A stretch of DNA of 64,000 nucleotides from Heterotrichella gracilis. Lineage: Eukaryota > Sar > Xanthophyceae > Tribonematales > Xanthonemataceae. The notes under the pieces were generated by a model. It was not told the DNA's origin, searched no databases, and worked only from the letters and a program-made list of their open reading frames with translations. Both the position numbers and the translations under genes were made by a program. Within the stretch, counting starts at the first letter, position 1; each line of letters opens with the position of its first letter. Shown here piece after piece: positions 1 through 64,000 of the stretch. The DNA is taken from the NCBI GenBank assembly GCA_032358255.1, contig JAULBX010011099.1, positions 310,001 through 374,000 of the forward strand, read 5' to 3'.

Positions 1-576
1 TTTTTATTAAATAACATTCATTATGGTCCAAGCAATGTGGATCTTTTAGACAGTTCTTACATCAATGTGTTTTATAGAAAAACGCCAATTGAACGTCGCG
101 TGACCGAAAGTCAGCTCGGAACCTTTGGTGTTTCTAAAATTGAACCTGAGTTCATAATCCCGCCCAATGAAATAAAAACCTTTCACACACAAACAACTAT
201 AGCCTCGGATATTTCTATGCTTTCTGTTAATCCACACATGCATTTGATTGGAAAAACATTTTGGGCATTCGCTTTGAAACCAAATGGAGATACCATTCCA
301 TTGATCAGAATTAATAAATGGGATTTTAGGTGGCAGTATTATTACACCTTCAAACATCCTGTGAAATTAGAGAAGGGCAGCAGCATTCATGTATACGGAA
401 GCTTTGATAATACCAATCAAAATCCGAATAATCCCTTTCATCCGCCACAAAGCATCACCCAAGGCAATGGAGTAGAGAGCATGAAAACATCCGAAGAAAT
501 GTTTCAGTTTATTTTTACGTTTATGGGGTATAAGGAAGGGGATGAGAAGATTGATTTGGAGCGGCGGTCACCCTGA
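1..576 (+). CDS. Copper type II monooxygenase-like protein, C-terminal part (5' end outside window)
   Basis: The reading frame is open from base 1, so the start lies upstream; the GTG at 37 is internal. The 191 visible residues resemble the C-terminal copper domain of PHM/DBM-type ascorbate-dependent monooxygenases. An NPHMHL motif (about residues 77-82) has the H-x-H arrangement of the CuM site, a later EEMF (about residue 165) fits the position of its Met ligand, and the NNIHYGPS stretch near the edge fits the preceding His-containing strand. In Bacteroidota this domain usually ends larger secreted proteins, often with cytochrome c-like parts, but nothing of that can be seen here. The frame ends inside a dispersed repeat that supplies its last residues (RRSP). 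The family call is from motifs only; the substrate is unknown. Confidence 0.65.
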   Translation, partial: FLLNNIHYGPSNVDLLDSSYINVFYRKTPIERRVTESQLGTFGVSKIEPEFIIPPNEIKTFHTQTTIASDISMLSVNPHMHLIGKTFWAFALKPNGDTIPLIRINKWDFRWQYYYTFKHPVKLEKGSSIHVYGSFDNTNQNPNNPFHPPQSITQGNGVESMKTSEEMFQFIFTFMGYKEGDEKIDLERRSP

Positions 577-660
577 ACTTGTTTCAGGGTCTGGTGAAGG
601 TCTTTCGTTGAGATGCTGAAACGATCCCGATAATTATCGGGACAGCATGACTTTTCGTTC
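567..660 (+). repeat. Dispersed composite inverted repeat, copy 1
   Basis: This element begins GTCACCCTGAACTTGTTTCAG and ends GACAGCATGAC. Its left half is a palindromic CCCTGAA..TTCAGGG unit. Its right half is an AGATGCTGAAA unit with a smaller palindrome (GATCCCGATAATTATCGGGA) nested in it. It overlaps the 3' end of the copper monooxygenase-like gene. Copies lie at 1408-1499 (same orientation) and 39856-39929 (inverted, without the nested palindrome). Confidence 0.85.
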
Positions 661-668
661 TGTAAGGG

Positions 669-1307
669 TTAATTAGAAACAATCAATTTTTTGATCGAGT
701 TCTTATTTGATAAAGTTGCCACCTTAACAATATAAATCCCTTGCGGGTATTGGCTTAAAGGGATTGTAAGTGTATTGGCATCTGTTTCTATAAATTCAAT
801 TAATTCTGAGTTTAAATTATATATCGCAACGCTTTTTAAATTTTCTTCAGCAGCGTTTATTGTGACACTTTCTTTTGAAGGGTTGGGGAATAAGTTGAGC
901 CATTGGTTTGTGTTGATGTATTCGTTTATGCCGACGTGTAATTGTTTATTTGCTATTATAATAGTGCCATCCAAAGATCCTCCAGATGAGAACAAGTTTA
1001 TTCTAATTTTGTATTTTCCGGGTTTTGCAAGCAGTTTTACGTAATCAGGCCAATATAATGGGTCAGAAATGAGACTATCATTATACCATACTTTTTCAAC
1101 CACATCAATACAACCACAAGAATAACCTCTAACCATAAAGCTGTCTAAAGGGTCAAGCTCCAATGTTAAAATGGGGGAATTATAGTATAAGGTATGAATT
1201 AGAAACCCAGAAGCATTACTTACCTTTATTTGCCCACAACAACCAGCATTTATTTTTAAGAATGAAAAGAAAAACAATGCAAATACATAAATTTTTAACT
1301 TTTTCAT
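669..1307 (-). CDS. Secreted T9SS cargo protein, small, unknown function
   Basis: A 212-residue protein with an N-terminal signal peptide (MKKLKIYVFALFFFSFLKINA) followed by a short Cys-rich start (GCCGQI) and a central region rich in beta strands. The last ~75 residues form a type A T9SS sorting domain: NLFPNPSKESVTI opens it, a YPQGIYIVKV strand follows and KKLIVSN closes it. It should therefore be exported by Sec, crossed through the T9SS and attached or released at the surface. I do not recognise the middle domain. A decayed copy of its 5' end and upstream DNA lies at 3010-3170. Function is unknown. Confidence 0.8.
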   Translation of the reverse strand: MKKLKIYVFALFFFSFLKINAGCCGQIKVSNASGFLIHTLYYNSPILTLELDPLDSFMVRGYSCGCIDVVEKVWYNDSLISDPLYWPDYVKLLAKPGKYKIRINLFSSGGSLDGTIIIANKQLHVGINEYINTNQWLNLFPNPSKESVTINAAEENLKSVAIYNLNSELIEFIETDANTLTIPLSQYPQGIYIVKVATLSNKNSIKKLIVSN

Positions 1308-1404
1308 ATTTGAATAACGTTCGAGAAGGATTTATATTGTTTGGGTTTTTAGGCATACAGCATTAGGCACACTTTTCATCCTCCCAGAGAGGGGCTTGGG
1401 GTAA
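1245..1404 (+). repeat. Duplicated segment, intact copy (5' end and upstream region of the 669-1307 gene)
   Basis: This stretch covers the first ~60 bases of the minus-strand T9SS gene and its upstream DNA. It aligns over about 160 bp with 3010-3170. Shared landmarks in the same order are AATAACGTT, TTGTTTGGG.TTTTAGGCA, ACAGCATTAGGCACACTTTTC and a C-rich/G-rich tail (CTCCCAGAGAGGGGCTTGGGG here). No open frame of its own spans it on the plus strand. Confidence 0.75.
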
Positions 1405-1407
1405 TCA

Positions 1408-1499
1408 GTCACCCTGAACTTGTTTCAGGGTCTAACTTGGGTTTTGATTTAGATGCTGAAATGATCCCGATCGATATCGGGACAGCATGACTTTTCGTT
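1408..1499 (+). repeat. Dispersed composite inverted repeat, copy 2
   Basis: The same element as at 567-660, in the same orientation. The two outer units are almost identical in both; the spacer between them differs, and the nested palindrome reads GATCCCGATCGATATCGGGA. It sits between two T9SS cargo genes and ends just at the stop of the second one. Confidence 0.85.
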
Positions 1500-1502
1500 T
1501 TT

Positions 1503-2828
1503 TTAATGAAATTGCGAAGAGTAAATTATTTTTCCATATGAAACTACGCCCTGTTGGTTTAGCGCCCTAATAATGTATAAACCTTCGCAAGCACCTAATA
1601 GTTTAAGATCGATCCAAATTTCTTGTTCCGGAGAGACGTTTTGGCTGTAAATACTGCTCCCTGTCATGTCGGTTATTTCAACATAACGAATTTTTTTATT
1701 ATCTATTTGGAAGGAGGAGTTTGTCGGGTTTGGCTTCATTTGCAAAGGTTCGGATGCCATCGTGTATTCTGAAAATCCTACAGCGGTTTCCAAACTTGAT
1801 AACACAACTCTTCTTTCCTGATTTGTGAAATAATTCTCTCTTACAATTACGCCAATTCCATTCGCGCCGTAACGAATAAGATCAACTGTCTCGGGGAGCT
1901 GAAAATTTACAGGAAAGGCATTTGGAAGTATTGTGTCATTCACAAAAGAATAGGTTTGCAATTTATAATATTTTATAGAAAGTGAATTTTGAGCGGAACA
2001 AAAATAAATCATATTGGTTTTAATATCAGCTTCAACCGCATTATAGTTAAAAGAGCCGCCAATGCCTAATTGACAAGTGCCAACAATTGTTGGAGGCGAC
2101 GTAAAGGGGTCTAAAACTTTACCTGAACTAGCATATATTAGGCGATCGTGATATTCTATATTTCTACCCATCGGCAGATTTGGAGTAGTGCTAATTAAAG
2201 TAACGCCACTAATACTATCAATAGTCATTTTTCTTACTCCCGATTCTGTTGATTCTGTATTAAATCCGACGACAAAATTGCTATCGTTTGCTGATTCAAT
2301 GGCATTACTACCTGTATGCCCCGGAGTTTCTCCCGGAAGCTTAATGCCTTTATAGTAGGCAGCTACTCCTGCATGTATAGGTGAAGATGCTGTGTTTTTT
2401 CTTGCGACCACAATGAGATCCGGACTTTGCTTAACTGTTGCTATATCCTGTGCAAACAATGCGCCAAGACTGTTAGTTCCAATGGAGACAGTTCTGTCAA
2501 CCACAAAACTGTCTAAAGAAACACGTTTTACAAAAGATGCTCCATCAAATGCTATATATAAATAATTAGTGTCTTTAGTTAAGGCCAATTCGGTAGGCTC
2601 ACTTCCAACATAAATGCTTTTTTCAATTGCGCCAGTTAAGGGGTTAAGTTTAACAAGCGAGTTGCCATGAGTAACGTCTAGGCCGTTTATTGAGGCGTAT
2701 ATTTTGTTTCTTTTACTATCGAATTGAAGCTTATTTGCCTTAATATTGATAGAAATAACATTTTGACCATTAACTGAAAAGAATAAAAAGGTCAGGAGAA
2801 GAATTAAAATGGGATTTTTCATTTTCAA
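1503..2828 (-). CDS. Secreted beta-propeller-like T9SS cargo protein
   Basis: A 441-residue protein with a signal peptide (MKMKNPILILLLTFLFFSVNGQ). The body reads like a YVTN/surface-layer type propeller: repeated blades of the kind KLNPLTGAIEKSIYVGSEP, LALTKDTNYLYIAFDG and VKRVSLDSFVVDRTVSIG. The last ~80 residues are a type A sorting domain (QMKPNPTNSSFQID ... YIIRALNQQGVVSYGKIIYS). It is therefore likely a surface or secreted propeller. No catalytic motif is visible, and binding partners are unknown. It lies on the same strand as the 669-1307 gene, and the two are separated by a composite repeat. Confidence 0.8.
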   Translation of the reverse strand: MKMKNPILILLLTFLFFSVNGQNVISINIKANKLQFDSKRNKIYASINGLDVTHGNSLVKLNPLTGAIEKSIYVGSEPTELALTKDTNYLYIAFDGASFVKRVSLDSFVVDRTVSIGTNSLGALFAQDIATVKQSPDLIVVARKNTASSPIHAGVAAYYKGIKLPGETPGHTGSNAIESANDSNFVVGFNTESTESGVRKMTIDSISGVTLISTTPNLPMGRNIEYHDRLIYASSGKVLDPFTSPPTIVGTCQLGIGGSFNYNAVEADIKTNMIYFCSAQNSLSIKYYKLQTYSFVNDTILPNAFPVNFQLPETVDLIRYGANGIGVIVRENYFTNQERRVVLSSLETAVGFSEYTMASEPLQMKPNPTNSSFQIDNKKIRYVEITDMTGSSIYSQNVSPEQEIWIDLKLLGACEGLYIIRALNQQGVVSYGKIIYSSQFH

Positions 2829-3009
2829 ATTTATGAATAAAGCTCAAATAAAATATAAATTGCGAATAATTTTTTAGTTTATTGCAAGTGGATTGAACTC
2901 TTGTTTTATTCGAATTTTCAAGATCGGGAATCAAACGGTCTTATTCTAAACAGTTAATTTTTAAACACCGATTTATTAGATAATGCAGCTATTTTAGTTC
3001 CTTCAACAC

Positions 3010-3170
3010 CTCGCATTAATTTTTAAGAAGTAAAAGAAAAATAATGGGAGAAAATAAATCTTTAGCTTATTTATAAGACAATAACGTTGAAGAAGAAATT
3101 ATCTTGTTTGGGCTTTTAGGCACACAGCATTAGGCACACTTTTCCCCCTCTCAGAGGGGGGTTGGGGGGA
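3010..3170 (+). repeat. Decayed duplicate of the 1245-1404 segment, in a 346-bp gene-free stretch
   Basis: Between the propeller gene and the DUF559 gene (2829-3174) there is no convincing gene. The right part aligns with 1245-1404: both contain TTTTTAAGAA, an AAAAGAAAAA.AATG block, AATAACGTT, TTGTTTGGG and CAGCATTAGGCACACTTTTC, followed by a C-run/G-run tail. The part equivalent to the start of the T9SS gene has lost its reading frame. 2829-3009 shows nothing I can name. Confidence 0.7.
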
Positions 3171-3174
3171 GGCG

Positions 3175-3549
3175 CTAAGCCCCTTTTGTTAACTCCTCAA
3201 TTGTTTCGCGAATAGCGCGTCTAACACTTACCATAGAATTCAACACCTCTTCATTTTTAAAACGAATTACTTTAAATCCTGCTTCTTCTAAAGCTGTTTG
3301 TCTAATAATGTCCTTTGCAGCAACATCTTCTAACAAATGGATGTTACCATCCACCTCAATAATTAATTTAAGTTCTTTGCACATAAAATCGGCAATGTAA
3401 TTTAAAACAGGCCTTTGTCTGTTGAAGGTGTAACCCGTTAGTTTAGCTTTGAGTGCATATTTCCATAAGCAGGCTTCTGCCATCGTCATTTGTTTGCGGT
3501 TTTTACGCGCAAATTCGCGAAGGTTTTTGTTGTAGAAATTGTAGTTCAT
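3175..3549 (-). CDS. DUF559 family protein (Vsr/restriction-endonuclease-like fold)
   Basis: A 124-residue protein matching the DUF559 pattern along its whole length: MTMAEACLWKYALKAK, then FNRQRPVLNYIADFMC, then LKLIIEVDGNIH, then D..RQTALEEAGFKVIRFKNEEVL. The DF...IEVDG residues correspond to the PD-(D/E)XK-like core shared with Vsr endonucleases, so a nuclease role is often proposed, but the biological function is not established. The length is normal for the family. It stands alone; there is no methylase next to it. Such genes are patchily distributed in Bacteroidota and probably move horizontally. Confidence 0.85.
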   Translation of the reverse strand: MNYNFYNKNLREFARKNRKQMTMAEACLWKYALKAKLTGYTFNRQRPVLNYIADFMCKELKLIIEVDGNIHLLEDVAAKDIIRQTALEEAGFKVIRFKNEEVLNSMVSVRRAIRETIEELTKGA

Positions 3550-3604
3550 TTGGGTAATGATTTCTAGTCAAATGTAATAATAATTTTTGGTCGGTTCCGT
3601 CCCC

Positions 3605-3634
3605 CGTCCTGAGGACGCCCCCTCGGGGAGGGGG
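3605..3634. repeat. Short GC-rich palindromes
   Basis: CGTCCTGAGGACG (3605-3617) is directly followed by a C5/G4/G5 run (3618-3634). This GC-rich patch stands out in an AT-rich intergenic region, between the divergent DUF559 start and the hrpB 3' end. Its form (GC arms with a 3-nt loop) recalls the palindrome array at 28392-28840. It could also serve as part of the hrpB 3' region. Confidence 0.45.
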
Positions 3635-3639
3635 ATGCC

Positions 3640-6129
3640 TCACGACTTCTTCGTACTCCTCCCCTTCGCCACCGCAGGCGCCGTCCAGGGATCATCGGGC
3701 CAGGAATGTTTTGGATATCGTCTTTGCAATTCTTTTTTTACTTCAAAATATAAATTGTTCCAAAAACTATTGAGATCAGAAGTGACTTGTACCGGTTTGT
3801 ATCCCGGCGACAACAAGTGCATCACCACAGAAGTTTTACCATTATTTAATTTAGGCGTGTCGGCTAAACCAAACACTTCCTGCAATCTCACCGAAAGAAC
3901 CGGTGTTGCGCCGTTCGGGAAATACTGAATACTTATTTTAGAGCCACTCGGGACATCTATTTTTGCAGGAGCTAATGCATGTAAACGTTGTTGATTGTCC
4001 CATGTTAAAGAATGAAACAAAGCTTCAGCTAAATTTATTTTTTTAAGATCCTCCGGTTTTTTCACCTCTTTTAAATAGGGCCCTAACCAGTCTTTGTTTG
4101 TTGAAAGGAGATTAGTTGTGCTTGCATCCGGCCAATCTTCATCAGGGTTCCAGGCACCTAGACTTAAAATTCGGTTTTGTAACTGAACCATACTTTCATC
4201 AAAATCCAACAAATTTTCTCCTTCTTGTTTGAGGGCATTTGAAATGGCAAAGATTCGTTGTTCTTCCGTAATTGTTTTTAAAGGTTTTGATTGTAAAACA
4301 ATATTTCCAATACGTAAATCTTTTGTCGCAATTAAACCTCCTTTGCGGGTATCCCAGGTAATGACATCTTGTTCTTTTACTAATGAAATTAAATCCTTGG
4401 GATTTAAAGGTGCAGCTAAAAATATTTTTCCTAAACCGTCTCGTAGGTCCATATGCGCCACCGCCAACCAGGGCTCATGCCCCAGATCGTCTTTATGTCC
4501 GGCTGCTGCAATTTTACCATTCGCCAATTGAAATTGGGCATTGTTGCCCGGACGAGCAGAAGCAATGCGTTCAGGATAAGCGAAGGCCAATAACAAACCC
4601 GTTTCAAACACATCCACAGCACCATTATTCACCGGCAGATCCAACATCTTTCGGTAAGAAGCCGCTACTTTTTCGATGCGTGTAAAACGATTGCCTAAAC
4701 TGTTATTCGCTCTTGCTCGGCGTAAAGCCTCTATGCGTAAATTAATATCAATGCCTGAATCTCTTGGCAAAGGATCACGCTCTTCTAACACAGCTGCTAT
4801 ATCCGTGGCCAATTGTTTATCCACTGTTTCTTTCGCTAAGAGCAACATATGCGCAATGCGTGGATGACAAGCAAGTTTATGCAACTGTTTTCCATGCGCC
4901 GTAATTTTATTATTCTCTAAGGCATTGATCTGATGAAGCGTCTCTGTTGCCTGAGCCAATGCGGCTTTAGGCGGAGGTGTTAACCAGGTCAATTTTTGAA
5001 TATCATGAACGCCCCATTGGGCCATATCTAAAACAAGGTCACACAGATCGGCTTCCATTATTTCCGGAATCCGATGTTCTTGCATGCGGGAATGTGTGGC
5101 GGCGGTCCACATACGGTAACAGGTACCACTGCTTAAGCGACCGGCTCTGCCTGCGCGTTGATCTGCCGAATCTTTTGAAATGCGAATGGTTTCTAAACGC
5201 GATAAACCCGATTTAGGATCAAAGCGGGATGTCCGTCCAAATCCACAATCCACTACTATTTTAATGCCTTCAATGGTTAAACTGGTTTCTGCAATAGAAG
5301 TCGCTAAAACTATTTTTCGTTTCCCGAATTTATTCGGCATAATGGCCAGAAACTGTTCCTGTGGAGGCAGTTGGCCATATAAGGGATGAATAGAAAATTC
5401 AGACCCACGTTCTCTTAAGAACCCTTCACACTTTTTTATTTCCCCTTCTCCCGGTAAAAACACCAGCGCATCGCCTTCTTTTTCTGACATGGCTTTCATA
5501 ACGGTTCGCGCAGTAAGCTCGGGCAAAAGGGTTTCGTCGGCATCAGACGTATAAATAACTTCAACCGGATATTGTTTCCCTTCGCTCACAACTACGGGTG
5601 CATTCAAAAGCGAACTTAATTGAGGCATGTTGAGGGTGGCAGACATGATTAGAATGCGTAAATCAGGACGTAAAACTTGTTGCGCATCCCGACAAAGTGC
5701 CAGAGCCAGATCGGCATTTAAATTGCGTTCGTGAAATTCATCAAAGATAACCAGACCCACATTTTCAAGCGCATTATCCTCTTGCAACATACGCGTGAGA
5801 ATACCTTCTGTTACTACTTCTAAGCGTGTTTTAGCGCTGATGCGACTTTCAAAACGAATGCGGTAACCAATAGTTTGTCCGATCTCATCTTCTAACAAGG
5901 AAGCCATGCGCAAGGCAATGCTCTTAGTAGCCAAACGACGCGGCTCCAGCATAATGATCTTTTTACCAGCCAGCCAGATTTCATCCATCAAAGCCAAAGG
6001 AAGGAGAGTGCTTTTACCGGCTCCCGGAGGCGCATTCACAATAAGGGTATTGTTAGTGGCCAGTCGTTCTTTTACCTCAGAAATGATTTCGGTAACGGGG
6101 AGATTTATTTTAAAAGGATCGAAAGTCAA
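3640..6129 (-). CDS. hrpB: ATP-dependent helicase HrpB
   Basis: An 829-residue DEAH-type RNA helicase of the HrpB family. Walker A is APPGAGKST (residues 33-41), motif II is DEFH (130-133), motif III is SAT (163-165), and a second RecA domain carries the ATSIAETSLTIEGIKIVVDCG and QRAGRAGRLSSG motifs. The HrpB-specific C-terminal domain ends with the typical YPKHSWPDDPW signature (about residues 806-816). The start is a TTG (complement of 6127-6129); no ATG occurs before Walker A, and the resulting N-terminus (LPVTEIISEVKERL) fits the family. Its cellular role in most bacteria is poorly defined. It is the only gene on this strand here and is divergent from lepA. Confidence 0.93.
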   Translation of the reverse strand: MTFDPFKINLPVTEIISEVKERLATNNTLIVNAPPGAGKSTLLPLALMDEIWLAGKKIIMLEPRRLATKSIALRMASLLEDEIGQTIGYRIRFESRISAKTRLEVVTEGILTRMLQEDNALENVGLVIFDEFHERNLNADLALALCRDAQQVLRPDLRILIMSATLNMPQLSSLLNAPVVVSEGKQYPVEVIYTSDADETLLPELTARTVMKAMSEKEGDALVFLPGEGEIKKCEGFLRERGSEFSIHPLYGQLPPQEQFLAIMPNKFGKRKIVLATSIAETSLTIEGIKIVVDCGFGRTSRFDPKSGLSRLETIRISKDSADQRAGRAGRLSSGTCYRMWTAATHSRMQEHRIPEIMEADLCDLVLDMAQWGVHDIQKLTWLTPPPKAALAQATETLHQINALENNKITAHGKQLHKLACHPRIAHMLLLAKETVDKQLATDIAAVLEERDPLPRDSGIDINLRIEALRRARANNSLGNRFTRIEKVAASYRKMLDLPVNNGAVDVFETGLLLAFAYPERIASARPGNNAQFQLANGKIAAAGHKDDLGHEPWLAVAHMDLRDGLGKIFLAAPLNPKDLISLVKEQDVITWDTRKGGLIATKDLRIGNIVLQSKPLKTITEEQRIFAISNALKQEGENLLDFDESMVQLQNRILSLGAWNPDEDWPDASTTNLLSTNKDWLGPYLKEVKKPEDLKKINLAEALFHSLTWDNQQRLHALAPAKIDVPSGSKISIQYFPNGATPVLSVRLQEVFGLADTPKLNNGKTSVVMHLLSPGYKPVQVTSDLNSFWNNLYFEVKKELQRRYPKHSWPDDPWTAPAVAKGRSTKKS

Positions 6130-6221
6130 GTTTGAGACAATTAATTGAAATTAGATTGCAAAAATAACACCAATTAACCGAATATTCGTTTTACTAAGCC
6201 CTTTCATTTCCAGCAATTTAG

Positions 6222-6229
6222 TATATTTG
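6222..6229 (+). promoter_or_regulatory. Putative -7 promoter element (TATATTTG) for lepA
   Basis: TATATTTG matches the Bacteroidota -7 consensus TAnnTTTG. No clear TTG sits at the usual -33 distance. Transcription from here would give a leader of about 105 nt that contains the inverted repeat at 6243-6325. Confidence 0.45.
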
Positions 6230-6242
6230 TGACCCTTTTAGA

Positions 6243-6325
6243 AAACCACTAAGACACTAAGGACACAAAGAACCACTAAGCGTATTTTCTTAGTGAACCT
6301 AAGTGGTCTGAGTGCCTTAGTGGTT
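6243..6325. repeat. Inverted repeat of the CCACTAAG type in the lepA leader
   Basis: The left arm starts AACCACTAAGACACTAAGGAC and the right arm is GTGGTCTGAGTGCCTTAGTGGTT, an imperfect inverted match. An inner AACCACTAAG (6270-6279) also pairs with CTTAGTG (6289-6295). The whole can fold as a long hairpin on either strand. It is internally repetitive (CACTAAG), which suggests a dispersed genomic repeat rather than a regulator specific to lepA. Confidence 0.7.
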
Positions 6326-6341
6326 AAAGAGACAGATAGAA

Positions 6342-8132
6342 ATGAAGAACATACGTAACTTTTGTATTATTGCGCATATCGACCACGGTAAAAGCACCCT
6401 GGCCGACCGATTATTAGAATTCACCAAAACCATTTCTTCCCGCGAAATGCAGGCTCAGGTGTTGGATGACATGGATCTTGAAAAAGAACGTGGCATCACC
6501 ATTAAGAGCCACGCCATTCAAATGGATTATACTTACAAAGGGGAACAATACGTATTAAATTTAATTGACACTCCCGGTCACGTCGATTTTTCGTATGAGG
6601 TATCCCGCTCTATTGCTGCTTGTGAAGGCGCTTTGTTGATCGTGGATGCTGCACAGGGAATTCAGGCACAAACCATTTCCAATTTATATTTAGCCTTAGA
6701 ACACGATCTTACCATCATTCCAATTTTAAATAAAATGGACCTGCCAAGCGCAGAGCCGGAAATGGTAACCGATCAAATTGTGGACCTCATTGGTTGTGAG
6801 CGGGATGAAGTGATTCCCGCCAGCGGTAAAACCGGCATGGGCATTGAAGAAATTTTAGCAGCCATCATTGAACGCATTCATTGTCCGGTAGGAGACCCTG
6901 AAGCTCCTTTACAATGTTTGATCTTTGACTCGGTGTTTAACTCTTTCAGAGGAATCATCGCCTATTTTAAGATCATTAACGGCACCATTAAAAAAGGTGA
7001 AAAAGTAAAATTCGTCAACACCGGCGCATTCTATAATGCCGACGAGGTGGGCGTTTTAAAATTAAAACCAGAGCCACGGAATCAACTCAGCACAGGTGAT
7101 GTAGGCTATATCATCTCTGGAATTAAAAGTGCCAAAGAAGTAAAAGTAGGAGATACCATCACGCATTTTGATCGTCCTTGTGAAGAAGGCATTCATGGTT
7201 TTGAAGAGGTAAAACCCATGGTATTCGCCGGAATTTATCCGGTAGATACCGAAGATTTTGAAGAGCTGCGTTACAGTATGGAAAAACTCCAACTCAACGA
7301 TGCTTCATTAACCTGGGAGCCTGAGTCTTCTTTAGCTTTAGGATTCGGATTCCGTTGCGGTTTCTTAGGTATGCTGCACATGGAAATTGTGCAAGAACGT
7401 TTAGAGCGTGAGTTTAACATGACGGTGATCACAACGGTTCCCAACGTGTCGTACATTGCCTACCAAACAAATGGTGAAGTGGTTACTGTAAACAATCCAA
7501 GCGATCTGCCTGATCCGGGACGCATTGACCGCATTGAAGAGCCCTATATCAAAGCAAACATTATTACGAAGTCTGATTATATTGGTCCGGTAATGAGTTT
7601 ATGTATTGAAAAACGCGGACAAATAGTCACTCAAAATTATTTAACCGCCGACCGCGTAGAATTAGTGTTTGAAATGCCTTTAGGAGAAGTGGTATTTGAT
7701 TTCTTCGATCGATTAAAATCTATTTCCAAAGGATACGCTTCGTTTGATTATCATCCTATTGGTATGCGCGATTCTGATCTGGTAAAATTAGACATTTTAT
7801 TAAAGGGCGAACCGGTAGATGCTTTGTCGTGTTTGATACACAGAAGCAATGCCTATGATTTTGGAAAAAAGATCTGCGAAAAATTAAAAGAACTCATCCC
7901 GAAACAACAATTCGAAATTCCTATTCAAGCTGCTATTGGCGCTAAAATTATTTCCCGCGAAACCATTAGCGCCATTCGTAAAGATGTTACTGCTAAGTGC
8001 TATGGTGGAGACATTAGCCGTAAACGTAAATTACTCGAAAAACAAAAAGAAGGTAAAAAACGCATGAAGCAAGTAGGAAATGTTGAAATCCCACAAAGCG
8101 CATTTATGGCGGTGTTGAAGTTGAACGACTAA
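6342..8132 (+). CDS. lepA: Elongation factor 4 (LepA), GTPase
   Basis: A 596-residue translational GTPase of full family length. G1 is AHIDHGKS (residues 11-18), G3 is DTPGH (76-80), G4 is NKMD (130-133). The C-terminal domain carries the LepA-specific [16 protein letters not shown] block near the end, which separates it from EF-G. It binds the ribosome and can back-translocate or rescue stalled complexes. The start ATG follows the leader inverted repeat. Divergent from hrpB; the next gene begins about 30 bp downstream on the same strand, so partial cotranscription is possible. Confidence 0.97.
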
Positions 8133-8161
8133 CGAATCATTAACCTTTCTGTTTTGTGAAA

Positions 8162-9394
8162 ATGAAAAAGGTTCTGCTCATAATTACTTTCTTTTTTTCT
8201 TTTCATGTCCACGCTCAGCTTTTATTTAAGCTCAGCGCCGATACACTAAAAACCTTTGTTTATGCTGAGGGTGATGAATTTGATTCAGATCAACTTAATA
8301 CCGACTATTGGAAAAGCGCCTGGACAAAAGCCAATATGGCTCAAAATTTCAGGTACAATGAAGCCAATGTAAAACTTAAAAACGGACTCGTGAATTTTGT
8401 CATGCTAAAGCAAGATTCTGTTTACCGCCTCATGCCGCACGAAATTGACAGTGCTTTTCTAAAAGAAAAGAAAATTTCGGTACAGAATTACACCTATGCC
8501 CTGAATTACTCTGCGGGGATGATCATCACGAAGAAAAAACTCTATTACGGATTGTATGAACTAAAATTCAAAGTAGAAGAAGGCAAAGGCGTTTGGCCGG
8601 CCTTTTGGTTTTATGGCGGAAATAAAAACGATGAGATTGATGTGTTTGAACTAAAAGGCGAAAAGAACGATCTGATTCATGTGGACATGCATTGTCCGCA
8701 GGGATGTGACCGTGGCTACAAAAACAAATTAGGCTTCAGTACCAATTATGGCGGATGGTTGCCCGTTTCAAATTATTTGCACGAGGGTTACAATATCATG
8801 TTGTTAGAGTGGAAGGAGAACGAGATCTTTTGGTACGTAAACGGTCATCCCTTGGCTTACTTTAAAGGACGAATGCCCAATGCCATGAATTTATTTCTCA
8901 ACACTCAGGTAGCAGCAAATGGAAGAGCTTTTTCACCCGGTCCGGATAATAGTACCGTTTTTCCAAATAATTTTTCAGTGGATTACCTCCGCATTTGGAA
9001 AGCGGTTCCTTTTGATTCTGTTCCTCTGCTTGAAAAAAGAGAAGCACCTATATTAAATAAGAGTGCTGTAACGCGTTACACCAACAAACCGGTTTCTAAA
9101 AAGGGATTAATGTATCAACGAAAAAAATTTAAATCAGAAGAAGGACTTGTTTCGCTTTCCCTTGCTCCGAATGGGAAAATGACAGTATTGGTTTTGGGAA
9201 AGCTAAGTCAGGGCGCAACCATTCAATTACAAGGGAAAACAAGAGCATACGCCATCAATGATGCGTCTTCAGAAAATGAATTGAGTATTGACGAAAATGA
9301 AACGCAATTAGAATTGCAAATAAAAACGGATAAGAAAGAGTACAAAAAAACATTCCTCATTCCAGGCCAAGTCATATCTTTACCGGGAGGATAA
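8162..9394 (+). CDS. Secreted glycoside hydrolase family 16-like protein
   Basis: About 410 residues with a signal peptide (MKKVLLIITFFFSFHVHAQ); I prefer the ATG at 8162 to the GTG six bases earlier. Residues ~30-290 have the GH16 jelly-roll pattern: GDEFDSDQLNTDYW, then YGLYELKFKV, then GVWPAFWF, and the catalytic signature E158-I-D160-V-F-E163, with all three acids present. A WYVNGHPL and an FSVDYLRIWK strand close the domain. GH16 enzymes cut beta-1,3/1,4-glucans, agarose, carrageenan and similar polymers; I cannot tell the substrate. A ~110-residue C-terminal extension of unknown fold follows. There is no T9SS sorting domain, so it is probably periplasmic or released. Confidence 0.85.
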   Translation: MKKVLLIITFFFSFHVHAQLLFKLSADTLKTFVYAEGDEFDSDQLNTDYWKSAWTKANMAQNFRYNEANVKLKNGLVNFVMLKQDSVYRLMPHEIDSAFLKEKKISVQNYTYALNYSAGMIITKKKLYYGLYELKFKVEEGKGVWPAFWFYGGNKNDEIDVFELKGEKNDLIHVDMHCPQGCDRGYKNKLGFSTNYGGWLPVSNYLHEGYNIMLLEWKENEIFWYVNGHPLAYFKGRMPNAMNLFLNTQVAANGRAFSPGPDNSTVFPNNFSVDYLRIWKAVPFDSVPLLEKREAPILNKSAVTRYTNKPVSKKGLMYQRKKFKSEEGLVSLSLAPNGKMTVLVLGKLSQGATIQLQGKTRAYAINDASSENELSIDENETQLELQIKTDKKEYKKTFLIPGQVISLPGG

Positions 9395-9426
9395 ATTTTC
9401 GTTGAAGAACGTTCCGGTTGAAACAA

Positions 9427-10821
9427 ATGAAAAGCAGTTTACACGATATTCGGTTTTGGATCATTCTTTTTTTTATCATTAGACTTTATGGTATTACTAA
9501 TCCCCCGCTCGAAGTAGCGCACAATTGGCGGCAAACCACTGTTACCATGGCCGCCAGAAATTTTTTAGAAACAGATTCTAGTATTCTTTATCCAAGGATC
9601 GACATTGCAGGCGAAAAAAGCGGTATCACCGGAATGGAATTCCCCTTTCTCAATTATTTGATCTATTTAGTTTCTTTGGTCTTTGGTTACGCGCATTGGT
9701 ATGGCCGTCTTATCAATTTAGTCGTGTCAAGTTTTGGTATTTTATATTTCTACAAAATTGTTGCCAGGTATTTTAATCCTTCAATAGCCTTTAAAGCAGC
9801 ATTTGTCCTCATTTTTTCGGTTTGGTTTAATTATTCAAGAAAGATCATGCCCGATACGTTTTCCATGTCTTTTGTGTTAGCAGGAATCTATTATGGTTTA
9901 AATTATCTGGACCTAAAACAAACTTTCAAAAACCTTTTTTTGTTTTTTCTATGCACGCTCATTGGCGTATTATCAAAACTACCATCGGCCTATTTATTGA
10001 TTGTTTTTTTATTTTTTCTTGTAGATAAAAGATTGACCACTCGAACAAGAATTTTATTTTTCTCTTTCATGGCTTTGTCCTTGTTCTTTGTGGCCATTTA
10101 TTATTTTTACTGGGTGCCCTATTTAACAGAAACCTTTGGCTTTCGTCATTTTTTTATGGGGAAAAGTATCAGCAAAGGAATAGTGGAAACATTTCTTCAT
10201 CTGGATCAGGTTTCTGAAAAGTTTTATCAGGAAGCTCTGCAAATGATCGGATTCGCGGTGTTTATGGGTGGAGTAATTATAGCTATCATTAAAAGGGACA
10301 AAAAGATGCTTTGGGTATTTGGTCTTTGTTCATTCGCTTTTTCAGTGATCATCTTTAAGGCCGGATTTGTTTTTTATCATCATTCCTATTACATCATCCC
10401 ATATGCACCGTTAATGGCCTTGCTTGCGGCTTACGCCATTGAACAGATCACAAATACCAAATTGGTTTGGGCACTTTTACTTTTAATCGCCTTTGAAAAC
10501 ATCTTAAATAAATGGAACGACTATCAATTAAAGCCCGACCATGCTGCTATGTTGAATCTGGAAAAAGATCTGGACGGCTTTAGTAATAGATCGGATCTGA
10601 TTTTGATCAACAGCCACAAGGTTCCTACACCGATGTATTTTGCTCATCGAAAAGGCTGGCTAAACACAAATGAAGCCATCCTAAATGTCAACTACATTCA
10701 GTCGCTGAAGGAAAAAGGACTTCGATACATTGTGATCTTAAAAAAAGTGTTTGGCACTAAAATCGATTTAACGTATTCGAAGGTTTTTGAATGTGAGGAT
10801 TATGCCATTTATAAGATCTAA
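9427..10821 (+). CDS. GT-C fold membrane glycosyltransferase (ArnT/PMT-like)
   Basis: About 464 residues, largely hydrophobic, with roughly ten predicted membrane segments. The N-terminal periplasmic loop (NPPLEVAHNWRQTTVTMAARN) resembles the first loop of PMT_2/ArnT-type transferases, which use polyprenyl-linked sugars, although the acidic residue at the catalytic position is Glu here rather than the common Asp. A soluble-looking C-terminal tail contains FAHRKGWLNTNEAI. I chose the ATG at 9427 over a TTG three codons upstream. It follows the GH16 gene closely (about 30 bp), so the two may be cotranscribed. Donor and acceptor are unknown. Confidence 0.7.
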   Translation: MKSSLHDIRFWIILFFIIRLYGITNPPLEVAHNWRQTTVTMAARNFLETDSSILYPRIDIAGEKSGITGMEFPFLNYLIYLVSLVFGYAHWYGRLINLVVSSFGILYFYKIVARYFNPSIAFKAAFVLIFSVWFNYSRKIMPDTFSMSFVLAGIYYGLNYLDLKQTFKNLFLFFLCTLIGVLSKLPSAYLLIVFLFFLVDKRLTTRTRILFFSFMALSLFFVAIYYFYWVPYLTETFGFRHFFMGKSISKGIVETFLHLDQVSEKFYQEALQMIGFAVFMGGVIIAIIKRDKKMLWVFGLCSFAFSVIIFKAGFVFYHHSYYIIPYAPLMALLAAYAIEQITNTKLVWALLLLIAFENILNKWNDYQLKPDHAAMLNLEKDLDGFSNRSDLILINSHKVPTPMYFAHRKGWLNTNEAILNVNYIQSLKEKGLRYIVILKKVFGTKIDLTYSKVFECEDYAIYKI

Positions 10822-10941
10822 GCAGTGTCCTTGCCTAAAAGTGAGAACAGGGGACAAATTCCCTGCACTTTTCAATAAAAAATTGTTCACAAAAGCAGTA
10901 ACTAAAATGCCCCGATTGCATTATGCTGTGTAATTTTAACC

Positions 10942-12675
10942 ATGCGCTTTTTAATCTACTTTTCATTTCTACTTTTAAGTTTAAGTTTATCTTCTCAGGT
11001 AAAAAAAGACTACTACGATGCACAACAAGTTCATTTACGAACTGAAACGGATTATTATAAAGGGATGCCTCATGGGCAACACATTGAATATTACCTATCG
11101 GGAAAGGTAAGCCGCAAGGGCTTTTATGAATACGGAAAAGAAGACAGTGTGTGGATCTTTTATTATGAAAACGGCACAAAAAAAGCAGTCGAAAATTATG
11201 TGTCCGGAAAAAAATGGGGCACTAATCTGTATTATTTTAAATCGGGGAAAATAGCTCAGATCACCAAATACGAGAACGATCTGGCAGACAGCACCTGGAC
11301 ATCCTATTATGAGAACGGGAAAATAAAAACACTGGAATCTTTTGAGCGCGGTAAGAAAGAAGGCGAGTGGATCTATTATTTTGAGAGCGGAAACATTGAA
11401 AGCAAAGGAACCTTTGAAAAAGATAAACGCAACGGCAAAGCACTCACGTATTTTAAGAACGGAAAACAAGCGGCTGAACAAACCTATTGTTATGATATTC
11501 CCTGCGGCACCTGGCAAGAATTTTATGAGAACGGACAAAAGAAATTTTCAAAAGAATACAAGGACACCGTATTATATTTAATGGAATTGTGGGATGATAA
11601 AGGCCGACAATTGATCAGCAATGGGAATGGAAGTCTTACGGCTAATTATGATAACGGAATCATACGCGTCATGGGTTCATACAAGGGAGGCTTGCAAGAT
11701 GGCACCTGGCGCTTTTTTCATCCAAATGGAGAGTTAGATTATGAGGCAACATATGAAGCAGCTGTTTTAAATGGGTATTACTCCTCATATTATAAAAACC
11801 ATAATATTAAGAGTGAAGGAAATTTTACGGCGAACAAAAAAAACGGACTTTGGAAATTTTACACGCCTGACGGAAAGATGGAAATGCAGGGAACGCTAAA
11901 AGATAATAGTCGGGAAGATAAATGGACCTATTATTATTCAAATGGTAAAGTGGAAAGCGAAGGAAACTTTTTGAATGATAAACAAAATGGAACCTGGAAT
12001 TATTTTTACCGAACCGGAGAACAATGGAAACAAGGTAATTATGATGCGGGATTAAAAAATGGGGTTTGGACAACCTGGTGGGAGAACGGACAAAAGCTAC
12101 AGGAAGGACCTTATGTGAATGGCGTTGAAGACGGACTATGGATCAGTTGGTGGGATAATGGCACGAAAAAAGACGTTGGAACAATTAAAGGCAAGACACT
12201 CATTAACGAATGGAATGGCTGGTACGCTAATGGTAAACCAAATTACAGCGGGTTTTATAATGAGAAAGGGGCAAAAAGCGGCACTTGGAATTATTTCTAT
12301 GAGTCGGGTCAGCCCAGAGAAATAAGCACATACGTGAATGGGATAAAACATGGCAAGTATGTACAATGGTTTGAAAGAGGAAATTTTATTGATACAAAAG
12401 GACAATACAAAAAAGGGCACCAGCACGGAGAGTGGACGTATTATTATGAGACCGGTGGGATTAGTAAGATTCAAAATTTCAAAGACGGAAAGTTAAGTGG
12501 CAAAAGCGTGAGTTATTATTCCAATTCAAAAGTTCAAAGTGTGTGTCATTATAAAATAGTGAAAGAGAGCAGAAAGGGTAAAGTGCAAAGTATTGCCGAC
12601 GGAGAGTGGATTTTTTACGACAAAAACGGAAATGAAATTAATCGTGTAAATTACGAGAACGGCGTTCGTAAATAA
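10942..12675 (+). CDS. Secreted MORN-variant repeat protein (YwqK-like)
   Basis: 577 residues: a signal peptide (MRFLIYFSFLLLSLSLSSQ) and then more than twenty degenerate ~23-residue MORN_2 repeats of the form G.W.YYY.NGK.......Y..G...G. They run to the C-terminus and end in a WIFYDKNGNEINRVNYENG unit. Databases often label such proteins as YwqK family antitoxins, but no toxin partner lies beside it and the protein is exported, so I would not call it an antitoxin. The repeats form a long beta-rich solenoid, likely an adhesive or scaffold surface. No sorting domain is seen. It precedes a lipoprotein gene on the same strand. Confidence 0.85.
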   Translation: MRFLIYFSFLLLSLSLSSQVKKDYYDAQQVHLRTETDYYKGMPHGQHIEYYLSGKVSRKGFYEYGKEDSVWIFYYENGTKKAVENYVSGKKWGTNLYYFKSGKIAQITKYENDLADSTWTSYYENGKIKTLESFERGKKEGEWIYYFESGNIESKGTFEKDKRNGKALTYFKNGKQAAEQTYCYDIPCGTWQEFYENGQKKFSKEYKDTVLYLMELWDDKGRQLISNGNGSLTANYDNGIIRVMGSYKGGLQDGTWRFFHPNGELDYEATYEAAVLNGYYSSYYKNHNIKSEGNFTANKKNGLWKFYTPDGKMEMQGTLKDNSREDKWTYYYSNGKVESEGNFLNDKQNGTWNYFYRTGEQWKQGNYDAGLKNGVWTTWWENGQKLQEGPYVNGVEDGLWISWWDNGTKKDVGTIKGKTLINEWNGWYANGKPNYSGFYNEKGAKSGTWNYFYESGQPREISTYVNGIKHGKYVQWFERGNFIDTKGQYKKGHQHGEWTYYYETGGISKIQNFKDGKLSGKSVSYYSNSKVQSVCHYKIVKESRKGKVQSIADGEWIFYDKNGNEINRVNYENGVRK

Positions 12676-12687
12676 AGAATAAATTGT

Positions 12688-12695
12688 TATATTTG
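12688..12695 (+). promoter_or_regulatory. Putative -7 promoter element (TATATTTG) of the lipoprotein gene
   Basis: TATATTTG agrees with TAnnTTTG. It lies so close to the ATG at 12698 that the transcript would begin near or after that codon. This favours the ATG at 12707 as the true start and suggests a leaderless or nearly leaderless message. Confidence 0.45.
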
Positions 12696-12706
12696 TTATG
12701 CAAACC

Positions 12707-13537
12707 ATGACAAACTTCATATCCAAAATAACCGTGTTGCTTTCTCTCAGTTTACTCTTTGCTTGTAATGGTGAGAAATCTGAGGACATGAGCTCTTCAG
12801 ACGAGTCTAATCAACCCGCTATTCAGGAAAGTAATTTTAATGCGCAAAATGTATTCAACACATTACCCGATCGAAAACTGGTAATGAAATTGATCGAAGA
12901 AAATAAAATTGAATACAATCCCGATCTATTGAATGATCCGACACGCGCAGGCAAGTATGCTGTTGAACTTTCAAAAGCAGTTAATTTAGGGATATACGGC
13001 GCAGATCTTAGCATCGCCAGTTCTTTTGATCAAACACAAGAGAGCATGGTGTTTTTAAAGTGTGTGAATTTATTAGCAGGATATCTTGGTGTAAATAGCG
13101 CCTTTGATCAACGCATGTTTGAACGCATTGATGCAAACGAAAACAATAAAGATTCTATTATTGAAATTGTTACAGGAGCATTTAAAAAAGTAGACGAGAT
13201 CTTAAAATACAATAACCGTCCTGCCACTTCAGCCATGATCCTTTCAGGATGCTGGATTGAAGGATTGTATGTATCCTGTCAATTAGCCCAGGAAGTAGAC
13301 ACCGAAAGTATTATCAAAGCCATTGTTTCTCAAAAAGAATCGCTCAAAAATTTAATTGTGATGATCGAAGCAGTGACATTGGAAGAAGAAGCCAAATTTA
13401 TTTTGAAAGATCTAAAAGATTTATTTGACATCTACACCGTAGCTGAAACTTCTACTACCTACAATAAAAAAACCATTGCCGGTATCACCGAAAAAATCTC
13501 GGAATTGCGCTATAAGATCACTAACGCAAGTGCCTAA
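12707..13537 (+). CDS. Lipoprotein of unknown function
   Basis: About 276 residues with a lipoprotein signal (MTNFISKITVLLSLSLLFACNG, Cys after LLFA) and a Ser/Glu-rich linker (EKSEDMSSSDES). The mature part is mostly helical and charged, with segments such as LMKLIEENKIEYNPDLLNDP and YAVELSKAVNLGIYGADLSIAS. I have seen similar proteins in Bacteroidota only as hypothetical lipoproteins. A start at 12698 would add three residues, but the promoter-like TATATTTG just upstream argues for 12707. Likely anchored in the outer or inner membrane facing the periplasm. Confidence 0.75.
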   Translation: MTNFISKITVLLSLSLLFACNGEKSEDMSSSDESNQPAIQESNFNAQNVFNTLPDRKLVMKLIEENKIEYNPDLLNDPTRAGKYAVELSKAVNLGIYGADLSIASSFDQTQESMVFLKCVNLLAGYLGVNSAFDQRMFERIDANENNKDSIIEIVTGAFKKVDEILKYNNRPATSAMILSGCWIEGLYVSCQLAQEVDTESIIKAIVSQKESLKNLIVMIEAVTLEEEAKFILKDLKDLFDIYTVAETSTTYNKKTIAGITEKISELRYKITNASA

Positions 13538-13648
13538 TATCGGTCTTTAACCTTTTTTCTCTCAGCCTTTTCTTTTCTTTCTGCCTTTATTACTATCTTG
13601 GTCATGAATTTAACAAAGAGATCTAGCCTGCAATACAAGCACAATTTA

Positions 13649-14914
13649 ATGAAGAAGATTGTTTTAGTGGTTTTACTGTTAATGATGAGCATTAGAAGTT
13701 TTTCTTCTTCCTTGCTCATACCCATGGATGATTCACAAAAGAATCATCTCAAGGCTTATGGATTGGCCTACTGGGCTTTAAAAGGAGAATTGGAAATACA
13801 CTGGTGGTTGAATTATCGCGGCGGTCGTTTTTTAATTCCAAACGTGAAAGCGGTGGCCAACGAATGTGTTATTAGAGGCATAAGTTTTGAAACCATCTCC
13901 GACGCACAAAGCAGTTCTATTTTATCTGATATTGCCAATCCCGAAGAAAATCAAGATGCGGTGAAATTAGAAAAGGCTCCGCGAATAGCTGTTTATTCTC
14001 CAAAAGGGAAACAACCCTGGGACGATGCTGTAACACTGGTGTTGAAGTATGCCGAGATACCATACGATGTGGTGTACGACGAAGAAATATTTTTAGAAAA
14101 ATTAAAAGACTACGATTGGCTGCATTTGCATCATGAAGACTTTACCGGACAGTATGGTAAATTTTACGGGGCCTTTCACAATGCGGCCTGGTACCAGGCT
14201 GAGGTGCGTGAAAACGAAGCCATGGCTAAAAAACTGGGCTTCGAAAAGGTATCGTTGATGAAATTATACACCGCTAAGCGCATCAAAGAATTTGTTTTTA
14301 ACGGCGGTTTTTTATTCGCTATGTGCAGTGCTACCGATAGTTACGATATAGCTTTAGCGGCCGAAGGCATTGATATTTGCGAAACTGTTTTTGATCATGA
14401 TCCGGCAGATAAAAACGCCAATACTAAAATTGATTATAGCAAAGGATTTGCCTTTGAAGGATACAAATTAAGCATGAATCCAATGGAGTACGAGTACTCT
14501 ACGATTGATACTTATACCTCCAGAAATCAGTACGGTCTTACACAACGAACAGATTTGTTCACCTTGTTTGAGTTCTCTGCCAAATGGGACCCGGTTCCCA
14601 CCATGCTCTGTCAAAATCACAGTACAACCATTCAGGGCTTTTGGGGACAAACAGCGGCCTTCAATAAAAACTACATCAAAAAAAATGTGTTGATCATGGG
14701 CGAAGCCAAAGCCTTTAACGAAGCGCGATACATTCATGGTGAAATGGGCAAGGGAACCTGGACCTTTTTTAGTGGTCACGATCCTGAAGATTACCAGCAT
14801 CGCGTTGAAGAACCACCCACGGATCTTTCGCTTCACCCTAATTCACCGGGCTATCGCTTGATCTTGAACAATATTTTATTTCCGGCAGCTAAAAAGAAAA
14901 AACAAAAGACTTAG
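13649..14914 (+). CDS. Conserved exported Bacteroidota protein (often misnamed asparagine synthetase B)
   Basis: About 421 residues when started at the ATG 13649, which yields a signal peptide (MKKIVLVVLLLMMSIRSFS); in-frame codons further upstream would bury it. The next residues (LLIPMDDSQKNHLKAYGLAYWAL) are a strongly conserved opening in Bacteroidota. The middle (RIAVYSPKGKQPWDDAVTLVLKYAEIPYDVVYDEE) and the FNGGFLFAMCSATDSYDIALAA block look like a class I glutamine amidotransferase/ThuA-like flavodoxin fold. None of the asparagine synthetase domains (N-terminal Cys-2 amidase, PP-loop synthetase) are present, so that label is wrong. Function is unknown. It has a long tail of lysines. Confidence 0.75.
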   Translation: MKKIVLVVLLLMMSIRSFSSSLLIPMDDSQKNHLKAYGLAYWALKGELEIHWWLNYRGGRFLIPNVKAVANECVIRGISFETISDAQSSSILSDIANPEENQDAVKLEKAPRIAVYSPKGKQPWDDAVTLVLKYAEIPYDVVYDEEIFLEKLKDYDWLHLHHEDFTGQYGKFYGAFHNAAWYQAEVRENEAMAKKLGFEKVSLMKLYTAKRIKEFVFNGGFLFAMCSATDSYDIALAAEGIDICETVFDHDPADKNANTKIDYSKGFAFEGYKLSMNPMEYEYSTIDTYTSRNQYGLTQRTDLFTLFEFSAKWDPVPTMLCQNHSTTIQGFWGQTAAFNKNYIKKNVLIMGEAKAFNEARYIHGEMGKGTWTFFSGHDPEDYQHRVEEPPTDLSLHPNSPGYRLILNNILFPAAKKKKQKT

Positions 14915-15117
14915 TTTGCTTCTTTAAATCCTTACAGGTTTTCGGATATTAAACGGAAAAACCTGTAAGGATTTGCGAAAGAGACCTAGTTTAACCGGTA
15001 TAAATCTTTACAGGCTTTCGGTTATTAAACGGAAAAACCTGTAAGGATTTGCGAAAGAGACCTAGTTTGCCTCTTTAAATCCTCTCAGTTATTTAACGGA
15101 AAAACCTGGAAGGATTT
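14912..15117. repeat. Three tandem hairpin repeats (period 75-76 bp)
   Basis: Three head-to-tail copies start at 14912, 14987 and 15063 with TAGTTT. Each contains a hairpin: 14926-14974, 15002-15050 and 15077-15117. The first pairs AAATCCTTACAGGTTTT with AAAACCTGTAAGGATTT around a TAAACGG loop; copies 1 and 2 share their right arm and the GCGAAAGAGACC spacer exactly, and copy 3 is more decayed. They fill the gap between two plus-strand genes and could act as attenuators or mRNA stabilisers, but the tandem form suggests duplication of a REP-like unit. Confidence 0.9.
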
Positions 15118-15142
15118 GGTGAGAATAAATTATCTTTACTCA

Positions 15143-15499
15143 ATGAATTTTATTTTAAAAATTATTATTTCAGCATTGGCTGTATTTATGGTAGACAAAT
15201 TACTACCGGGTGTGAGTGTCGATGATTTTTGGTCTGCCTTGCTGGTAGCTGTGGTTCTGGCTTTTTTAAACACTATTGTGAAACCAATACTAACACTGCT
15301 TACTATACCTATAACTGTTTTTACCTTAGGATTCTTTCTCTTAGCCATCAATGCCTTTATCATTATTTTCGCCGAAAAACTTGTGAGCGGCTTTCATGTA
15401 GAAGGTTTTTGGTGGGCCTTGTTATTTAGTTTGATCTTATCTTTATTCACCGGCATTTTGAATGCTATTTTTGGTGTGAACGAAAAAACGGAGTCATAA
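15143..15499 (+). CDS. Small membrane protein, phage holin family 4 superfamily (holin_4_2, YvlD-like)
   Basis: 118 residues if started at the ATG 15143, which opens directly into the first membrane helix (MNFILKIIISALAVFMV). Four hydrophobic segments alternate with short loops; the conserved family pieces are LNTIVKPILTLLTIPITVFTLGFF and the middle INAFIIIFAEKLVSGF. Despite the family name these are ordinary membrane proteins, found widely outside phages, of unknown function. No other phage gene is near. It ends at a bidirectional terminator shared with the convergent gene. Confidence 0.85.
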   Translation: MNFILKIIISALAVFMVDKLLPGVSVDDFWSALLVAVVLAFLNTIVKPILTLLTIPITVFTLGFFLLAINAFIIIFAEKLVSGFHVEGFWWALLFSLILSLFTGILNAIFGVNEKTES

Positions 15500-15527
15500 A
15501 AAAACCCCGAAGCAATTCGGGGTTTTT
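15500..15527. terminator. Bidirectional rho-independent terminator
   Basis: AAAAACCCCGAA-GCAA-TTCGGGGTTTTT is a perfect 12-bp stem with A and T tracts on both sides. It lies directly between two convergent genes (15143-15499 plus and 15534-16172 minus) and serves both. Confidence 0.92.
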
Positions 15528-15533
15528 ATTTTT

Positions 15534-16172
15534 TTATTGATCGAACTTGCTATACCCTTCCGGTATGGCAAAATTAGAATCATCGGGAGGTGTATTTACT
15601 ATTTTAACTACTTCTAGTTTCGTTAATAATTTACCGTCAGTCAATTGTCTCTCTTCGCTGAGCATTGGCATGCTGCCTTCCGGAATGCCTTTGATCTGGC
15701 CATAATAAATACTTTGTTTGTCTTTTCTATTCCATAATTTAACCAATGGGGCAAAAAACGGATACTTATTTCCTTCAGCGATCCAATAAGTGATCACTGT
15801 ATTTTCTTCCGCATTTTTAACGGTGTATTCCGTGCACTTTACATTGGCAATTGTTTTTGGAGCGGTACCTTTAATAACAATGCATTGTCCTCTTATGACT
15901 TGTGGTGTTTCACTTTTTTGTGTGCCCCACAATTTTCGTTTTGGATTAAGAAACTTAACTGTGTTAGCGCTTAAATCAAAAATAAAACTTCCCTCCACAT
16001 TTCCTTTTTTCCCAATTTGATCCAGCCTAACCAATTTGTTCTTTATCATGTAAACATTGTTGGTGGTATCTTTTTGAGTAGAGTACTTAAAGTCAATGGT
16101 GCCGCTGAACGCCTGAGCGCGTATAAGGGTGGCAACAAAAAGTAGTAGGGTAACTGTTACTATTTTTTTCAT
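15534..16172 (-). CDS. Exported DUF4412-like protein
   Basis: 212 residues with a signal peptide (MKKIVTVTLLLFVATLIRAQ). The mature protein opens with AFSGTIDFKYSTQKDTTNNVYMIKN, continues with a LVRLDQIGKKGNVEGSFIFDL strand pair and a C-terminal WNRKDKQSIYYGQIKGIPEGSMPM region. This is the pattern of Bacteroidota DUF4412 and related lipocalin-like or LolA-like periplasmic proteins, whose function is unknown. I am sure of the gene and its export, less sure of the exact family. Confidence 0.75.
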   Translation of the reverse strand: MKKIVTVTLLLFVATLIRAQAFSGTIDFKYSTQKDTTNNVYMIKNKLVRLDQIGKKGNVEGSFIFDLSANTVKFLNPKRKLWGTQKSETPQVIRGQCIVIKGTAPKTIANVKCTEYTVKNAEENTVITYWIAEGNKYPFFAPLVKLWNRKDKQSIYYGQIKGIPEGSMPMLSEERQLTDGKLLTKLEVVKIVNTPPDDSNFAIPEGYSKFDQ

Positions 16173-16225
16173 AGGGTGAGTTTTAAGACACTAATTTATG
16201 TATTTTAGTAACAATACCTTCTATT

Positions 16226-16594
16226 ATGGAAAAGAATTCTAAGAAACAGGGACAAGATGGCGAGATTTTCGCCAAAAGACATCTTTTAAACGATGGATAT
16301 GAGATCTTAGAATGTAATTGGCGATACAAAAAATACGAAATTGACATCATTGCCAAAAAAGCCCAAACCATCGTCTTTGTAGAAGTTAAAACGCGGAAAA
16401 ATAGTACCTTTGGCGAGCCGGAAATATTTGTAACCAGACAAAAACAAGGCTTTATAATTGCCGCCGCAAATCAGTATTTAAAGGATAATAATATTAGCCT
16501 GGAATCCAGATTTGATATTATCGCCATTATTCAGCTTAATAACACCCGAACTGTAAAACATCTGGAAGCGGCCTATTATCCGTTAATTAAGTAA
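16226..16594 (+). CDS. yraN: YraN/UPF0102 family protein
   Basis: 122 residues matching UPF0102 end to end: G..GE.FAKRHLLNDGYEILECNWRYK, then EIDIIAKKAQTIVFVEVKTR (the E-D...E-K nuclease-like core), then a RFDIIAI strand. The fold is that of Holliday-junction resolvase-like PD-(D/E)XK enzymes, and the active-site residues are kept, but no firm function is known. It sits 14 bp upstream of the pseudouridine synthase gene on the same strand and likely shares a transcript with it. Confidence 0.92.
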   Translation: MEKNSKKQGQDGEIFAKRHLLNDGYEILECNWRYKKYEIDIIAKKAQTIVFVEVKTRKNSTFGEPEIFVTRQKQGFIIAAANQYLKDNNISLESRFDIIAIIQLNNTRTVKHLEAAYYPLIK

Positions 16595-16608
16595 TATAAA
16601 TTTGTAGA

Positions 16609-18132
16609 ATGAGTAAAATGAATAATAGATCCGGCTCTGAAGGCAGAGGCAGAGCAAAAGGCCGCGGAGGCAGCAGATCCGACAAATCTTCATCCACAGA
16701 AGGCGACAAGGCAAAAAAATACAAATCCAAACGCTCGTTTTCTAAAAACAAGAGCTTCAGAGAAACCAAAGAGAAAGACTTAGGCGACAAACCAAAACGT
16801 TCCTTTAAGTCTTTTGATGATAAAAAGCCATTTAAAAAAGAGTTTAGCGATAAGCCTAAACGCAGTTATGCTGATTCTGATGAGAAAAAAGCATATAAAA
16901 AAGATTTTTCAGAGAAACCAACACGGAGCTTTCGTGATGCGGATGAGAAGAAGTCATATAAAAAAGATCTGGGCAAAGATCAATACAGCGAAAGACCGCG
17001 AAGAGATTTCAAAGATTCAGAAGAACGCAAATCCTTTAATAAAGGGCGCGACGAAGGCTACTCGAAATCTGAGCGCAACTACGATGAACCTGAAAAAAGA
17101 AGATCTTCTCGTAATGTAGAAGATAGAGGAGAGAAAAAATCGTTCAAAAAAGTAATAAAAAGTAAAGACGATAAATTCTCCGGTTTTAAAAAAGCCACCA
17201 GTGGTATTAAACATGGTGAAACCAGAACAGATAGCAGAGAAAAGGCCGGGAAAAGACGTTTAACCAAGCCGCGCAGAACCGAGGAAGGGACTTTTACAAA
17301 GCGGGTGAAACACGATGAGTTTGAAGAAGGAAAAGCATTTGCGCCTCAAACATCGCGTGAAACATACGGCAAAAAGAGTTTTTCAAAAAAAGGATCTACA
17401 CCAAAACCATCGGTAAACAGTGATGGATTAATTCGTTTAAATAAATATTTATCCAACGCCGGAATTGCTTCTCGCAGAGATGCCGACAATTTGATCTTGA
17501 GTGGAACCGTAAAAGTAAATGGTGTGGTGGTTGATAAATTAGGAACCAAGATCAGTCCAACAGATAAAGTAACCTACGGCGACTCTGCGGTTAAAACCGA
17601 GCGTAAAGTGTATCTGCTTTTAAATAAACCAAAAGATTATATCACCACAGTAGACGATCCTAAAGAACGCAAAACCGTGATGGAATTGATCAAAGGTGTT
17701 TGTCGCGAGCGAATTTATCCGGTTGGACGACTTGACAGAAATACAACAGGTTTACTTCTGTTTACCAACGATGGTGAAATGACCACCAAACTCACGCATC
17801 CAAAATTTGGCATCAAAAAAGTGTATCATGTTAGTTTAAATAAGGGTCTAAAGCCGGAAGATTTTACACAGATCGTTGAAGGACTAGAATTGGAAGATGG
17901 CATTGTAAAAGCAGATGATCTGGCTTTTGTGGGAGAAGGTAAAAAAGAGGTAGGCATTGAGATCCATAGTGGTCGCAATCGCATTGTGCGCCGTATTTTT
18001 GAGCATTTAGGTTATGATGTATTAAAACTAGACCGCGTGGTATTTGCCGGTTTAACCAAAAAGGATCTTCCGAGAGGAAAACACCGTTTTTTAACAGCCA
18101 AAGAAATCAGTTTTTTGCAGATGATTGGCTAA
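16609..18132 (+). CDS. RluB/RsuA-family rRNA pseudouridine synthase with long repetitive N-terminal tail
   Basis: 507 residues. The C-terminal ~240 hold an S4 RNA-binding domain (IRLNKYLSNAGIASRRDADN, about residue 270) and a TruB/RsuA-type catalytic domain with the motif GRLDRNTTGLLLFTNDGE, whose Asp is the nucleophile. This should make a single pseudouridine in 23S rRNA. The N-terminal ~260 residues are Lys/Arg/Ser/Glu-rich and probably disordered, including about four ~21-26-residue units of the form (D/E)KP.RSF..(S/A)D(D/E)KK.YKK(D/E). Such tails are common in Bacteroidota RluB but this one is long. A TAAATTTG at 16597-16604 may be a promoter. The position between yraN and glmS is ordinary. 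Confidence 0.9.
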   Translation: MSKMNNRSGSEGRGRAKGRGGSRSDKSSSTEGDKAKKYKSKRSFSKNKSFRETKEKDLGDKPKRSFKSFDDKKPFKKEFSDKPKRSYADSDEKKAYKKDFSEKPTRSFRDADEKKSYKKDLGKDQYSERPRRDFKDSEERKSFNKGRDEGYSKSERNYDEPEKRRSSRNVEDRGEKKSFKKVIKSKDDKFSGFKKATSGIKHGETRTDSREKAGKRRLTKPRRTEEGTFTKRVKHDEFEEGKAFAPQTSRETYGKKSFSKKGSTPKPSVNSDGLIRLNKYLSNAGIASRRDADNLILSGTVKVNGVVVDKLGTKISPTDKVTYGDSAVKTERKVYLLLNKPKDYITTVDDPKERKTVMELIKGVCRERIYPVGRLDRNTTGLLLFTNDGEMTTKLTHPKFGIKKVYHVSLNKGLKPEDFTQIVEGLELEDGIVKADDLAFVGEGKKEVGIEIHSGRNRIVRRIFEHLGYDVLKLDRVVFAGLTKKDLPRGKHRFLTAKEISFLQMIG

Positions 18133-18173
18133 AAAGTAAGTATCTTTAACTATTAACTAAAAGAATAAATTAT

Positions 18174-20018
18174 ATGTGTGGAATTGTAGCATACATTGGT
18201 AACAGAGAGGCGTATCCTATTTTAATAAAAGGCCTTACCAGATTAGAATACCGGGGCTATGATAGTGCCGGAGTGGCCATGATCAATAAAAAAGGCGATC
18301 TGAATGTATACAAGCGCAAAGGAAAGGTGAGCGAACTCATTGCTTTTGCACAGGGGAAAGACCTGAGCGGAAACGTTGGAATTGGTCATACCCGCTGGGC
18401 AACGCACGGAGAACCAAATGACGTCAACTCGCATCCGCACTATTCACAGACACAAAATTTAGTGATGATTCACAATGGGATCATCGAAAATTACGCATCC
18501 ATTAAAGAAGGTTTGATCAAACGCGGACATACTTTTTTATCACAAACAGATACAGAAGTGTTGATCCATTTAATTGAGGACATTCAAAAACACGAAGGCA
18601 TGAAGGTGGGCCATGCGGTTCAGGCAGCCTTAAAACAAGTGATCGGCGCCTATGCTTTGGTGGTATTAGATAAAAACGATCCGGATACTATTGTGGCTGC
18701 AAAAAAAGGAAGTCCGATGGTGATTGGTATTGGTGCCGATGATTTTTTTATTGCCTCAGATGCATCGCCAATTATTGAATACACCAAAAACGTGGTTTAC
18801 CTGGATGATGAACAAGTAGCGATTATTCGCCGCGGACAGGAATTGAAGATCCGAAATTTAAAAGATAAAGAAGTAACGCCTTATGTTCAGAAATTAACTC
18901 TTGAGCTCGAATCCATTGAAAAAGGCGGGTATGACCATTTTATGCTCAAAGAAATTTATGAGCAACCCCGATCGGTTTTAGACAGTATGCGCGGACGTTT
19001 ACGCGCCGATATTGGCGAAGTAAAAATGGGTGGAATTGTTGAGCACGAAAAGAAATTTGAAAAGGCAAAACGAATCATTTTTATCGCTTGCGGAACTTCC
19101 TGGCATGCCGGATTGGTAGCCGAATATTTATTTGAAGAATTAGCGCGCGTGCCGGTTGAGGTGGAATACGCTTCTGAATTCAGATACCGTAATCCGGTTA
19201 TTTATCAGGATGATATTGTGATCGCCATCTCTCAAAGTGGCGAAACAGCCGATACGCTTGCTGCAGTGGAATTGGCCAAATCAAAAGGCGCTACGGTGTT
19301 AGGTATTTGTAATGTGGTAGGTTCTTCCATTGCCAGAGCAACGCACGGCGGAAGTTACACGCATGCCGGTCCTGAAATAGGCGTGGCATCCACAAAAGCT
19401 TTTACAGCGCAGGTGACGGTTCTTACTTTAATGGCTTTGCACATGGCGAAAGTAAGGGGAACCATTACTGAAAGTCGTTACCGTCAGTTATTATATGAAA
19501 TGGAAGCTATTCCATCTAAAATAGAAGAAGTACTTAAACTTAACGACCAGTTACGTGAGATCGCCTATGTTTACAAGGATAGTAGAAACGCCTTGTATTT
19601 AGGCAGAGGCGTGTCGTTTCCCGTAGCCTTAGAAGGCGCTTTAAAATTGAAAGAGATCTCTTACATTCATGCTGAAGGGTATCCTGCAGCAGAAATGAAA
19701 CACGGTCCGATCGCTTTAATTGATGAAGAAATGCCGGTGTTTGTGATTGCCACCAAGGGAGCGAATTACGAAAAAGTAGTGAGCAATATTCAGGAAGTGA
19801 AAGCCCGCAAAGGAAAGATCACGGCAGTGGTGACTTCCGGCGACAAAGAAGTGAGAGCGATGGCAGATTATGTGGTGGAGATTCCTGAAACAGATGAATT
19901 ACTGGTGCCTTTGATTGCTGTGATTCCTTTTCAGCTTTTATCATACCACATTGCTGTGATGCGCGGATGCAACGTTGATCAACCGCGTAACCTGGCAAAA
20001 AGTGTTACAGTAGAATAA
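18174..20018 (+). CDS. glmS: Glutamine--fructose-6-phosphate aminotransferase (isomerizing)
   Basis: A 614-residue enzyme of full length that makes glucosamine-6-phosphate from fructose-6-phosphate and glutamine, the first step to UDP-GlcNAc for peptidoglycan and lipopolysaccharide. The N-terminal amidotransferase begins MCGIVAYIGNREAYP with the catalytic Cys2, and has the GHTRWATHG and HNGIIENY motifs. Two SIS domains follow (CGTSWHAGLVAEYLFEELA; SQSGETADTLAA; ASTKAFTAQ) and the C-terminus is DQPRNLAKSVTVE. There is no glmS ribozyme or long leader upstream. The next gene starts 7 bp after its stop. Confidence 0.98.
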   Translation: MCGIVAYIGNREAYPILIKGLTRLEYRGYDSAGVAMINKKGDLNVYKRKGKVSELIAFAQGKDLSGNVGIGHTRWATHGEPNDVNSHPHYSQTQNLVMIHNGIIENYASIKEGLIKRGHTFLSQTDTEVLIHLIEDIQKHEGMKVGHAVQAALKQVIGAYALVVLDKNDPDTIVAAKKGSPMVIGIGADDFFIASDASPIIEYTKNVVYLDDEQVAIIRRGQELKIRNLKDKEVTPYVQKLTLELESIEKGGYDHFMLKEIYEQPRSVLDSMRGRLRADIGEVKMGGIVEHEKKFEKAKRIIFIACGTSWHAGLVAEYLFEELARVPVEVEYASEFRYRNPVIYQDDIVIAISQSGETADTLAAVELAKSKGATVLGICNVVGSSIARATHGGSYTHAGPEIGVASTKAFTAQVTVLTLMALHMAKVRGTITESRYRQLLYEMEAIPSKIEEVLKLNDQLREIAYVYKDSRNALYLGRGVSFPVALEGALKLKEISYIHAEGYPAAEMKHGPIALIDEEMPVFVIATKGANYEKVVSNIQEVKARKGKITAVVTSGDKEVRAMADYVVEIPETDELLVPLIAVIPFQLLSYHIAVMRGCNVDQPRNLAKSVTVE

Positions 20019-20025
20019 ATTTTTT

Positions 20026-21549
20026 ATGATCAGAAGCGCCATAATTATCCTATGTGTTAATTATGGCGCTTTTTTATTTTCACAAGAACTTCAATTCAGT
20101 CGTGATTTTTTGGCCATGAAGAAAAATCTTCCGGTGGCCATTCTAAACAATCACGCTCATTATTTTCACGTCTTACGAAACAACCGCGATGTTCATGACC
20201 TTACACTTGAGCGCCGGGCAAAACCTTCGGGAGAATTGATCGTGTTTACACCGCTCAAGCTAGATAGCATTAATGCCACCTGGTTTAATTACGAGAATTT
20301 GGATTATATTTTTCATGAACACAATCACACGATTTATTTTTTGTTTGAAAAAGTGACCAATACCAGAAAAGAGTTTTATGTGAAAAGTATTGACTCCTTG
20401 GGAAAAGCAAGCGGCTTTAAGTTATTAGCTGCGATCGATCAGGACAAAGGCGTTTCAAACATCCTCTTCGAATACAAGATCGTTGAAGAGAAAAAACTAC
20501 TCCTGATCAGCACAAGCGACCATTTAAATGGTACCACTAAAAAAACAGCCCAATTGTTTGATCTCGAAAAAAAAGAACAAGACTGGATTAAAAAACTGCC
20601 CATAGAAAATGCCTTCACGGGTTACAGCACCGGCTTTGCCTGTAACTTGCAAGGCGATCTGTTTTATGTAATGATACAAGCCGAATTCCAAGGCTTTAAA
20701 CGAAAGTACATCGACCATCGCCAAACAGACGTTCCATTTTATATATTCCGCTCTCTCGACCTAGTTAACTTTGCGGCCTCTAATACCATGGTTTATAAGA
20801 AGGCTATTCCGATCAAAGATTTGAACAGCCTTAATTGTATCACGGTGTATCCCGAACAAAACAAAGTGAGTCTGTTTATTCATTTTACAAAAGGCGAAGA
20901 GCCGAAAAGCGAAAAGGTGTTTTTTTTAACACTGCAATGGAACAATGATTTATCGGTTGAGGTCTATAATCATCTTACGCCATTGGCAGAACCATTGGAG
21001 AAACAACTCACCTTTTACGATGGCACCGATTATAATACGGCTGCCGATAAAGAATTTGATCCGATCGAGTCTGTATATCAAGCAAAGGCGGACTTTATCT
21101 TACTTGAGAGAAAAGAAAAAAACAACTACAAGGAAATACTCTTATTAAATTACGAACCAAACCAGGGGCTTATTACTCGGCAGGAATTAATTCCGCGAAA
21201 GATCAATTATTTCGATGATCGTTCAAGGATAAAAAATCTTGGCTTAACGACTCGGGTGAACACAAAACAAAAGTATCACGTCTTATTTTTTGAAAGTAAG
21301 TCCAACGAAACCGAGCTGGCAACAAATTACAGCTACTCTGATTTTAATAAGCTCAGAAGTGCCAAAGGGGCCAATGTAGTGATGTATACTAGTGGAGGAG
21401 AAGAGGGATTAACAAAAAAAGTAATTTATAGAAACAACGGGTTTGACTATGTTCCACTCAATTACCAAACCAATCAAAATGAATTTATCTTATATTTTAA
21501 CCGAACCAAACTGGAGAAATTCGCTACTTTGAAATTGAATCAACCTTAA
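20026..21549 (+). CDS. Exported protein of unknown function
   Basis: 507 residues with a signal peptide (MIRSAIIILCVNYGAFLFSQ). I do not recognise a family. The predicted strands repeat in a pattern compatible with a beta-propeller (for instance NYENLDYIFHEHNHTIYFLFEK and LQGDLFYVMIQAEFQGFK), but there are no firm motifs and no sorting domain. It is only 7 bp downstream of glmS, so it is probably cotranscribed with it, yet the link may be accidental. Its 3' end overlaps that of the convergent DUF4296 gene by 26 bp. Confidence 0.7.
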   Translation: MIRSAIIILCVNYGAFLFSQELQFSRDFLAMKKNLPVAILNNHAHYFHVLRNNRDVHDLTLERRAKPSGELIVFTPLKLDSINATWFNYENLDYIFHEHNHTIYFLFEKVTNTRKEFYVKSIDSLGKASGFKLLAAIDQDKGVSNILFEYKIVEEKKLLLISTSDHLNGTTKKTAQLFDLEKKEQDWIKKLPIENAFTGYSTGFACNLQGDLFYVMIQAEFQGFKRKYIDHRQTDVPFYIFRSLDLVNFAASNTMVYKKAIPIKDLNSLNCITVYPEQNKVSLFIHFTKGEEPKSEKVFFLTLQWNNDLSVEVYNHLTPLAEPLEKQLTFYDGTDYNTAADKEFDPIESVYQAKADFILLERKEKNNYKEILLLNYEPNQGLITRQELIPRKINYFDDRSRIKNLGLTTRVNTKQKYHVLFFESKSNETELATNYSYSDFNKLRSAKGANVVMYTSGGEEGLTKKVIYRNNGFDYVPLNYQTNQNEFILYFNRTKLEKFATLKLNQP

Positions 21550-21904
21550 GTCCGTTTTTTTTGGCTTGAAGTTCGCTTAAACGTTCTAAGACATTTTCGT
21601 ACACTTTTTTAAATAACTCTGGATTTGCTGTATAGAATAGAACAGTTGAGTCGTATTGTGATTTTCTGATGCCGTTTTCAATTAAGGGATCAAAGGCATA
21701 CACCGAATCCGTTTTTTGAATCATCACGTTTTTAATGTTCATATTGGCCGCGCTTTCAGCCAGGGCAAAATCAGTGAGTACTTTTGTAAATTGTTCTTTA
21801 GATAAAATACCTGTTGGAATTTCTACTTCTTTTTCCGCATTTTTTCCGCAAGACACAAGCACAAGCGTCAAAGTAAAAAGAACTATTGATTTTAATAGAG
21901 GCAT
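21524..21904 (-). CDS. DUF4296 lipoprotein
   Basis: About 126 residues beginning with a lipoprotein signal (MPLLKSIVLFTLTLVLVSCGK). The body has the DUF4296 order: GILSKEQFTKVLTDFALAES, then a DPLIENGIRKSQYDSTVLFYTANPELFKKVYENVLERL helical block. I use the ATG at 21904; a TTG five codons upstream also fits the frame, but a TAAATTTG promoter-like box (complement of 21917-21924) overlaps it and would put the transcript start near the ATG. The function of DUF4296 is not known. The gene is convergent with and overlaps its left neighbour. Confidence 0.85.
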   Translation of the reverse strand: MPLLKSIVLFTLTLVLVSCGKNAEKEVEIPTGILSKEQFTKVLTDFALAESAANMNIKNVMIQKTDSVYAFDPLIENGIRKSQYDSTVLFYTANPELFKKVYENVLERLSELQAKKNGLKVDSISK

Positions 21905-22081
21905 TGATTGTTTTTCCAAATTTACGCAACTAAGGCCAAATGGCGCAGTTTTTTTACCAGAATGGATGAAACAGTTTTTTGATTTAAAACAACTAACAGC
22001 TTGCTTTTAATAATATTCAGGTTCCGGTCATAAAGTTGTCTTTATTACGTCTAGATTTGAGTGCCTAATCAGTAAAAAACA

Positions 22082-22366
22082 ATGAAAACCATCCAATTCA
22101 TAAAAAACAAGTACTTTCTCACCGTTTTAGGTCTGTTGGTTTGGCTGGTGTTTTTTGATAAAAACGACGTGTTTACTCAATATGAATTAATTCAGAAATG
22201 TCAAAAGCTGGAAAAAGAGAAACAATATTATATTTCTGAGATTGAACACAACATTGCCAATTTGAGCGATCTGCAAAACAATAAAAAAAGTTTAGAGACT
22301 TTTTCTCGTGAGAAATACCTCATGAAAAAAGAAAACGAAGACATTTACGTCTTCGTTACCAAATAA
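22082..22366 (+). CDS. Septum formation initiator family protein (FtsB/DivIC)
   Basis: 94 residues with a single N-terminal membrane helix (YFLTVLGLLVWLVFF, about residues 11-26) and a following coiled coil (LIQKCQKLEKEKQYYISEIEHNIANL), ending with the typical SREKYLMKKENEDIYVF block. This is the FtsB/DivIC topology; such proteins join FtsL and FtsQ in the divisome and activate septal peptidoglycan synthesis. The TAGATTTG at 22052-22059 may be its -7 element. It stands alone in this window. Confidence 0.9.
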   Translation: MKTIQFIKNKYFLTVLGLLVWLVFFDKNDVFTQYELIQKCQKLEKEKQYYISEIEHNIANLSDLQNNKKSLETFSREKYLMKKENEDIYVFVTK

Positions 22367-22431
22367 TTCTACTTCCAGAACTTAATTTCTTCCTTATGAT
22401 TATTTTGGAAGAGTGATTTATTGTAAAATGC

Positions 22432-22540
22432 TGTCACTTCGAGTAGATTTGCCTGCCCCTGCAAATCGTATCGAGAAGTGATTTTTTCCCGTCTCGATAC
22501 GAAAATTTAAAGAGGCAAAATTTTCTACTCGACGTGACAC
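22432..22540. repeat. Imperfect long inverted repeat (GTCGAGTAG type)
   Basis: The left half starts TGTCACTTCGAGTAGATTTGC and runs to GTATCGAGAAG; the right half (GTCTCGATACG ... CTACTCGACGTGACAC) is its imperfect complement. Together they can fold into a stem of nearly 50 bp per arm with internal bulges. It fills the space between ftsB/divIC and the ferritin gene. The style matches dispersed palindromic repeats of Bacteroidota genomes. Confidence 0.8.
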
Positions 22541-22632
22541 TTACTTCAAATACGTCTCGCCTATACCAATAGAACCTTGAGATAAAAAGTGTATTTACAA
22601 TTGAAACACGGAAGTGTATGCAAGAATGCGCA

Positions 22633-23157
22633 TTATTTTTTCTCAGCCGTTTCTTTTACTGCCATGCCCTTTGCCATGGCTTCCAGATCGCGGTCAAAAA
22701 AGTACAAACCACCTTTATCGTCACCAATCAGTTTTAGTTTATCTACAATTTGTCTGGCTAATGCTTCCTCTTCAATTTGTTCGCTCACATACCACTGTAA
22801 AAAATTATGCGTGCTGTAATCTTTTTCTTTTAAGGTAGAATCCACCAATTGATTGATCTCTTCGGTCACCTTCATCTCGTGTTTTAAAATTTCTTCAAAC
22901 ACTGCTTTTACAGACTTGTAGGTCACCGGGGGTTGTTTTAAGGCAGATACCAAACCATGTCCGCCACGTTCATTCACAAACTTAATGAGTTTTAACATGT
23001 GCATGCGTTCTTCATCAGCATGGTGATACAGAAAAGCAGATACACCGTTTAAACCTTGCGTTTCGGCCCAGCTGGCCATGGATAAATAATATTGAGAAGA
23101 AAATCCTTCTACTTCTATTTGCTTGTTTAAAGCTTTACTTACTTGTGGTGATAACAT
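22633..23157 (-). CDS. ftnA: Non-haem bacterial ferritin
   Basis: 174 residues, normal for FtnA-type ferritin. The ferroxidase ligands are in place: E17, E50, H53, E94, Q127 and E130, matching the E. coli FtnA numbering exactly at all six. It stores iron as a 24-subunit cage and oxidises Fe(II) in the cytosol. It has a short Lys/Glu tail (AVKETAEKK). It stands alone, with a TATATTTG promoter-like box 15 bp upstream. No Fur box that I could recognise is present. Confidence 0.95.
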   Translation of the reverse strand: MLSPQVSKALNKQIEVEGFSSQYYLSMASWAETQGLNGVSAFLYHHADEERMHMLKLIKFVNERGGHGLVSALKQPPVTYKSVKAVFEEILKHEMKVTEEINQLVDSTLKEKDYSTHNFLQWYVSEQIEEEALARQIVDKLKLIGDDKGGLYFFDRDLEAMAKGMAVKETAEKK

Positions 23158-23171
23158 GAATTTATTTTTTA

Positions 23172-23179
23172 CAAATATA
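23172..23179 (-). promoter_or_regulatory. Putative -7 promoter element (TATATTTG) of the ferritin gene
   Basis: Read on the minus strand this is TATATTTG, a full match to TAnnTTTG, about 15 bp upstream of the ATG. No TTG sits at the canonical -33 spacing. Confidence 0.45.
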
Positions 23180-23218
23180 GATAATTAACTTTTTATGAAT
23201 GAAAGCTTGTCGATGCTT

Positions 23219-25294
23219 TTATTTAGGATGTTTGGCATAGTATTTTTCTAGTCCTTTTTCGAGCCACAAAATGTATTTATTTATGTCGGGATCATAACTG
23301 GTAGAATCACTGTAATGATTTTCATCGGCATCAATGATCCAGTACTGAGGCTGGGTGCTGGACTGGTATTTGGTATTTTGTAAATGACTCCAGCGGTCGC
23401 CCACAGAACTTAATTTTCTATTCGAACCATTCCAAACCACTTCTTTTTGTAATTCCGCAGGTAGTTTTTTCTTATCATCTACGTACAAGGAAACTAACAC
23501 AAAGTCTTCACTGAGTTTTCTTTTTACGTCAGAATCGCTCCATACTTGCCCTTCCATTTTACGACAGTTCACGCAGGCCCAACCGGTAAAATCAATCATT
23601 AAGGGTTTGTTCACTTTTTTAGAGTGCTCCAAAGCCAAATAATAATCATCAAAAGCAGGAATGCCATTTGGTCCGCGGTGCGCATGTTCAGGCAGGTCTT
23701 CATGATTAGAATCAGAATTTGACACTTCTACTTTATTTCCACCAAATCCTTCCGGTGATTCGCTATAAAAATCAGGAGGAGGAAATCCGCTGATCAATTT
23801 TAAGGGAGCGCCCCATAAACCGGGAATTAAGTATATGGTAAACGAGAATGATAAAATAGCGATCATTAATCGGGTCACTGATACATGTTTTAAGTCGCTG
23901 TCGTGAGAGAGTTTGAACCAACCCATCAAATAAGCTCCTAACAAGGCAAATATCACGATCCACAACACAATAAATACTTCTCTGGTAATGATTCCGGCTT
24001 GAACCACTAAGTCGGCATTAGAGGCAAATTTTAAGGCCAGGGCTAATTCTAAAAATCCTAAAACCACTTTTACCGAATTTAACCAGCCGCCCGATTTTGG
24101 TAAAGAGTTTAACCAACCCGGAAAGGCAGCAAATAATCCAAAAGGCAAAGCTAAAGCCATAGAAAATCCCAACATGCCAAAAAATGGTCCTGCCAAAGCC
24201 CCGGTTGCGGCCGCCTGCACTAATAAGGTGCCAATAATTGGTCCGGTACATGAAAAGGAAACCAATCCTAAAGTAAAGGCCATGAAGAAAATGCCGATCA
24301 AACCACCGCGGTCTGATTGCGCATCCATTTTATTCACAAAAGAAGAAGGCAGAGTAATTTCAAACGCACCTAAAAAAGAAATGGCAAATACGACTAATAA
24401 CACAAAGAAGGCCAGATTGAACCAGACGTTGGTGGCCATGTTGTTCATGGCGTCGGCACCAAATATGAGCGTAACACCTAAACCCAAAGCAATATAAATA
24501 ACAATAATGGAAATGGAATAAATTAAGGCGTTACGAATACCGGCTGCTTTGGTTTTACTTTGTTTGGTAAAAAAACTCACCGTCATGGGAATCATTGGAA
24601 ACACACATGGAGTAAGCAAAGCCAATAAACCACCTAAAAAGCCGGCAATAAATAAACCCAAATAGGTTTTATCGGCTGCTTTTTCAGGAGCAGGAATAAA
24701 TTCAACAGTGGTATGAGATTTGGGAGCCAGAGTGGCTTCCGGAAGAGCGGCGCCGGTAGTAGCAGAATCAGCAGTCGACTCAACACTGCTTGTTTCTGCT
24801 GCCGTAGAGGCTGAAACAACCGCGCCTTCTAAATTAAAAACAAAATCAACGGGCGGAGAAAATTTTTGACATTGGGTTTCATTGCAAGCCATGCCATCAA
24901 TGAAGCCTTTAACTTTAAATGGTTTATCACTCAGTGCTTTTATTCTTTGTGTGAAGGTAGCAGAGTTGGCAAAAAAGCGCATGATCTGGTTATCAAACAC
25001 AGGTTCTGCTTGTTCAATGGGTTTAGGTTCTTTGGTTTTACCCACCAATTTAAAATCTTTTGATTTTTCAAATTCAAAATAAGTAGGTAATGGTCCATCG
25101 GGTGTTTCTATTTGAGAATATAAGTGCCAGGTAGGTTCAATAGTGGCTTTAAACGAAAGTTCAAATTCATCGGCACTGATCTTTTTTTGCGAAAAGCTCC
25201 AGCTCACATACTGTTTACCTTGTGCCTGAAGCAGGGTGCTTGAGAAAAAAGTAAAGGCTATAAGAATAAAAAATAAGGAAGATCTCTTCATCAT
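23219..25294 (-). CDS. dsbD: Thiol:disulfide interchange protein DsbD
   Basis: 691 residues. After a signal peptide comes the periplasmic DsbD N-terminal domain (residues ~25-150, with CNETQCQKF), a Ser/Ala/Thr-rich linker, and a membrane part of about eight helices with the two conserved cysteines in TPCVFPMIPMT and SCTGPIIGTLL. A C-terminal thioredoxin-like domain follows with WACVNCRKME as its CxxC motif. DsbD carries electrons from cytosolic thioredoxin across the inner membrane to reduce periplasmic substrates. It has an extra proline-poor loop (~residues 515-545) before the thioredoxin domain. A stand-alone copy of its N-terminal domain is the next gene upstream. Confidence 0.95.
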   Translation of the reverse strand: MMKRSSLFFILIAFTFFSSTLLQAQGKQYVSWSFSQKKISADEFELSFKATIEPTWHLYSQIETPDGPLPTYFEFEKSKDFKLVGKTKEPKPIEQAEPVFDNQIMRFFANSATFTQRIKALSDKPFKVKGFIDGMACNETQCQKFSPPVDFVFNLEGAVVSASTAAETSSVESTADSATTGAALPEATLAPKSHTTVEFIPAPEKAADKTYLGLFIAGFLGGLLALLTPCVFPMIPMTVSFFTKQSKTKAAGIRNALIYSISIIVIYIALGLGVTLIFGADAMNNMATNVWFNLAFFVLLVVFAISFLGAFEITLPSSFVNKMDAQSDRGGLIGIFFMAFTLGLVSFSCTGPIIGTLLVQAAATGALAGPFFGMLGFSMALALPFGLFAAFPGWLNSLPKSGGWLNSVKVVLGFLELALALKFASNADLVVQAGIITREVFIVLWIVIFALLGAYLMGWFKLSHDSDLKHVSVTRLMIAILSFSFTIYLIPGLWGAPLKLISGFPPPDFYSESPEGFGGNKVEVSNSDSNHEDLPEHAHRGPNGIPAFDDYYLALEHSKKVNKPLMIDFTGWACVNCRKMEGQVWSDSDVKRKLSEDFVLVSLYVDDKKKLPAELQKEVVWNGSNRKLSSVGDRWSHLQNTKYQSSTQPQYWIIDADENHYSDSTSYDPDINKYILWLEKGLEKYYAKHPK

Positions 25295-25332
25295 AAACGC
25301 GAATTTGAAAAGGTAAAAATACTATTAATTTT

Positions 25333-25782
25333 TTACTGTGTTTTAACCGATAAAGCCACTGTTTTAGGCGGTAAACACATTTTATTATCACAACACATAT
25401 ATTCTACCGAGAAGTTGATCACAAAACCGGCTTTGGCGTTTAGTTTCACTTTTTGTGTAAACACGGCTTTCTCACTAAAATGAAGCACTTTGGCCCCAAA
25501 GGCTTCTACATATTCTTCTTCAGGCTTTGATTCGCTTGTTTTTCCTAGTAATTCATAATCTTTATTTGGTGTAAAACTGAAAGTGGTGGGAATTGGCCCG
25601 TCTGTTATGGCAATTTGCGAGTAGGTATGCCAAGTTTTGTTTATAAGAGCCGTCATGGTAATTTCGCCTTCTGTAGCTGAGATGGCTTTGTAAGAAGTGA
25701 TCCAGCTAACCGGATTTGGAGCTTGTGCAAATCCCATTGCACTCATGAAAAAGACAAAACAAAGGGCAAACAATTTTTTCAT
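25333..25782 (-). CDS. Stand-alone DsbD N-terminal-domain protein
   Basis: 149 residues from the ATG at 25782 (signal peptide MKKLFALCFVFFMSAMGFAQ). A longer frame starting at 25845 would add 21 residues before the signal peptide. The mature part aligns with the N-terminal domain of the neighbouring DsbD: VSW....KAISATEGEITM, WHTYSQIAITDGPIPT.F.F, LLGKTSESKPEEEY and a Cys-containing end (EYMCCDNKMCLPPKTVAL), where the C-x(5)-C differs from DsbD's C-x(4)-C. It may relay electrons from DsbD or bind a partner in the periplasm. The two genes are in tandem, 38 bp apart, upstream of dsbD, and arose by duplication. Confidence 0.88.
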   Translation of the reverse strand: MKKLFALCFVFFMSAMGFAQAPNPVSWITSYKAISATEGEITMTALINKTWHTYSQIAITDGPIPTTFSFTPNKDYELLGKTSESKPEEEYVEAFGAKVLHFSEKAVFTQKVKLNAKAGFVINFSVEYMCCDNKMCLPPKTVALSVKTQ

Positions 25783-25900
25783 AAATAGTTTTTTAGTGAT
25801 ATTAAAGTTCAAGCTAATATTCCGCTTGTACAAAGGCCTAAACAAAGTTTAACATTTGGCTGAAGCAGACTCTTGGTAAAAAAATAAAAGCGTTTTTGGC

Positions 25901-27853
25901 TTAATTCCCCAATGATTTTAAATTCTTAAAGATGATCTGCAGATCATTCTCCGTTTGATAGTCCTTCGAATAATTTAAAAAGGATTTATTGATGCGATCT
26001 TCTGTGAGCGGTCCTTTAAGGATATCTGCCGGACTTAACACAGAGGGACGTAATTCGGGCAGATCTTTGCGAAGCCCTTTGCCATAGCCTACCCAGGAAT
26101 AAAATCCAAAAAGGACTTTAACGATATTGGCCAAAAAATTGAATTTGTTTTTTTGGATCCAAATGAAGATCCAGAAGAACAACACTAAAAAAAGACTCAC
26201 GCTAATGTCTACAAAACGTTTGTTGCGTTTGTTTTCGGGTCTTCCCACATTATTAACATCAATCACATACAGATCACCGGCGGTATCAATGCTGTTGCTG
26301 CCAATAATAGAAAGACTTTCGGGAGGAGCAATTTTAAACTCTACGCCTTTGGTCACCAGACTGATCATTTTGCTGATAATGTCTTGCGATGAAATATCCC
26401 GCGCGCAAAAAATAATTTCATTTAACTGATGTATGTCAATGGCTTCATCTATTTGAGCCAAATGACCAATGTAATGCTGATTTTTTATCCCATTAGCTTC
26501 GTTACTCACAAAGCCAATGAATTCGGAATTAATGTTGGTTTCTTTTAAAAGGGCATTCACCCGGTTAAATTCCGCCTCGCTGCCAATGATAGCAATTCGG
26601 GCATTGGTTTTATGAGCACCAAGTTTAAATTGTTTTAGTCCGCTAAAATGGTAGATCAGCCTTGTGCTGACATACATTACTAAAGTATAAACAGAGCCAA
26701 TTAAAATAAGCGCTCTCGAAAAACGATAGTATTCGGGTAATAAGGAATAGATGATCAAAATAAAGGCTGAGCCGGCCAAAACGCCGCGAACAATTTTTCG
26801 CAATCGGGTAGGCGCGTCGTACCCTCCGCTGAGGTAAACAAAGAGCATCCAAATGAGGGTATAAATAGGAAAAAAAAGTTCAAGGATCTCTTGAGAATAA
26901 AAATTAGGGTAGAGCTTGAATTTTATTTCATAAATATTTTTACAGAAATACAATCCCGTTAATATCAGTGTAAAATCAATAGTCGGGAAAAACAGTTGTT
27001 TCACAAGTCTTACCAGCAAGGCCATACCGGCTCTTAGATAGATGGCGAGATGGATCAAAAAATTTAAGATCTGCGCATTGTTCTGACTAAAATGTTTTTT
27101 AGCAAAAATAGCCATTGCCTTATAAAAAACAATAACGTAATTGACACTGCTTTTTTTAGTGCTTTCACCTTTGTAATGAATGATGCTGCTTTCGGCGAAA
27201 TAATAATTTTTGTAGCCTGCCTGGGTAATGCGGTAAGAGAGGTCGATGTCTTCGCCGTACATAAAAAAAGTTTCATCCAGTAAGCCTATCTTATCGAGTA
27301 CTTCTTTGCGCATGAGCATGTAGGCGCCACTCAGAATTTCTACCGGATGATTTTTGTTTTTATCGAGGTAGGTTAAATGGTATTGTCCGAATTTTTTCGA
27401 ATTGGGAAATAATTTTGCCAGACCAAAGATCTTATAAAAGGCAACGGCAGGCGTTGGCAAGCCGCGTTTGCTTTCCGGCAAAAAGGCGCCTTTTCCGTTC
27501 AACATCTTGATTCCCAGACCACCAGCATCGGGATGAGACTCCATAAAAGCCAGGCATTTTTCAAAGGTATCTTCCTGAACCACGGTATCGGGGTTTAAAA
27601 GGAGAATATACTTGCCGATTGAGAGTTTTATTGCTTGATTATTGGCTACCGAGAAGCCGGCATTGTTTTTATTTTCAATTAATTTAACCTGGGGAAATTT
27701 TTCTTTAATTAGACCAATAGAGCCGTCTACCGAGTTATTGTCTACTACAAACACTTCCGCCTCTATATTCTTTAGGGCCTTAAAAACCGAAAACAGGCAC
27801 TGTTCTAAAAAGTGTTTAACGTTGTAGTTAACTATAATTATTGAGAGTTTCAG
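25901..27853 (-). CDS. Family 2 glycosyltransferase fused to a truncated polyprenyl glycosylphosphotransferase-like part
   Basis: 650 residues if started at a CTG at 27853, which gives the typical opening MKLSIIIVNYNVKHFLEQCL. No ATG, GTG or TTG lies between the upstream in-frame stop and GTG 27754, and starting there would delete the first strand of the nucleotide-binding fold. Residues ~1-270 are a GT2 domain (VDNNSVDGS; NPDTVV; GEDIDLSYR). About five membrane helices follow, then a Rossmann-like CoA_binding_3 domain (ARIAIIGSEAEF, ~418). The segment KRNKRFVDISVSLFLVLFF (~546) looks like the start of a bacterial sugar transferase domain, but its catalytic core does not follow. Probable role: rhamnosyl- or similar transferase in surface glycan synthesis. 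Confidence 0.85.
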   Translation of the reverse strand: MKLSIIIVNYNVKHFLEQCLFSVFKALKNIEAEVFVVDNNSVDGSIGLIKEKFPQVKLIENKNNAGFSVANNQAIKLSIGKYILLLNPDTVVQEDTFEKCLAFMESHPDAGGLGIKMLNGKGAFLPESKRGLPTPAVAFYKIFGLAKLFPNSKKFGQYHLTYLDKNKNHPVEILSGAYMLMRKEVLDKIGLLDETFFMYGEDIDLSYRITQAGYKNYYFAESSIIHYKGESTKKSSVNYVIVFYKAMAIFAKKHFSQNNAQILNFLIHLAIYLRAGMALLVRLVKQLFFPTIDFTLILTGLYFCKNIYEIKFKLYPNFYSQEILELFFPIYTLIWMLFVYLSGGYDAPTRLRKIVRGVLAGSAFILIIYSLLPEYYRFSRALILIGSVYTLVMYVSTRLIYHFSGLKQFKLGAHKTNARIAIIGSEAEFNRVNALLKETNINSEFIGFVSNEANGIKNQHYIGHLAQIDEAIDIHQLNEIIFCARDISSQDIISKMISLVTKGVEFKIAPPESLSIIGSNSIDTAGDLYVIDVNNVGRPENKRNKRFVDISVSLFLVLFFWIFIWIQKNKFNFLANIVKVLFGFYSWVGYGKGLRKDLPELRPSVLSPADILKGPLTEDRINKSFLNYSKDYQTENDLQIIFKNLKSLGN

Positions 27854-27886
27854 AGGCTTTTGCTTATTGCACTAAAATAATTATAA

Positions 27887-27916
27887 TTGTTTAAATAATA
27901 TCTTTTTTTACCTTTG
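27887..27916 (+). promoter_or_regulatory. Promoter of tRNA-Arg (TTG-N19-TACCTTTG)
   Basis: TTG at 27887-27889 is separated by 19 bp from TACCTTTG at 27909-27916. Both match the Bacteroidota consensus (TTG, 17-23 bp, TAnnTTTG). Transcription should begin around 27923, about 37 bp before the mature tRNA. Confidence 0.8.
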
Positions 27917-27959
27917 CAATCTTGAAAAATAGGTTTGATGAACTCATTTTTTCAAAAAT

Positions 27960-28033
27960 GGTCCCATAGCTCAGCTGGATAGAGCACCGGTTTTCTAAAC
28001 CGGCGGCCTTTGGTTCGAATCCAAATGGGACTA
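27960..28033 (+). tRNA. tRNA-Arg (anticodon UCU)
   Basis: The cloverleaf is complete: a 7-bp acceptor stem GGTCCCA / TGGGACT (one G-T pair at the end), D stem GCTC / GAGC, anticodon stem CCGGT / ACCGG enclosing TTTCTAA with anticodon TCT, a 5-nt variable loop, T stem TTTGG / CCAAA around TTCGAAT, and discriminator A at 28033. CCA is not encoded (it reads CTACA). It reads AGA codons. It has its own promoter and terminator, and its 3' end is repeated 175 bp downstream. Confidence 0.96.
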
Positions 28034-28044
28034 CAATAAGAGCA

Positions 28045-28079
28045 AAAGGCACACGCGAAGCGTGGGCCTTTCTTTTTTA
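28045..28079 (+). terminator. Rho-independent terminator of tRNA-Arg (hairpin A of cassette 1)
   Basis: AAAGGC-A-CACGC-GAA-GCGTG-G-GCCTTT forms a stem with one mismatch (28045-28071), followed by TCTTTTTT. It lies 12 bp after the tRNA. Confidence 0.88.
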
Positions 28080-28152
28080 TGCAGAACGAAGCGAAAGCTA
28101 GCTTTCGCTCAGTGATGTATAAAAAAGAAAGCAGCTCTGAAAGAGCAGCTTT
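28068..28152. other. Cassette 1: palindrome inside a perfect 13-bp inverted repeat, with closing hairpin
   Basis: CTTTCTTTTTTAT (28068-28080) and ATAAAAAAGAAAG (28119-28131) are perfect inverted repeats. Between them is an 18-bp perfect palindrome, GCGAAAGCTAGCTTTCGC (28091-28108). A hairpin with a GAA loop closes the unit (28128-28152: AAAGC-A-GCTCT-GAA-AGAGC-A-GCTTT); its plan, with arms split by one mismatch and a GAA loop, is the same as that of the tRNA terminator on the other side. Apparent reading frames here are short and have no features of a gene. Confidence 0.75.
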
Positions 28153-28192
28153 TGCTATTTCACGAGGAGGTCTTCTTTGGATCAACAGAGTT

Positions 28193-28209
28193 AATCCAAA
28201 TGGGACTAC
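28193..28209 (+). repeat. Direct repeat of the tRNA-Arg 3' end (partial tRNA copy)
   Basis: These 17 bases (AATCCAAATGGGACTAC) are identical to 28018-28034, that is, the 3' side of the T stem, the 3' acceptor strand and the base after the discriminator. Just before it is CTTTGGATC, which gives back a T-arm-like TTTGG / CCAAA pairing. No D or anticodon arm can be found, so it is not a working tRNA. It may be a decayed second tRNA copy or an integration scar. Confidence 0.8.
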
Positions 28210-28213
28210 CACA

Positions 28214-28242
28214 AAAACCCTTCAGCTTTGCTGAAGGGTTTT
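28214..28242 (+). terminator. Perfect terminator-like hairpin (hairpin A of cassette 2)
   Basis: AAAACCCTTCAGC-TTT-GCTGAAGGGTTTT is a perfect 13-bp stem followed by a T-rich tract. Its position relative to the partial tRNA copy is the same as that of the first terminator relative to the real tRNA. Confidence 0.85.
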
Positions 28243-28318
28243 ATATTTTGTACCAAGGCGCAAGCAAGCTTGCAGCCGAAGGGACAAAATATAAAACAAG
28301 ACTCGCATTAGCGAGGCT
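28239..28318. other. Cassette 2: same architecture as cassette 1, different sequence
   Basis: TTTTATATTTTGT (28239-28251) and ACAAAATATAAAA (28284-28296) are perfect 13-bp inverted repeats enclosing the palindrome GCAAGCTTGC (28264-28273). A closing hairpin follows (28300-28318: AG-A-CTCGC-ATTA-GCGAG-G-CT), again with arms split by one mismatch. The plan (hairpin, 13-bp arm, palindrome, 13-bp arm, hairpin) is that of cassette 1, but the bases are unrelated. Confidence 0.72.
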
Positions 28319-28322
28319 ATTT

Positions 28323-28370
28323 TTTGTGATATGGCCCCGCCGCAAGGATCAGCGAGCGCTAGCGAGCTAA
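28323..28370 (+). repeat. Left direct repeat enclosing the palindrome array
   Basis: The core GCCCCGCCGCAAGGATCAG-C-GAGCGCTAGCGAGCTAA (28334-28370) matches 28880-28916 at 34 of 37 positions. A weaker match (TTTGTG.TA) extends it to the left. It is GC-rich against AT-rich surroundings and includes the self-complementary AGCGCT. Confidence 0.88.
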
Positions 28371-28391
28371 TCCGATTTAGAATAAGTTGTT

Positions 28392-28840
28392 TTGCCCTTC
28401 TAGGGCAATGATTAAATGGATGTGTTTTTCTAAAAGCTTTGGTCCCTACGGGACCGATTTTTGTTGCATTCTATAAAAATAATGTCGCTCCTAAGGAGCT
28501 CAAAGGCATTAGGCTTTGCTTTGTTATTATGATGTTGCCCCTCCGGGGCATTGCGTGATTAGAAATTAGTTTCACGCTCCGGAGGAGCGAAATAGTAATA
28601 AAAAGAAGAAGTGATAAATCTTAAGCTCCTTAGGAGCGACATCTTCGGGTTTGGCATCATTCATCTTTTTAATTTTAAGGCCGCTCCTACGGAGCTCAAA
28701 TTGCACATCTCTTGTTATTAGAAACAGTCCGCCCCTATGGGACTTAAATTCATCCAATCTTTTTTAAGGTGTTTTGTTTTGCCCCTCTGGAGCAATAATG
28801 ACTGCAGATCTACTATTGAAATTGTTTGGCCTACACGACC
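28392..28840. repeat. Array of about ten short palindromes at ~49-bp spacing
   Basis: Palindromes with 5-7-bp GC-rich arms and a 3-nt centre lie at 28392 (TTGCCCT-TCT-AGGGCAA), 28441 (GGTCCC-TAC-GGGACC), 28487 (GCTCC-TAA-GGAGC), 28536 (TGCCCC-TCC-GGGGCA), 28575 (CGCTCC-GGA-GGAGCG), 28625 (GCTCC-TTA-GGAGC), 28683 (GCTCC-TAC-GGAGC), 28727 (imperfect, around CCC-TAT-GGG), 28779 (TTGCCCC-TCT-GGAGCAA, one mismatch) and a worn one near 28828. Start-to-start spacing is 39-58 bp, mostly 46-50. Arms vary together, so pairing is kept while sequence changes. Spacers are AT-rich and unlike each other. No gene is seen here. Confidence 0.85.
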
Positions 28841-28868
28841 TATTTAAAGCATAGTTAGACAGCTTATG

Positions 28869-28916
28869 TTTGTGTTAAAGCCCCGCCGCAAGGATCAGAG
28901 AGCACCAGCGAGCTAA
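28869..28916 (+). repeat. Right direct repeat enclosing the palindrome array
   Basis: The partner of 28323-28370, in direct orientation, 34/37 identical in the core (28880-28916). From here to 29008 the DNA is AT-rich with nothing else visible. Confidence 0.88.
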
Positions 28917-29008
28917 GCCTATATTCTATCATACACAAAATAATAGTTTAAATTTTTTTGTAAATAATAAAATAATAAATAGTTTAGCAGAATAAGTCTA
29001 AATAACCC

Positions 29009-29251
29009 ATGAAAAAAAGAAACAACCCTCTAAACGTGCTTTTTATTTTAGCCATCGTGTTTATAAATTATTCCTGCCAAAAACCTCAGGACTGGGAATG
29101 TACCTGTGAGTGTAAGCCAACTGGCGGCTCGTCTTTTACCAAAAGCACACCTATTGAAAATATGAAAAAGTCAGAAGCCATGTCAACCTGCACCGACTTT
29201 GGGAAAGCTATGGTAAATGGAAATGGCAGCTGGAAGTGCGAGATAAAATAA
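29009..29251 (+). CDS. Small Cys-rich lipoprotein, unknown function
   Basis: 80 residues with a lipoprotein signal (MKKRNNPLNVLFILAIVFINYSCQ). The mature part has five further cysteines (WECTCECK, MSTCTDFG, WKCEIK) and a KSTPIENMKKSEAMSTC helix. I know no family for it. Short cell-envelope lipoproteins of this sort are common in Bacteroidota. It is the first gene after the tRNA-associated repeat region and is flanked by AT-rich non-coding DNA on both sides. Codon use and the signal support a real gene. Confidence 0.75.
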   Translation: MKKRNNPLNVLFILAIVFINYSCQKPQDWECTCECKPTGGSSFTKSTPIENMKKSEAMSTCTDFGKAMVNGNGSWKCEIK

Positions 29252-29393
29252 AGCAATTTCTGTTTTGCGATTTATTTCAATCCTCAAATTTTATGAATAG
29301 TTAAAAAGGGGCTTAATCAAAGCCTTTTAACTATAATTATAAAAAACGCATTGTTTATTTCTAGATTCTCACGTTATAAATACAAAGCTTCTT

Positions 29394-32003
29394 TTGTGCA
29401 CTTTTAAAACGTTGGAAGATAATCTAAACATAACACCCGTAAAACCTTCGGTCTTTAAAAAAATTCTCAAGGTTTTTATATGGATCATTCTGCTCATTTT
29501 ATTAGCAGCAGTCTCTCTGCTTGCCTTATTGTTTGTTTATGAAAAGGAAGTGAAAGCCGAAATCGTTAAAGAGTTAAATCGTCATTTAAACGCTGAGGTA
29601 AAGATCGACCCTAAAAACATTGATATTACTATTTTAAGATCTTTTCCCGATTGTGCCATCGAATTTAAGGAGGTGCTCATGTATGAAGCACTTAAAGTAA
29701 AACAACGCGACACGCTCTTATATGCAGGCCGATTAAACTTGTTTTTTAACATTGAAGATCTCTGGAATAAAAAATACGTGATCGAGAAAATAAAAATAAA
29801 GGATGCTGTTGCTAAACTGAGAATTTTAAAAAACGGACAAAACAATTATTCGTTTTGGCAAACAAGTAATGATACAGTTCAAACAAAAGACAGTCTGGAC
29901 TTTCATTTAAAGCTCATCAGTATTGAAAACTGCAGGTTGACGTATAAGGATAAACCCAATGAATTTAAAATACAAGCCTATTTAAATTTGGTGAAGTTCA
30001 GCGGCCATTTTAACGAAACAAACTTTGAAATGCAGGCGGAGATTAAAACGAAGGTGCATGAATTTAGTTTTGAAAATACGCCGTACTTAAAAGACAAAAA
30101 CGCTGAGTTGTCTCTGAGTCTTCAAGTAAACGAAAACAATTACTCTTTAAACAAGGCCAGGATTAAATTAAACAAACTGACCGTTGACGTGAATGGAAAT
30201 TTTGATGTCGGAAAAAAACTCGAGCACATGAGCCTCACGTATAAAGCGCACGAGTTGGAAATTGCTTCACTCTTATCCTTATTACCCGAGCGATTTAAAA
30301 AGCATATAAATGATTACGAAAGTTCAGGCCATTTTTATGCTGAAGGTAATCTTCGTTATTCAGAAAAAAGTGGTTATAGCACCATCAATGATTTTGGCAT
30401 CAAGAATGGAAAGATCACCTATAAACCAAGTTCTACAAGCGCCGAGAGGGTGAATGTGTTGGGGCATCTCGAAGTAACGGATAAAACATCTTATCTGCAG
30501 TTAAAAGACATTTATTTAAGTTTGAATAATGATGAAATAAAAGGGAACTGCAGCATCAGCCATTTTTCTGACCCTGAAATTGATGTGAATGCTTCTGCTG
30601 ATCTGAATTTAGAATCTTTACAAAATTTTTGGCCAATTGATACGGTGAGCCAATTAAAAGGCAAAATAAAACTGCTTGGGGAATTAAAAGGTTTAGCGAA
30701 AGACATTAAATCCAACGCACTTTCAGAAAATGTCATAGTTAATTTTGATGCAAGTTTAACAAACATTGAAGTTCAATTTAAACAGGATGACAAACAATAT
30801 GCCGTTGAGAGTGGCTCCATTAGTGTAAGAGAAAGAGAAGTGGTGGTAAGTGAAATGAAATTAAAAAGAGGTAAGTCTGATATGTCTGTCAGCGGTAGAA
30901 TCCCCGGATTATTTAAATATTTACTTGATAGAACCTCGCCACTAACTATTACCGGAAGTTTGAACTCTAACAACATTCGTCTGGAGGATTTTATGGCCGC
31001 CTCTTCCAATTCGAGCGCGTATAATAACAACGACCTAATACCGGCAAACGTAAGTTTTAATCTGGATGCGGGAATTAAAAACTTTAGTTTTGGAAAATTT
31101 GAAGCACAAGAGATAAGAGGAGACCTGGAGATCAGAAATCAAAAAATGATTGTGACAGACATGAAGTTTAAAACCATGCAAGGAGAAGCGCAATTTCAGG
31201 CGTATGTGGATAATTCGCACAAAAAACTGGATGTGGTTTTACAAAGCGATCTTAAGAATATTAACATCACCGAATTGTTTTCGCAATTAAATAATTTCGG
31301 ACAAACAACTTTAACCCAAGAAAATTTAAAAGGCCTTGGTTCTGCCACCGTAGATTTTTCGGGAAGCTGGAACAATCGTTTGGAGGTGGATGAAAGTTCT
31401 ATTAAAGCGCTATGTAATTTGATCATTACCGGTGGTGAACTTATTGAGTTTAAGCCATTGTTAAGTTTATCGAAGTTTGTGGATGTGAACGATTTGAAAC
31501 GCATTAAATTTTCAACACTTCAAAGTAATATAGAAATTAAAAACAGCACCATTTTTATCCCTAAAACAGCCATCAAAAATTCTGCCTTAAATTTAGAATT
31601 GAGTGGCACACATACCTTTGACAACGTTATTAATTACCACATTCAATTACTTATCAGTGAACTATTGGCTAAAAAGAGACAGAAAAAGGATGATGAGTTT
31701 GGCCCGGTTGAAAGCGACAACAATAAACGAAGCGCCTTCATCAGTATGACAGGCACGGTGGATAATCCTATCATAAAATACGACCGTCAGGGCTTAAAGC
31801 AAAAAATTAAGGAAGATCTTAAACAAGAAAAACAAACAATCAAAGAACTTCTTAAAGAGGAATTTGGTTTGTTTAAAAAAGACACCCTTGTTCGAAAAAC
31901 TAAAACGGAAGAAACAAACTTCCAAATTGAAAAACCAAATGCGCCTGCTCCAAAAAGGCCACTTGAACCAAAGAAAAAGAAAGAAGAAGAAGATGACTTT
32001 TAA
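29394..32003 (+). CDS. AsmA-like family protein
   Basis: 869 residues. After a short cytosolic N-terminus a single membrane helix (VFIWIILLILLAAVSLLALLFVY, about 27-49) leads into a long periplasmic beta-rich body. The start of the domain, LNRHLNAEVKIDPKNIDITILRSFPDCAIEF, matches the AsmA N-terminal pattern, and a second AsmA-type segment lies near the end (ISMTGTVDNPIIKYD). Proteins of this class form a lipid groove between the membranes and affect outer-membrane lipid transport. The C-terminus is a charged helix with many Lys/Glu. The frame has only TTG starts (29394 or 29412) before residue ~94; I kept 29394 without strong preference. Confidence 0.85.
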   Translation: MCTFKTLEDNLNITPVKPSVFKKILKVFIWIILLILLAAVSLLALLFVYEKEVKAEIVKELNRHLNAEVKIDPKNIDITILRSFPDCAIEFKEVLMYEALKVKQRDTLLYAGRLNLFFNIEDLWNKKYVIEKIKIKDAVAKLRILKNGQNNYSFWQTSNDTVQTKDSLDFHLKLISIENCRLTYKDKPNEFKIQAYLNLVKFSGHFNETNFEMQAEIKTKVHEFSFENTPYLKDKNAELSLSLQVNENNYSLNKARIKLNKLTVDVNGNFDVGKKLEHMSLTYKAHELEIASLLSLLPERFKKHINDYESSGHFYAEGNLRYSEKSGYSTINDFGIKNGKITYKPSSTSAERVNVLGHLEVTDKTSYLQLKDIYLSLNNDEIKGNCSISHFSDPEIDVNASADLNLESLQNFWPIDTVSQLKGKIKLLGELKGLAKDIKSNALSENVIVNFDASLTNIEVQFKQDDKQYAVESGSISVREREVVVSEMKLKRGKSDMSVSGRIPGLFKYLLDRTSPLTITGSLNSNNIRLEDFMAASSNSSAYNNNDLIPANVSFNLDAGIKNFSFGKFEAQEIRGDLEIRNQKMIVTDMKFKTMQGEAQFQAYVDNSHKKLDVVLQSDLKNINITELFSQLNNFGQTTLTQENLKGLGSATVDFSGSWNNRLEVDESSIKALCNLIITGGELIEFKPLLSLSKFVDVNDLKRIKFSTLQSNIEIKNSTIFIPKTAIKNSALNLELSGTHTFDNVINYHIQLLISELLAKKRQKKDDEFGPVESDNNKRSAFISMTGTVDNPIIKYDRQGLKQKIKEDLKQEKQTIKELLKEEFGLFKKDTLVRKTKTEETNFQIEKPNAPAPKRPLEPKKKKEEEDDF

Positions 32004-32160
32004 TTTTCTTAAAACGGTCTAATTTTTTTTATTCAATAGAGTCATTCAACAATTTTAAATTCATTAAACTTAAATGGCAAGAGCTCTTTACCATAATATT
32101 CTGCCAACATCTTCGTTCCATTTACACATATTTGTTATATTTATAAAACAATTGGTCTAA

Positions 32161-33666
32161 GTGAATATTTACGCACAAAAACAACGTTGGAAATTAGCCT
32201 TGGCAGCCGCTGCCCTTTTAATTGTGTTGGCTTCATTTTGGTACACGAATGCCCTTGTTAAACAAATTGCGAAAGATGAAAAAGTGAAGGCCCGTGTTTG
32301 GGCAGAAGCGGTTCAAAAAAGAGCGCAATTAATCAAATTTACGAATCAATTATTTTCTCAGATCAAAAGCGAAGAACGCAAAAAAGCCGAGTTGGTGGCT
32401 GAAGCATTTAAACAATTGAATTCTTATGATAATTCTTCGGACATCAATTTTGTGTTAAAAGTTCTGCAGGAAAACACCACGGTGCCGGTCATTCTGGTCA
32501 ACGATAATGGTCAAATAACAGCCCGAAACTTAGATTCGCTGAAGTCTCAAGACACTTCCTATTTAAGGCAGGAGTTGGATTTAATGAAAAAGAAATACGA
32601 TCCGGTAGTGATCAACTATTATAAAAATTTTAATTCCTATTTGTATTACAAAGACAGTAAAGTCTTTTCAGACATTCAAGTCGTATTCGATAATCTCATT
32701 AAATCGTTTAAGGATGTAGCAGTGAACACCGCAGAGGTTAAGGTTATTTTTACAGATGCAAGCAAAAGGCATGTCATCGCCCATAGTGAAAAAATTGACA
32801 CCTCTTTGATAAATTCACCGGAAAAGCTGCGCGAAACCTTACGCGAATTAGCAGCCGCTAATCAGCCCATTTCCATTGACCTAGGTGAAGGAGAAACGAA
32901 TTATATTTTTTATGCCGAATCGGATTTGCTGACTAAACTAATATATTATCCTTATGTTCAGTTTGGTGTTATTGGTTTGTTTTTACTTATTGCTTATGTT
33001 TTGTTTAGTACAGCCAGAAAAGCAGAACAAGATCAGGTTTGGGTGGGAATGAGCAAAGAAACAGCGCATCAATTGGGTACTCCTTTATCTTCATTAATGG
33101 CATGGAATGAACATCTGCTTACGCAAGGAGTGGACAAAGCAATTATTGAAGAAATGCAACAAGATGTAAAACGTCTTAATACTATAACGGATCGATTTAG
33201 TAAAATTGGTTCGCAACCCACCTTGTCTTTGGAAAACGTGAATGAGATTTTATTTGAATCCATCGATTATTTGAAAAAGCGAACTTCTAAAAATGTGACG
33301 TATACCTTGCATCTTCCACAGGAAAGAATTCAAGCCAACTTAAGTAAACCTTTATTTGAATGGGTGATCGAAAACATATGTAAAAATGCGGTGGATGCGA
33401 TGGAGGGGAAGGGCACCTTGGATATTACGTTATGGGGTGTGCCGGAAGGTCTGATCATTGATTTTACAGATAGCGGCAAAGGGATTCAAAAGTCAAAATT
33501 TGAGGAGGTGTTTGAGCCGGGATTCACCACAAAAAACAGGGGCTGGGGATTGGGATTAAGTTTATGCAAGCGGATCATTGAATCGTATCACAAGGGTAAG
33601 ATCTTCATCACAAACAGTGAGATCAATAAAGGCACCACCTTTAGAATAGAATTAGAAAGGGATTAG
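32161..33666 (+). CDS. Sensor histidine kinase
   Basis: 501 residues: an N-terminal membrane helix (LALAAAALLIVLASFWYTN), a ~230-residue periplasmic sensor part, a second helix (about 263-283), and a kinase core. The H box is VGMSKETAHQLGTPLSSL with the phospho-acceptor H303; the N box is ICKNAVDAM (~400), G1 is DSGKGI and G2 is GWGLGLSL. This AHQLGTPLSSL subtype is widespread in Bacteroidota and usually lacks an adjacent response regulator, as here. The start is a GTG at 32161. The signal is unknown. Confidence 0.9.
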   Translation: MNIYAQKQRWKLALAAAALLIVLASFWYTNALVKQIAKDEKVKARVWAEAVQKRAQLIKFTNQLFSQIKSEERKKAELVAEAFKQLNSYDNSSDINFVLKVLQENTTVPVILVNDNGQITARNLDSLKSQDTSYLRQELDLMKKKYDPVVINYYKNFNSYLYYKDSKVFSDIQVVFDNLIKSFKDVAVNTAEVKVIFTDASKRHVIAHSEKIDTSLINSPEKLRETLRELAAANQPISIDLGEGETNYIFYAESDLLTKLIYYPYVQFGVIGLFLLIAYVLFSTARKAEQDQVWVGMSKETAHQLGTPLSSLMAWNEHLLTQGVDKAIIEEMQQDVKRLNTITDRFSKIGSQPTLSLENVNEILFESIDYLKKRTSKNVTYTLHLPQERIQANLSKPLFEWVIENICKNAVDAMEGKGTLDITLWGVPEGLIIDFTDSGKGIQKSKFEEVFEPGFTTKNRGWGLGLSLCKRIIESYHKGKIFITNSEINKGTTFRIELERD

Positions 33667-33756
33667 GTAAGTTTCATAAAGGACAGCTACTTCTAGTATC
33701 TGGAAAACAGACGAAAGGGATAAACTTTTTTTATATTCGAGTGTTATAGTGAACAA

Positions 33757-33764
33757 TAAATTTG
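33757..33764 (+). promoter_or_regulatory. Putative -7 promoter element (TAAATTTG)
   Basis: TAAATTTG matches TAnnTTTG and lies about 50 bp before the ATG of the first glycine-rich T9SS gene. No clear TTG at -33. Confidence 0.4.
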
Positions 33765-33812
33765 TACATTTATTTTATCTTCCTTTTAGTTTAACAATTA
33801 AATAACTATTTC

Positions 33813-36575
33813 ATGAAAACATTTTACCAAAAGTCACATTTCAAAAAACAAGGTCATAACATTTTAATAAAATGCTTTGCGTTCTTATTCGTGTTATTTG
33901 CTTCAAACAGTCTTATGCAAGCACAAGCTACGTATAGCTTTGTTACTGCAGGGGCTACAGGTGCAACAGGTCCAACGCAATCACAATTAAACACAGCCTA
34001 TGCCAGTACAAATTTAAATGGTTTAGTAGTTACTCCATCGGGTACGCCGGGCGTTCAAACATGGACAGTGCCGGTGACAGGTGGTTATAGAATTGATGCT
34101 TATGGAGCAGAAGGATATGGAGGTTTTGCAGGCAGAGGCGCGCGAATCGCAGGAGATTTTACCTTAACGGCGGGAACTGTTTTGAAAATTGCGGTAGGTC
34201 AAATGGGACAGGTTAATCCGAATTCAGGAACACTGCAATACGGTGGAGGCGGCGGTTCTTTTATATCACTAATAAATGACATCCCCTTAGTTGTTGCAGG
34301 TGGCGGCGGAGGTTCACACGCCACTTCTTATACAACAACATCTGCTGATGGTACAGTAAGCACAACTGGAAATTCAGGTTCAGGTTCTACCTTCGGTACA
34401 GGCGGAACTGCCGGATCTGGTGGTGCAGCTTCTTCTTCGGCCAATGGTGGTGCAGGTTTTTACGGTGATGGAGGTGGAACTTCAGCGACTGCATTCTCGT
34501 TCACCAATGGTGCTGTTGGAGGAAATGCCGCGGCTACATCAGTCGCAAATGGGGCAATAGGCGGCTTTGGAGGCGGTGGCGGCTCGACAAGCTGGAATAA
34601 TAATCGCGGTGGCGGCGGTGGCGGCTATAGCGGTGGCGGCGGCGGACAACTTGGCGCACCGGCTTGCTGGGGCGGCGGCGGCGGCTCTTATAATAATGGC
34701 ACGAATCAAACTAATACTTCCGGGTTTAATACTGGCCACGGAAAAGTGATCATTTCAGAACTATGTAATATTAAAATATTCTCTTCTGGCACGAGCAGCA
34801 CTAATCCGAGCATTTGCAGTGGACAATCTTTAACCTTAACAACAACAGCAGTTAGCAACTATACCTGGAGTAATGGAAACACAACAAGCACAGTTATTGT
34901 TGTTTCTCCAACATCAAGTCAAAGCTATTCAATTGTTGGAACCAGCAGTCTGGCTTGTGTTGCAGCGGCTTCAATTTCAGTTACCGTTAGTTCTGGATTA
35001 CCAGTTCTTACGATTACCAATACCCCAAATACCATTTGTTTAGGAAAAACAGCAACACTCACTGCAGGAGGCGCATTAACATATACTTGGTCTGGCGGAT
35101 CTGTTCCTGTATCAAACGGCCAATCATTTTTACCAACAGCAACAACAACCTATACTGTGGCAGGTCAAAACGGCTGTGGTATTAGTACCTCAACCACCGC
35201 GATCACAATAGCGCCTTTGGTTGTTACGGCCAGTGCTAATCCAACCTTGGTTTGTGCAGGAAGTCCGGCTACATTGACCGCAGTTTCTTCTGTGAATGGT
35301 TACACTTGGACACCAAGCAATTCAGTTATAAATCCTGCGGTAGTTGGACCTAGTGTTAACACCATTTACACTGTTGCGGCTTCAGATGGCACCTGTTTTG
35401 GAACAGCCACCGTCGCAGTGAATACCAAACCAAATCCAACCATCACGATTGCTTCAAGTAGTTCAGTGGTATGCGAAGGAGCGGCAGTAACCTTGACTGC
35501 TAGTGGCGGTTTAAGTTATGTATGGACACCCGGCAATTCAACCACTGCTGCCATCTCTGATAATCCAATTGCTCCAACGCTTTATCAGGTAGTTGGCACG
35601 AGTTCAAATGGCTGCACCTCGCAAGCCAGTCAGATCGTTCTCACAAATACCGCACCAACAGTAATGGTATCATCTAATAAAACCATTGTCTGCGCGGGCG
35701 ACCCGGCCATTTTAACGGCAAGCGGGGCAAATTCTTATAACTGGACAAACGGACCATCCACCGCAGTGAATCAAGTGAACCCAACCGCACCAAGTGTTTA
35801 CACGGTTACCGGAATTGGATCGAACAGTTGCACGGCAGAGAAGACCATTAGCGTGAATGTTTTAGCAGCCAATGTTTCAGCGTCTTCTGCAACTAGCAGT
35901 ATTTGTAATGGAGGTACCACTACCTTAACAGCGAGTGGCGCCAATACTTATGTTTGGGTGGGAACACCATCCTTTTTTGGCGTGGCCATTGTTTCACCAA
36001 CAGTCACAACGAATTATAGCGTGACAGCTAATACGACTATTGTTGGATTGAGTTGTCCAAGTTCAACAAACATTACCATCACAGTATTTAATAATCCAAC
36101 GGTAAATATACTTGCCACTAAAACGGTGGTGTGTAAATCGGATCCAGCTATTACTTTAACCGGAACAGGCGCTGTGACTTATGCCTGGAGCACGGGCACA
36201 ACCAGTCCTGGAATCAGTGTAAAACCACAAAGTACCACTACTTACACCGTGTTGGGAACAGATGCTAACGGTTGTCAGAATACCGGATCTATCCAGATCA
36301 AAGTGAATAACTGTACTAGTATTGGTGAGTTGAGCGACAGTGAAAAAGGTTTATTGGTTTATCCAAATCCTTCAAACGGAGTATTTCTGATGGTTTCAGA
36401 AAAAGATCTCGATCTGAGTATTGTGAATGAGCTTGGTCAGGTGATCAGAACCATCAAACTTTCTACACAAAATGATCACACCTTACAAGTGACCGATCTG
36501 CCGAACGGAGTTTATTTTATTGTTGGACAAAACAATGACGTAAAAATAAATCATAAGATCGTTATTGTGAAGTAA
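33813..36575 (+). CDS. Large secreted T9SS cargo: glycine-rich domain plus Ig-like repeats (paralogue 1)
   Basis: 920 residues: a long signal region, then a ~230-residue glycine-rich domain (YRIDAYGAEGYGGFAGRGARI, VAGGGGGSH, GGGGGYSGGGGGQLG) of the type found in ALK-like receptors (PF12810). Six to seven Ig-like/PKD-like repeats of ~75-80 residues follow, each with a C.G...TLTA.....YTW..... pattern (for example TICLGKTATLTAGGALTYTWSGG). The last ~75 residues are a type A sorting domain (LLVYPNPSNGVFLM ... GVYFIVGQNNDVKINHKIVIVK). It is probably a surface adhesin or gliding-type filament. A paralogue follows in tandem after a terminator, with a shared identical tract. Confidence 0.88.
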   Translation: MKTFYQKSHFKKQGHNILIKCFAFLFVLFASNSLMQAQATYSFVTAGATGATGPTQSQLNTAYASTNLNGLVVTPSGTPGVQTWTVPVTGGYRIDAYGAEGYGGFAGRGARIAGDFTLTAGTVLKIAVGQMGQVNPNSGTLQYGGGGGSFISLINDIPLVVAGGGGGSHATSYTTTSADGTVSTTGNSGSGSTFGTGGTAGSGGAASSSANGGAGFYGDGGGTSATAFSFTNGAVGGNAAATSVANGAIGGFGGGGGSTSWNNNRGGGGGGYSGGGGGQLGAPACWGGGGGSYNNGTNQTNTSGFNTGHGKVIISELCNIKIFSSGTSSTNPSICSGQSLTLTTTAVSNYTWSNGNTTSTVIVVSPTSSQSYSIVGTSSLACVAAASISVTVSSGLPVLTITNTPNTICLGKTATLTAGGALTYTWSGGSVPVSNGQSFLPTATTTYTVAGQNGCGISTSTTAITIAPLVVTASANPTLVCAGSPATLTAVSSVNGYTWTPSNSVINPAVVGPSVNTIYTVAASDGTCFGTATVAVNTKPNPTITIASSSSVVCEGAAVTLTASGGLSYVWTPGNSTTAAISDNPIAPTLYQVVGTSSNGCTSQASQIVLTNTAPTVMVSSNKTIVCAGDPAILTASGANSYNWTNGPSTAVNQVNPTAPSVYTVTGIGSNSCTAEKTISVNVLAANVSASSATSSICNGGTTTLTASGANTYVWVGTPSFFGVAIVSPTVTTNYSVTANTTIVGLSCPSSTNITITVFNNPTVNILATKTVVCKSDPAITLTGTGAVTYAWSTGTTSPGISVKPQSTTTYTVLGTDANGCQNTGSIQIKVNNCTSIGELSDSEKGLLVYPNPSNGVFLMVSEKDLDLSIVNELGQVIRTIKLSTQNDHTLQVTDLPNGVYFIVGQNNDVKINHKIVIVK
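35895..36310 (+). repeat. Gene-conversion tract, copy in paralogue 1
   Basis: 416 bp identical, base for base as far as I compared, to 38960-39375 (constant offset 3065). It encodes the Ig-like repeats before the sorting domain. Immediately upstream the two genes differ at many synonymous sites although the proteins stay nearly identical. Confidence 0.85.
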
Positions 36576-36591
36576 AAGAATCTATCATATT

Positions 36592-36621
36592 AAAAAGCCT
36601 CGCACATGCGGGGCTTTTTTT
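36592..36621 (+). terminator. Terminator of the first glycine-rich gene
   Basis: AAAAAGCC-TCGC-ACAT-GCGG-GGCTTTTTTT is a strong stem (one G-T pair) ending in a T run, 17 bp after the stop codon. Confidence 0.9.
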
Positions 36622-36715
36622 GTTTTAATAGATAGAACATGGCTGATAGTTTCAAAAAAGAATGTTCAAAAAGCTCAGCGAATGTTAAATTCGAAAAAAC
36701 ACCCATTAAATAATG

Positions 36716-36723
36716 TATTTTTG
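36716..36723 (+). promoter_or_regulatory. Putative -7 promoter element (TATTTTTG)
   Basis: TATTTTTG matches TAnnTTTG and is about 150 bp before the second glycine-rich gene, downstream of the terminator of the first. It would make the second gene an independent transcript with a long leader. Confidence 0.4.
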
Positions 36724-36871
36724 ATTGTCTTTAGTGTTTTCATTTAATTCAGAATCTATGAAACAAGATTACAATTCAATCTTTTACCATTGCGAAGTTT
36801 ATATGCTGAAAGGGCAGTGAAACATTATACCTTCTAAATAATAATGCAGTCAAATTAAAATACACAGAATC

Positions 36872-39640
36872 ATGAAAAGAAAAATTTACAAATTAGCATC
36901 AATTACAAAACAAGGATTGTTTGCCTTGGCATTGACCTTATTTTCTCTTACTGTATATTCACAAACTACTTATACCTTTAATTACACAGGTAGTCAACAA
37001 ACGATAAGCCTTCCGGCAGGCACTTTTACCATAGAAACATGGGGAGCTAATGGGGGTAATAATTTAGGCAATGGTAGCACTACTTATTCTCAAAGTGGGG
37101 GTAAAGGTGGCTATTCAGTGGGAGTATACAGCCTCTCAAGTGCAGCGACTATTTACGTGAATGTTGGTGGTCTCGGAAGCAATTCGACCAGCTCACTTAA
37201 TATTGTCGCCCCGGGGGGGTATAATGGTGGAGGATATGGAAGTGCAAATTCCGCCTCCGGGAAATCCAGTGGAGCCGGTGGCGGAGGGGCTTCACATGTT
37301 GCAACAGCATCAGGAACATTAGGGGCTTTAGTAAGCAACACTTCGGCAATTATTATTGTTGCAGGTGGCGGCGGAGGTGCAGGCGAAAGTAACTATGTTA
37401 ATACAAACACACAGTATAATTCTAATGGCGGATTTGGTGGCGGAACATCTGGTTTTCAAAACATCACAAGCAGTTATCAAGGAAGGCACGGTCAAGGCGG
37501 AACGCAAATTGCCGGCGGTGGTGGTGGCGATAATGGTAGTGCTGTTGCCGGAGTTCCTTTACAAGGCATTTTTGGTGCAGGAGGATATAACACTACAACT
37601 AATGGGAATACAAGTGCAGGTGGTTCGGGCGCAGGCGGCGGTGGCGGTGGTTGGTATGGAGGAGGCGCTGGATGGGTTGGCGCTACTGGTTTTCAAGCTG
37701 GCTCCGGTGGAGGTGGTTCAGCCTACATTGGTGGCGTAACTAATGGCACTACTATGGCCTCTGGTCAATCCGGTTTTGTAACGAATCCCGATGCTTCTGG
37801 TAACGGCATGGTGCTTATTAAAGAGTCTTGCAGTATTAGCTTGAGCGCCTCAGGTTCAAACAGCACAGCGCCTTCTATTTGTTCAGGGCAAAGCGTTACC
37901 TTAACAACAAATGCTATCAGTAATTATTCTTGGAGCACCGGTAATACTACCAGTGCTGTTATTGTTGTTTCACCTACAACTACTTCGGTATATTCTTTAT
38001 CGGCCATGTCTCCATCAAACTGTATGGCGTCAAGAAGTATCACCGTAACCGTTAGTCCGTCTTTACCTGTTTTAACAATTACCAATACCCCCAATACCTT
38101 ATGTTTAGGTAAGAGCGCAACACTTACAGCGGCGGGTGCATTATCTTATACTTGGTCAGGCGGCTCTGTTCCGGTAACTAATGGTCAATCCTTTTTTCCA
38201 ACTGCGACAACAACTTATACGGTGGCAGGTCAAAACGGCTGTGGCATAAGCACTGCAACAACTGCGATAACCATTGCGCCTTTGGTTGTTACGGCCAGTG
38301 CTAATCCGGCCTTGGTGTGTGCAGGAAGTCCGGCCACCTTAACCGCTGTTTCTTCAGTGAGTGGGTACACGTGGACGCCGAGCAATTCTGTTATAAATCC
38401 TGCAGTTGTTGGGCCAACCGTGAATACTATATACACTGTGGCAGCTTCTGATGGTACTTGTTTTGGAACAGCGACTGTAGCAGTTAATACCAAGCCAAAT
38501 CCAACTATTACTATCGCAGCTAGTGGCTCTGTGGTTTGTGAAGGAGCAGCAGTAACCATGACAGCAAGTGGCGGTTTAAGTTATGTTTGGAGTCCGGGAA
38601 ATTTTACAAGCGCTTCTATTTCTGATAATCCAATTGCTCCAACTTTGTATCAGGTAGTTGGTACAAGTTCAAACGGTTGTACCTCACAAGCCAGTCAGAT
38701 CGTTCTCACAAATACCGCACCAGTAGTAATGGTATCATCTAATAAAACCATTGTCTGCGCAGGCGACCCGGCTATTTTAACGGCAAGTGGGGCTAATTCT
38801 TACAACTGGACTAACGGCCCATCCACAGCAGTGAATCAGGTGAACCCAACCGCACCAAGTGTTTACACGGTTACCGGAATTGGATCAAACAGTTGCACGA
38901 CAGAGAAAACCATTAGTGTGAATGTTTTAGCAGCCAATGTTTCAGCGTCTTCTGCAACCAGCAGTATTTGTAATGGAGGTACCACTACCTTAACAGCGAG
39001 TGGCGCCAATACTTATGTTTGGGTGGGAACACCATCCTTTTTTGGCGTGGCCATTGTTTCACCAACAGTCACAACGAATTATAGCGTGACAGCTAATACG
39101 ACTATTGTTGGATTGAGTTGTCCAAGTTCAACAAACATTACCATCACAGTATTTAATAATCCAACGGTAAATATACTTGCCACTAAAACGGTGGTGTGTA
39201 AATCGGATCCAGCTATTACTTTAACCGGAACAGGCGCTGTGACTTATGCCTGGAGCACGGGCACAACCAGTCCTGGAATCAGTGTAAAACCACAAAGTAC
39301 CACTACTTACACCGTGTTGGGAACAGATGCTAACGGTTGTCAGAATACCGGATCTATCCAGATCAAAGTGAATAATTGCACCAGTATTGGTGAATTGAGC
39401 GACAGTGAAAAAGGTTTATTGGTTTATCCAAATCCTTCAAACGGGGTATTTGTGATGGTTTCAGAAACAGATCTCGATCTGAGTATTGTGAATGAGCTTG
39501 GTCAGGTGATCAGAACCATCAAACTATCAGCACAAAACGACCATACAGTTCAGGTGGATGATCTGGCAAAAGGCGTTTATTTTATTGTTGGACAAAACAA
39601 TGACGTAAAAATAAATCAGAAGATCATTATTGCTAAATAG
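36872..39640 (+). CDS. Large secreted T9SS cargo: glycine-rich domain plus Ig-like repeats (paralogue 2)
   Basis: 922 residues with the same layout as its left neighbour: signal peptide (QGLFALALTLFSLTVYSQ), glycine-rich domain (GTFTIETWGANGGNNLG, IIIVAGGGGGAG, SGAGGGGGGWYGGGAGW), Ig-like repeats starting at SICSGQSVTLTTNAISNYSW, and a type A sorting domain (LLVYPNPSNGVFVM ... NQKIIIAK). The glycine-rich halves of the two are clearly diverged, while the Ig-like half is nearly the same and includes a 416-bp identical tract. This points to tandem duplication followed by recent conversion. Function: probably surface adhesion, by analogy with other T9SS repeat proteins. Confidence 0.88.
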   Translation: MKRKIYKLASITKQGLFALALTLFSLTVYSQTTYTFNYTGSQQTISLPAGTFTIETWGANGGNNLGNGSTTYSQSGGKGGYSVGVYSLSSAATIYVNVGGLGSNSTSSLNIVAPGGYNGGGYGSANSASGKSSGAGGGGASHVATASGTLGALVSNTSAIIIVAGGGGGAGESNYVNTNTQYNSNGGFGGGTSGFQNITSSYQGRHGQGGTQIAGGGGGDNGSAVAGVPLQGIFGAGGYNTTTNGNTSAGGSGAGGGGGGWYGGGAGWVGATGFQAGSGGGGSAYIGGVTNGTTMASGQSGFVTNPDASGNGMVLIKESCSISLSASGSNSTAPSICSGQSVTLTTNAISNYSWSTGNTTSAVIVVSPTTTSVYSLSAMSPSNCMASRSITVTVSPSLPVLTITNTPNTLCLGKSATLTAAGALSYTWSGGSVPVTNGQSFFPTATTTYTVAGQNGCGISTATTAITIAPLVVTASANPALVCAGSPATLTAVSSVSGYTWTPSNSVINPAVVGPTVNTIYTVAASDGTCFGTATVAVNTKPNPTITIAASGSVVCEGAAVTMTASGGLSYVWSPGNFTSASISDNPIAPTLYQVVGTSSNGCTSQASQIVLTNTAPVVMVSSNKTIVCAGDPAILTASGANSYNWTNGPSTAVNQVNPTAPSVYTVTGIGSNSCTTEKTISVNVLAANVSASSATSSICNGGTTTLTASGANTYVWVGTPSFFGVAIVSPTVTTNYSVTANTTIVGLSCPSSTNITITVFNNPTVNILATKTVVCKSDPAITLTGTGAVTYAWSTGTTSPGISVKPQSTTTYTVLGTDANGCQNTGSIQIKVNNCTSIGELSDSEKGLLVYPNPSNGVFVMVSETDLDLSIVNELGQVIRTIKLSAQNDHTVQVDDLAKGVYFIVGQNNDVKINQKIIIAK
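38960..39375 (+). repeat. Gene-conversion tract, copy in paralogue 2
   Basis: The partner of 35895-36310. Differences resume at 39376 (AATAATTGC here, AATAACTGT in the other gene) and just before 38960 (AACCAGC versus AACTAGC). Confidence 0.85.
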
Positions 39641-39660
39641 TATTTAGCCGAATAATTTTT

Positions 39661-39700
39661 AAAGCCTCGCTCCCGAATATAAAGGGAAGCGGGGCTTTTT
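39661..39700 (+). terminator. Terminator of the second glycine-rich gene
   Basis: AAAGCCTCGCTCCC pairs with GGGAAGCGGGGCTTT (one bulge), followed by a T run. It is like the terminator of paralogue 1 in its outer stem (AAAGCCTCGC / GCGGGGCTTT). Confidence 0.88.
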
Positions 39701-39855
39701 GTTGGATACAAACTGATAGAGTGTATACAAAAGAATTATTGGCGCATTTTTTTTAACACAAAGGAGGGAGAGGCAACACAATGGACTGTGAAAACGAACC
39801 ACTTTGTGCTCTCTGTGGAGCCTTTGTGTCTAATATATATTGAAGGAAGATAAAA

Positions 39856-39929
39856 GTCATGCTGAACTTGTTTCAGCATCTCTAGGAAGTATGATTTAGA
39901 CTGAGACCCTGAAACGAGTTCAGGGTGAC
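39856..39929 (-). repeat. Dispersed composite inverted repeat, copy 3 (in a 300-bp gene-free stretch)
   Basis: An inverted copy of the family seen at 567 and 1408, here without the nested palindrome: GTCATGCTGAACTTG ... GAGTTCAGGGTGAC. Its minus-strand translation gives the HPELVSGS / MLKQVQHD strings that often appear in spurious gene calls. The rest of 39701-39943 has an AT-rich stretch and nothing else I can name. Confidence 0.85.
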
Positions 39930-39943
39930 ATCTGCCATATAAC

Positions 39944-39974
39944 AAAAAAACCGCCCTCTTTCGAAAACGGTTTT
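39944..39974 (-). terminator. Terminator of the sdh operon
   Basis: On the minus strand AAAACCG (39968-39974) pairs with CGGTTTT (39947-39953) and a T run follows, 28 bp after the sdhB stop. Confidence 0.82.
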
Positions 39975-40001
39975 CTGTACAAGATCTCAATTTCAATTTA
40001 C

Positions 40002-40757
40002 TTAGGTCAAACTAGCACTTAAGTATTCTCTGTTCATGCGGGCAATGTTTTCTAATGAAATACTCTTTGGACATTCGGCTTCGCAAGCACCGGTATTGGT
40101 GCAATTACCGAAACCTTCTTCGTCCATTTGTTTTACCATGTTTAATACACGACTCTTTGCTTCAATCTGTCCTTGTGGTAACAAAGCTAATTGCGATACT
40201 TTTGCAGAAACGAACAACATAGCACTGGCATTTTTACAAGCTGCTACGCAGGCGCCACAACCAATACAGGCTGCTGCATTAAACGCTGTATCGGCATCGT
40301 CCTTATTAATTAAAATATTATTCGCGTCTTTGGCATTACCGGTATTTACGGATACAAATCCACCGGCTGCCATAATGCGGTCAAACGAAGAACGGTCTAC
40401 TGCCAGATCTTTGATCACCGGAAAAGCAGCACTTCTCCATGGTTCTACCACAATGGTATCACCATCTTTAAAACTACGCATGTGTAACTGACAAGTTGTA
40501 ACACCGTCTTTTGGTCCATGTGGACGACCATTGATGTACATACTGCACATACCACAAATACCTTCACGGCAATCGTGATCAAAGGCAATTGGTTCTTTAC
40601 CGCTGCTGATGAGTTGTTCATTCACAACGTCAAACATTTCCAAAAAGGACATGTCCGGTGAAATGCCTTTAGCATCGTAAGTTTCAAAGCGACCTTTTTC
40701 GTTTTTATTTTTTTGTTTCCAAACCTTTAAGGTGAGGTTCATATTTCCGTGACTCAT
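40002..40757 (-). CDS. sdhB: Succinate dehydrogenase/fumarate reductase iron-sulfur subunit
   Basis: 251 residues with all three iron-sulfur centres: [2Fe-2S] ligands C63, C68, C71, C89 ([12 protein letters not shown]); [4Fe-4S] C164, C167, C170 with C174 ([12 protein letters not shown]); and the third cluster motif [12 protein letters not shown] (C219, C225, C229). It passes electrons from the flavoprotein to the membrane cytochrome b and quinone. It is the last gene of the operon, but an IVP-like gene sits between it and sdhA, so its supply may depend on read-through. Confidence 0.97.
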
Positions 40758-40787
40758 AGTTGTTGTCTTTATTCAGTAATAGGTTAA

Positions 40788-40814
40788 ACGTTATAAGTTA
40801 TTTGTTATTCGTTG
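40788..40814 (-). repeat. Left edge repeat of the IVP-like insertion
   Basis: ACGTTATAAGTTA..TTATTCGTT contains GTTATAAGTTA and GTTATTCGTT, whose complements (TAACTTATAAC and AACGAATAAC) occur at 41204-41230 on the other side of the gene, next to each other. It overlaps the stop codon of the IVP-like gene. Confidence 0.65.
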
Positions 40815-41193
40815 TGTTGCCGTTAATTTTCGCTTTTTGTAAGTAGTTTATATAACCATTTAGTATCGTAATACATTTATGAGCGTCCTGTTTTAATTCA
40901 TTTAATTCTTCATTACTTAAATAGCCTTCTTCGTTAGCAACGATTAAGTGGTCAATTATTTCGTGCAAAGAACCTCTTGATTGTCTGCAAAACTGTGTGT
41001 TCTCTTGATAATGATACCTTCCAAATCCTTCAGCAATATTTGCTGTTGTAGATCTGGAAGCACGAATCAATTGATCAGTCAATCTAAACTTTTCATCTAA
41101 AGGAAAAGACTTTGTTTTAACTCTGACTTTTCTTCGCAATGAAGCCGCTTCTTTCCAACATTCCAACTCTTCAAAAGAACTTAAGCTTGCCAT
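40798..41193 (-). CDS. Four-helix-bundle protein (23S rRNA intervening-sequence protein family)
   Basis: 131 residues of the TIGR02436/IVP family: LECWKEAASLRRKVRVKTKSFP, then FRLTDQLIRASRSTTANIAEGFGR, then QFCRQSRGSLHEIIDHLIVANEEGYLS and a final helix. All four helices are present. In other bacteria this gene is carried by intervening sequences inside 23S rRNA, and in Bacteroidota also at many other loci; the function is unknown though RNA or protein binding is assumed. Here it lies between sdhA and sdhB (50 and 40 bp away), same strand, with inverted-repeat-like edges. That strongly suggests an insertion into the operon. Confidence 0.92.
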   Translation of the reverse strand: MASLSSFEELECWKEAASLRRKVRVKTKSFPLDEKFRLTDQLIRASRSTTANIAEGFGRYHYQENTQFCRQSRGSLHEIIDHLIVANEEGYLSNEELNELKQDAHKCITILNGYINYLQKAKINGNTTNNK

Positions 41194-41203
41194 TTACCAA
41201 ACC

Positions 41204-41230
41204 ATTAACTTATAACCTATAACGAATAAC
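41204..41230 (-). repeat. Right edge repeat of the IVP-like insertion
   Basis: ATTAACTTATAAC-CTAT-AACGAATAAC carries the complements of two blocks at 40788-40814. The blocks are in the same order rather than the mirrored order, so pairing is by parts rather than as one clean hairpin. Confidence 0.65.
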
Positions 41231-41243
41231 TTTTAACTAAACA

Positions 41244-43232
41244 TTATGCGTAATTCCTCTGTGCTAACTTAATATTCTCAAATTTTAATTCTTCTTTGTG
41301 TAATTCAAAATTGCTTTCTGATTTAAATTCCCAGGCAGCTACATAGGCAAATTTCTCATCATCGCGTAAAGCTTCACCATCTTTGGTTTGAAACTCTTCA
41401 CGGAAGTGACCGCCACAACTTTCTTCACGGTGTAAAGCATCCTTACACATCAATTCTCCCAATTCAATAAAATCGGCAACACGGTGTGCTTTTTCTAATT
41501 CCGGATTAAATTCTTTGGCTTCACCGGGAACACGTACATCTTTCCAAAATTCTTCACGTAATTTTTGAATTTCTGAAATAGCCCAGGTCAAACCTTCTTT
41601 GTTACGCGCCATTCCACATTTATCCCACATAATTTTACCTAAACGTTTGTGGAAATTGTCAACCGATTTCGTGCCTTTGATATTCATCAATTTACTAATG
41701 CGTTCTTGCACTTCCGCTTCTGCTTTCACAAAGGCTTCGTTATCTGTTGGAATGGCTTTGGTGCGAATTTCTTCCGACAAATAATCACCAATGGTGTAAG
41801 GAATCACAAAATAACCATCTGCTAAACCTTGCATTAAAGCCGAAGCTCCTAAACGGTTAGCGCCATGATCACTGAAGTTAGCTTCTCCCAAAGCATATAA
41901 GCCCGGAACGGTGGTCATTAAATTATAATCTACCCATAAACCTCCCATGGTATAGTGAACCGCCGGATAGATACGCATAGGTACTTCATACGGATCTTCA
42001 CCGGTAATTTGTTTGTACATATCAAAGAGGTTACCGTATTTTTCTTTCACCACTTCTTTACCCAAACGAATAATTTCTTCTTTGCTTGGATTGTGCATGT
42101 TTAATTTGGTAGCCTGTATTTTTCCGTAACGTTCAGTGTTAGCAGCAAAATCAAGATACACCGCCATTTTGCTTGTTCCAACACCATAACCGGCATCACA
42201 ACGTTCTTTGGCTGCACGACTGGCAACGTCACGTGGCACTAAGTTACCAAAGGCCGGGTAACGGCGCTCTAAATAATAATCTCTTTCTTCTTCCGGAATA
42301 TCGGTTGCTTTGCGTGTATCACCTTGTTTTTTTGGAACCCAGATTCTACCATCGTTACGTAAAGATTCTGACATCAAGGTTAACTTCGATTGATGATCTC
42401 CAGAAACAGGAATACAAGTGGGGTGAATTTGAGTGTAACATGGATTTCCAAAGAAGGCACCTTTTTTGTGAGCCTTCCAGGCAGCAGTCACATTGCTTCC
42501 CATGGCATTGGTAGATAAATAAAACACATTGCCATAACCACCGGTGCACAATAGAACAGCATGACCAAAGTGACGTTCTAATTTTCCGGTCACTAAATCA
42601 CGGGCAATGATACCGCGGCATTTGCCGTCAATGTTCACCACATCCATCATTTCGTGACGGGCTAATAATTGCACAGCACCCATACCAACCTGACGTTGTA
42701 AGGCACTATAAGCTCCTAATAATAATTGTTGACCGGTTTGTCCTGCAGCGTAGAATGTACGCTGCACTTGCGTTCCACCAAAAGAACGGTTACTTAAAGT
42801 TCCGCCGTATTCACGGGCAAAGGGAACACCTTGTGCGACACATTGGTCAATGATGTTTCCAGATACTTCGGCAAGACGATGAACGTTAGCTTCACGCGCT
42901 CTATAGTCACCACCTTTAATTGTATCATAAAACAAACGGTATACACTGTCACCGTCATTTTGGTAATTTTTAGCAGCGTTTACACCACCTTGTGCGGCAA
43001 TACTGTGTGCACGACGCGGTGAATCCTGAAAACATAATACCTTTACTTTGTATCCCATTTCAGCTAAACTAGCGGCTGCTGAAGCGCCTGCTAAACCAGA
43101 CCCAACCACGATCACTTCTAAGCTACGTTTGTTGGCAGGATTAACGAGGTGAACAGTGGAACGGTATTTGGTCCATTTGTTCTCAATTGTTCCTTCGGGG
43201 ATCTTTGAATTTAATTTTGGTGATGAAGCCAT
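41244..43232 (-). CDS. sdhA: Succinate dehydrogenase/fumarate reductase flavoprotein subunit
   Basis: 662 residues. The FAD-binding Rossmann motif is [12 protein letters not shown] (about 42-53), and the covalent flavin site is [13 protein letters not shown] with H76. The RxH/HPT active-site block ([17 protein letters not shown]) and TMGGLWVD are in place. The enzyme oxidises succinate to fumarate in the TCA cycle. It is the b558-class (SdhCAB) type common to Bacteroidota. It follows sdhC by 63 bp, in the same transcript. Confidence 0.97.
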
Positions 43233-43295
43233 AGCTAATTATTTACAATTTTTTATTTATTCCCAATAGTTATCGGGATGACAATTATTTGGTTA

Positions 43296-43976
43296 TTATT
43301 TTATAATTCCGAAATGCATGGTTAAAGGCATTAAGGCAAAAATGATGGGAATCAGGATAGAAAGCCAAACGCCAACTGTTTTAATAAGCGGAGTGTATTT
43401 TTTGTGATTTAATCCCAGTGTTTGAAAGGCTGATTGAAAGCCGTGTAATAAGTGGTAAGCTAAAGAGATCATCGATAAACAATACAACAGCACTACCCAA
43501 AGCTGAGTAAACGTTGTTTGCATCACCGCATATAAATTTTCGTTTCCGTTGGCATCTTCACCTGGAAGTCCCGTGAAACGCGACTTTACCCAAAAATGAG
43601 CTAAATGAATGATCAAAAAGATCAACAATAAAGTGCCTAATAATCCCATTGAACGGCTATACCAGCTTGAGTTGGCAGCACCATTTATTTGATCGTATCC
43701 AACAGGACGGGCTTTTCTGTTTGCCAAAGTTAAACGAAGAGCCTGTATCACGTGAAGGATTAAACCTAAAAATAAAACCAATTCTCCGGCGCGAATTAAC
43801 CAATTATGGGCCATAAAATCGGCGCCAATATTAAACGTTAAACCACCATCGTTGAAGAAAATAAGTGAATTAATAAAACAATGCACTAATAAGAAGGCAA
43901 CCAGAAAGAGACCGGTTAAGCCCATAATTAATTTCTTGCCGATGGAAGAAGATAAAAACCCTGATTGTTGACTCAT
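43296..43976 (-). CDS. sdhC: Succinate dehydrogenase cytochrome b558 subunit
   Basis: 226 residues with five membrane helices, the form of the single large cytochrome b subunit (TIGR02046) found with SdhCAB and Frd of this class. Conserved histidines for haem are in HCFINSLIFF, GLILHVIQAL, LIIHLAHFW and LAYHLLHGF. It anchors SdhAB and reduces menaquinone. It is the first gene of the operon and has a good promoter just upstream. Confidence 0.93.
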   Translation of the reverse strand: MSQQSGFLSSSIGKKLIMGLTGLFLVAFLLVHCFINSLIFFNDGGLTFNIGADFMAHNWLIRAGELVLFLGLILHVIQALRLTLANRKARPVGYDQINGAANSSWYSRSMGLLGTLLLIFLIIHLAHFWVKSRFTGLPGEDANGNENLYAVMQTTFTQLWVVLLYCLSMISLAYHLLHGFQSAFQTLGLNHKKYTPLIKTVGVWLSILIPIIFALMPLTMHFGIIK

Positions 43977-44010
43977 ATAAAATTGAAATTATGATTTGAA
44001 TTGTGTCCCG

Positions 44011-44041
44011 CAAATGTATTAAGCAAAACAATCAGAACCAA
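44011..44041 (-). promoter_or_regulatory. Promoter of the sdh operon (TTG-N20-TACATTTG)
   Basis: Read on the minus strand: TTG (44041-44039), 20 bp, TACATTTG (44018-44011). This fits the consensus well. The leader before the sdhC ATG would be about 30 nt. Confidence 0.75.
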
Positions 44042-44179
44042 GTTTTGTTTTTGGGACAATTGCTTTGTAAAAGGTGAGCTTAAATCACTGATTGATTATG
44101 AGTTGCGCAAGCACTTTCTTAATTAGAACGATTATAAATATAAACCGTGTCTAATTGAATTGACATTTGAACTAAGTGA

Positions 44180-44722
44180 CTAAGTTGAAACTTTGAAGGT
44201 TTTAAGCACCTCCCACTTTTTCTCCAGCTTAAGCAGTGAAAAGCCCTTATATTCAAAAGTTCCATCAATTGATTTAGAACGAAACTCCTCCCTAAGTTCA
44301 TAAAACTTCGGCTTCTTCAGATCTCTGAAAGCCACCGTCACATGCGGGTGAAAGCCACGTAGATCATCCGATTCATTAAACAATTTTAGTTCTCTTTTGG
44401 CATAAACAGTCAATTGTTTATGGAGTTCGTAAAGTGTTTCATTCGGCAACACATCTGCATAGATCACCCTTGGTTCAAAAGCTGAATAGTTTTTTAACTC
44501 CAATTGAAAGGACGTTTCGAATTTAAAATCTTGGAGTTTTTCAACAAGGATATTTTCCTTTTCTTCTTTCCAGTCAAAGGGCCGGTGAAGAGTAATATGG
44601 GCCGGACTCCGCAAAGCACCTTTCAAACCGTGTTTTTCAAACAGCATCTGCTTCACAGCCTCAATTTCAGTGAATAAGGGCTCGGGTAAAACGATGGCAA
44701 TAAAGTACTTTTTCGTGGTCAT
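44180..44722 (-). CDS. 2H phosphoesterase (2'-5' RNA ligase/LigT-like)
   Basis: 180 residues from the ATG at 44722 (MTTKKYFIAIVLPEP); a start five codons upstream is less likely. Both H-x-T motifs of the superfamily are present, H42-I-T44 (AHITLHRPF) and H127-V-T129 (HPHVTVAF). These enzymes act on 2',5' or cyclic phosphate bonds in RNA; the substrate here is unknown. It is divergent from the nucleotidyltransferase gene on the right. Confidence 0.9.
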   Translation of the reverse strand: MTTKKYFIAIVLPEPLFTEIEAVKQMLFEKHGLKGALRSPAHITLHRPFDWKEEKENILVEKLQDFKFETSFQLELKNYSAFEPRVIYADVLPNETLYELHKQLTVYAKRELKLFNESDDLRGFHPHVTVAFRDLKKPKFYELREEFRSKSIDGTFEYKGFSLLKLEKKWEVLKTFKVST

Positions 44723-44751
44723 TTTAGAGGGAAACATCCATTAAATTATGC

Positions 44752-44759
44752 TATTTTTG
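44752..44759 (+). promoter_or_regulatory. Putative -7 promoter element (TATTTTTG) of the nucleotidyltransferase cluster
   Basis: TATTTTTG, a match to TAnnTTTG, lies 17 bp upstream of the ATG and gives a very short leader for the four-gene cluster. Confidence 0.5.
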
Positions 44760-44776
44760 CGGGACAATAAAATTTT

Positions 44777-45787
44777 ATGCAAATTATTATTCCAATGGCC
44801 GGTAAAGGTAAGCGAATGCGGCCACACACCCTAACAACTGCCAAACCTTTAATTCCGGTAGCCGGAAAGCCCATTGTACAACGTTTGGTGGAAGATATCA
44901 CCAAAGTATGTGGTCAAAAAGTGAATGAGATCGCTTTTATTATTGGTCCGGATTTTGGCGCAGAAGTAGAACAAAGTCTCATTAAGGTGGCTGAAAGTCA
45001 GGGTGCCAAAGGAAGTATTTATTATCAGGATAAAGCTTTGGGAACGGCTCATGCCATTATGTGCGCTAAAGATGCCATTAAAGGAAAAACTGTAGTGGCT
45101 TTTGCAGATACTTTGTTCAAAGCGGACTTCGTGATGGATACCGAAAAAGAAGGGGTGATCTGGGTACAAAAAATTGAAGATCCAAGTCAGTTTGGGGTAG
45201 TTAAATTAGATGCACACGGACAGATAGCTGATTTTGTAGAAAAACCGACCACTTTTGTAAGTGACCTCGCCATTATAGGCATTTATTATTTTAAGGATGG
45301 TGATTATCTGAAAAGTGAATTACAATATTTATTGGATAACAACATTACTGAAAAAGGAGAATTTCAACTCACCAATGCTTTAGAAAATATGCGCCGCAAG
45401 GGAACAAAATTTGTACCCGGTGAAGTAACGGAATGGTTAGATTGTGGAAATAAAAATGCCACTGTTTATACCAATCAACGCGTGTTAGAATTTGATAATG
45501 GCAAAGCGCATTTAAAAGGAAAAAATATTAAGAACCTTAACTCGGTTATCATTGAACCTTGTTTTATTGGTGATAATGTAGAACTAAATAATTCGGTAAT
45601 TGGTCCACACGTGAGTATTGGCGCCAATTCTAAAGTGAATCAGTCCATTCTGAAGAACGCCATAATTCAAACAGATGCCAAGATCACACAGGCAAACATC
45701 AGTAACAGCATCTTAGGAATTGGCTCTGAAGTTACCGGACGCGCTTCCGATTTAAGCATTAGTGACTATACACAAATTATTGTTTAA
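44777..45787 (+). CDS. Sugar-phosphate nucleotidyltransferase with left-handed beta-helix end
   Basis: 336 residues. The N-terminus has the nucleotidyltransferase signature IIPMAGKGKRMRPHTLTTAKPLIPVAGKP (nucleotide loop and catalytic Arg/Lys). FADTLF contains the metal-binding Asp. The last ~80 residues (NSVIIEPCFIGDNVELNNSVIGPHVSIGANSKV) are hexapeptide repeats of the left-handed beta-helix kind. It makes an NDP-sugar from a sugar-1-phosphate; the sugar is not clear. In Bacteroidota this gene is typically followed by TPR, DUF4292 and EnvC-like genes, exactly as here, so it may serve cell-wall work. Confidence 0.88.
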   Translation: MQIIIPMAGKGKRMRPHTLTTAKPLIPVAGKPIVQRLVEDITKVCGQKVNEIAFIIGPDFGAEVEQSLIKVAESQGAKGSIYYQDKALGTAHAIMCAKDAIKGKTVVAFADTLFKADFVMDTEKEGVIWVQKIEDPSQFGVVKLDAHGQIADFVEKPTTFVSDLAIIGIYYFKDGDYLKSELQYLLDNNITEKGEFQLTNALENMRRKGTKFVPGEVTEWLDCGNKNATVYTNQRVLEFDNGKAHLKGKNIKNLNSVIIEPCFIGDNVELNNSVIGPHVSIGANSKVNQSILKNAIIQTDAKITQANISNSILGIGSEVTGRASDLSISDYTQIIV

Positions 45788-47540
45788 GAACTACCAACAT
45801 ATTTTTTATGGCTTCTGCTTAATTGGCTTTGTCTCATTTTTTGTTGCGTGTAAAAGTTCAAAAACAGCTTCTGCTGATAAAACTTCTCCTTCGAATCAAA
45901 AAGAAAGTGCTACCATGGACGCGAATGGTGTCCGTTTTGGTTATTATTATGTAGATGCCTGTTCTGAACGCAAAAAAGGGAATCTGAAGGAAGCCTTAAA
46001 GTTATATGAAGAGTGTAAAAAAATAGACCCTAAGAACGCTGCCGTCAATTATGAGTTAGCCACCATTTATCGTTTACTCGGCTCCAATGAGGTGGCTTTG
46101 GAAAACGCTAAGATATGCGCGGCTGCTGATCCAAAAAACGAGTGGTATCAATTAATTCTCATTGATTGTTACAATTCACTCAAATTGTATTATCAGGCAG
46201 TAAAGGTGCGGGAGGCTTTGGTCAAACAATTTCCATTAAAGAATGAGTTTAAAGAAGATCTGGCGATTGAATATGCCGTGTTGGGATATTATGACCGCTC
46301 GTTTAAGATCTATAATGAATTGGAAGAGATTTATGGCATCAATGAACAGATCACGTTAAACAAAGTAAAGCTTTTAAAAAGTCAGAAAAAATACAAGGAA
46401 GCCGAACAGGAATTAATAAAACTTGCGAACAGCGAACCAGCTAACCCCAAGTATTGCGCCTATTTGGCCGAATTCTATCTTGAATTAAATAAACAAGAAG
46501 AAGCAAAATCCATGTTCGACAAGATCCTGATCCTAGATCCTCAAAACCCGGAAATTCATTTAGCGCTTCATAATTATTATATTAATAAGGGTCAAGACTC
46601 CATCGCCTATGATCACTTAAAACAAGCTTTTTTAAATCCCGATCTGGATGTAGAAACCAAAACAGAAATATTAAATACTTTTTATCAGCGGGCACAAATT
46701 CGCGACACTCAGGCTTATAACGACGGATTAGAGTTATCAAAGCTCATGGTACAAGTGCACCCAACAGCCGGGCAATCGTATTTCATTTATGGTAATTTTT
46801 TGAAGCTAGGTAATAAAACAAAAGAAGCAGCTGCTAATTATTACACCGCAGCGGGGCTTAATCGTCGTGATTATAAGATTTGGGACATTCTCTTATACAC
46901 GGATTATTTGTTACAGGAATTTGATTCCTTAGAACACCACAGCGCAAAAGCCATTGAGATTTTTCCGAGTCAGCCATTAAATTACAAGTACAATGGTTTG
47001 GCAAACATTGAATTAAAAAACTATTCCAAGGCCGCACAAGCTTTAAAAGATGGATTGGAGTTTACTTCTGACAATGCACAACGCATAGATTTTTTAAGTC
47101 TGTTAGGAGACACGTATTTCAATTTGAATGACTACTCAAAATCGGACGCTGCCTTTGAGGAAGCCTTAAAAATTAATTCAGACAACACTTATATCCTGAA
47201 CAATTACGCTTACTATTTGTCTTTGAGAAATACAGATCTCACAAAGGCAGAAATGCTTTCTAAACGGGCGAACCAGTTAAAACCGAATGAAAGAAGTTAT
47301 ATTGACACCTATGGTTGGATCTTATACCAGCAAAAAAAGTACACAGAAGCTACGGAATGGCTCGCAAAAGCAGCCGGCATGGGTCCTGGGAATCCTACCA
47401 TCCTTGAACATTATGGTGACGCGCTTTATAGAACCAACAAACAAGAAGAAGCTTTAATTCAATGGGAGGCTTCAAAAAAAAGCGGAGGAAATTCAGAAGA
47501 ATTATTAAAAAAAATAAAAAGTAAAAAACTGAATGATTAA
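45762..47540 (+). CDS. TPR-repeat lipoprotein
   Basis: 592 residues with a lipoprotein signal (IFYGFCLIGFVSFFVACKSS) and about a dozen TPR units, such as LKEALKLYEECKKIDPKNAAVNYELATIYRLLG and YILNNYAYYLSLRNTDLTKAEMLSKRANQL. It is expected at the periplasmic face and likely links neighbours in a complex. The GTG start at 45762 overlaps the nucleotidyltransferase by 26 bp. A TTG at 45780 would give an 8-bp overlap and a more typical signal peptide. The downstream gene overlaps it by 8 bp, so translation is coupled. Confidence 0.87.
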   Translation: MTIHKLLFKNYQHIFYGFCLIGFVSFFVACKSSKTASADKTSPSNQKESATMDANGVRFGYYYVDACSERKKGNLKEALKLYEECKKIDPKNAAVNYELATIYRLLGSNEVALENAKICAAADPKNEWYQLILIDCYNSLKLYYQAVKVREALVKQFPLKNEFKEDLAIEYAVLGYYDRSFKIYNELEEIYGINEQITLNKVKLLKSQKKYKEAEQELIKLANSEPANPKYCAYLAEFYLELNKQEEAKSMFDKILILDPQNPEIHLALHNYYINKGQDSIAYDHLKQAFLNPDLDVETKTEILNTFYQRAQIRDTQAYNDGLELSKLMVQVHPTAGQSYFIYGNFLKLGNKTKEAAANYYTAAGLNRRDYKIWDILLYTDYLLQEFDSLEHHSAKAIEIFPSQPLNYKYNGLANIELKNYSKAAQALKDGLEFTSDNAQRIDFLSLLGDTYFNLNDYSKSDAAFEEALKINSDNTYILNNYAYYLSLRNTDLTKAEMLSKRANQLKPNERSYIDTYGWILYQQKKYTEATEWLAKAAGMGPGNPTILEHYGDALYRTNKQEEALIQWEASKKSGGNSEELLKKIKSKKLND

Positions 47541-48423
47541 ATCATTTTTAAGATACGGTAGTGTAACACTTGCGGGAGTGATTTTGTTGTTCACCTTACA
47601 TGCTTGTAAAAACAAGCGTAAAACACAAAAAACCGAACCTGTTGTGGCTGTGCTGGAAGACACTATTGTTGGGAAGTGTCGTTTAGATTATAAATCTTCT
47701 AAAACATTAAGTCGCCTTGTAAAAGAAAATGAATTTAATTTTGAATGGTTGAACGCTAAGGCCAATGTTGAATCACTGGTTGAAGATAGAGAAGAACAGT
47801 TTGACATTAAAGTGGCTATTCGGAAAGACAGCGCCATGTTAATTTCTATTCATTACCTGTTGGGCTTGCAGGTGGCTAAAGTGTTGATCACAAAAGATTC
47901 GGTGAAGTTTGTGAACTACATCGATAAAACATATTTTAAAGGAGATTTTGTTTACATCAATAATTTGTTGGCGGCAGACCTCGATTTTGACCTCTTACAG
48001 GCAGTAATGTTTGGAAACAGCGCAGAATTTCAGGATGAAGAATCTAAACTAAGACCTGTAACCGATCGGCAAAACTGCCATTATTTATTAAGTACCGTTA
48101 GAAAACGAAGATTAAGGAAAATTCAAACAGGAAGCGCAGATCTAACGGACGCCTTGCAAATACTCACTTTAAACCCCGAAGATTTTAAAATAATTAGAAC
48201 CGAATTTATTGAACCTTCAACCAACCGGCAGTTTATTGCTAATTATTCGAAGTTCACGTTAAAAGACAGTGTTTTTGCACCATACCATGTTGATATTGAT
48301 ATAGTAGCGCAGAAGAAAGCAAGCATAAAAATTGACTATGTTCGCATTGAGAAAAATGTTCCGCAAAAGCTGACATTAAACATACCTGCAAAATATGATC
48401 CTATTCAAATACAGAAAAAATAA
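47533..48423 (+). CDS. DUF4292 lipoprotein
   Basis: 296 residues with a lipoprotein signal (GVILLFTLHACKNKRKTQ). The mature protein has the LolA/LolB-like pattern of DUF4292: FNFEWLNAKANVESLV, FDIKVAIRKDSAMLISIHYLLGLQVAKVLITKDSVKFVN and a C-terminal LTLNIPAKYDPIQIQ. It may handle lipoprotein or lipid at the envelope, by fold analogy only. It overlaps its upstream neighbour by 8 bp and the next gene by 29 bp. Confidence 0.9.
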   Translation: MIKSFLRYGSVTLAGVILLFTLHACKNKRKTQKTEPVVAVLEDTIVGKCRLDYKSSKTLSRLVKENEFNFEWLNAKANVESLVEDREEQFDIKVAIRKDSAMLISIHYLLGLQVAKVLITKDSVKFVNYIDKTYFKGDFVYINNLLAADLDFDLLQAVMFGNSAEFQDEESKLRPVTDRQNCHYLLSTVRKRRLRKIQTGSADLTDALQILTLNPEDFKIIRTEFIEPSTNRQFIANYSKFTLKDSVFAPYHVDIDIVAQKKASIKIDYVRIEKNVPQKLTLNIPAKYDPIQIQKK

Positions 48424-49774
48424 AACAGCGCTCTGTTTAGTGTTCGTTTGTCTTTTTGTATTCTCTGGTCCCATTTTTTCACAGCATAATCCAAAAGTTT
48501 CCAAAAAAGATCTTGAGTATAAAAAGAAAAAGATCAATGATGAGATCAAAGAAATTAATTCTCTTTTAAGCGAAACAAAGGCTAATAAAAGATCTTCTCT
48601 TGGCGCATTGGTAAACATCAACATGAAGCTTAAAAAGCGACAGGAGCTGATAAATACCATCAACGCTCAGATCATCAATATAGAGAAGGATATTAGCGAT
48701 AATGAGAATCAAACACGCATTTTAAAAAACAATTTAACCAAATTAAAAAAGGAATATGCGCGCATGATTGTTTTTGCGCAACGCAATCAGGACGCTTACA
48801 GTTCATTGATGTTTATTTTTGCTTCCGAAAATTTTACACAAGCATACAGTCGCTTAAAATACATGCAACAGTATTCAGACTTTAGAAAAAAGCAGGCCAT
48901 TGAAATCATAAACACCCAAACCGATTTACTGGCACATCTAACAGAATTAAAAGACCAAAAGAACGAGAAGAATGCCTTATTAGGCAATGAGCAGGTTGAA
49001 AAAAAGCAGCTAAGCAGCGAAAAATCGGAGCAAGAACAAGTCCTGACAGAATTACAAAAAAAGGAAAAACAATTAAAGGCAGAATTAGAAAAGAAAAAAG
49101 AAGATGCCATTCAATTGCAATTGTCCATTAAACGCTTGATAGAAGAGGAGATTAGACGGAAGGCCGAAGAGGCTGCTAAAGCAGATGCACAAAAAGCCCT
49201 TGCCGCCAAAAAGAAAAAAGAGGAAAACAAAAAGAAACAAAAGTCGGGGAAGTTGCCGCCGGAAAAACCTGAATCGGCTGTCGCAACTGAGAATAAGGCA
49301 GCTAAAAAGGAAGACCCTTCGGTGCCTGAATTAAGCGAAGAAGCAGTAGCACTGAGTTCAGATTTCTCAAACAATCGGGGCAAGTTGCCGTGGCCGGTGA
49401 CGAAAGGGGTTATCTGCGAAACCTATGGAGAGCATGAGCACCCTGCTATTAAAGGATTTATGATGTTCAATAACGGCTTGGAAATATGCGCGAATAAAGG
49501 AACGCAAGCAAGAGCGGTATTTGATGGAGAAGTAACCAGTATTGCCGTATCGCCTACCGGGGGTAAGTTGGTAATTATTCGTCATGGCGAATATTTAACA
49601 GTTTATTGTAACTTGGGAGAGATCGTTGTTAAAACAGGTCAAAAAGTAAGCGCCAAACAAACCATTGGTACCGTTATGTATAACGAAGACGACGATAAAA
49701 CATCTATGAATATTCAGATTTGGAAGGGTCAGAAAACCATGGACCCGAGCGGTTGGTTATATAATGCCCGCTAG
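48395..49774 (+). CDS. EnvC-like murein hydrolase activator (M23/LytM domain without zinc ligands)
   Basis: 459 residues: signal peptide (LCLVFVCLFVFSGPIFSQ), a ~230-residue coiled coil (KKDLEYKKKKINDEIKEINSLL ... QLQLSIKRLIEEEIRRKAEEAAK), a Lys/Ala/Glu-rich linker and a C-terminal LytM domain. The usual zinc and catalytic residues are gone: the first His-x3-Asp site reads NNGLEI, YxHL is YCNL, and HLH is MNIQI. This is the EnvC arrangement, in which the domain activates cell-splitting amidases instead of cutting peptidoglycan itself. It should act at the division site. Last gene of the four-gene cluster; convergent with its right neighbour. Confidence 0.9.
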   Translation: MILFKYRKNKTALCLVFVCLFVFSGPIFSQHNPKVSKKDLEYKKKKINDEIKEINSLLSETKANKRSSLGALVNINMKLKKRQELINTINAQIINIEKDISDNENQTRILKNNLTKLKKEYARMIVFAQRNQDAYSSLMFIFASENFTQAYSRLKYMQQYSDFRKKQAIEIINTQTDLLAHLTELKDQKNEKNALLGNEQVEKKQLSSEKSEQEQVLTELQKKEKQLKAELEKKKEDAIQLQLSIKRLIEEEIRRKAEEAAKADAQKALAAKKKKEENKKKQKSGKLPPEKPESAVATENKAAKKEDPSVPELSEEAVALSSDFSNNRGKLPWPVTKGVICETYGEHEHPAIKGFMMFNNGLEICANKGTQARAVFDGEVTSIAVSPTGGKLVIIRHGEYLTVYCNLGEIVVKTGQKVSAKQTIGTVMYNEDDDKTSMNIQIWKGQKTMDPSGWLYNAR

Positions 49775-49788
49775 TCTTTGAAATCGAA

Positions 49789-51357
49789 TTAAGGCCTTGG
49801 TTCAAAGGCATTCATTAATCCTGCAAATTGGTCTACAGTAAGTGAATTGTTCTTCACCAGCAGCATTCCGTAGTCATCTAGACGTTGAATCTCAAAGTAA
49901 GGGCTTTTTGGTAAACGTTTATCAAAATCAAACACTTCTGAAATAACAACGAAGCGATCAAACACTTTGTTCTTTAAACCTTCTCTTACCCAATAACGCT
50001 TATCGGCTTTGGTTTCCATGGTAAGCGGATAGACCTTGTCCATAGCCGGTCCACCGTATGCTAAAAAAGTATTCAGCCAGAAATCTTTAGAAATAAGCAT
50101 AAAAGGAGCCTTGTTTTGATGACACTGATCGCCATAAAATTTTACAGCACCCAAGGCGTCTTCAAATTTAATAAGTCGTACACCTACCCATAATTCGTTT
50201 TTGTAATGAGGCTCTAAGGTCTTTTCAAATGAACGCATTTTGTATATGGAGAACGACAAGGGTATGAGAAAAATTACCAAAAAGACATTATTGGTTTTAA
50301 GATTCAAAACCGATAGGAACAGGCCCATAATCAATGGGATTCCTAAATACATCCTGCTAAAGGACATATAAGCCCAAGTTGACCCTTCAAGGGTTTTGCC
50401 ACTGCAAAAGGAGAACAAGATCACGAGAATAAAGATCAAAAAAGACCAAGCTGCTTTTTTGTTCTGACGGTATAAAAAATAACACAATACCATTAATGCC
50501 AGCAATAAAGATAAATAGGTGTTCTCAAAAAAGAACGACAAGTGAATAAAGCGAAGATCGAGTTCTCTGATATTATCCCAAAAAAAGGCGGTCGACATTC
50601 TGTACTCCAAACCATGTTTGATGTAATCGGGATGTATGGCGTAGAAGTGATTAAAAAAGAAATGCAAAGGAATCATTAAAAGGACAAGAGGCAGAACAAA
50701 GAAGTAAAAACGTTTGTTTTTGAAATTATGCAGAAACACATAAAAAACAAAGGGAGCACTAACAATGACTGAATTTGGATTGACAAAATACCCTATCATA
50801 CATAATATCACGTTGAACATAAAAAATTTCAAATGATAGGGGTTCAACATGTTAACTACAAAAAAGGAAGTAAAAAATAATCCTGTCACAAAACCACGCG
50901 GCAAACTATTGATGAGATCGTATTCGGCCGGCATACACAAAATAATAGATAGGGCAAGTAAAGCTTGAATTTTCCGGCGATTAAAAAACAAATAAAAGGC
51001 AGTAAAAAAAATTGGAAAAATGAAAAGAAAGTGCGTGGCAATAGGAACGGCATAGTATACCGGAACGCTCATCCAAATGAGAGGCACAGCAACCAGGGCT
51101 TCCAGAAAAGTATTATAATCCTGAGCATAAAACCGCGGTTCATAAAACAAACCTTTGGCATAGTCACTGGCGCCAATCCACATAAAGGCCTGATCAGAAT
51201 CAATGTATCCTAAATTAAGTTTAAAATACACCAATACCTGAATGATCAATAAGAATAAAACAAATAACAAGAAAAAGGCATTGATAAAAAACGCTCCGTT
51301 TTTGAATTTAAAATGATTGGTGATGGCGCTTAAAAACAACATTGTTTTATGATTCAT
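49789..51357 (-). CDS. Polytopic membrane protein, GT-C glycosyltransferase-like
   Basis: About 522 residues from the ATG at 51357 (a GTG three codons earlier also fits). It has about ten or more membrane helices and long hydrophobic loops. A periplasmic first loop (YIDSDQAFMWIGASDYAKGLFYEPRFYAQDYN) contains Asp residues in the place where GT-C enzymes bind metal and donor, and a ~100-residue soluble tail (FEDALGAVKFYGDQCHQ) closes the protein. This resembles the 9427-10821 gene only in topology. I do not recognise a characterised family. Confidence 0.65.
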   Translation of the reverse strand: MNHKTMLFLSAITNHFKFKNGAFFINAFFLLFVLFLLIIQVLVYFKLNLGYIDSDQAFMWIGASDYAKGLFYEPRFYAQDYNTFLEALVAVPLIWMSVPVYYAVPIATHFLFIFPIFFTAFYLFFNRRKIQALLALSIILCMPAEYDLINSLPRGFVTGLFFTSFFVVNMLNPYHLKFFMFNVILCMIGYFVNPNSVIVSAPFVFYVFLHNFKNKRFYFFVLPLVLLMIPLHFFFNHFYAIHPDYIKHGLEYRMSTAFFWDNIRELDLRFIHLSFFFENTYLSLLLALMVLCYFLYRQNKKAAWSFLIFILVILFSFCSGKTLEGSTWAYMSFSRMYLGIPLIMGLFLSVLNLKTNNVFLVIFLIPLSFSIYKMRSFEKTLEPHYKNELWVGVRLIKFEDALGAVKFYGDQCHQNKAPFMLISKDFWLNTFLAYGGPAMDKVYPLTMETKADKRYWVREGLKNKVFDRFVVISEVFDFDKRLPKSPYFEIQRLDDYGMLLVKNNSLTVDQFAGLMNAFEPRP

Positions 51358-51427
51358 ATTCAGCACCTCAAAATAGCATTAATATTAAGCTAAAAAAAGT
51401 GCTATTCTCGTTTTTTCCAAATAAAAA

Positions 51428-51451
51428 ACCCACTGTTATTACACAGTGGGT
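51428..51451 (-). terminator. Terminator of tig
   Basis: ACCCACTGT-TATTAC-ACAGTGGGT (51428-51451), followed on the minus strand by TTTTTTAT. It lies about 25 bp after the trigger factor stop. Confidence 0.9.
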
Positions 51452-51474
51452 CTTAGAAATAAGGGGGGTATAAA

Positions 51475-52809
51475 TTAGTTTTTGAAAAACTCGTCGTAAC
51501 TAACTTCTTTGGTTTGAAGTGTACATTTTTCTTTGATCAAACCCAATACTTTTTTACTGTAAAGATTTTCAAAAATACGTTGCGCTTCCTTTTCTTTACT
51601 CAAAAGATCTTTAGATATTTTTTCCAGATCATCTTCAGTTGGTGTTTGGCCGTAACGGGCATATTCACTCTTAATGAACAATTTTGCTTCTTCTTTTGCT
51701 TCGTCACCACTCACCTGAATGCTATTGTCTTTAATGATCTTGTTCTCAATCAAACGCCATTGCATCGCCTTGGCATAGTTCGGATAATCTTTTTCAATTT
51801 CTTCTTGTGTTACAGGCTTTTCGTTAGCAACAGCTAACCAACGCTTTAAAAACGAATCAGGCAATTGCAAATTGATCTTTTCAACCAATTTGTTTTCAAC
51901 CTCTGTTCTTAAAAATTTCTCCGAATCTGCATTAAACATTAAGGCCAACTCTTCACGAATTTTATTTTTAAAGGCTTCTTCGCTGGTGATCACACCTGCT
52001 CCATAAACCTTGTCAAAAAGGTCTTGATCTAAGTCCGCATCTTCCATACGAGAGATGTTTTTTACAGTTAATTGCAAATTGCAATTAGTGGTTTCAGCGA
52101 GTTCTTTATCAATGCCTAATGAAACACTTTTATCTAAAGCAGTTTCAAATAAATCATTAATAGAAATAACCACCTTATCATCTTTTTTTAAGCCTAGTAA
52201 TTTTGCTTTGGCCGTTTCATTCTTAGTGCGCTCGTAACTCACGCTGGTGCTCTTATAAATACCACCGGCTTTAATTGCCCCGGTTTCGTCTAGTTCATTA
52301 ATGTCAACAAACACCACATCTTTTTCTCCTGAAACTTCGGGACTAACAGGTTTGCCATAATTACGACGAATGTCTTTCAGGTATTTTTCTACCAATTCAT
52401 CATCTACTTTTACTGTTTTGTAAGTGAAGGTGTTGCTGTTATCTAAATTCACTTTAAAATCAGGAGCTAAACCTAATTGGTAAACGAATTCAAAATCAGT
52501 TTGTTTGTTAAAGTCAACAGAAGTTTGATCTTTTGGCAATGGATTTCCAAGGATCTCGATCTTATTTTCTTCAATGTATTTATAAATGGTGTCGTTTAAT
52601 AATTTATTGATCTCGTCAACTAAGATCTGAGTACCATATTGTTTTTTAATTAAACCTGAAGGCACTTTTCCGGGTCTAAATCCGGGCATATTCGCTTGTC
52701 TTTGTACTTTTTTAATACCCTCGCTCACGCGGGATTCATAATCAACAGGAGCTACGGAAATGGTTATTTCGGCGTTTAAGCTATCAATATCGTGTTTTGT
52801 AATGTTCAT
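51475..52809 (-). CDS. tig: Trigger factor
   Basis: 444 residues. The N-terminal ribosome-binding domain carries the signature GFRPGKVPSGLIKKQYG (about residues 42-58), the equivalent of GFRxGK. A FKBP-like middle domain (~155-250) and a helical C-terminal chaperone domain (~260-440) follow. It meets nascent chains at the ribosome exit tunnel. The usual trio with clpP/clpX is not visible here; the next gene left is a membrane protein. A promoter-like TATTTTTG lies just upstream. Confidence 0.95.
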   Translation of the reverse strand: MNITKHDIDSLNAEITISVAPVDYESRVSEGIKKVQRQANMPGFRPGKVPSGLIKKQYGTQILVDEINKLLNDTIYKYIEENKIEILGNPLPKDQTSVDFNKQTDFEFVYQLGLAPDFKVNLDNSNTFTYKTVKVDDELVEKYLKDIRRNYGKPVSPEVSGEKDVVFVDINELDETGAIKAGGIYKSTSVSYERTKNETAKAKLLGLKKDDKVVISINDLFETALDKSVSLGIDKELAETTNCNLQLTVKNISRMEDADLDQDLFDKVYGAGVITSEEAFKNKIREELALMFNADSEKFLRTEVENKLVEKINLQLPDSFLKRWLAVANEKPVTQEEIEKDYPNYAKAMQWRLIENKIIKDNSIQVSGDEAKEEAKLFIKSEYARYGQTPTEDDLEKISKDLLSKEKEAQRIFENLYSKKVLGLIKEKCTLQTKEVSYDEFFKN

Positions 52810-52828
52810 GATCTTATTTTTAGGAGGG

Positions 52829-52836
52829 CAAAAATA
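52829..52836 (-). promoter_or_regulatory. Putative -7 promoter element (TATTTTTG) of tig
   Basis: Read on the minus strand, TATTTTTG lies about 20 bp before the tig ATG, within the 87-bp gap after the aldose epimerase gene. Confidence 0.5.
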
Positions 52837-52896
52837 AGAAATTTTCTTTAGTTTTTAGAGGTATTAAGTGCTTGAAATAGAGAAAATTAACAAATA

Positions 52897-53763
52897 CTAT
52901 TGAAAAGTGATCGAAAAAGAGCAGGCAAACTGCTGTTTAGCGTCTAATTTGATGAGCCCCTCTTTTTCAATCCATTGCTGTGTAGCATTCTCCTTATCGG
53001 CAATTCCATACCAGGGTTCAAGACAAACGAATTTGTTACAGGCCTTTTTCGACCATATTCCAAAAAAGGGCCAGTTTCGACATTCCATCAAGATGCTGTG
53101 TGGCGATTTTTTGGAAGTTAGTTTTACTTTATTGATTTGTGTATTCTCAAACACCAGCGCATCCTTATCAAATAGGCTTGAGCTCAGGTTCAATTTGTTT
53201 TCGTTGAGGTTCAAATCATAACGATTTTCTTTTCTTAATCCTGAACTTAATTCTGTTAACGAATAGTGATCGGATTCAAATTCTAGGTAATAATCTTCGA
53301 ATGATTCGTGCTCAAGTAATGGACAATTAAAGCCGGGATGCGCGCCTACACTAAAATAAATAGTTTCTTGAGAAGGATTCTGAATATTATATTCTGTGAT
53401 GAGTTTGTTTCCATTTAATTGATAACAGATCTGAAAAATAAAATCAAAAGGAAATAATTTAGAGGTTTCTGGATCTGACGTTAATTCAAAAATACAGGAA
53501 GTATCACTGTGATGAAGGAGTTTGAATTGTTTATCGCGCGCAAAACCATGTTGCGTTAGGGTATAAGAGTTGTTTTGATATAAATACTTGTCCCCTTTTA
53601 ACTTGCCAACAATTGGAAAAAGCACAGGGGCATGTCGAGGCCAAACCTCTTTATCGGCCTGCCATAAGAACTCTAATCCGCTTTGGTTCTTTACGCTGCT
53701 CAGCTCCGCCCCAAGTTCTTCAATGCAAATGGAAAGTTGTTCTGATTGTAAAAAAACGGTCAT
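52897..53763 (-). CDS. Aldose 1-epimerase family protein (LacX-like)
   Basis: 288 residues with the galactose mutarotase-like fold: ELGAELSSVKNQSGLEFLWQ, PRHAPVLFPIVGKLKGD, THG-like LTQHGFARDKQFKLL, FSVGAHPGFNCPL (catalytic His) and CLEPWYGIADKENA (with the Glu). This is the LacX subgroup of the family, which acts on free or phosphorylated aldoses; the substrate is not known. It is 11 bp downstream of the 53775-54791 gene and is the last gene of the run that begins with GH3. Confidence 0.92.
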   Translation of the reverse strand: MTVFLQSEQLSICIEELGAELSSVKNQSGLEFLWQADKEVWPRHAPVLFPIVGKLKGDKYLYQNNSYTLTQHGFARDKQFKLLHHSDTSCIFELTSDPETSKLFPFDFIFQICYQLNGNKLITEYNIQNPSQETIYFSVGAHPGFNCPLLEHESFEDYYLEFESDHYSLTELSSGLRKENRYDLNLNENKLNLSSSLFDKDALVFENTQINKVKLTSKKSPHSILMECRNWPFFGIWSKKACNKFVCLEPWYGIADKENATQQWIEKEGLIKLDAKQQFACSFSITFQ

Positions 53764-53774
53764 GAATGGGGAGT

Positions 53775-54791
53775 TTACTTATTTACTTTATCAAACCAAA
53801 TCACACTTCCATCACAATGATCGATTCTCGCATTATAAAAGGCATAGGTGTTGAGTGAACCTATGCGTTCCTTCTCTTCTCCGCCCATTTTGGCGATGGA
53901 AAGGATCTGATTGTTTGGTAAAACCCTTCCTCTGCCTTTGAAATAAAAATCACCATTTATTTTTTGAAGAGGGTAACAGCCAAAGTAATCAGAGATATAA
54001 GCTGTATCAGCAGTTACAAAGGCATATACTTCTTTATAACTGATCTTAAGTTGTTTTCCTTTTTTGTCGATGAGTGTCAGACTTTGAATTTCATTTTCTT
54101 TTCTACTTACCTTTAATAATTTATAATCAGGTTGCTGAATTTTAAATGATGCATAAGAAAGATAGATACCATTCACATATGTTTTGGCATAAAACAAAGG
54201 CAGATGCGTTTTTTCGATACTGTCTATACGACGCACATGCTCAAGGGTGTAAAGTCTTTTAGAGACGGATTCTTTTTGGAGATTATTAAAAATAAATTGA
54301 GAGATGGTTTCTTTACTTTGTTTAAGCAAAGTGGCACTCACATTAATGTGACCAATACCTTTGGCGGTTGCAATAAAGGTATCAAGTCTTGCCAGAAAAA
54401 AATAATTTGAATTTTTCTTTACATAAAGATCAATTCTAATTGGACAATAACCATAGTCGGGAATTTCACCAAGTTCAACAAATTCAAATTTTCGTAATTG
54501 AAATAAAAGTTCACCATTGGCGGCGCTTGAATCAAGGGCGGCATTTAATAACCAGTTCAGCTGCGTTGCCATGTTCACTGAAGCAACCAAAGGAACTTTT
54601 CGTTTATAATGATCTGAATAAATTCTCCCAAAATTTAAAGTTTCCGGCCTTGAATCAACAAACTCAAACGAATGATAGAGGCTGTTAGAGATCAGTGTTT
54701 CAGGTAAAGAAAAGTGAAAACGTTCTACCGCCTGTGCACAGAGGAACTGATTTATTAAAAACAAGATGAAAATTTGAGTGATAGCTTTCAT
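53775..54791 (-). CDS. Exported protein of unknown function
   Basis: 338 residues with a signal peptide (MKAITQIFILFLINQFLCAQ). I recognise no family. There is a basic central part and a final WFDKVNK; the segment LLKVSRKENEIQSLTLIDKKGKQLKISYKEVYAFV resembles the start of a beta-barrel or lipocalin-like domain but is not a firm match. Spacing (11 bp on each side) places it in the operon of GH3, LysE-like, DUF493 and aldose epimerase. Confidence 0.72.
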   Translation of the reverse strand: MKAITQIFILFLINQFLCAQAVERFHFSLPETLISNSLYHSFEFVDSRPETLNFGRIYSDHYKRKVPLVASVNMATQLNWLLNAALDSSAANGELLFQLRKFEFVELGEIPDYGYCPIRIDLYVKKNSNYFFLARLDTFIATAKGIGHINVSATLLKQSKETISQFIFNNLQKESVSKRLYTLEHVRRIDSIEKTHLPLFYAKTYVNGIYLSYASFKIQQPDYKLLKVSRKENEIQSLTLIDKKGKQLKISYKEVYAFVTADTAYISDYFGCYPLQKINGDFYFKGRGRVLPNNQILSIAKMGGEEKERIGSLNTYAFYNARIDHCDGSVIWFDKVNK

Positions 54792-54802
54792 GTGGGTTAT
54801 GG

Positions 54803-55075
54803 TTAAAGCATCATTACTCCTTTTATGAGCGAAGCGCGTTGATAAATGTCAATGATTTCTTCCACGTTAATGATCACTTGTTTTACTGTAATGCTGGTAT
54901 ATTTTCCTTTATCACTTTCTTTTGTCTTTATATCTGCTTCCGATTCAAATAAATTTTCAACCAAAGCAATGGTTCTGTTCTCACTCGGAACAATTATCTT
55001 GAACATATACACCGTTGGAAAGGTGGTGGTCTCCAATAATTTTTGCCTGAATTGATTTATCTCCTGCTCACTCAT
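54803..55075 (-). CDS. DUF493 family protein (YbeD-like)
   Basis: 90 residues, the usual size. It has the pattern FRQKLLETTTFPTVYMFKIIVPSEN, then GKYTSITVKQVIINVEEIIDIYQRASLIKGVMML, which ends in the typical KG..ML. The fold is ferredoxin-like ACT-type; E. coli YbeD lies near lipoic acid genes, but its role is unclear. It starts inside the last codons of the LysE-like gene (4-bp overlap), so translation is coupled. Confidence 0.9.
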   Translation of the reverse strand: MSEQEINQFRQKLLETTTFPTVYMFKIIVPSENRTIALVENLFESEADIKTKESDKGKYTSITVKQVIINVEEIIDIYQRASLIKGVMML

Positions 55076-55710
55076 GCTACTTCAAAAAAGAAATTATAAA
55101 TTAACACCGATCCAAAAATAACCAATAAGCCTCCTGTAAATACATTTATTTTATACATGGTTGACTGAGTTAATATTTTTTTCAATTTGCCGGCCGCAGA
55201 TACCTTGGCTAATTCAACCAACAACACCAAACCTAAGGTAATGCTAAAATAAATGATCATATTGATGATCGAATAATTAAGACGGCTGCCCACAGCGGTC
55301 ACATTTCCAAGCCATAACAACCATACCGCAGGGTTGAGACAGTTTAACAAAAAGCCTTTTATGATCATGGCAGTAGGGGAAGGTAAAATAAGTTCAGGCA
55401 TCTCATCTTTTTTTGAGATAGGAGCTCTAAAATGAACAGCACCAAAAATGATCAGAATGATGCCGGCAAGAATTCCCATGAATCGTTGACTTTTTTCTTC
55501 GTGAATAAAATTCGTAGCGCCGTAATGAATGAGAAATATGATTAGCACCGACAATAAAAAATCACTGATCACCACGCCAAACGCCAGCAAAGAGGCTGTT
55601 TTGTAACCATGCTTAATCGCAGTGTTTAACAAGGCAAAAAAAGCAGGACCAAATGAAAAAGTAAGCAGTAGTACGATGACTATGGTTTGATATATTAAAC
55701 TTAAGATCAA
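55072..55710 (-). CDS. LysE/RhtB family transporter
   Basis: 212 residues with six membrane helices: an N-terminal FSFGPAFFALLNTAIKHGYKTASLLAFGVVISD segment (the G-P..F....G...G..........D pattern of the LysE family), then LLNCLNPAVWLLWLGNV (NP loop). Such carriers export amino acids or related compounds. The start is a TTG at 55710. It follows GH3 by 5 bp. Confidence 0.9.
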   Translation of the reverse strand: MILSLIYQTIVIVLLLTFSFGPAFFALLNTAIKHGYKTASLLAFGVVISDFLLSVLIIFLIHYGATNFIHEEKSQRFMGILAGIILIIFGAVHFRAPISKKDEMPELILPSPTAMIIKGFLLNCLNPAVWLLWLGNVTAVGSRLNYSIINMIIYFSITLGLVLLVELAKVSAAGKLKKILTQSTMYKINVFTGGLLVIFGSVLIYNFFFEVA

Positions 55711-55715
55711 AAAAA

Positions 55716-57245
55716 TTAGTTTTTAATGGTTTGCAAAAAAGCAAGCCAATCGTTTAGGGCCTTACCTTTGAGTACGCGCGGAAATTTACTTTGACCACCT
55801 AATTTATTTTTGCTTGCCAAAAAATCGATGAATGTTTGATTTGGCAATACCGTTATAATAAGGTCTTTTAAGGCATGTTTTCTTTCCACGGCATAATCAT
55901 CATTTAAGTCTTTTAAATAATTATCCAGTTTGTGTTTTAGCGTTTCTGCATCAACTTGTTTATCAGTGCCAATGTACCAATGGTGTGCAAATAAGCCTTG
56001 ATAGGGAATTCCAACTACAGCATATTCATTAATGTGTATACCCATCTCGGTTGATAATAATTTCACCGCTTTATTCATGTTGTCAACACTTAAGTGCTCA
56101 CCAACCAGACTTAAAAAATGTTTCGTTCTTCCGGTGACAATTATTTCACTGCGTTTTAGATCCGTAAACTTAATGGTATCGCCAATTAAATAGCGCCAGG
56201 CGCCGGCACAATTGCTAAGCACTAAAGCATAATTTTTATTTAATTCAACATCAGCAATGGTAACGGCTTGTGCATTTGGTTTCACATTTCCGTCCGAGTC
56301 AAAATAATCTTCCTCAAAAGGAATAAATTCAAAAAACAATTTATTGTCCGTGAGTAGCTTCATTGCCTGCTGCTCGTTGGGTCTTTCCTGATAAGCCATA
56401 AAGCCTTCAGAAGCCATATAGGTATCTAAAAAAATGAGTTCATGTGAGCACAGTTTATTGATGCTTTGTTTGTAAGGATCTATGGCCACTCCTCCATGCA
56501 CATAGATGGCCAGATTAGGCCATATATCATGAATGGTTTTAACCTGATAATGTTTAATGATTCGCTCAAACAAGATCTGTATCCAGGCAGGTACGCCGCA
56601 AATAAAACCAACATTCCATTTTTTTGCATTGTCAACAATTTCCTGAAGTTTTGTTTCCCAGTTGCTTAGAGATCGAATTTCCGGTCCTGGTAAGGTGAAA
56701 TTTTGAAACCAGCGCGGTTGAGTGCCGGTAGTTATTCCACTTAGATCACCACTGAAAAAAGTACCGTTAAAATTTAAATTGGTGCTACCACCAACAAATA
56801 AAATCTCAGTTTCGTATTGTTCTTTTGATAGATCAAGATGTTTAGTAGAAAGAATTTGACGAAAGGTGCCCTTTTGAATACTCTTGATCATATCCTTGGT
56901 AACAGGAATGTGTTTGCTGGAGGACTCTGAAGTACCTGAACTTAAGGCAAAATAGTTTATTTTCCCCGGCCAACAAACATCCTTTTCGCCTTTAAGGGCT
57001 CTGTGCCACCAGGCATCAAAAATACTCGAATAATCATAGATAGGTACCGTTTTTTGAAATGCCTTGATCGGATCTTCCTGTAAAACCAGCTCTCCAAAAT
57101 TAAATTCCTTACCAAATGCAGTGTACTGTGCTTTGGCAATGAGCTTGTGTAATTGTCGTTTTTGCTGACGGTAAACATTCGTTTGTTTGGGAATACGGGA
57201 GCGAATGTCGATGGCACTTTTTATGATTGAACCAAGTATTGGCAT
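55716..57245 (-). CDS. GH3 auxin-responsive promoter family protein (acyl-adenylating enzyme)
   Basis: 509 residues. The features of the GH3/ANL-like adenylating class are seen: YFALSSGTSESSSKHIPVT (the phosphate-loop-like SSGTSE), DTYMASEGFMAYQE, a NCAGAWRYLIGDTIKFTD motif, and RTKHFLSLVGEHLSVDNMN. In plants these join amino acids to jasmonate or auxin; in bacteria the substrate is unknown and likely an acyl or amino acid. It is the first gene of a five-gene minus-strand run. Confidence 0.92.
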   Translation of the reverse strand: MPILGSIIKSAIDIRSRIPKQTNVYRQQKRQLHKLIAKAQYTAFGKEFNFGELVLQEDPIKAFQKTVPIYDYSSIFDAWWHRALKGEKDVCWPGKINYFALSSGTSESSSKHIPVTKDMIKSIQKGTFRQILSTKHLDLSKEQYETEILFVGGSTNLNFNGTFFSGDLSGITTGTQPRWFQNFTLPGPEIRSLSNWETKLQEIVDNAKKWNVGFICGVPAWIQILFERIIKHYQVKTIHDIWPNLAIYVHGGVAIDPYKQSINKLCSHELIFLDTYMASEGFMAYQERPNEQQAMKLLTDNKLFFEFIPFEEDYFDSDGNVKPNAQAVTIADVELNKNYALVLSNCAGAWRYLIGDTIKFTDLKRSEIIVTGRTKHFLSLVGEHLSVDNMNKAVKLLSTEMGIHINEYAVVGIPYQGLFAHHWYIGTDKQVDAETLKHKLDNYLKDLNDDYAVERKHALKDLIITVLPNQTFIDFLASKNKLGGQSKFPRVLKGKALNDWLAFLQTIKN

Positions 57246-57314
57246 ATATTAAATTGGTTTAATTCGTTTAAAATGGATGAAGAGACTAATTATATCTTCA
57301 AAACAGATTCTAAA

Positions 57315-58406
57315 TTATTTAATGTATCTAAAGTCCTGATTGTTTTTAATTGATTTCAAAGAATGATAGATCAATTTAATGACTTCTTCCACGTCTTGTT
57401 TATGCACACTTTCAACGGTGGTATGCATGTATCTTAATGGCAGAGAGATCAAAGCAGAGGCAATACCGTCCGTAGCATAAGCAAAGGCATCGGTATCGGT
57501 TCCGGTTGCTCTGGAGGCAGCCTGGCGCTGAAATTCAATTTTATTTTTCTTTGCAGCGTCAATGATCAGTTTCAATAAATTATTTTGAACAGCAGGAGCA
57601 TAACTCACTACCGGACCTTTTCCACAAGAGAGGTCTCCGCTGGCGATCTTGTTCATCATTGGACTCTGTGTATCATGACACACATCGGTTACAATGGCAA
57701 TATTCGGATTGATCTTGCGTGCGATCATGGTGGCACCGTTCAAGCCTACTTCTTCCTGAACAGAATTCACAATGTATAATCCAAAAGGTAATTTGTCTTT
57801 GTTTTCTTTTAACATGCGTGCCACCTCGGCAATCATAAATCCACCAATTCGGTTATCCAGCGCTCTGCCAACATAATAGCGGTTGTTTAACTCCATTAAT
57901 TCATCTTCATAGGTCACCACACAACCAACATGCACACCGAGCTCTTCCACTTCCTTATCAGACTTGCAACCCAGATCTAAAAAAATGTTTTTCAAACTAG
58001 GGGCTTCTTCTTTTGCTGCATCGCGCACATGAATGGCGGGCCAGCCAAAAACACCTTTTACAAGGCCTTTATCGGTATGAATATTGACACGCATAGATGG
58101 TGCAATTTGATGGTCACTTCCACCGTTACGACGTAAATAGATAAATCCGTCTTTTGTAATGTAATGGATGAACCAACTGATCTCATCGGCATGTGCCTCA
58201 ATAACCACCTTGTACTCCGCTTTCGGATTAATGACACCTACCGCTGTGCCGTAGGTATCGGTAAAGTACTCGTCAATATATGGTTTTAGATAGTTTAACC
58301 ATATTTTTTGTCCGCTACTTTCAAAGCCGGTAGGAGAGGGGTTATTTAGGTATTCGTATAAAAACTTGGTAGAATTGGTATTTAAAATGGATTTCGTTTT
58401 AGCCAT
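57315..58406 (-). CDS. M42 family metallopeptidase
   Basis: 363 residues, the typical size. The metal and catalytic motifs are clear: VIEAHADEISWFI (His ligand), GRALDNRIGGFMI (bridging Asp), SVQEEVGLNGA (general-base Glu pair), and VTDVCHDTQSPM (Asp ligand). A final ALISLPLRYMHTTVESVHKQD block has the last His. It is a cytosolic dinuclear-metal aminopeptidase or glutamyl/deblocking-type exopeptidase forming dodecamers. 69 bp separate it from the GH3 gene. Confidence 0.95.
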   Translation of the reverse strand: MAKTKSILNTNSTKFLYEYLNNPSPTGFESSGQKIWLNYLKPYIDEYFTDTYGTAVGVINPKAEYKVVIEAHADEISWFIHYITKDGFIYLRRNGGSDHQIAPSMRVNIHTDKGLVKGVFGWPAIHVRDAAKEEAPSLKNIFLDLGCKSDKEVEELGVHVGCVVTYEDELMELNNRYYVGRALDNRIGGFMIAEVARMLKENKDKLPFGLYIVNSVQEEVGLNGATMIARKINPNIAIVTDVCHDTQSPMMNKIASGDLSCGKGPVVSYAPAVQNNLLKLIIDAAKKNKIEFQRQAASRATGTDTDAFAYATDGIASALISLPLRYMHTTVESVHKQDVEEVIKLIYHSLKSIKNNQDFRYIK

Positions 58407-58547
58407 AAGTTGAAGTTTAAGAACCTTAAATTAACACAAAAAAAACGAAATTTGAAAGGAGATTTTGGTTGCAAAAGACAAGAAAAGTTTATACACTCTT
58501 AAGGGCAGAACGCCTCTGGCTTCATGCACAGCAGCGAATCAATCGTT

Positions 58548-59150
58548 TTATTTTTTCTTCTCCTTATTCCAGATTTTGTAGATGTCTTGTTGCTGAGGTC
58601 TGAAAGCAGGCATTCTTCTTAATGGTTCGCAAGCTTTTAAGGTGGAATGACAATCGGCCGGTAGCTGTTGGTATAGCGCGGTTCCTTTTGTTTTCCAGGC
58701 AATCATCTCATCGCTCACCTCTTTTATCACTTTCGCAGGATTTCCAACCACCACTTTCCGCTTTTCTATTTCCATTTCTGCAGGAATAAAGGTCAGCGCC
58801 CCAACAATACATTCATCACCAACGATCACATTATCCATCACGACACTGTTCATTCCAATTAAACAATTTTCTCCCAAGGTGGCACCATGAATAATAGCGC
58901 CATGTCCAACATGCGCACCCTTTTTTAATAAAACGGTGGTTCCCGGAAACATATGAATGGTGCAATTTTCCTGAACATTACATCCGTCTTCAATGATGAT
59001 CTGTCCCCAATCGCCTCTAATAGCGGCTCCAGGACCAACATACACGTTTTTGCCTATGATCACATTGCCGGTAACCGAAGCATTGGGATGAATAAATGCC
59101 GTTTTATCAATAACAGGGATATACCCATTAAACTCAAAAATGTTTGCCAT
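58548..59150 (-). CDS. Gamma carbonic anhydrase-like acyltransferase-fold protein (PaaY/CaiE-like)
   Basis: 200 residues, mostly hexapeptide repeats of the left-handed beta-helix: VTGNVIIGKNVYVGPGAAIRGD, IEDGCNVQENCTIHMF, GAHVGHGAIIHGATLGENCLIGMNS. The three His of the gamma-CA metal site are present (CTIHMF, HVGHGAIIHG). The C-terminal helix (YQQLPADCHSTLKACEPL) is typical of the PaaY/CaiE group. It may be a carbonic anhydrase or a thioesterase-like helper. Confidence 0.92.
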   Translation of the reverse strand: MANIFEFNGYIPVIDKTAFIHPNASVTGNVIIGKNVYVGPGAAIRGDWGQIIIEDGCNVQENCTIHMFPGTTVLLKKGAHVGHGAIIHGATLGENCLIGMNSVVMDNVIVGDECIVGALTFIPAEMEIEKRKVVVGNPAKVIKEVSDEMIAWKTKGTALYQQLPADCHSTLKACEPLRRMPAFRPQQQDIYKIWNKEKKK

Positions 59151-59346
59151 ACTTTATAAATACTGTTTTATTCAAATTAAAGCAATTAAAACCGAAATTC
59201 AAATTTGACGACATTCCAAAAAGGCTGCACCATTGAATAGGAACCCCCTTTATTGATCTGTGATAACACAAGAATTTACAATACTACAAAACGTAGCAAT
59301 CAAACACTATTAAACGTAGTAATTTTGATTATCAAAAAACCTCGTC

Positions 59347-59571
59347 ATGGAAAGAATTCAACCATCCCTTAAAACCTCCACCCTTCAAGAATGGGCCAGT
59401 TTTTTAAATGTATTAAATTCCGCAAAAAACACTTCAGACCCTTTACTCAAAAAAGCAGAGTCTGCCGATCGCATCGTGATGCATCTCGAAAAGCAGTTTT
59501 CCAATACTCCACAACAAGCTATTTTTAGAAGATTGGGAAGACATACACAGTTGGTGTTGAGGTTTTCGTGA
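59347..59571 (+). CDS. Small hypothetical protein
   Basis: 74 residues (MERIQPSLKTSTLQEWASFL ...), helical, without signal or known motif. A TAATTTTG (59320-59327) upstream fits the -7 consensus, and a direct repeat AACGTAGYAAT occurs at 59291 and 59314, perhaps an operator. Its last codons lie in repeat A, which is copied downstream of higA. I consider it a likely but unproven gene. Confidence 0.5.
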   Translation: MERIQPSLKTSTLQEWASFLNVLNSAKNTSDPLLKKAESADRIVMHLEKQFSNTPQQAIFRRLGRHTQLVLRFS

Positions 59572-59574
59572 GGG
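59539..59574 (+). repeat. Direct repeat A, left copy
   Basis: AGACATACACAGTTGGTGTT and the following GAGGTTTTCGTGAGG are repeated at 60342-60376 with one mismatch. It includes the end of the 59347-59571 frame. Confidence 0.88.
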
Positions 59575-59632
59575 GTCTCTTCGACTCCGCTCAGAGAGCA
59601 CTTCGACTCCGCTCAGTGTACGTTTTGACTCT

Positions 59633-59664
59633 GCTCCGCAGAATTTGTAATTCCGCGAAATAAA
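59633..59664 (+). repeat. Direct repeat B, left copy
   Basis: GCTCCGCAGAATTTGTAATT and CCGCGAAATAAA recur at 60308-60339 with two mismatches. Between A and B there are short repeats of the CTTCGACTCCGCTCAG type (59581, 59601). Confidence 0.85.
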
Positions 59665-59799
59665 CTCAGGCTAGGGATTTTAAATCCTGTAAGATATGAC
59701 ATTAGGCTAGCCTGGATTTACAATTGATATAGCCAATGAGAACGAATAGGGAGCGCTCGAATAAATGGATTTCGGAAACCAAAAGTTAAATTTAGAATA

Positions 59800-59836
59800 G
59801 TTTACAAAAACGTAAACTTTTTTTGTATTTTTACGT
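59800..59836 (+). promoter_or_regulatory. Likely operator of the HigA-type module
   Basis: GTTTAC-AAAAAC-GTAAAC (59800-59817) is a perfect inverted repeat of 6 bp per arm, and its half-site recurs inverted as TTTACGT (59830-59836). It lies 30-45 bp before the toxin remnant, where HigA-family antitoxins bind to repress their own operon. Confidence 0.6.
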
Positions 59837-59844
59837 ATAAGAGT

Positions 59845-59955
59845 ATGAAGGTTGTTTTTAAGACCGACTATTTAGAGATGCTCTATTTGATTCCTTTAGA
59901 AGAGATAAAAGGAAAGCATCCATTTTCGAAGGATATATCAAAGCATTATGAATAA
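59845..59955 (+). pseudogene. Remnant of a HigB/RelE-type toxin gene
   Basis: A 36-codon frame in the position where the toxin gene of a higBA module stands, overlapping the start of higA by 8 bp. Its beginning resembles the N-terminus of a Bacteroidota RelE/ParE-superfamily toxin. It is far shorter than the ~100 residues of the family and I treat it as a broken fossil, probably recent since the antitoxin next to it is intact. Confidence 0.65.
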
Positions 59956-60304
59956 GATAAAAAAGGTACCGGCAAACGATCTGATTCCGGGAGACATTTT
60001 TCATCCGGGTGAATATATAAAAGAAGAGTTGGATGCAAGAGGAATGCATCAGCAGGAATTAGCTGATCAGATAAAAGTAAGTAAATCGGAGATCAGCCTT
60101 GTTATTCATGGGCATCGCGACATCAATGCAAAACTAGCTGTTCTTTTAGAAAAGGCATTAGGTATAGATGCCGAATTTTGGATGAACCTTCAAGTGAAAT
60201 ATGACATTGATCTTGTTAAAAAGAAATTTCAGAAAGCAATCAAGATTTCGAAAATCCCAGCTTCCAAAAAGGAAAAACTTAAGCATCTCGTTGCTGTAGC
60301 GTAA
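59948..60304 (+). CDS. higA: HigA family antitoxin (XRE-type helix-turn-helix)
   Basis: 118 residues. The HigA-specific start FHPGEYIKEELDARGMHQQELADQIKVSKSEISLVIHGHRDI holds the helix-turn-helix, and ALGIDAEFWMNLQVKYDIDLVK is the conserved block after it. As an antitoxin it would bind the toxin and repress the shared promoter; here it stands beside a toxin fossil, so it may survive as a plain regulator. The module is bounded by direct repeats on both sides. Confidence 0.92.
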   Translation: MNKIKKVPANDLIPGDIFHPGEYIKEELDARGMHQQELADQIKVSKSEISLVIHGHRDINAKLAVLLEKALGIDAEFWMNLQVKYDIDLVKKKFQKAIKISKIPASKKEKLKHLVAVA

Positions 60305-60307
60305 TTC

Positions 60308-60339
60308 GCTCCGCAGAATTTGTAATTCTGTGAAATAAA
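60308..60339 (+). repeat. Direct repeat B, right copy
   Basis: The partner of 59633-59664, just after the higA stop. It is immediately followed by repeat A. Confidence 0.85.
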
Positions 60340-60341
60340 GC

Positions 60342-60376
60342 AGACATACACAGTTAGTGTTGAGGTTTTCGTGAGG
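60342..60376 (+). repeat. Direct repeat A, right copy
   Basis: The partner of 59539-59574. Here it carries no gene end, which suggests it was copied from the left locus. Confidence 0.85.
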
Positions 60377-60411
60377 AATAAATTTAGTATTGGCAAGGAC
60401 GAAGATAAAAT

Positions 60412-62094
60412 TTAGTTAGAAACTATAATTTTGTATTTAATATGATGATATCTATCTTGACCAAATAAAAAATAAACTCCTGAAGTAAGTCCGTTAATTT
60501 TTGCGTGTAAGTTATTGTAAGGATTCAGTGATATTTGCATTAACCTTTGGCCGAGGCTATTCAATAATATTAGATCAACACTGTCTGTTGATTTTAAGCC
60601 AAATTCGCCATTATTGGGGTTTGGATAAACATTTAAAACAGAATTTGTTGAACTTGAAATTATAGATATATCAGTGGTTGAATAGGGGCCAAGTTTAATT
60701 AGAAAAGCATCTGAACTTGAAGTATCTGAATTTAAATTAAATACATTTGAACTAAAATCGAAGTCTACAATACCAGTAAAATCTCCAACGACTAATGTAT
60801 TTCCATATAGATCATTTGTAATTGAAGCCCCTCGATCATAGCTTTTCTCACCAAAGCGTTGTGCCCAAATAAAATCGCCATTAAAATTTAATTTTGAAAC
60901 GAAAACATCCCCACCTCCTGATGAATTCAAAAAGAAAGTCCCTTGGCCAGGATCGAAATCAACAGAGTTGTTAAAATAGCCAGTGGTATAAACATTTCCA
61001 TGAGGATCAAGAGAAATGCTTGAACCACGGTCGTCTTCTAACCCGCCCATACTTTTTGCCCAAATAAAATTACCAAGGGAATCTAGTTTTGTTATGTATG
61101 CATCAAAGTAGCCGTTAGAAACGAGTGAATAGGTGCCTACGCCAGGATCAAAATCAGCGGTTCCGTCAAAAAAACCAAGAGTGTGAATATTTCCTGAAGC
61201 ATCTATCGCCATTGAAGTTACAGCAATATCATTTGTACTATTGAAGTTTTTAACCCACATAAAGTCTCCAGAGCTATCAAGCTTTAAAATATAAATGTTT
61301 TTAGTAGAAGCAGAAACGGTGTATGTTCCAGGGCCAGGATCAAAATCAACTGTTGAATAAAAAGTCCCTTCTAAAAAGATATTTCCAAAGCCATCTCTGG
61401 AGATGCAATAACCAGCTTCACTTCCATTTCCTAACAGACTTTTAGCCCACACGAAATCTCCGGAACTGTTTAATTTTAAAATATAAGTATCTACGTATCC
61501 ACTAAGAGTGTAAGTTCCTGGACCTGGATTAAAATCTACAACTCCATTGAATTGTCCTGTAATGTAGGTATTTCCACCAGCGTCAAGAGCAATAGATTGT
61601 CCGGATTCTTCACTAAATCCGCCAATACTTTTTGCCCAAACAAAATTCCCTGATGCATCTAATTTAGAAACAAATAAATCCCATAAGCCACCTACTTGTG
61701 TCAAAGTAAATGTTCCGGGCCCTGGGTCAAAATCAGAAGTTCCACTGAAGATCCCAGTAGAGTATATGTTGCCATATCTATCAAGGGTCATAGAGATAAT
61801 TAGATCAGTAGCGCTCCCGCCCATTCTTTTTGCCCATAAAAATGCACCATTTGGGTCAAATTTTGATATAAAAATATCTCCTACCCCTGATAAATGAAAG
61901 ACATTTGGTCCAGGATCAAAATCAACTTCACCAACAAAATAACCTGAATGGTAGATGTTTCCAATGGAGTCTGTTATTATCACATGGCTTTCTATATAAC
62001 TGGAATCGCCAAAATTTTTTGCCCACTGAAGGTGTTGCCCAATACTTTGAATTTGGTTTAGGAGTAGAATGACTATAAATATTTGTTTAAGCAT
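60412..62094 (-). CDS. Secreted SBBP beta-propeller T9SS cargo protein
   Basis: 560 residues: signal peptide (MLKQIFIVILLLNQIQSIGQ), then seven to eight ~55-residue SBBP units of the form FDPGPGTYTLS......I.KL..SGDFVWAKS.GG......S...D..GN.Y.TG.F.G..D. These form beta-propeller blades. The last ~75 residues are a type A sorting domain (LNVYPNPNNGEFGL ... LTSGVYFLFGQDRYHHIKYKIIVSN). It is probably surface-exposed; the function is unknown. Confidence 0.88.
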   Translation of the reverse strand: MLKQIFIVILLLNQIQSIGQHLQWAKNFGDSSYIESHVIITDSIGNIYHSGYFVGEVDFDPGPNVFHLSGVGDIFISKFDPNGAFLWAKRMGGSATDLIISMTLDRYGNIYSTGIFSGTSDFDPGPGTFTLTQVGGLWDLFVSKLDASGNFVWAKSIGGFSEESGQSIALDAGGNTYITGQFNGVVDFNPGPGTYTLSGYVDTYILKLNSSGDFVWAKSLLGNGSEAGYCISRDGFGNIFLEGTFYSTVDFDPGPGTYTVSASTKNIYILKLDSSGDFMWVKNFNSTNDIAVTSMAIDASGNIHTLGFFDGTADFDPGVGTYSLVSNGYFDAYITKLDSLGNFIWAKSMGGLEDDRGSSISLDPHGNVYTTGYFNNSVDFDPGQGTFFLNSSGGGDVFVSKLNFNGDFIWAQRFGEKSYDRGASITNDLYGNTLVVGDFTGIVDFDFSSNVFNLNSDTSSSDAFLIKLGPYSTTDISIISSSTNSVLNVYPNPNNGEFGLKSTDSVDLILLNSLGQRLMQISLNPYNNLHAKINGLTSGVYFLFGQDRYHHIKYKIIVSN

Positions 62095-62223
62095 ATTTTA
62101 ATTTGGCGCTAAGCGACTAATTTCTTTTTTAACGCATAAAAGTTTACTCAAAGTGGCTAAAACTATTATTAAAGATAAAAATTATAAATCAGACTTTTGT
62201 ATCAGTTAATTTAAAAACAAAAA

Positions 62224-62241
62224 AGCCTCTTTTCAGAGGCT
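62224..62241 (-). terminator. Terminator of the RNase E/G gene
   Basis: AGCCTCT-TTTC-AGAGGCT; on the minus strand a T run follows (TTTTTTG). It is about 20 bp after the stop. Confidence 0.85.
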
Positions 62242-62262
62242 CTTTAATTATTTTTAGAAAAA

Positions 62263-63819
62263 CTATACGGCTATTTCATCCATGTCCTTATTAAAGAATT
62301 TAAATTCTAAAATACCCTGACTGGCCATGCCTTGCACTTTTATCCATTGTTTGTGTTCAAAATACCATTTCCACTGGTGACTTCTAAACAATCCGCCTTT
62401 TTTAATATAAGCTTCAACGTATGGATGAATGTTTAAGGTAATATTTTTTTGGTTTTGTTCTTTGATGATAAAACGAAGGGTATTATCAATTTGGTCAACA
62501 AATAAAATACTTGGTTGCACTTGTCCGGTACCGCCGCAACTAGGGCAGGTTTCAAGCACTTCAATATTAACTTCGGGACGTAAACGCTGACGAGTTATTT
62601 GAATTAAACCAAACTTACTTGGAGGTAAAATATTATGTTTGGCACGATCACTTTTCATCTCTTCTTTTAATTTATCAAAAAGAAGTTTACGATTTTCAGC
62701 ACCGTGCATGTCAATAAAATCAACCACAATAATACCACCCATATCACGCACTTTTAACTGACGTGCTACTTCCACGGCAGCTTCGAGATTTACGTCTAAA
62801 GCATTTTGCTCCTGTGTATTATCACTTTTCGCACGATTACCGCTATTCACATCAAACACGTGTAAGGCCTCGGTGTGCTCAATTACCAGATAAGCGCCAC
62901 TTTTCATGTGCACGGTTTTGCCAAACAAACTTTTTATTTGTTTTTCAATTCCTAGTGCATCAAAAATGGGAAGTTTACCGTTGTATAATTTAAGAATATC
63001 AACTTTATCGGGAGAGATCGTTTTAATGTATGATTTAAGATCTTCAAAAACAGCAGGATCATTGACATGAATGGCATTGAAGGAGGCATTTAAAAAATCA
63101 CGCAAAATGGCATTACTTCTGTCTACTTCACCTAACACGCGCATAGGCGGTTGAGAGGTTTTGATGGCCTGAAAACAATCGTCCCAACGTTTAATAAGGT
63201 CGTTTAAATCCCCTTCCAGATCAGAAACCGACATGTTTTCGGCAACGGTACGCACAATCACACCAAAATTCTTCGGTTTAATTTTGTGCATCAATTCTTT
63301 TAAGCGGCTTTTTTCTTCAAAATTTCTGATCTTAGAAGAAACCGAAATTTTATCTGAAAATGGAATGAGAACAAGATACCGTCCGGCTAAACTAATTTCG
63401 GTGGTGATTCTTGGTCCTTTGGCACTGATAGGTTCTTTAGCCACCTGCACCAGCATGCTTTGACCTGATTTTACAATTTCATTGATCTTGCCATCTTTTT
63501 TTATTTCCGGCTCATTTTTAAAATACATCAAATTGCTCACGGTTTGTTTTCCGTTTTGAACATTTTCAACATATTTAATAAGTGATTGAGCCTGAGGCCC
63601 CAGGTCAAGATAATGTAAAAAGGCATCTTTTTCATACCCCACATCTACAAACGCAGCGTTAAGGCCGGTCATGACCTTTTTCGCTCTGCCTAAATAGATA
63701 TCGCCTACCGAAAATTTAGAGTTATTTTTCTCACGATGTAACTCTACCAGACGTTTGTCGTGCAGTAAAGCTATAACAACTTCGCTAGGCGTAGAATTAA
63801 TAATAAGTTCTTGATTCAC
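62263..63819 (-). CDS. rng: Ribonuclease E/G family protein
   Basis: About 518 residues from a GTG at 63819 (MNQELIINSTPSEVVIALL), the start that matches other Bacteroidota RNase G; the frame continues 27 codons further up but those residues are not of the family. The S1 domain (SVGDIYLGRAKKVMTGLNAAFVDVGYEKDAFLH) comes first. The DNase I-like catalytic domain holds the metal Asp residues in FDVNSGNRA and IIVVDFIDMHG. The Zn-link CPSCGGTGQV (~445) is present. It cleaves single-stranded 5'-monophosphate RNA in mRNA turnover and rRNA maturation. Confidence 0.95.
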   Translation of the reverse strand: MNQELIINSTPSEVVIALLHDKRLVELHREKNNSKFSVGDIYLGRAKKVMTGLNAAFVDVGYEKDAFLHYLDLGPQAQSLIKYVENVQNGKQTVSNLMYFKNEPEIKKDGKINEIVKSGQSMLVQVAKEPISAKGPRITTEISLAGRYLVLIPFSDKISVSSKIRNFEEKSRLKELMHKIKPKNFGVIVRTVAENMSVSDLEGDLNDLIKRWDDCFQAIKTSQPPMRVLGEVDRSNAILRDFLNASFNAIHVNDPAVFEDLKSYIKTISPDKVDILKLYNGKLPIFDALGIEKQIKSLFGKTVHMKSGAYLVIEHTEALHVFDVNSGNRAKSDNTQEQNALDVNLEAAVEVARQLKVRDMGGIIVVDFIDMHGAENRKLLFDKLKEEMKSDRAKHNILPPSKFGLIQITRQRLRPEVNIEVLETCPSCGGTGQVQPSILFVDQIDNTLRFIIKEQNQKNITLNIHPYVEAYIKKGGLFRSHQWKWYFEHKQWIKVQGMASQGILEFKFFNKDMDEIAV

Positions 63820-63948
63820 ACGCGAATATTTTAAGTTATAAAATCTTAATACCTCTTGTAAACACTGTTTTCTGCCTTTAACGTCGACACTTTTAAGCAC
63901 AACATATTAAGAACAGCAGTAAATTGGTGAACATTTTGGCAAATAACA

Positions 63949-63981
63949 AATACGGAATCAGCTATACAGCCAATCCGTATT
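63949..63981. terminator. Hairpin near the right edge, possible terminator
   Basis: AATACGGA (63949-63956) pairs with TCCGTATT (63974-63981) around an 18-nt loop; on the minus strand a short TTTGTT follows. It could end a minus-strand gene lying beyond the window. There is no gene from 63820 to 64000. Confidence 0.5.
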
Positions 63982-64000
63982 AGTAATATAAAAAAACAAT

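Follow-up and report, generated by a model that had tools for sequence, protein, structure and literature searches.

The window, by which we mean the whole stretch of 64,000 nucleotides analysed here, contains an array of about ten triloop-palindrome units, with steps of 39-58 bp (positions 28387-28842). The array represents a widespread mobile-DNA repeat, other copies of which adjoin a single-strand DNA transposase to which the repeat probably belongs. More precisely, we regard the array as a likely BIME-like cluster formed by REP-type elements of the Y1/HUH (IS200-like) transposase TnpA subclass 1.2. The observations behind this reading are the anatomy of the array, the linkage of such units to the gene, a fixed distance between tag and hairpin, the orientation of the units, stems shared by the two sides of a gene, and homologous blocks elsewhere in the assembly.

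The array lies between a tRNA-Arg (tct) gene (27960-28034, + strand) and a small gene at about 29009, a putative lipoprotein according to the first-pass annotation. A scan for perfect palindromes whose arms measure at least 5 bp, with 4 or more G/C, around a 3-nt centre found seven at 28392-28695, and alignment on the hairpin centres oriented all of them except the first: unit 1, TTGCCCTTCTAGGGCAA (28392-28408), not oriented; units 2 to 4 on the + strand, GGTCCCTACGGGACC (28441-28455), GCTCCTAAGGAGC (28487-28499) and TGCCCCTCCGGGGCA (28536-28550); units 5 and 6 reversed, on the - strand, CGCTCCGGAGGAGCG (28575-28589) and GCTCCTTAGGAGC (28625-28637); and unit 7 on the + strand again, GCTCCTACGGAGC (28683-28695). 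Three further, imperfect palindromes continuing the same rhythm were recognised by eye: units 8 and 9, each with one mismatch (GCCCCTATGGGAC, 28731-28743, and GCCCCTCTGGAGC, 28781-28793), and the decayed unit 10 (GGCCTACACGACC, approximately 28830-28842). Ten units, seven perfect and three decayed, are thus packed within about 450 bp. Centre-to-centre steps, read by hand, were 48, 45, 50, 39, 49, 58, 48, 50 and 49 bp, and the two odd ones, 39 and 58, coincide with a change of orientation between adjacent units.

The first-pass annotation had described about ten short, regularly spaced palindromes whose arm letters differ from unit to unit while pairing is kept, and had tied a chance origin to absence of such arrays elsewhere, or to pairing no better than in shuffled sequence. 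When the 480 bp of the array region were shuffled 1000 times with dinucleotides preserved, perfect palindromes numbered 0.048 on average and 2 at most, against the seven observed, and chance was rejected; the array is real, its pairing is indeed kept as the letters change, and the species-genome scan described below found such palindromes elsewhere. The annotation was also right that this is no CRISPR: the units are short, non-identical and present in both orientations, and near-identical repeats with unique spacers are absent. Its statement that the spacers are all unalike did not hold, as they carry a degenerate 5′ tag and long stretches of them recur on contigs C127 and C191 of the same assembly.

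Two other repeats were noticed around the array. A 61-nt direct repeat, 82% identical between its copies, flanks it on both sides (28316-28376 and 28862-28922); its core, CCGCAAGGATCAG, was found in 0 of 313 loci examined. Separately, a 15-nt copy of the 3′ end of the tRNA-Arg gene (28020-28034) is present at 28195-28209, 160 bp beyond the tRNA, and by eye resembles an old attachment site.

The window lies on contig C111 (873,646 bp; the window and 185.6 kb more were read), in an assembly of 68.5 Mb and 903 contigs. Ten window proteins were scanned, among them LepA, a succinate dehydrogenase flavoprotein and two proteins with T9SS sorting domains; LepA shares 96% identity with its counterpart in Bacteroidetes bacterium MGR_bin339 (genome G023, locus L078) and 90% with the one in UBA4416 (genome G009, locus L042). 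From sequence we infer that C111 is a Bacteroidota contig within a mixed assembly, since a bacterial window inside 68.5 Mb in 903 contigs means that the assembly probably mixes organisms.

Further palindrome arrays were found on C111 near 582, 712 and 738 kb, on C127 and C191 and, in shorter form, on C1. The array units are short intergenic palindromes repeated in the genome, a trait that they share with REP elements. Window positions 28387-28677 match C127 at 80% identity over 291 bp, a segment of about 216 bp (approximately 28482-28698) recurs four times in the C191 array at 73-76% identity, and 28677-28766 match positions 1061-1154 of contig C729 (G000), with 74% identity over 90 bp. The blocks common to C111, C127 and C191 represent dispersal or duplication of multi-unit pieces. 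In the C191 array the centre steps are near 50, 40, 49 and 59 bp, the orientations are + + - -, and a super-repeat of about 198 bp results. Its last palindrome lies 100 bp from a 153-aa frame matching Pfam Y1_Tnp (E 2.7e-29). Two Y1 genes were found in the assembly, on C191 and C331, and palindromes lie 13 and about 60 bp from the ends of the latter; the two copies are divergent (55% identical). The claim that no transposase is present therefore stands for the window array, which has no gene of its own, but fails for the assembly, where only about 100 bp separate the end of a homologous array from a Y1/HUH gene.

The Y1 protein is about 150 aa long and has the motifs DHxH, WQ and YIxNQxxHH. 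As far as the available part of the survey by Quentin et al. (2018, PMC6006769) goes, subclass 1.2 is defined there by Y---Q--HH, DH[IV]H, WQ, a length of about 148 aa and a low copy number; it ranges over Cyanobacteria and Bacteroidetes, is listed as REP “no”, and the survey calls its own account the first characterization. Judged by its motifs, the transposase is a member of this subclass. An alignment of 13 TnpA proteins, 2 from the window's assembly and 11 from loci of the palindrome scan (hereafter A1), has Y...Q..HH and not the Y...NP of class 2. All four TnpA tested exceeded the NCBIfam IS200 cut-off and all four fell below the NCBIfam REP cut-off, and the structurally solved sequence relatives are IS200-type transposases.

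To look beyond this assembly, species genomes were scanned for GCTCCTACGGAGC followed by a second palindrome, which gave at least 114 loci. By their titles, the loci listed include Bacteroidota, Ignavibacteria, Verrucomicrobia, Acidobacteria, Poribacteria, Brocadiaceae, Lentisphaerae and Neomarinimicrobiota, and the first-pass mention of similar GCTCCTACGGAGC repeats in other Bacteroidota was thus borne out. A match to the transposase was present in 17 of the 114 listed loci, two of them partial or broken (L080, L110), and in 20 of 140 when three loci of the window's own assembly (L012, L139, L140) were counted in. Because these loci had been picked for their palindromes, the test was reversed and genes were picked by protein similarity. 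A1 matched at E 1e-15 in 133 of 296 genomes sampled from the phylum of G023 (Bacteroidota). The 65 loci analysed were a first set of 30 and a further 35 taken in rank order; L218, which is only a fragment in G023, was excluded. A triloop palindrome was found within 300 bp of the gene in 53 of the 65, where shuffled flanks would give 0.65, and on both sides in 26. Palindrome density beside these genes was 4.38 per kb in the first 200 bp, then 2.47, 0.90, 0.39 and 0.27, and 0.04-0.16 beyond 1 kb. Twelve genes had no triloop palindrome; counting 4-nt loops, 59 of the 65 had palindromes and 6 had none. The Y motif ended in HH in 57 of the 65. The same association was seen in Verrucomicrobiota, the phylum of G038 (24 of 30 genes, 3.9 expected), and in Acidobacteria, the phylum of G040 (26 of 30, 4.4 expected). 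Among the genes of these two sets, L254 is identical with L029, a locus that had entered through its palindromes; the genomes G023, G036 and G040 were likewise first met by palindromes. A Y1 gene flanked by repeats, the arrangement of a REPtron, is what most of these loci contain.

Class-2 RAYT genes were considered as an alternative partner and rejected. RAYT control loci of the first phylum had palindromes in 7 of 30 cases, with a density near the gene of 0.67 per kb, compared to 5.67 per kb at the first 30 subclass 1.2 loci (gene ends being derived from locus lengths). Whole genomes gave a similar indication, with genome size and kinship ignored: the exact 13-mer GCTCCTACGGAGC was present in 31 of 92 genomes having TnpA at E 1e-40, versus 18 of 204 without (Fisher P 3.7e-7), and the reversed letters of the same 13-mer leaned the opposite way (2 of 92 versus 25 of 204, P 0.004, same proviso). 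Nine genomes had at least two exact GCTCCTACGGAGC and no TnpA at E 1e-40 (G052, G082, G098, G113, G170, G173, G255, G266 and G335); these may reflect orphan arrays, incomplete genomes, chance or another enzyme. Variant hairpins were also encountered. Such genes at L156, L163, L250 and L253 are flanked by 4-nt-loop versions, some on both sides, and at L334 and L336 more distant HH-type TnpA genes have longer hairpins with 2- to 4-nt loops on both sides, perhaps further repeat families.

A different ranking weakened the association. As A1 was built from 13 palindrome-flanked genes, part of its strength may stem from the A1 ranking itself. When genes of the same phylum were ranked with NF033573 (28 of 30 loci scored, L314 and L325 being left aside, and several genes also present in the A1 set), triloop palindromes were found at 5 of 10 genes scoring at least 200 bits against A1, 2 of 4 at 150-200, 0 of 5 at 100-150, 1 of 3 at 50-100, and 2 of 6 below 50 bits (L315-L320, classical IS200-like). 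A sorting of this set by motif, whose pattern could catch an earlier tyrosine and which is superseded, had given palindromes at 4 of 14 “HH” genes and 3 of 9 “other” genes, 7 being unsorted.

Aligned on the hairpin centre, the units gave the consensus cTAtaAA.ATgtC-GCTCC-TAC-GGAGC-t, in which information outside the hairpin is almost confined to the 5′ side. A unit of about 49-50 bp thus consists of an asymmetric 5′ tag, TA-Y-W-A-A-N-A-T, and a triloop hairpin whose centre lies 18 nt from the first T of the tag. Selection by pairing was avoided by searching the 600-bp flanks of the 65 genes for the tag only. Of 127 tags, 46 were accompanied by a perfect hairpin of 5 bp with a 3-nt loop at offset 18, a single tag by one at 16, and none by one at the 18 other offsets; at RAYT loci, 42 tags yielded a single hairpin, at offset 21.

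We consider it very unlikely that the array acts as RNA, its transcribed hairpins ending transcription or serving to protect or mark transcripts, even if maintenance of pairing under changing letters fits an RNA, and 27900-29400 contains 11 terminator-like sites, versus 1.8 in shuffles, two of which are array units. Single units qualify as terminators, but in the consensus no run of T follows the hairpin; no Rfam family except tRNA was found; and an RNA function would leave both the 5′ tag and the association with a DNA transposase to be explained in another way.

At protein-selected loci, 36 of 55 pairs of neighbouring units in the same orientation had a spacing of 49-51 bp, as did 83 of 138 pairs overall (in scan loci, the first pair was preset to 39-59 bp); at L041, six tandem 50-bp units adjoin the gene. 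Such a tight step is what double-stranded protein-binding sites phased at about five helical turns would produce. We nevertheless regard such sites as most improbable, as the stem letters vary widely with pairing kept, and in the assembly the steps turn to 39-40 or 58-59 bp at orientation flips. Neither a phased binding array nor an RNA of stacked hairpins is needed to explain the array.

The units are also ordered with respect to the gene. The tag faces the gene in 36 of 41 nearest downstream units and in 30 of 41 nearest upstream units. An identical 5-nt arm was found on both flanks in 52 of the 59 loci having both flanks populated (permuted mean 8.98, maximum 18), and 35 distinct arms were counted, stems differing between loci. 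Shared, locus-specific stems would be expected if enzyme and repeat had diversified together. The two flanks would likewise carry equal stems if the gene had landed within an array of other origin, the arrays being merely preferred landing sites of the transposase, as for the ISPpu9 copies located in REPs of Pseudomonas putida (PMC8450116, in the part available). We judge this unlikely: landing in a run of same-orientation units predicts equal orientation on both sides, whereas the units face the gene, and the stems are locus-specific in three phyla.

If the array is indeed a REP-type cluster of TnpA subclass 1.2, recognition, cleavage and mobility of the units by this enzyme may be pictured by analogy. 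The model is TnpA_REP, for which the loop bases and a 5′ tetranucleotide set strand and cleavage, according to the accessible part of PMC8266576. A unit would fold when its strand is exposed, for example in replication; TnpA would recognise the hairpin, its loop and the 5′ tag on a single strand, in the way that IS200/IS605 and REP systems use guide sequences and loops, then cut and rejoin single-stranded DNA, so that units or blocks of units would spread; recombination between repeats would then lengthen or shorten the arrays. Loci L141 and L143 are nearly identical except for 164 nt inside the array, with ends within palindromes. This is the only such difference seen between near-identical loci, and it looks well explained by recombination.

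Related genomes were compared at the site of the array. In G023, no palindromes follow the corresponding tRNA-Arg, which is followed by about 160 bp and then, by eye, an apparent open frame, nor do any follow the AsmA-like gene upstream. Gene order differs there, and this weakens the missing array as an observation on movement. In G009, the tRNA is followed by 313 bp of sequence before the contig stops. Only tentatively, as a proposal more likely to fail than to hold, do we suggest that TnpA subclass 1.2 and the triloop repeats together make up an additional REP superfamily, in at least Bacteroidota, Verrucomicrobiota and Acidobacteriota; that the 49-51-bp step is the unit of movement; that one tag-hairpin unit, with the tag of the next unit as right end, is a complete tiny single-strand transposon; and that arrays grow by insertion at existing tags.

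In the part of the 2018 survey available (PMC6006769), no partner DNA was found for subclass 1.2, so that the role of the enzyme stayed open. Our literature search, which covered mostly titles and abstract openings, met no link between such palindromes and this subclass; in a search by sequence letters, the papers examined held GGAGCGACAT only, and none of the three palindrome words. The triloop palindromes are a likely partner DNA of subclass 1.2, which makes its role testable by oligonucleotide cleavage, and a repeat common in several phyla is now tied to an enzyme.

Among known systems, CRISPR arrays share the regular spacing, but the units here are short non-identical palindromes in both orientations, and identical repeats are absent. 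IS200/IS605 elements share the Y1/HUH transposase and hairpins near the gene. Their subterminal hairpins have the same strand orientation at both ends, whereas the present units face the gene from both sides and also form many-unit arrays without it. Compared to the subclass 1.2 TnpA described in the available part of PMC6006769, the proteins have the same size and motifs; what differs is that REP-like units flank the gene here and that related genes occur in genomes of two more phyla. The closest likeness is to REP/BIME elements and the REPtrons of TnpA_REP (RAYT), which likewise have short 5′-tagged palindromes that form inverted pairs and clusters at a single Y1 gene and are dispersed elsewhere. 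The GTAG and CGTC superfamilies of REPs are defined by that tetranucleotide at the hairpin foot (Di Nocera et al., 2013, PMC3733652, as far as available); the present units have neither, the tag TA-Y-W-A-A-N-A-T preceding a 3-nt-loop hairpin instead, and the enzyme has Y...Q..HH where class 2 RAYT have Y...NP. On sequence grounds, units and enzyme look to resemble the REP/REPtron kind in their working, outside the GTAG and CGTC superfamilies.
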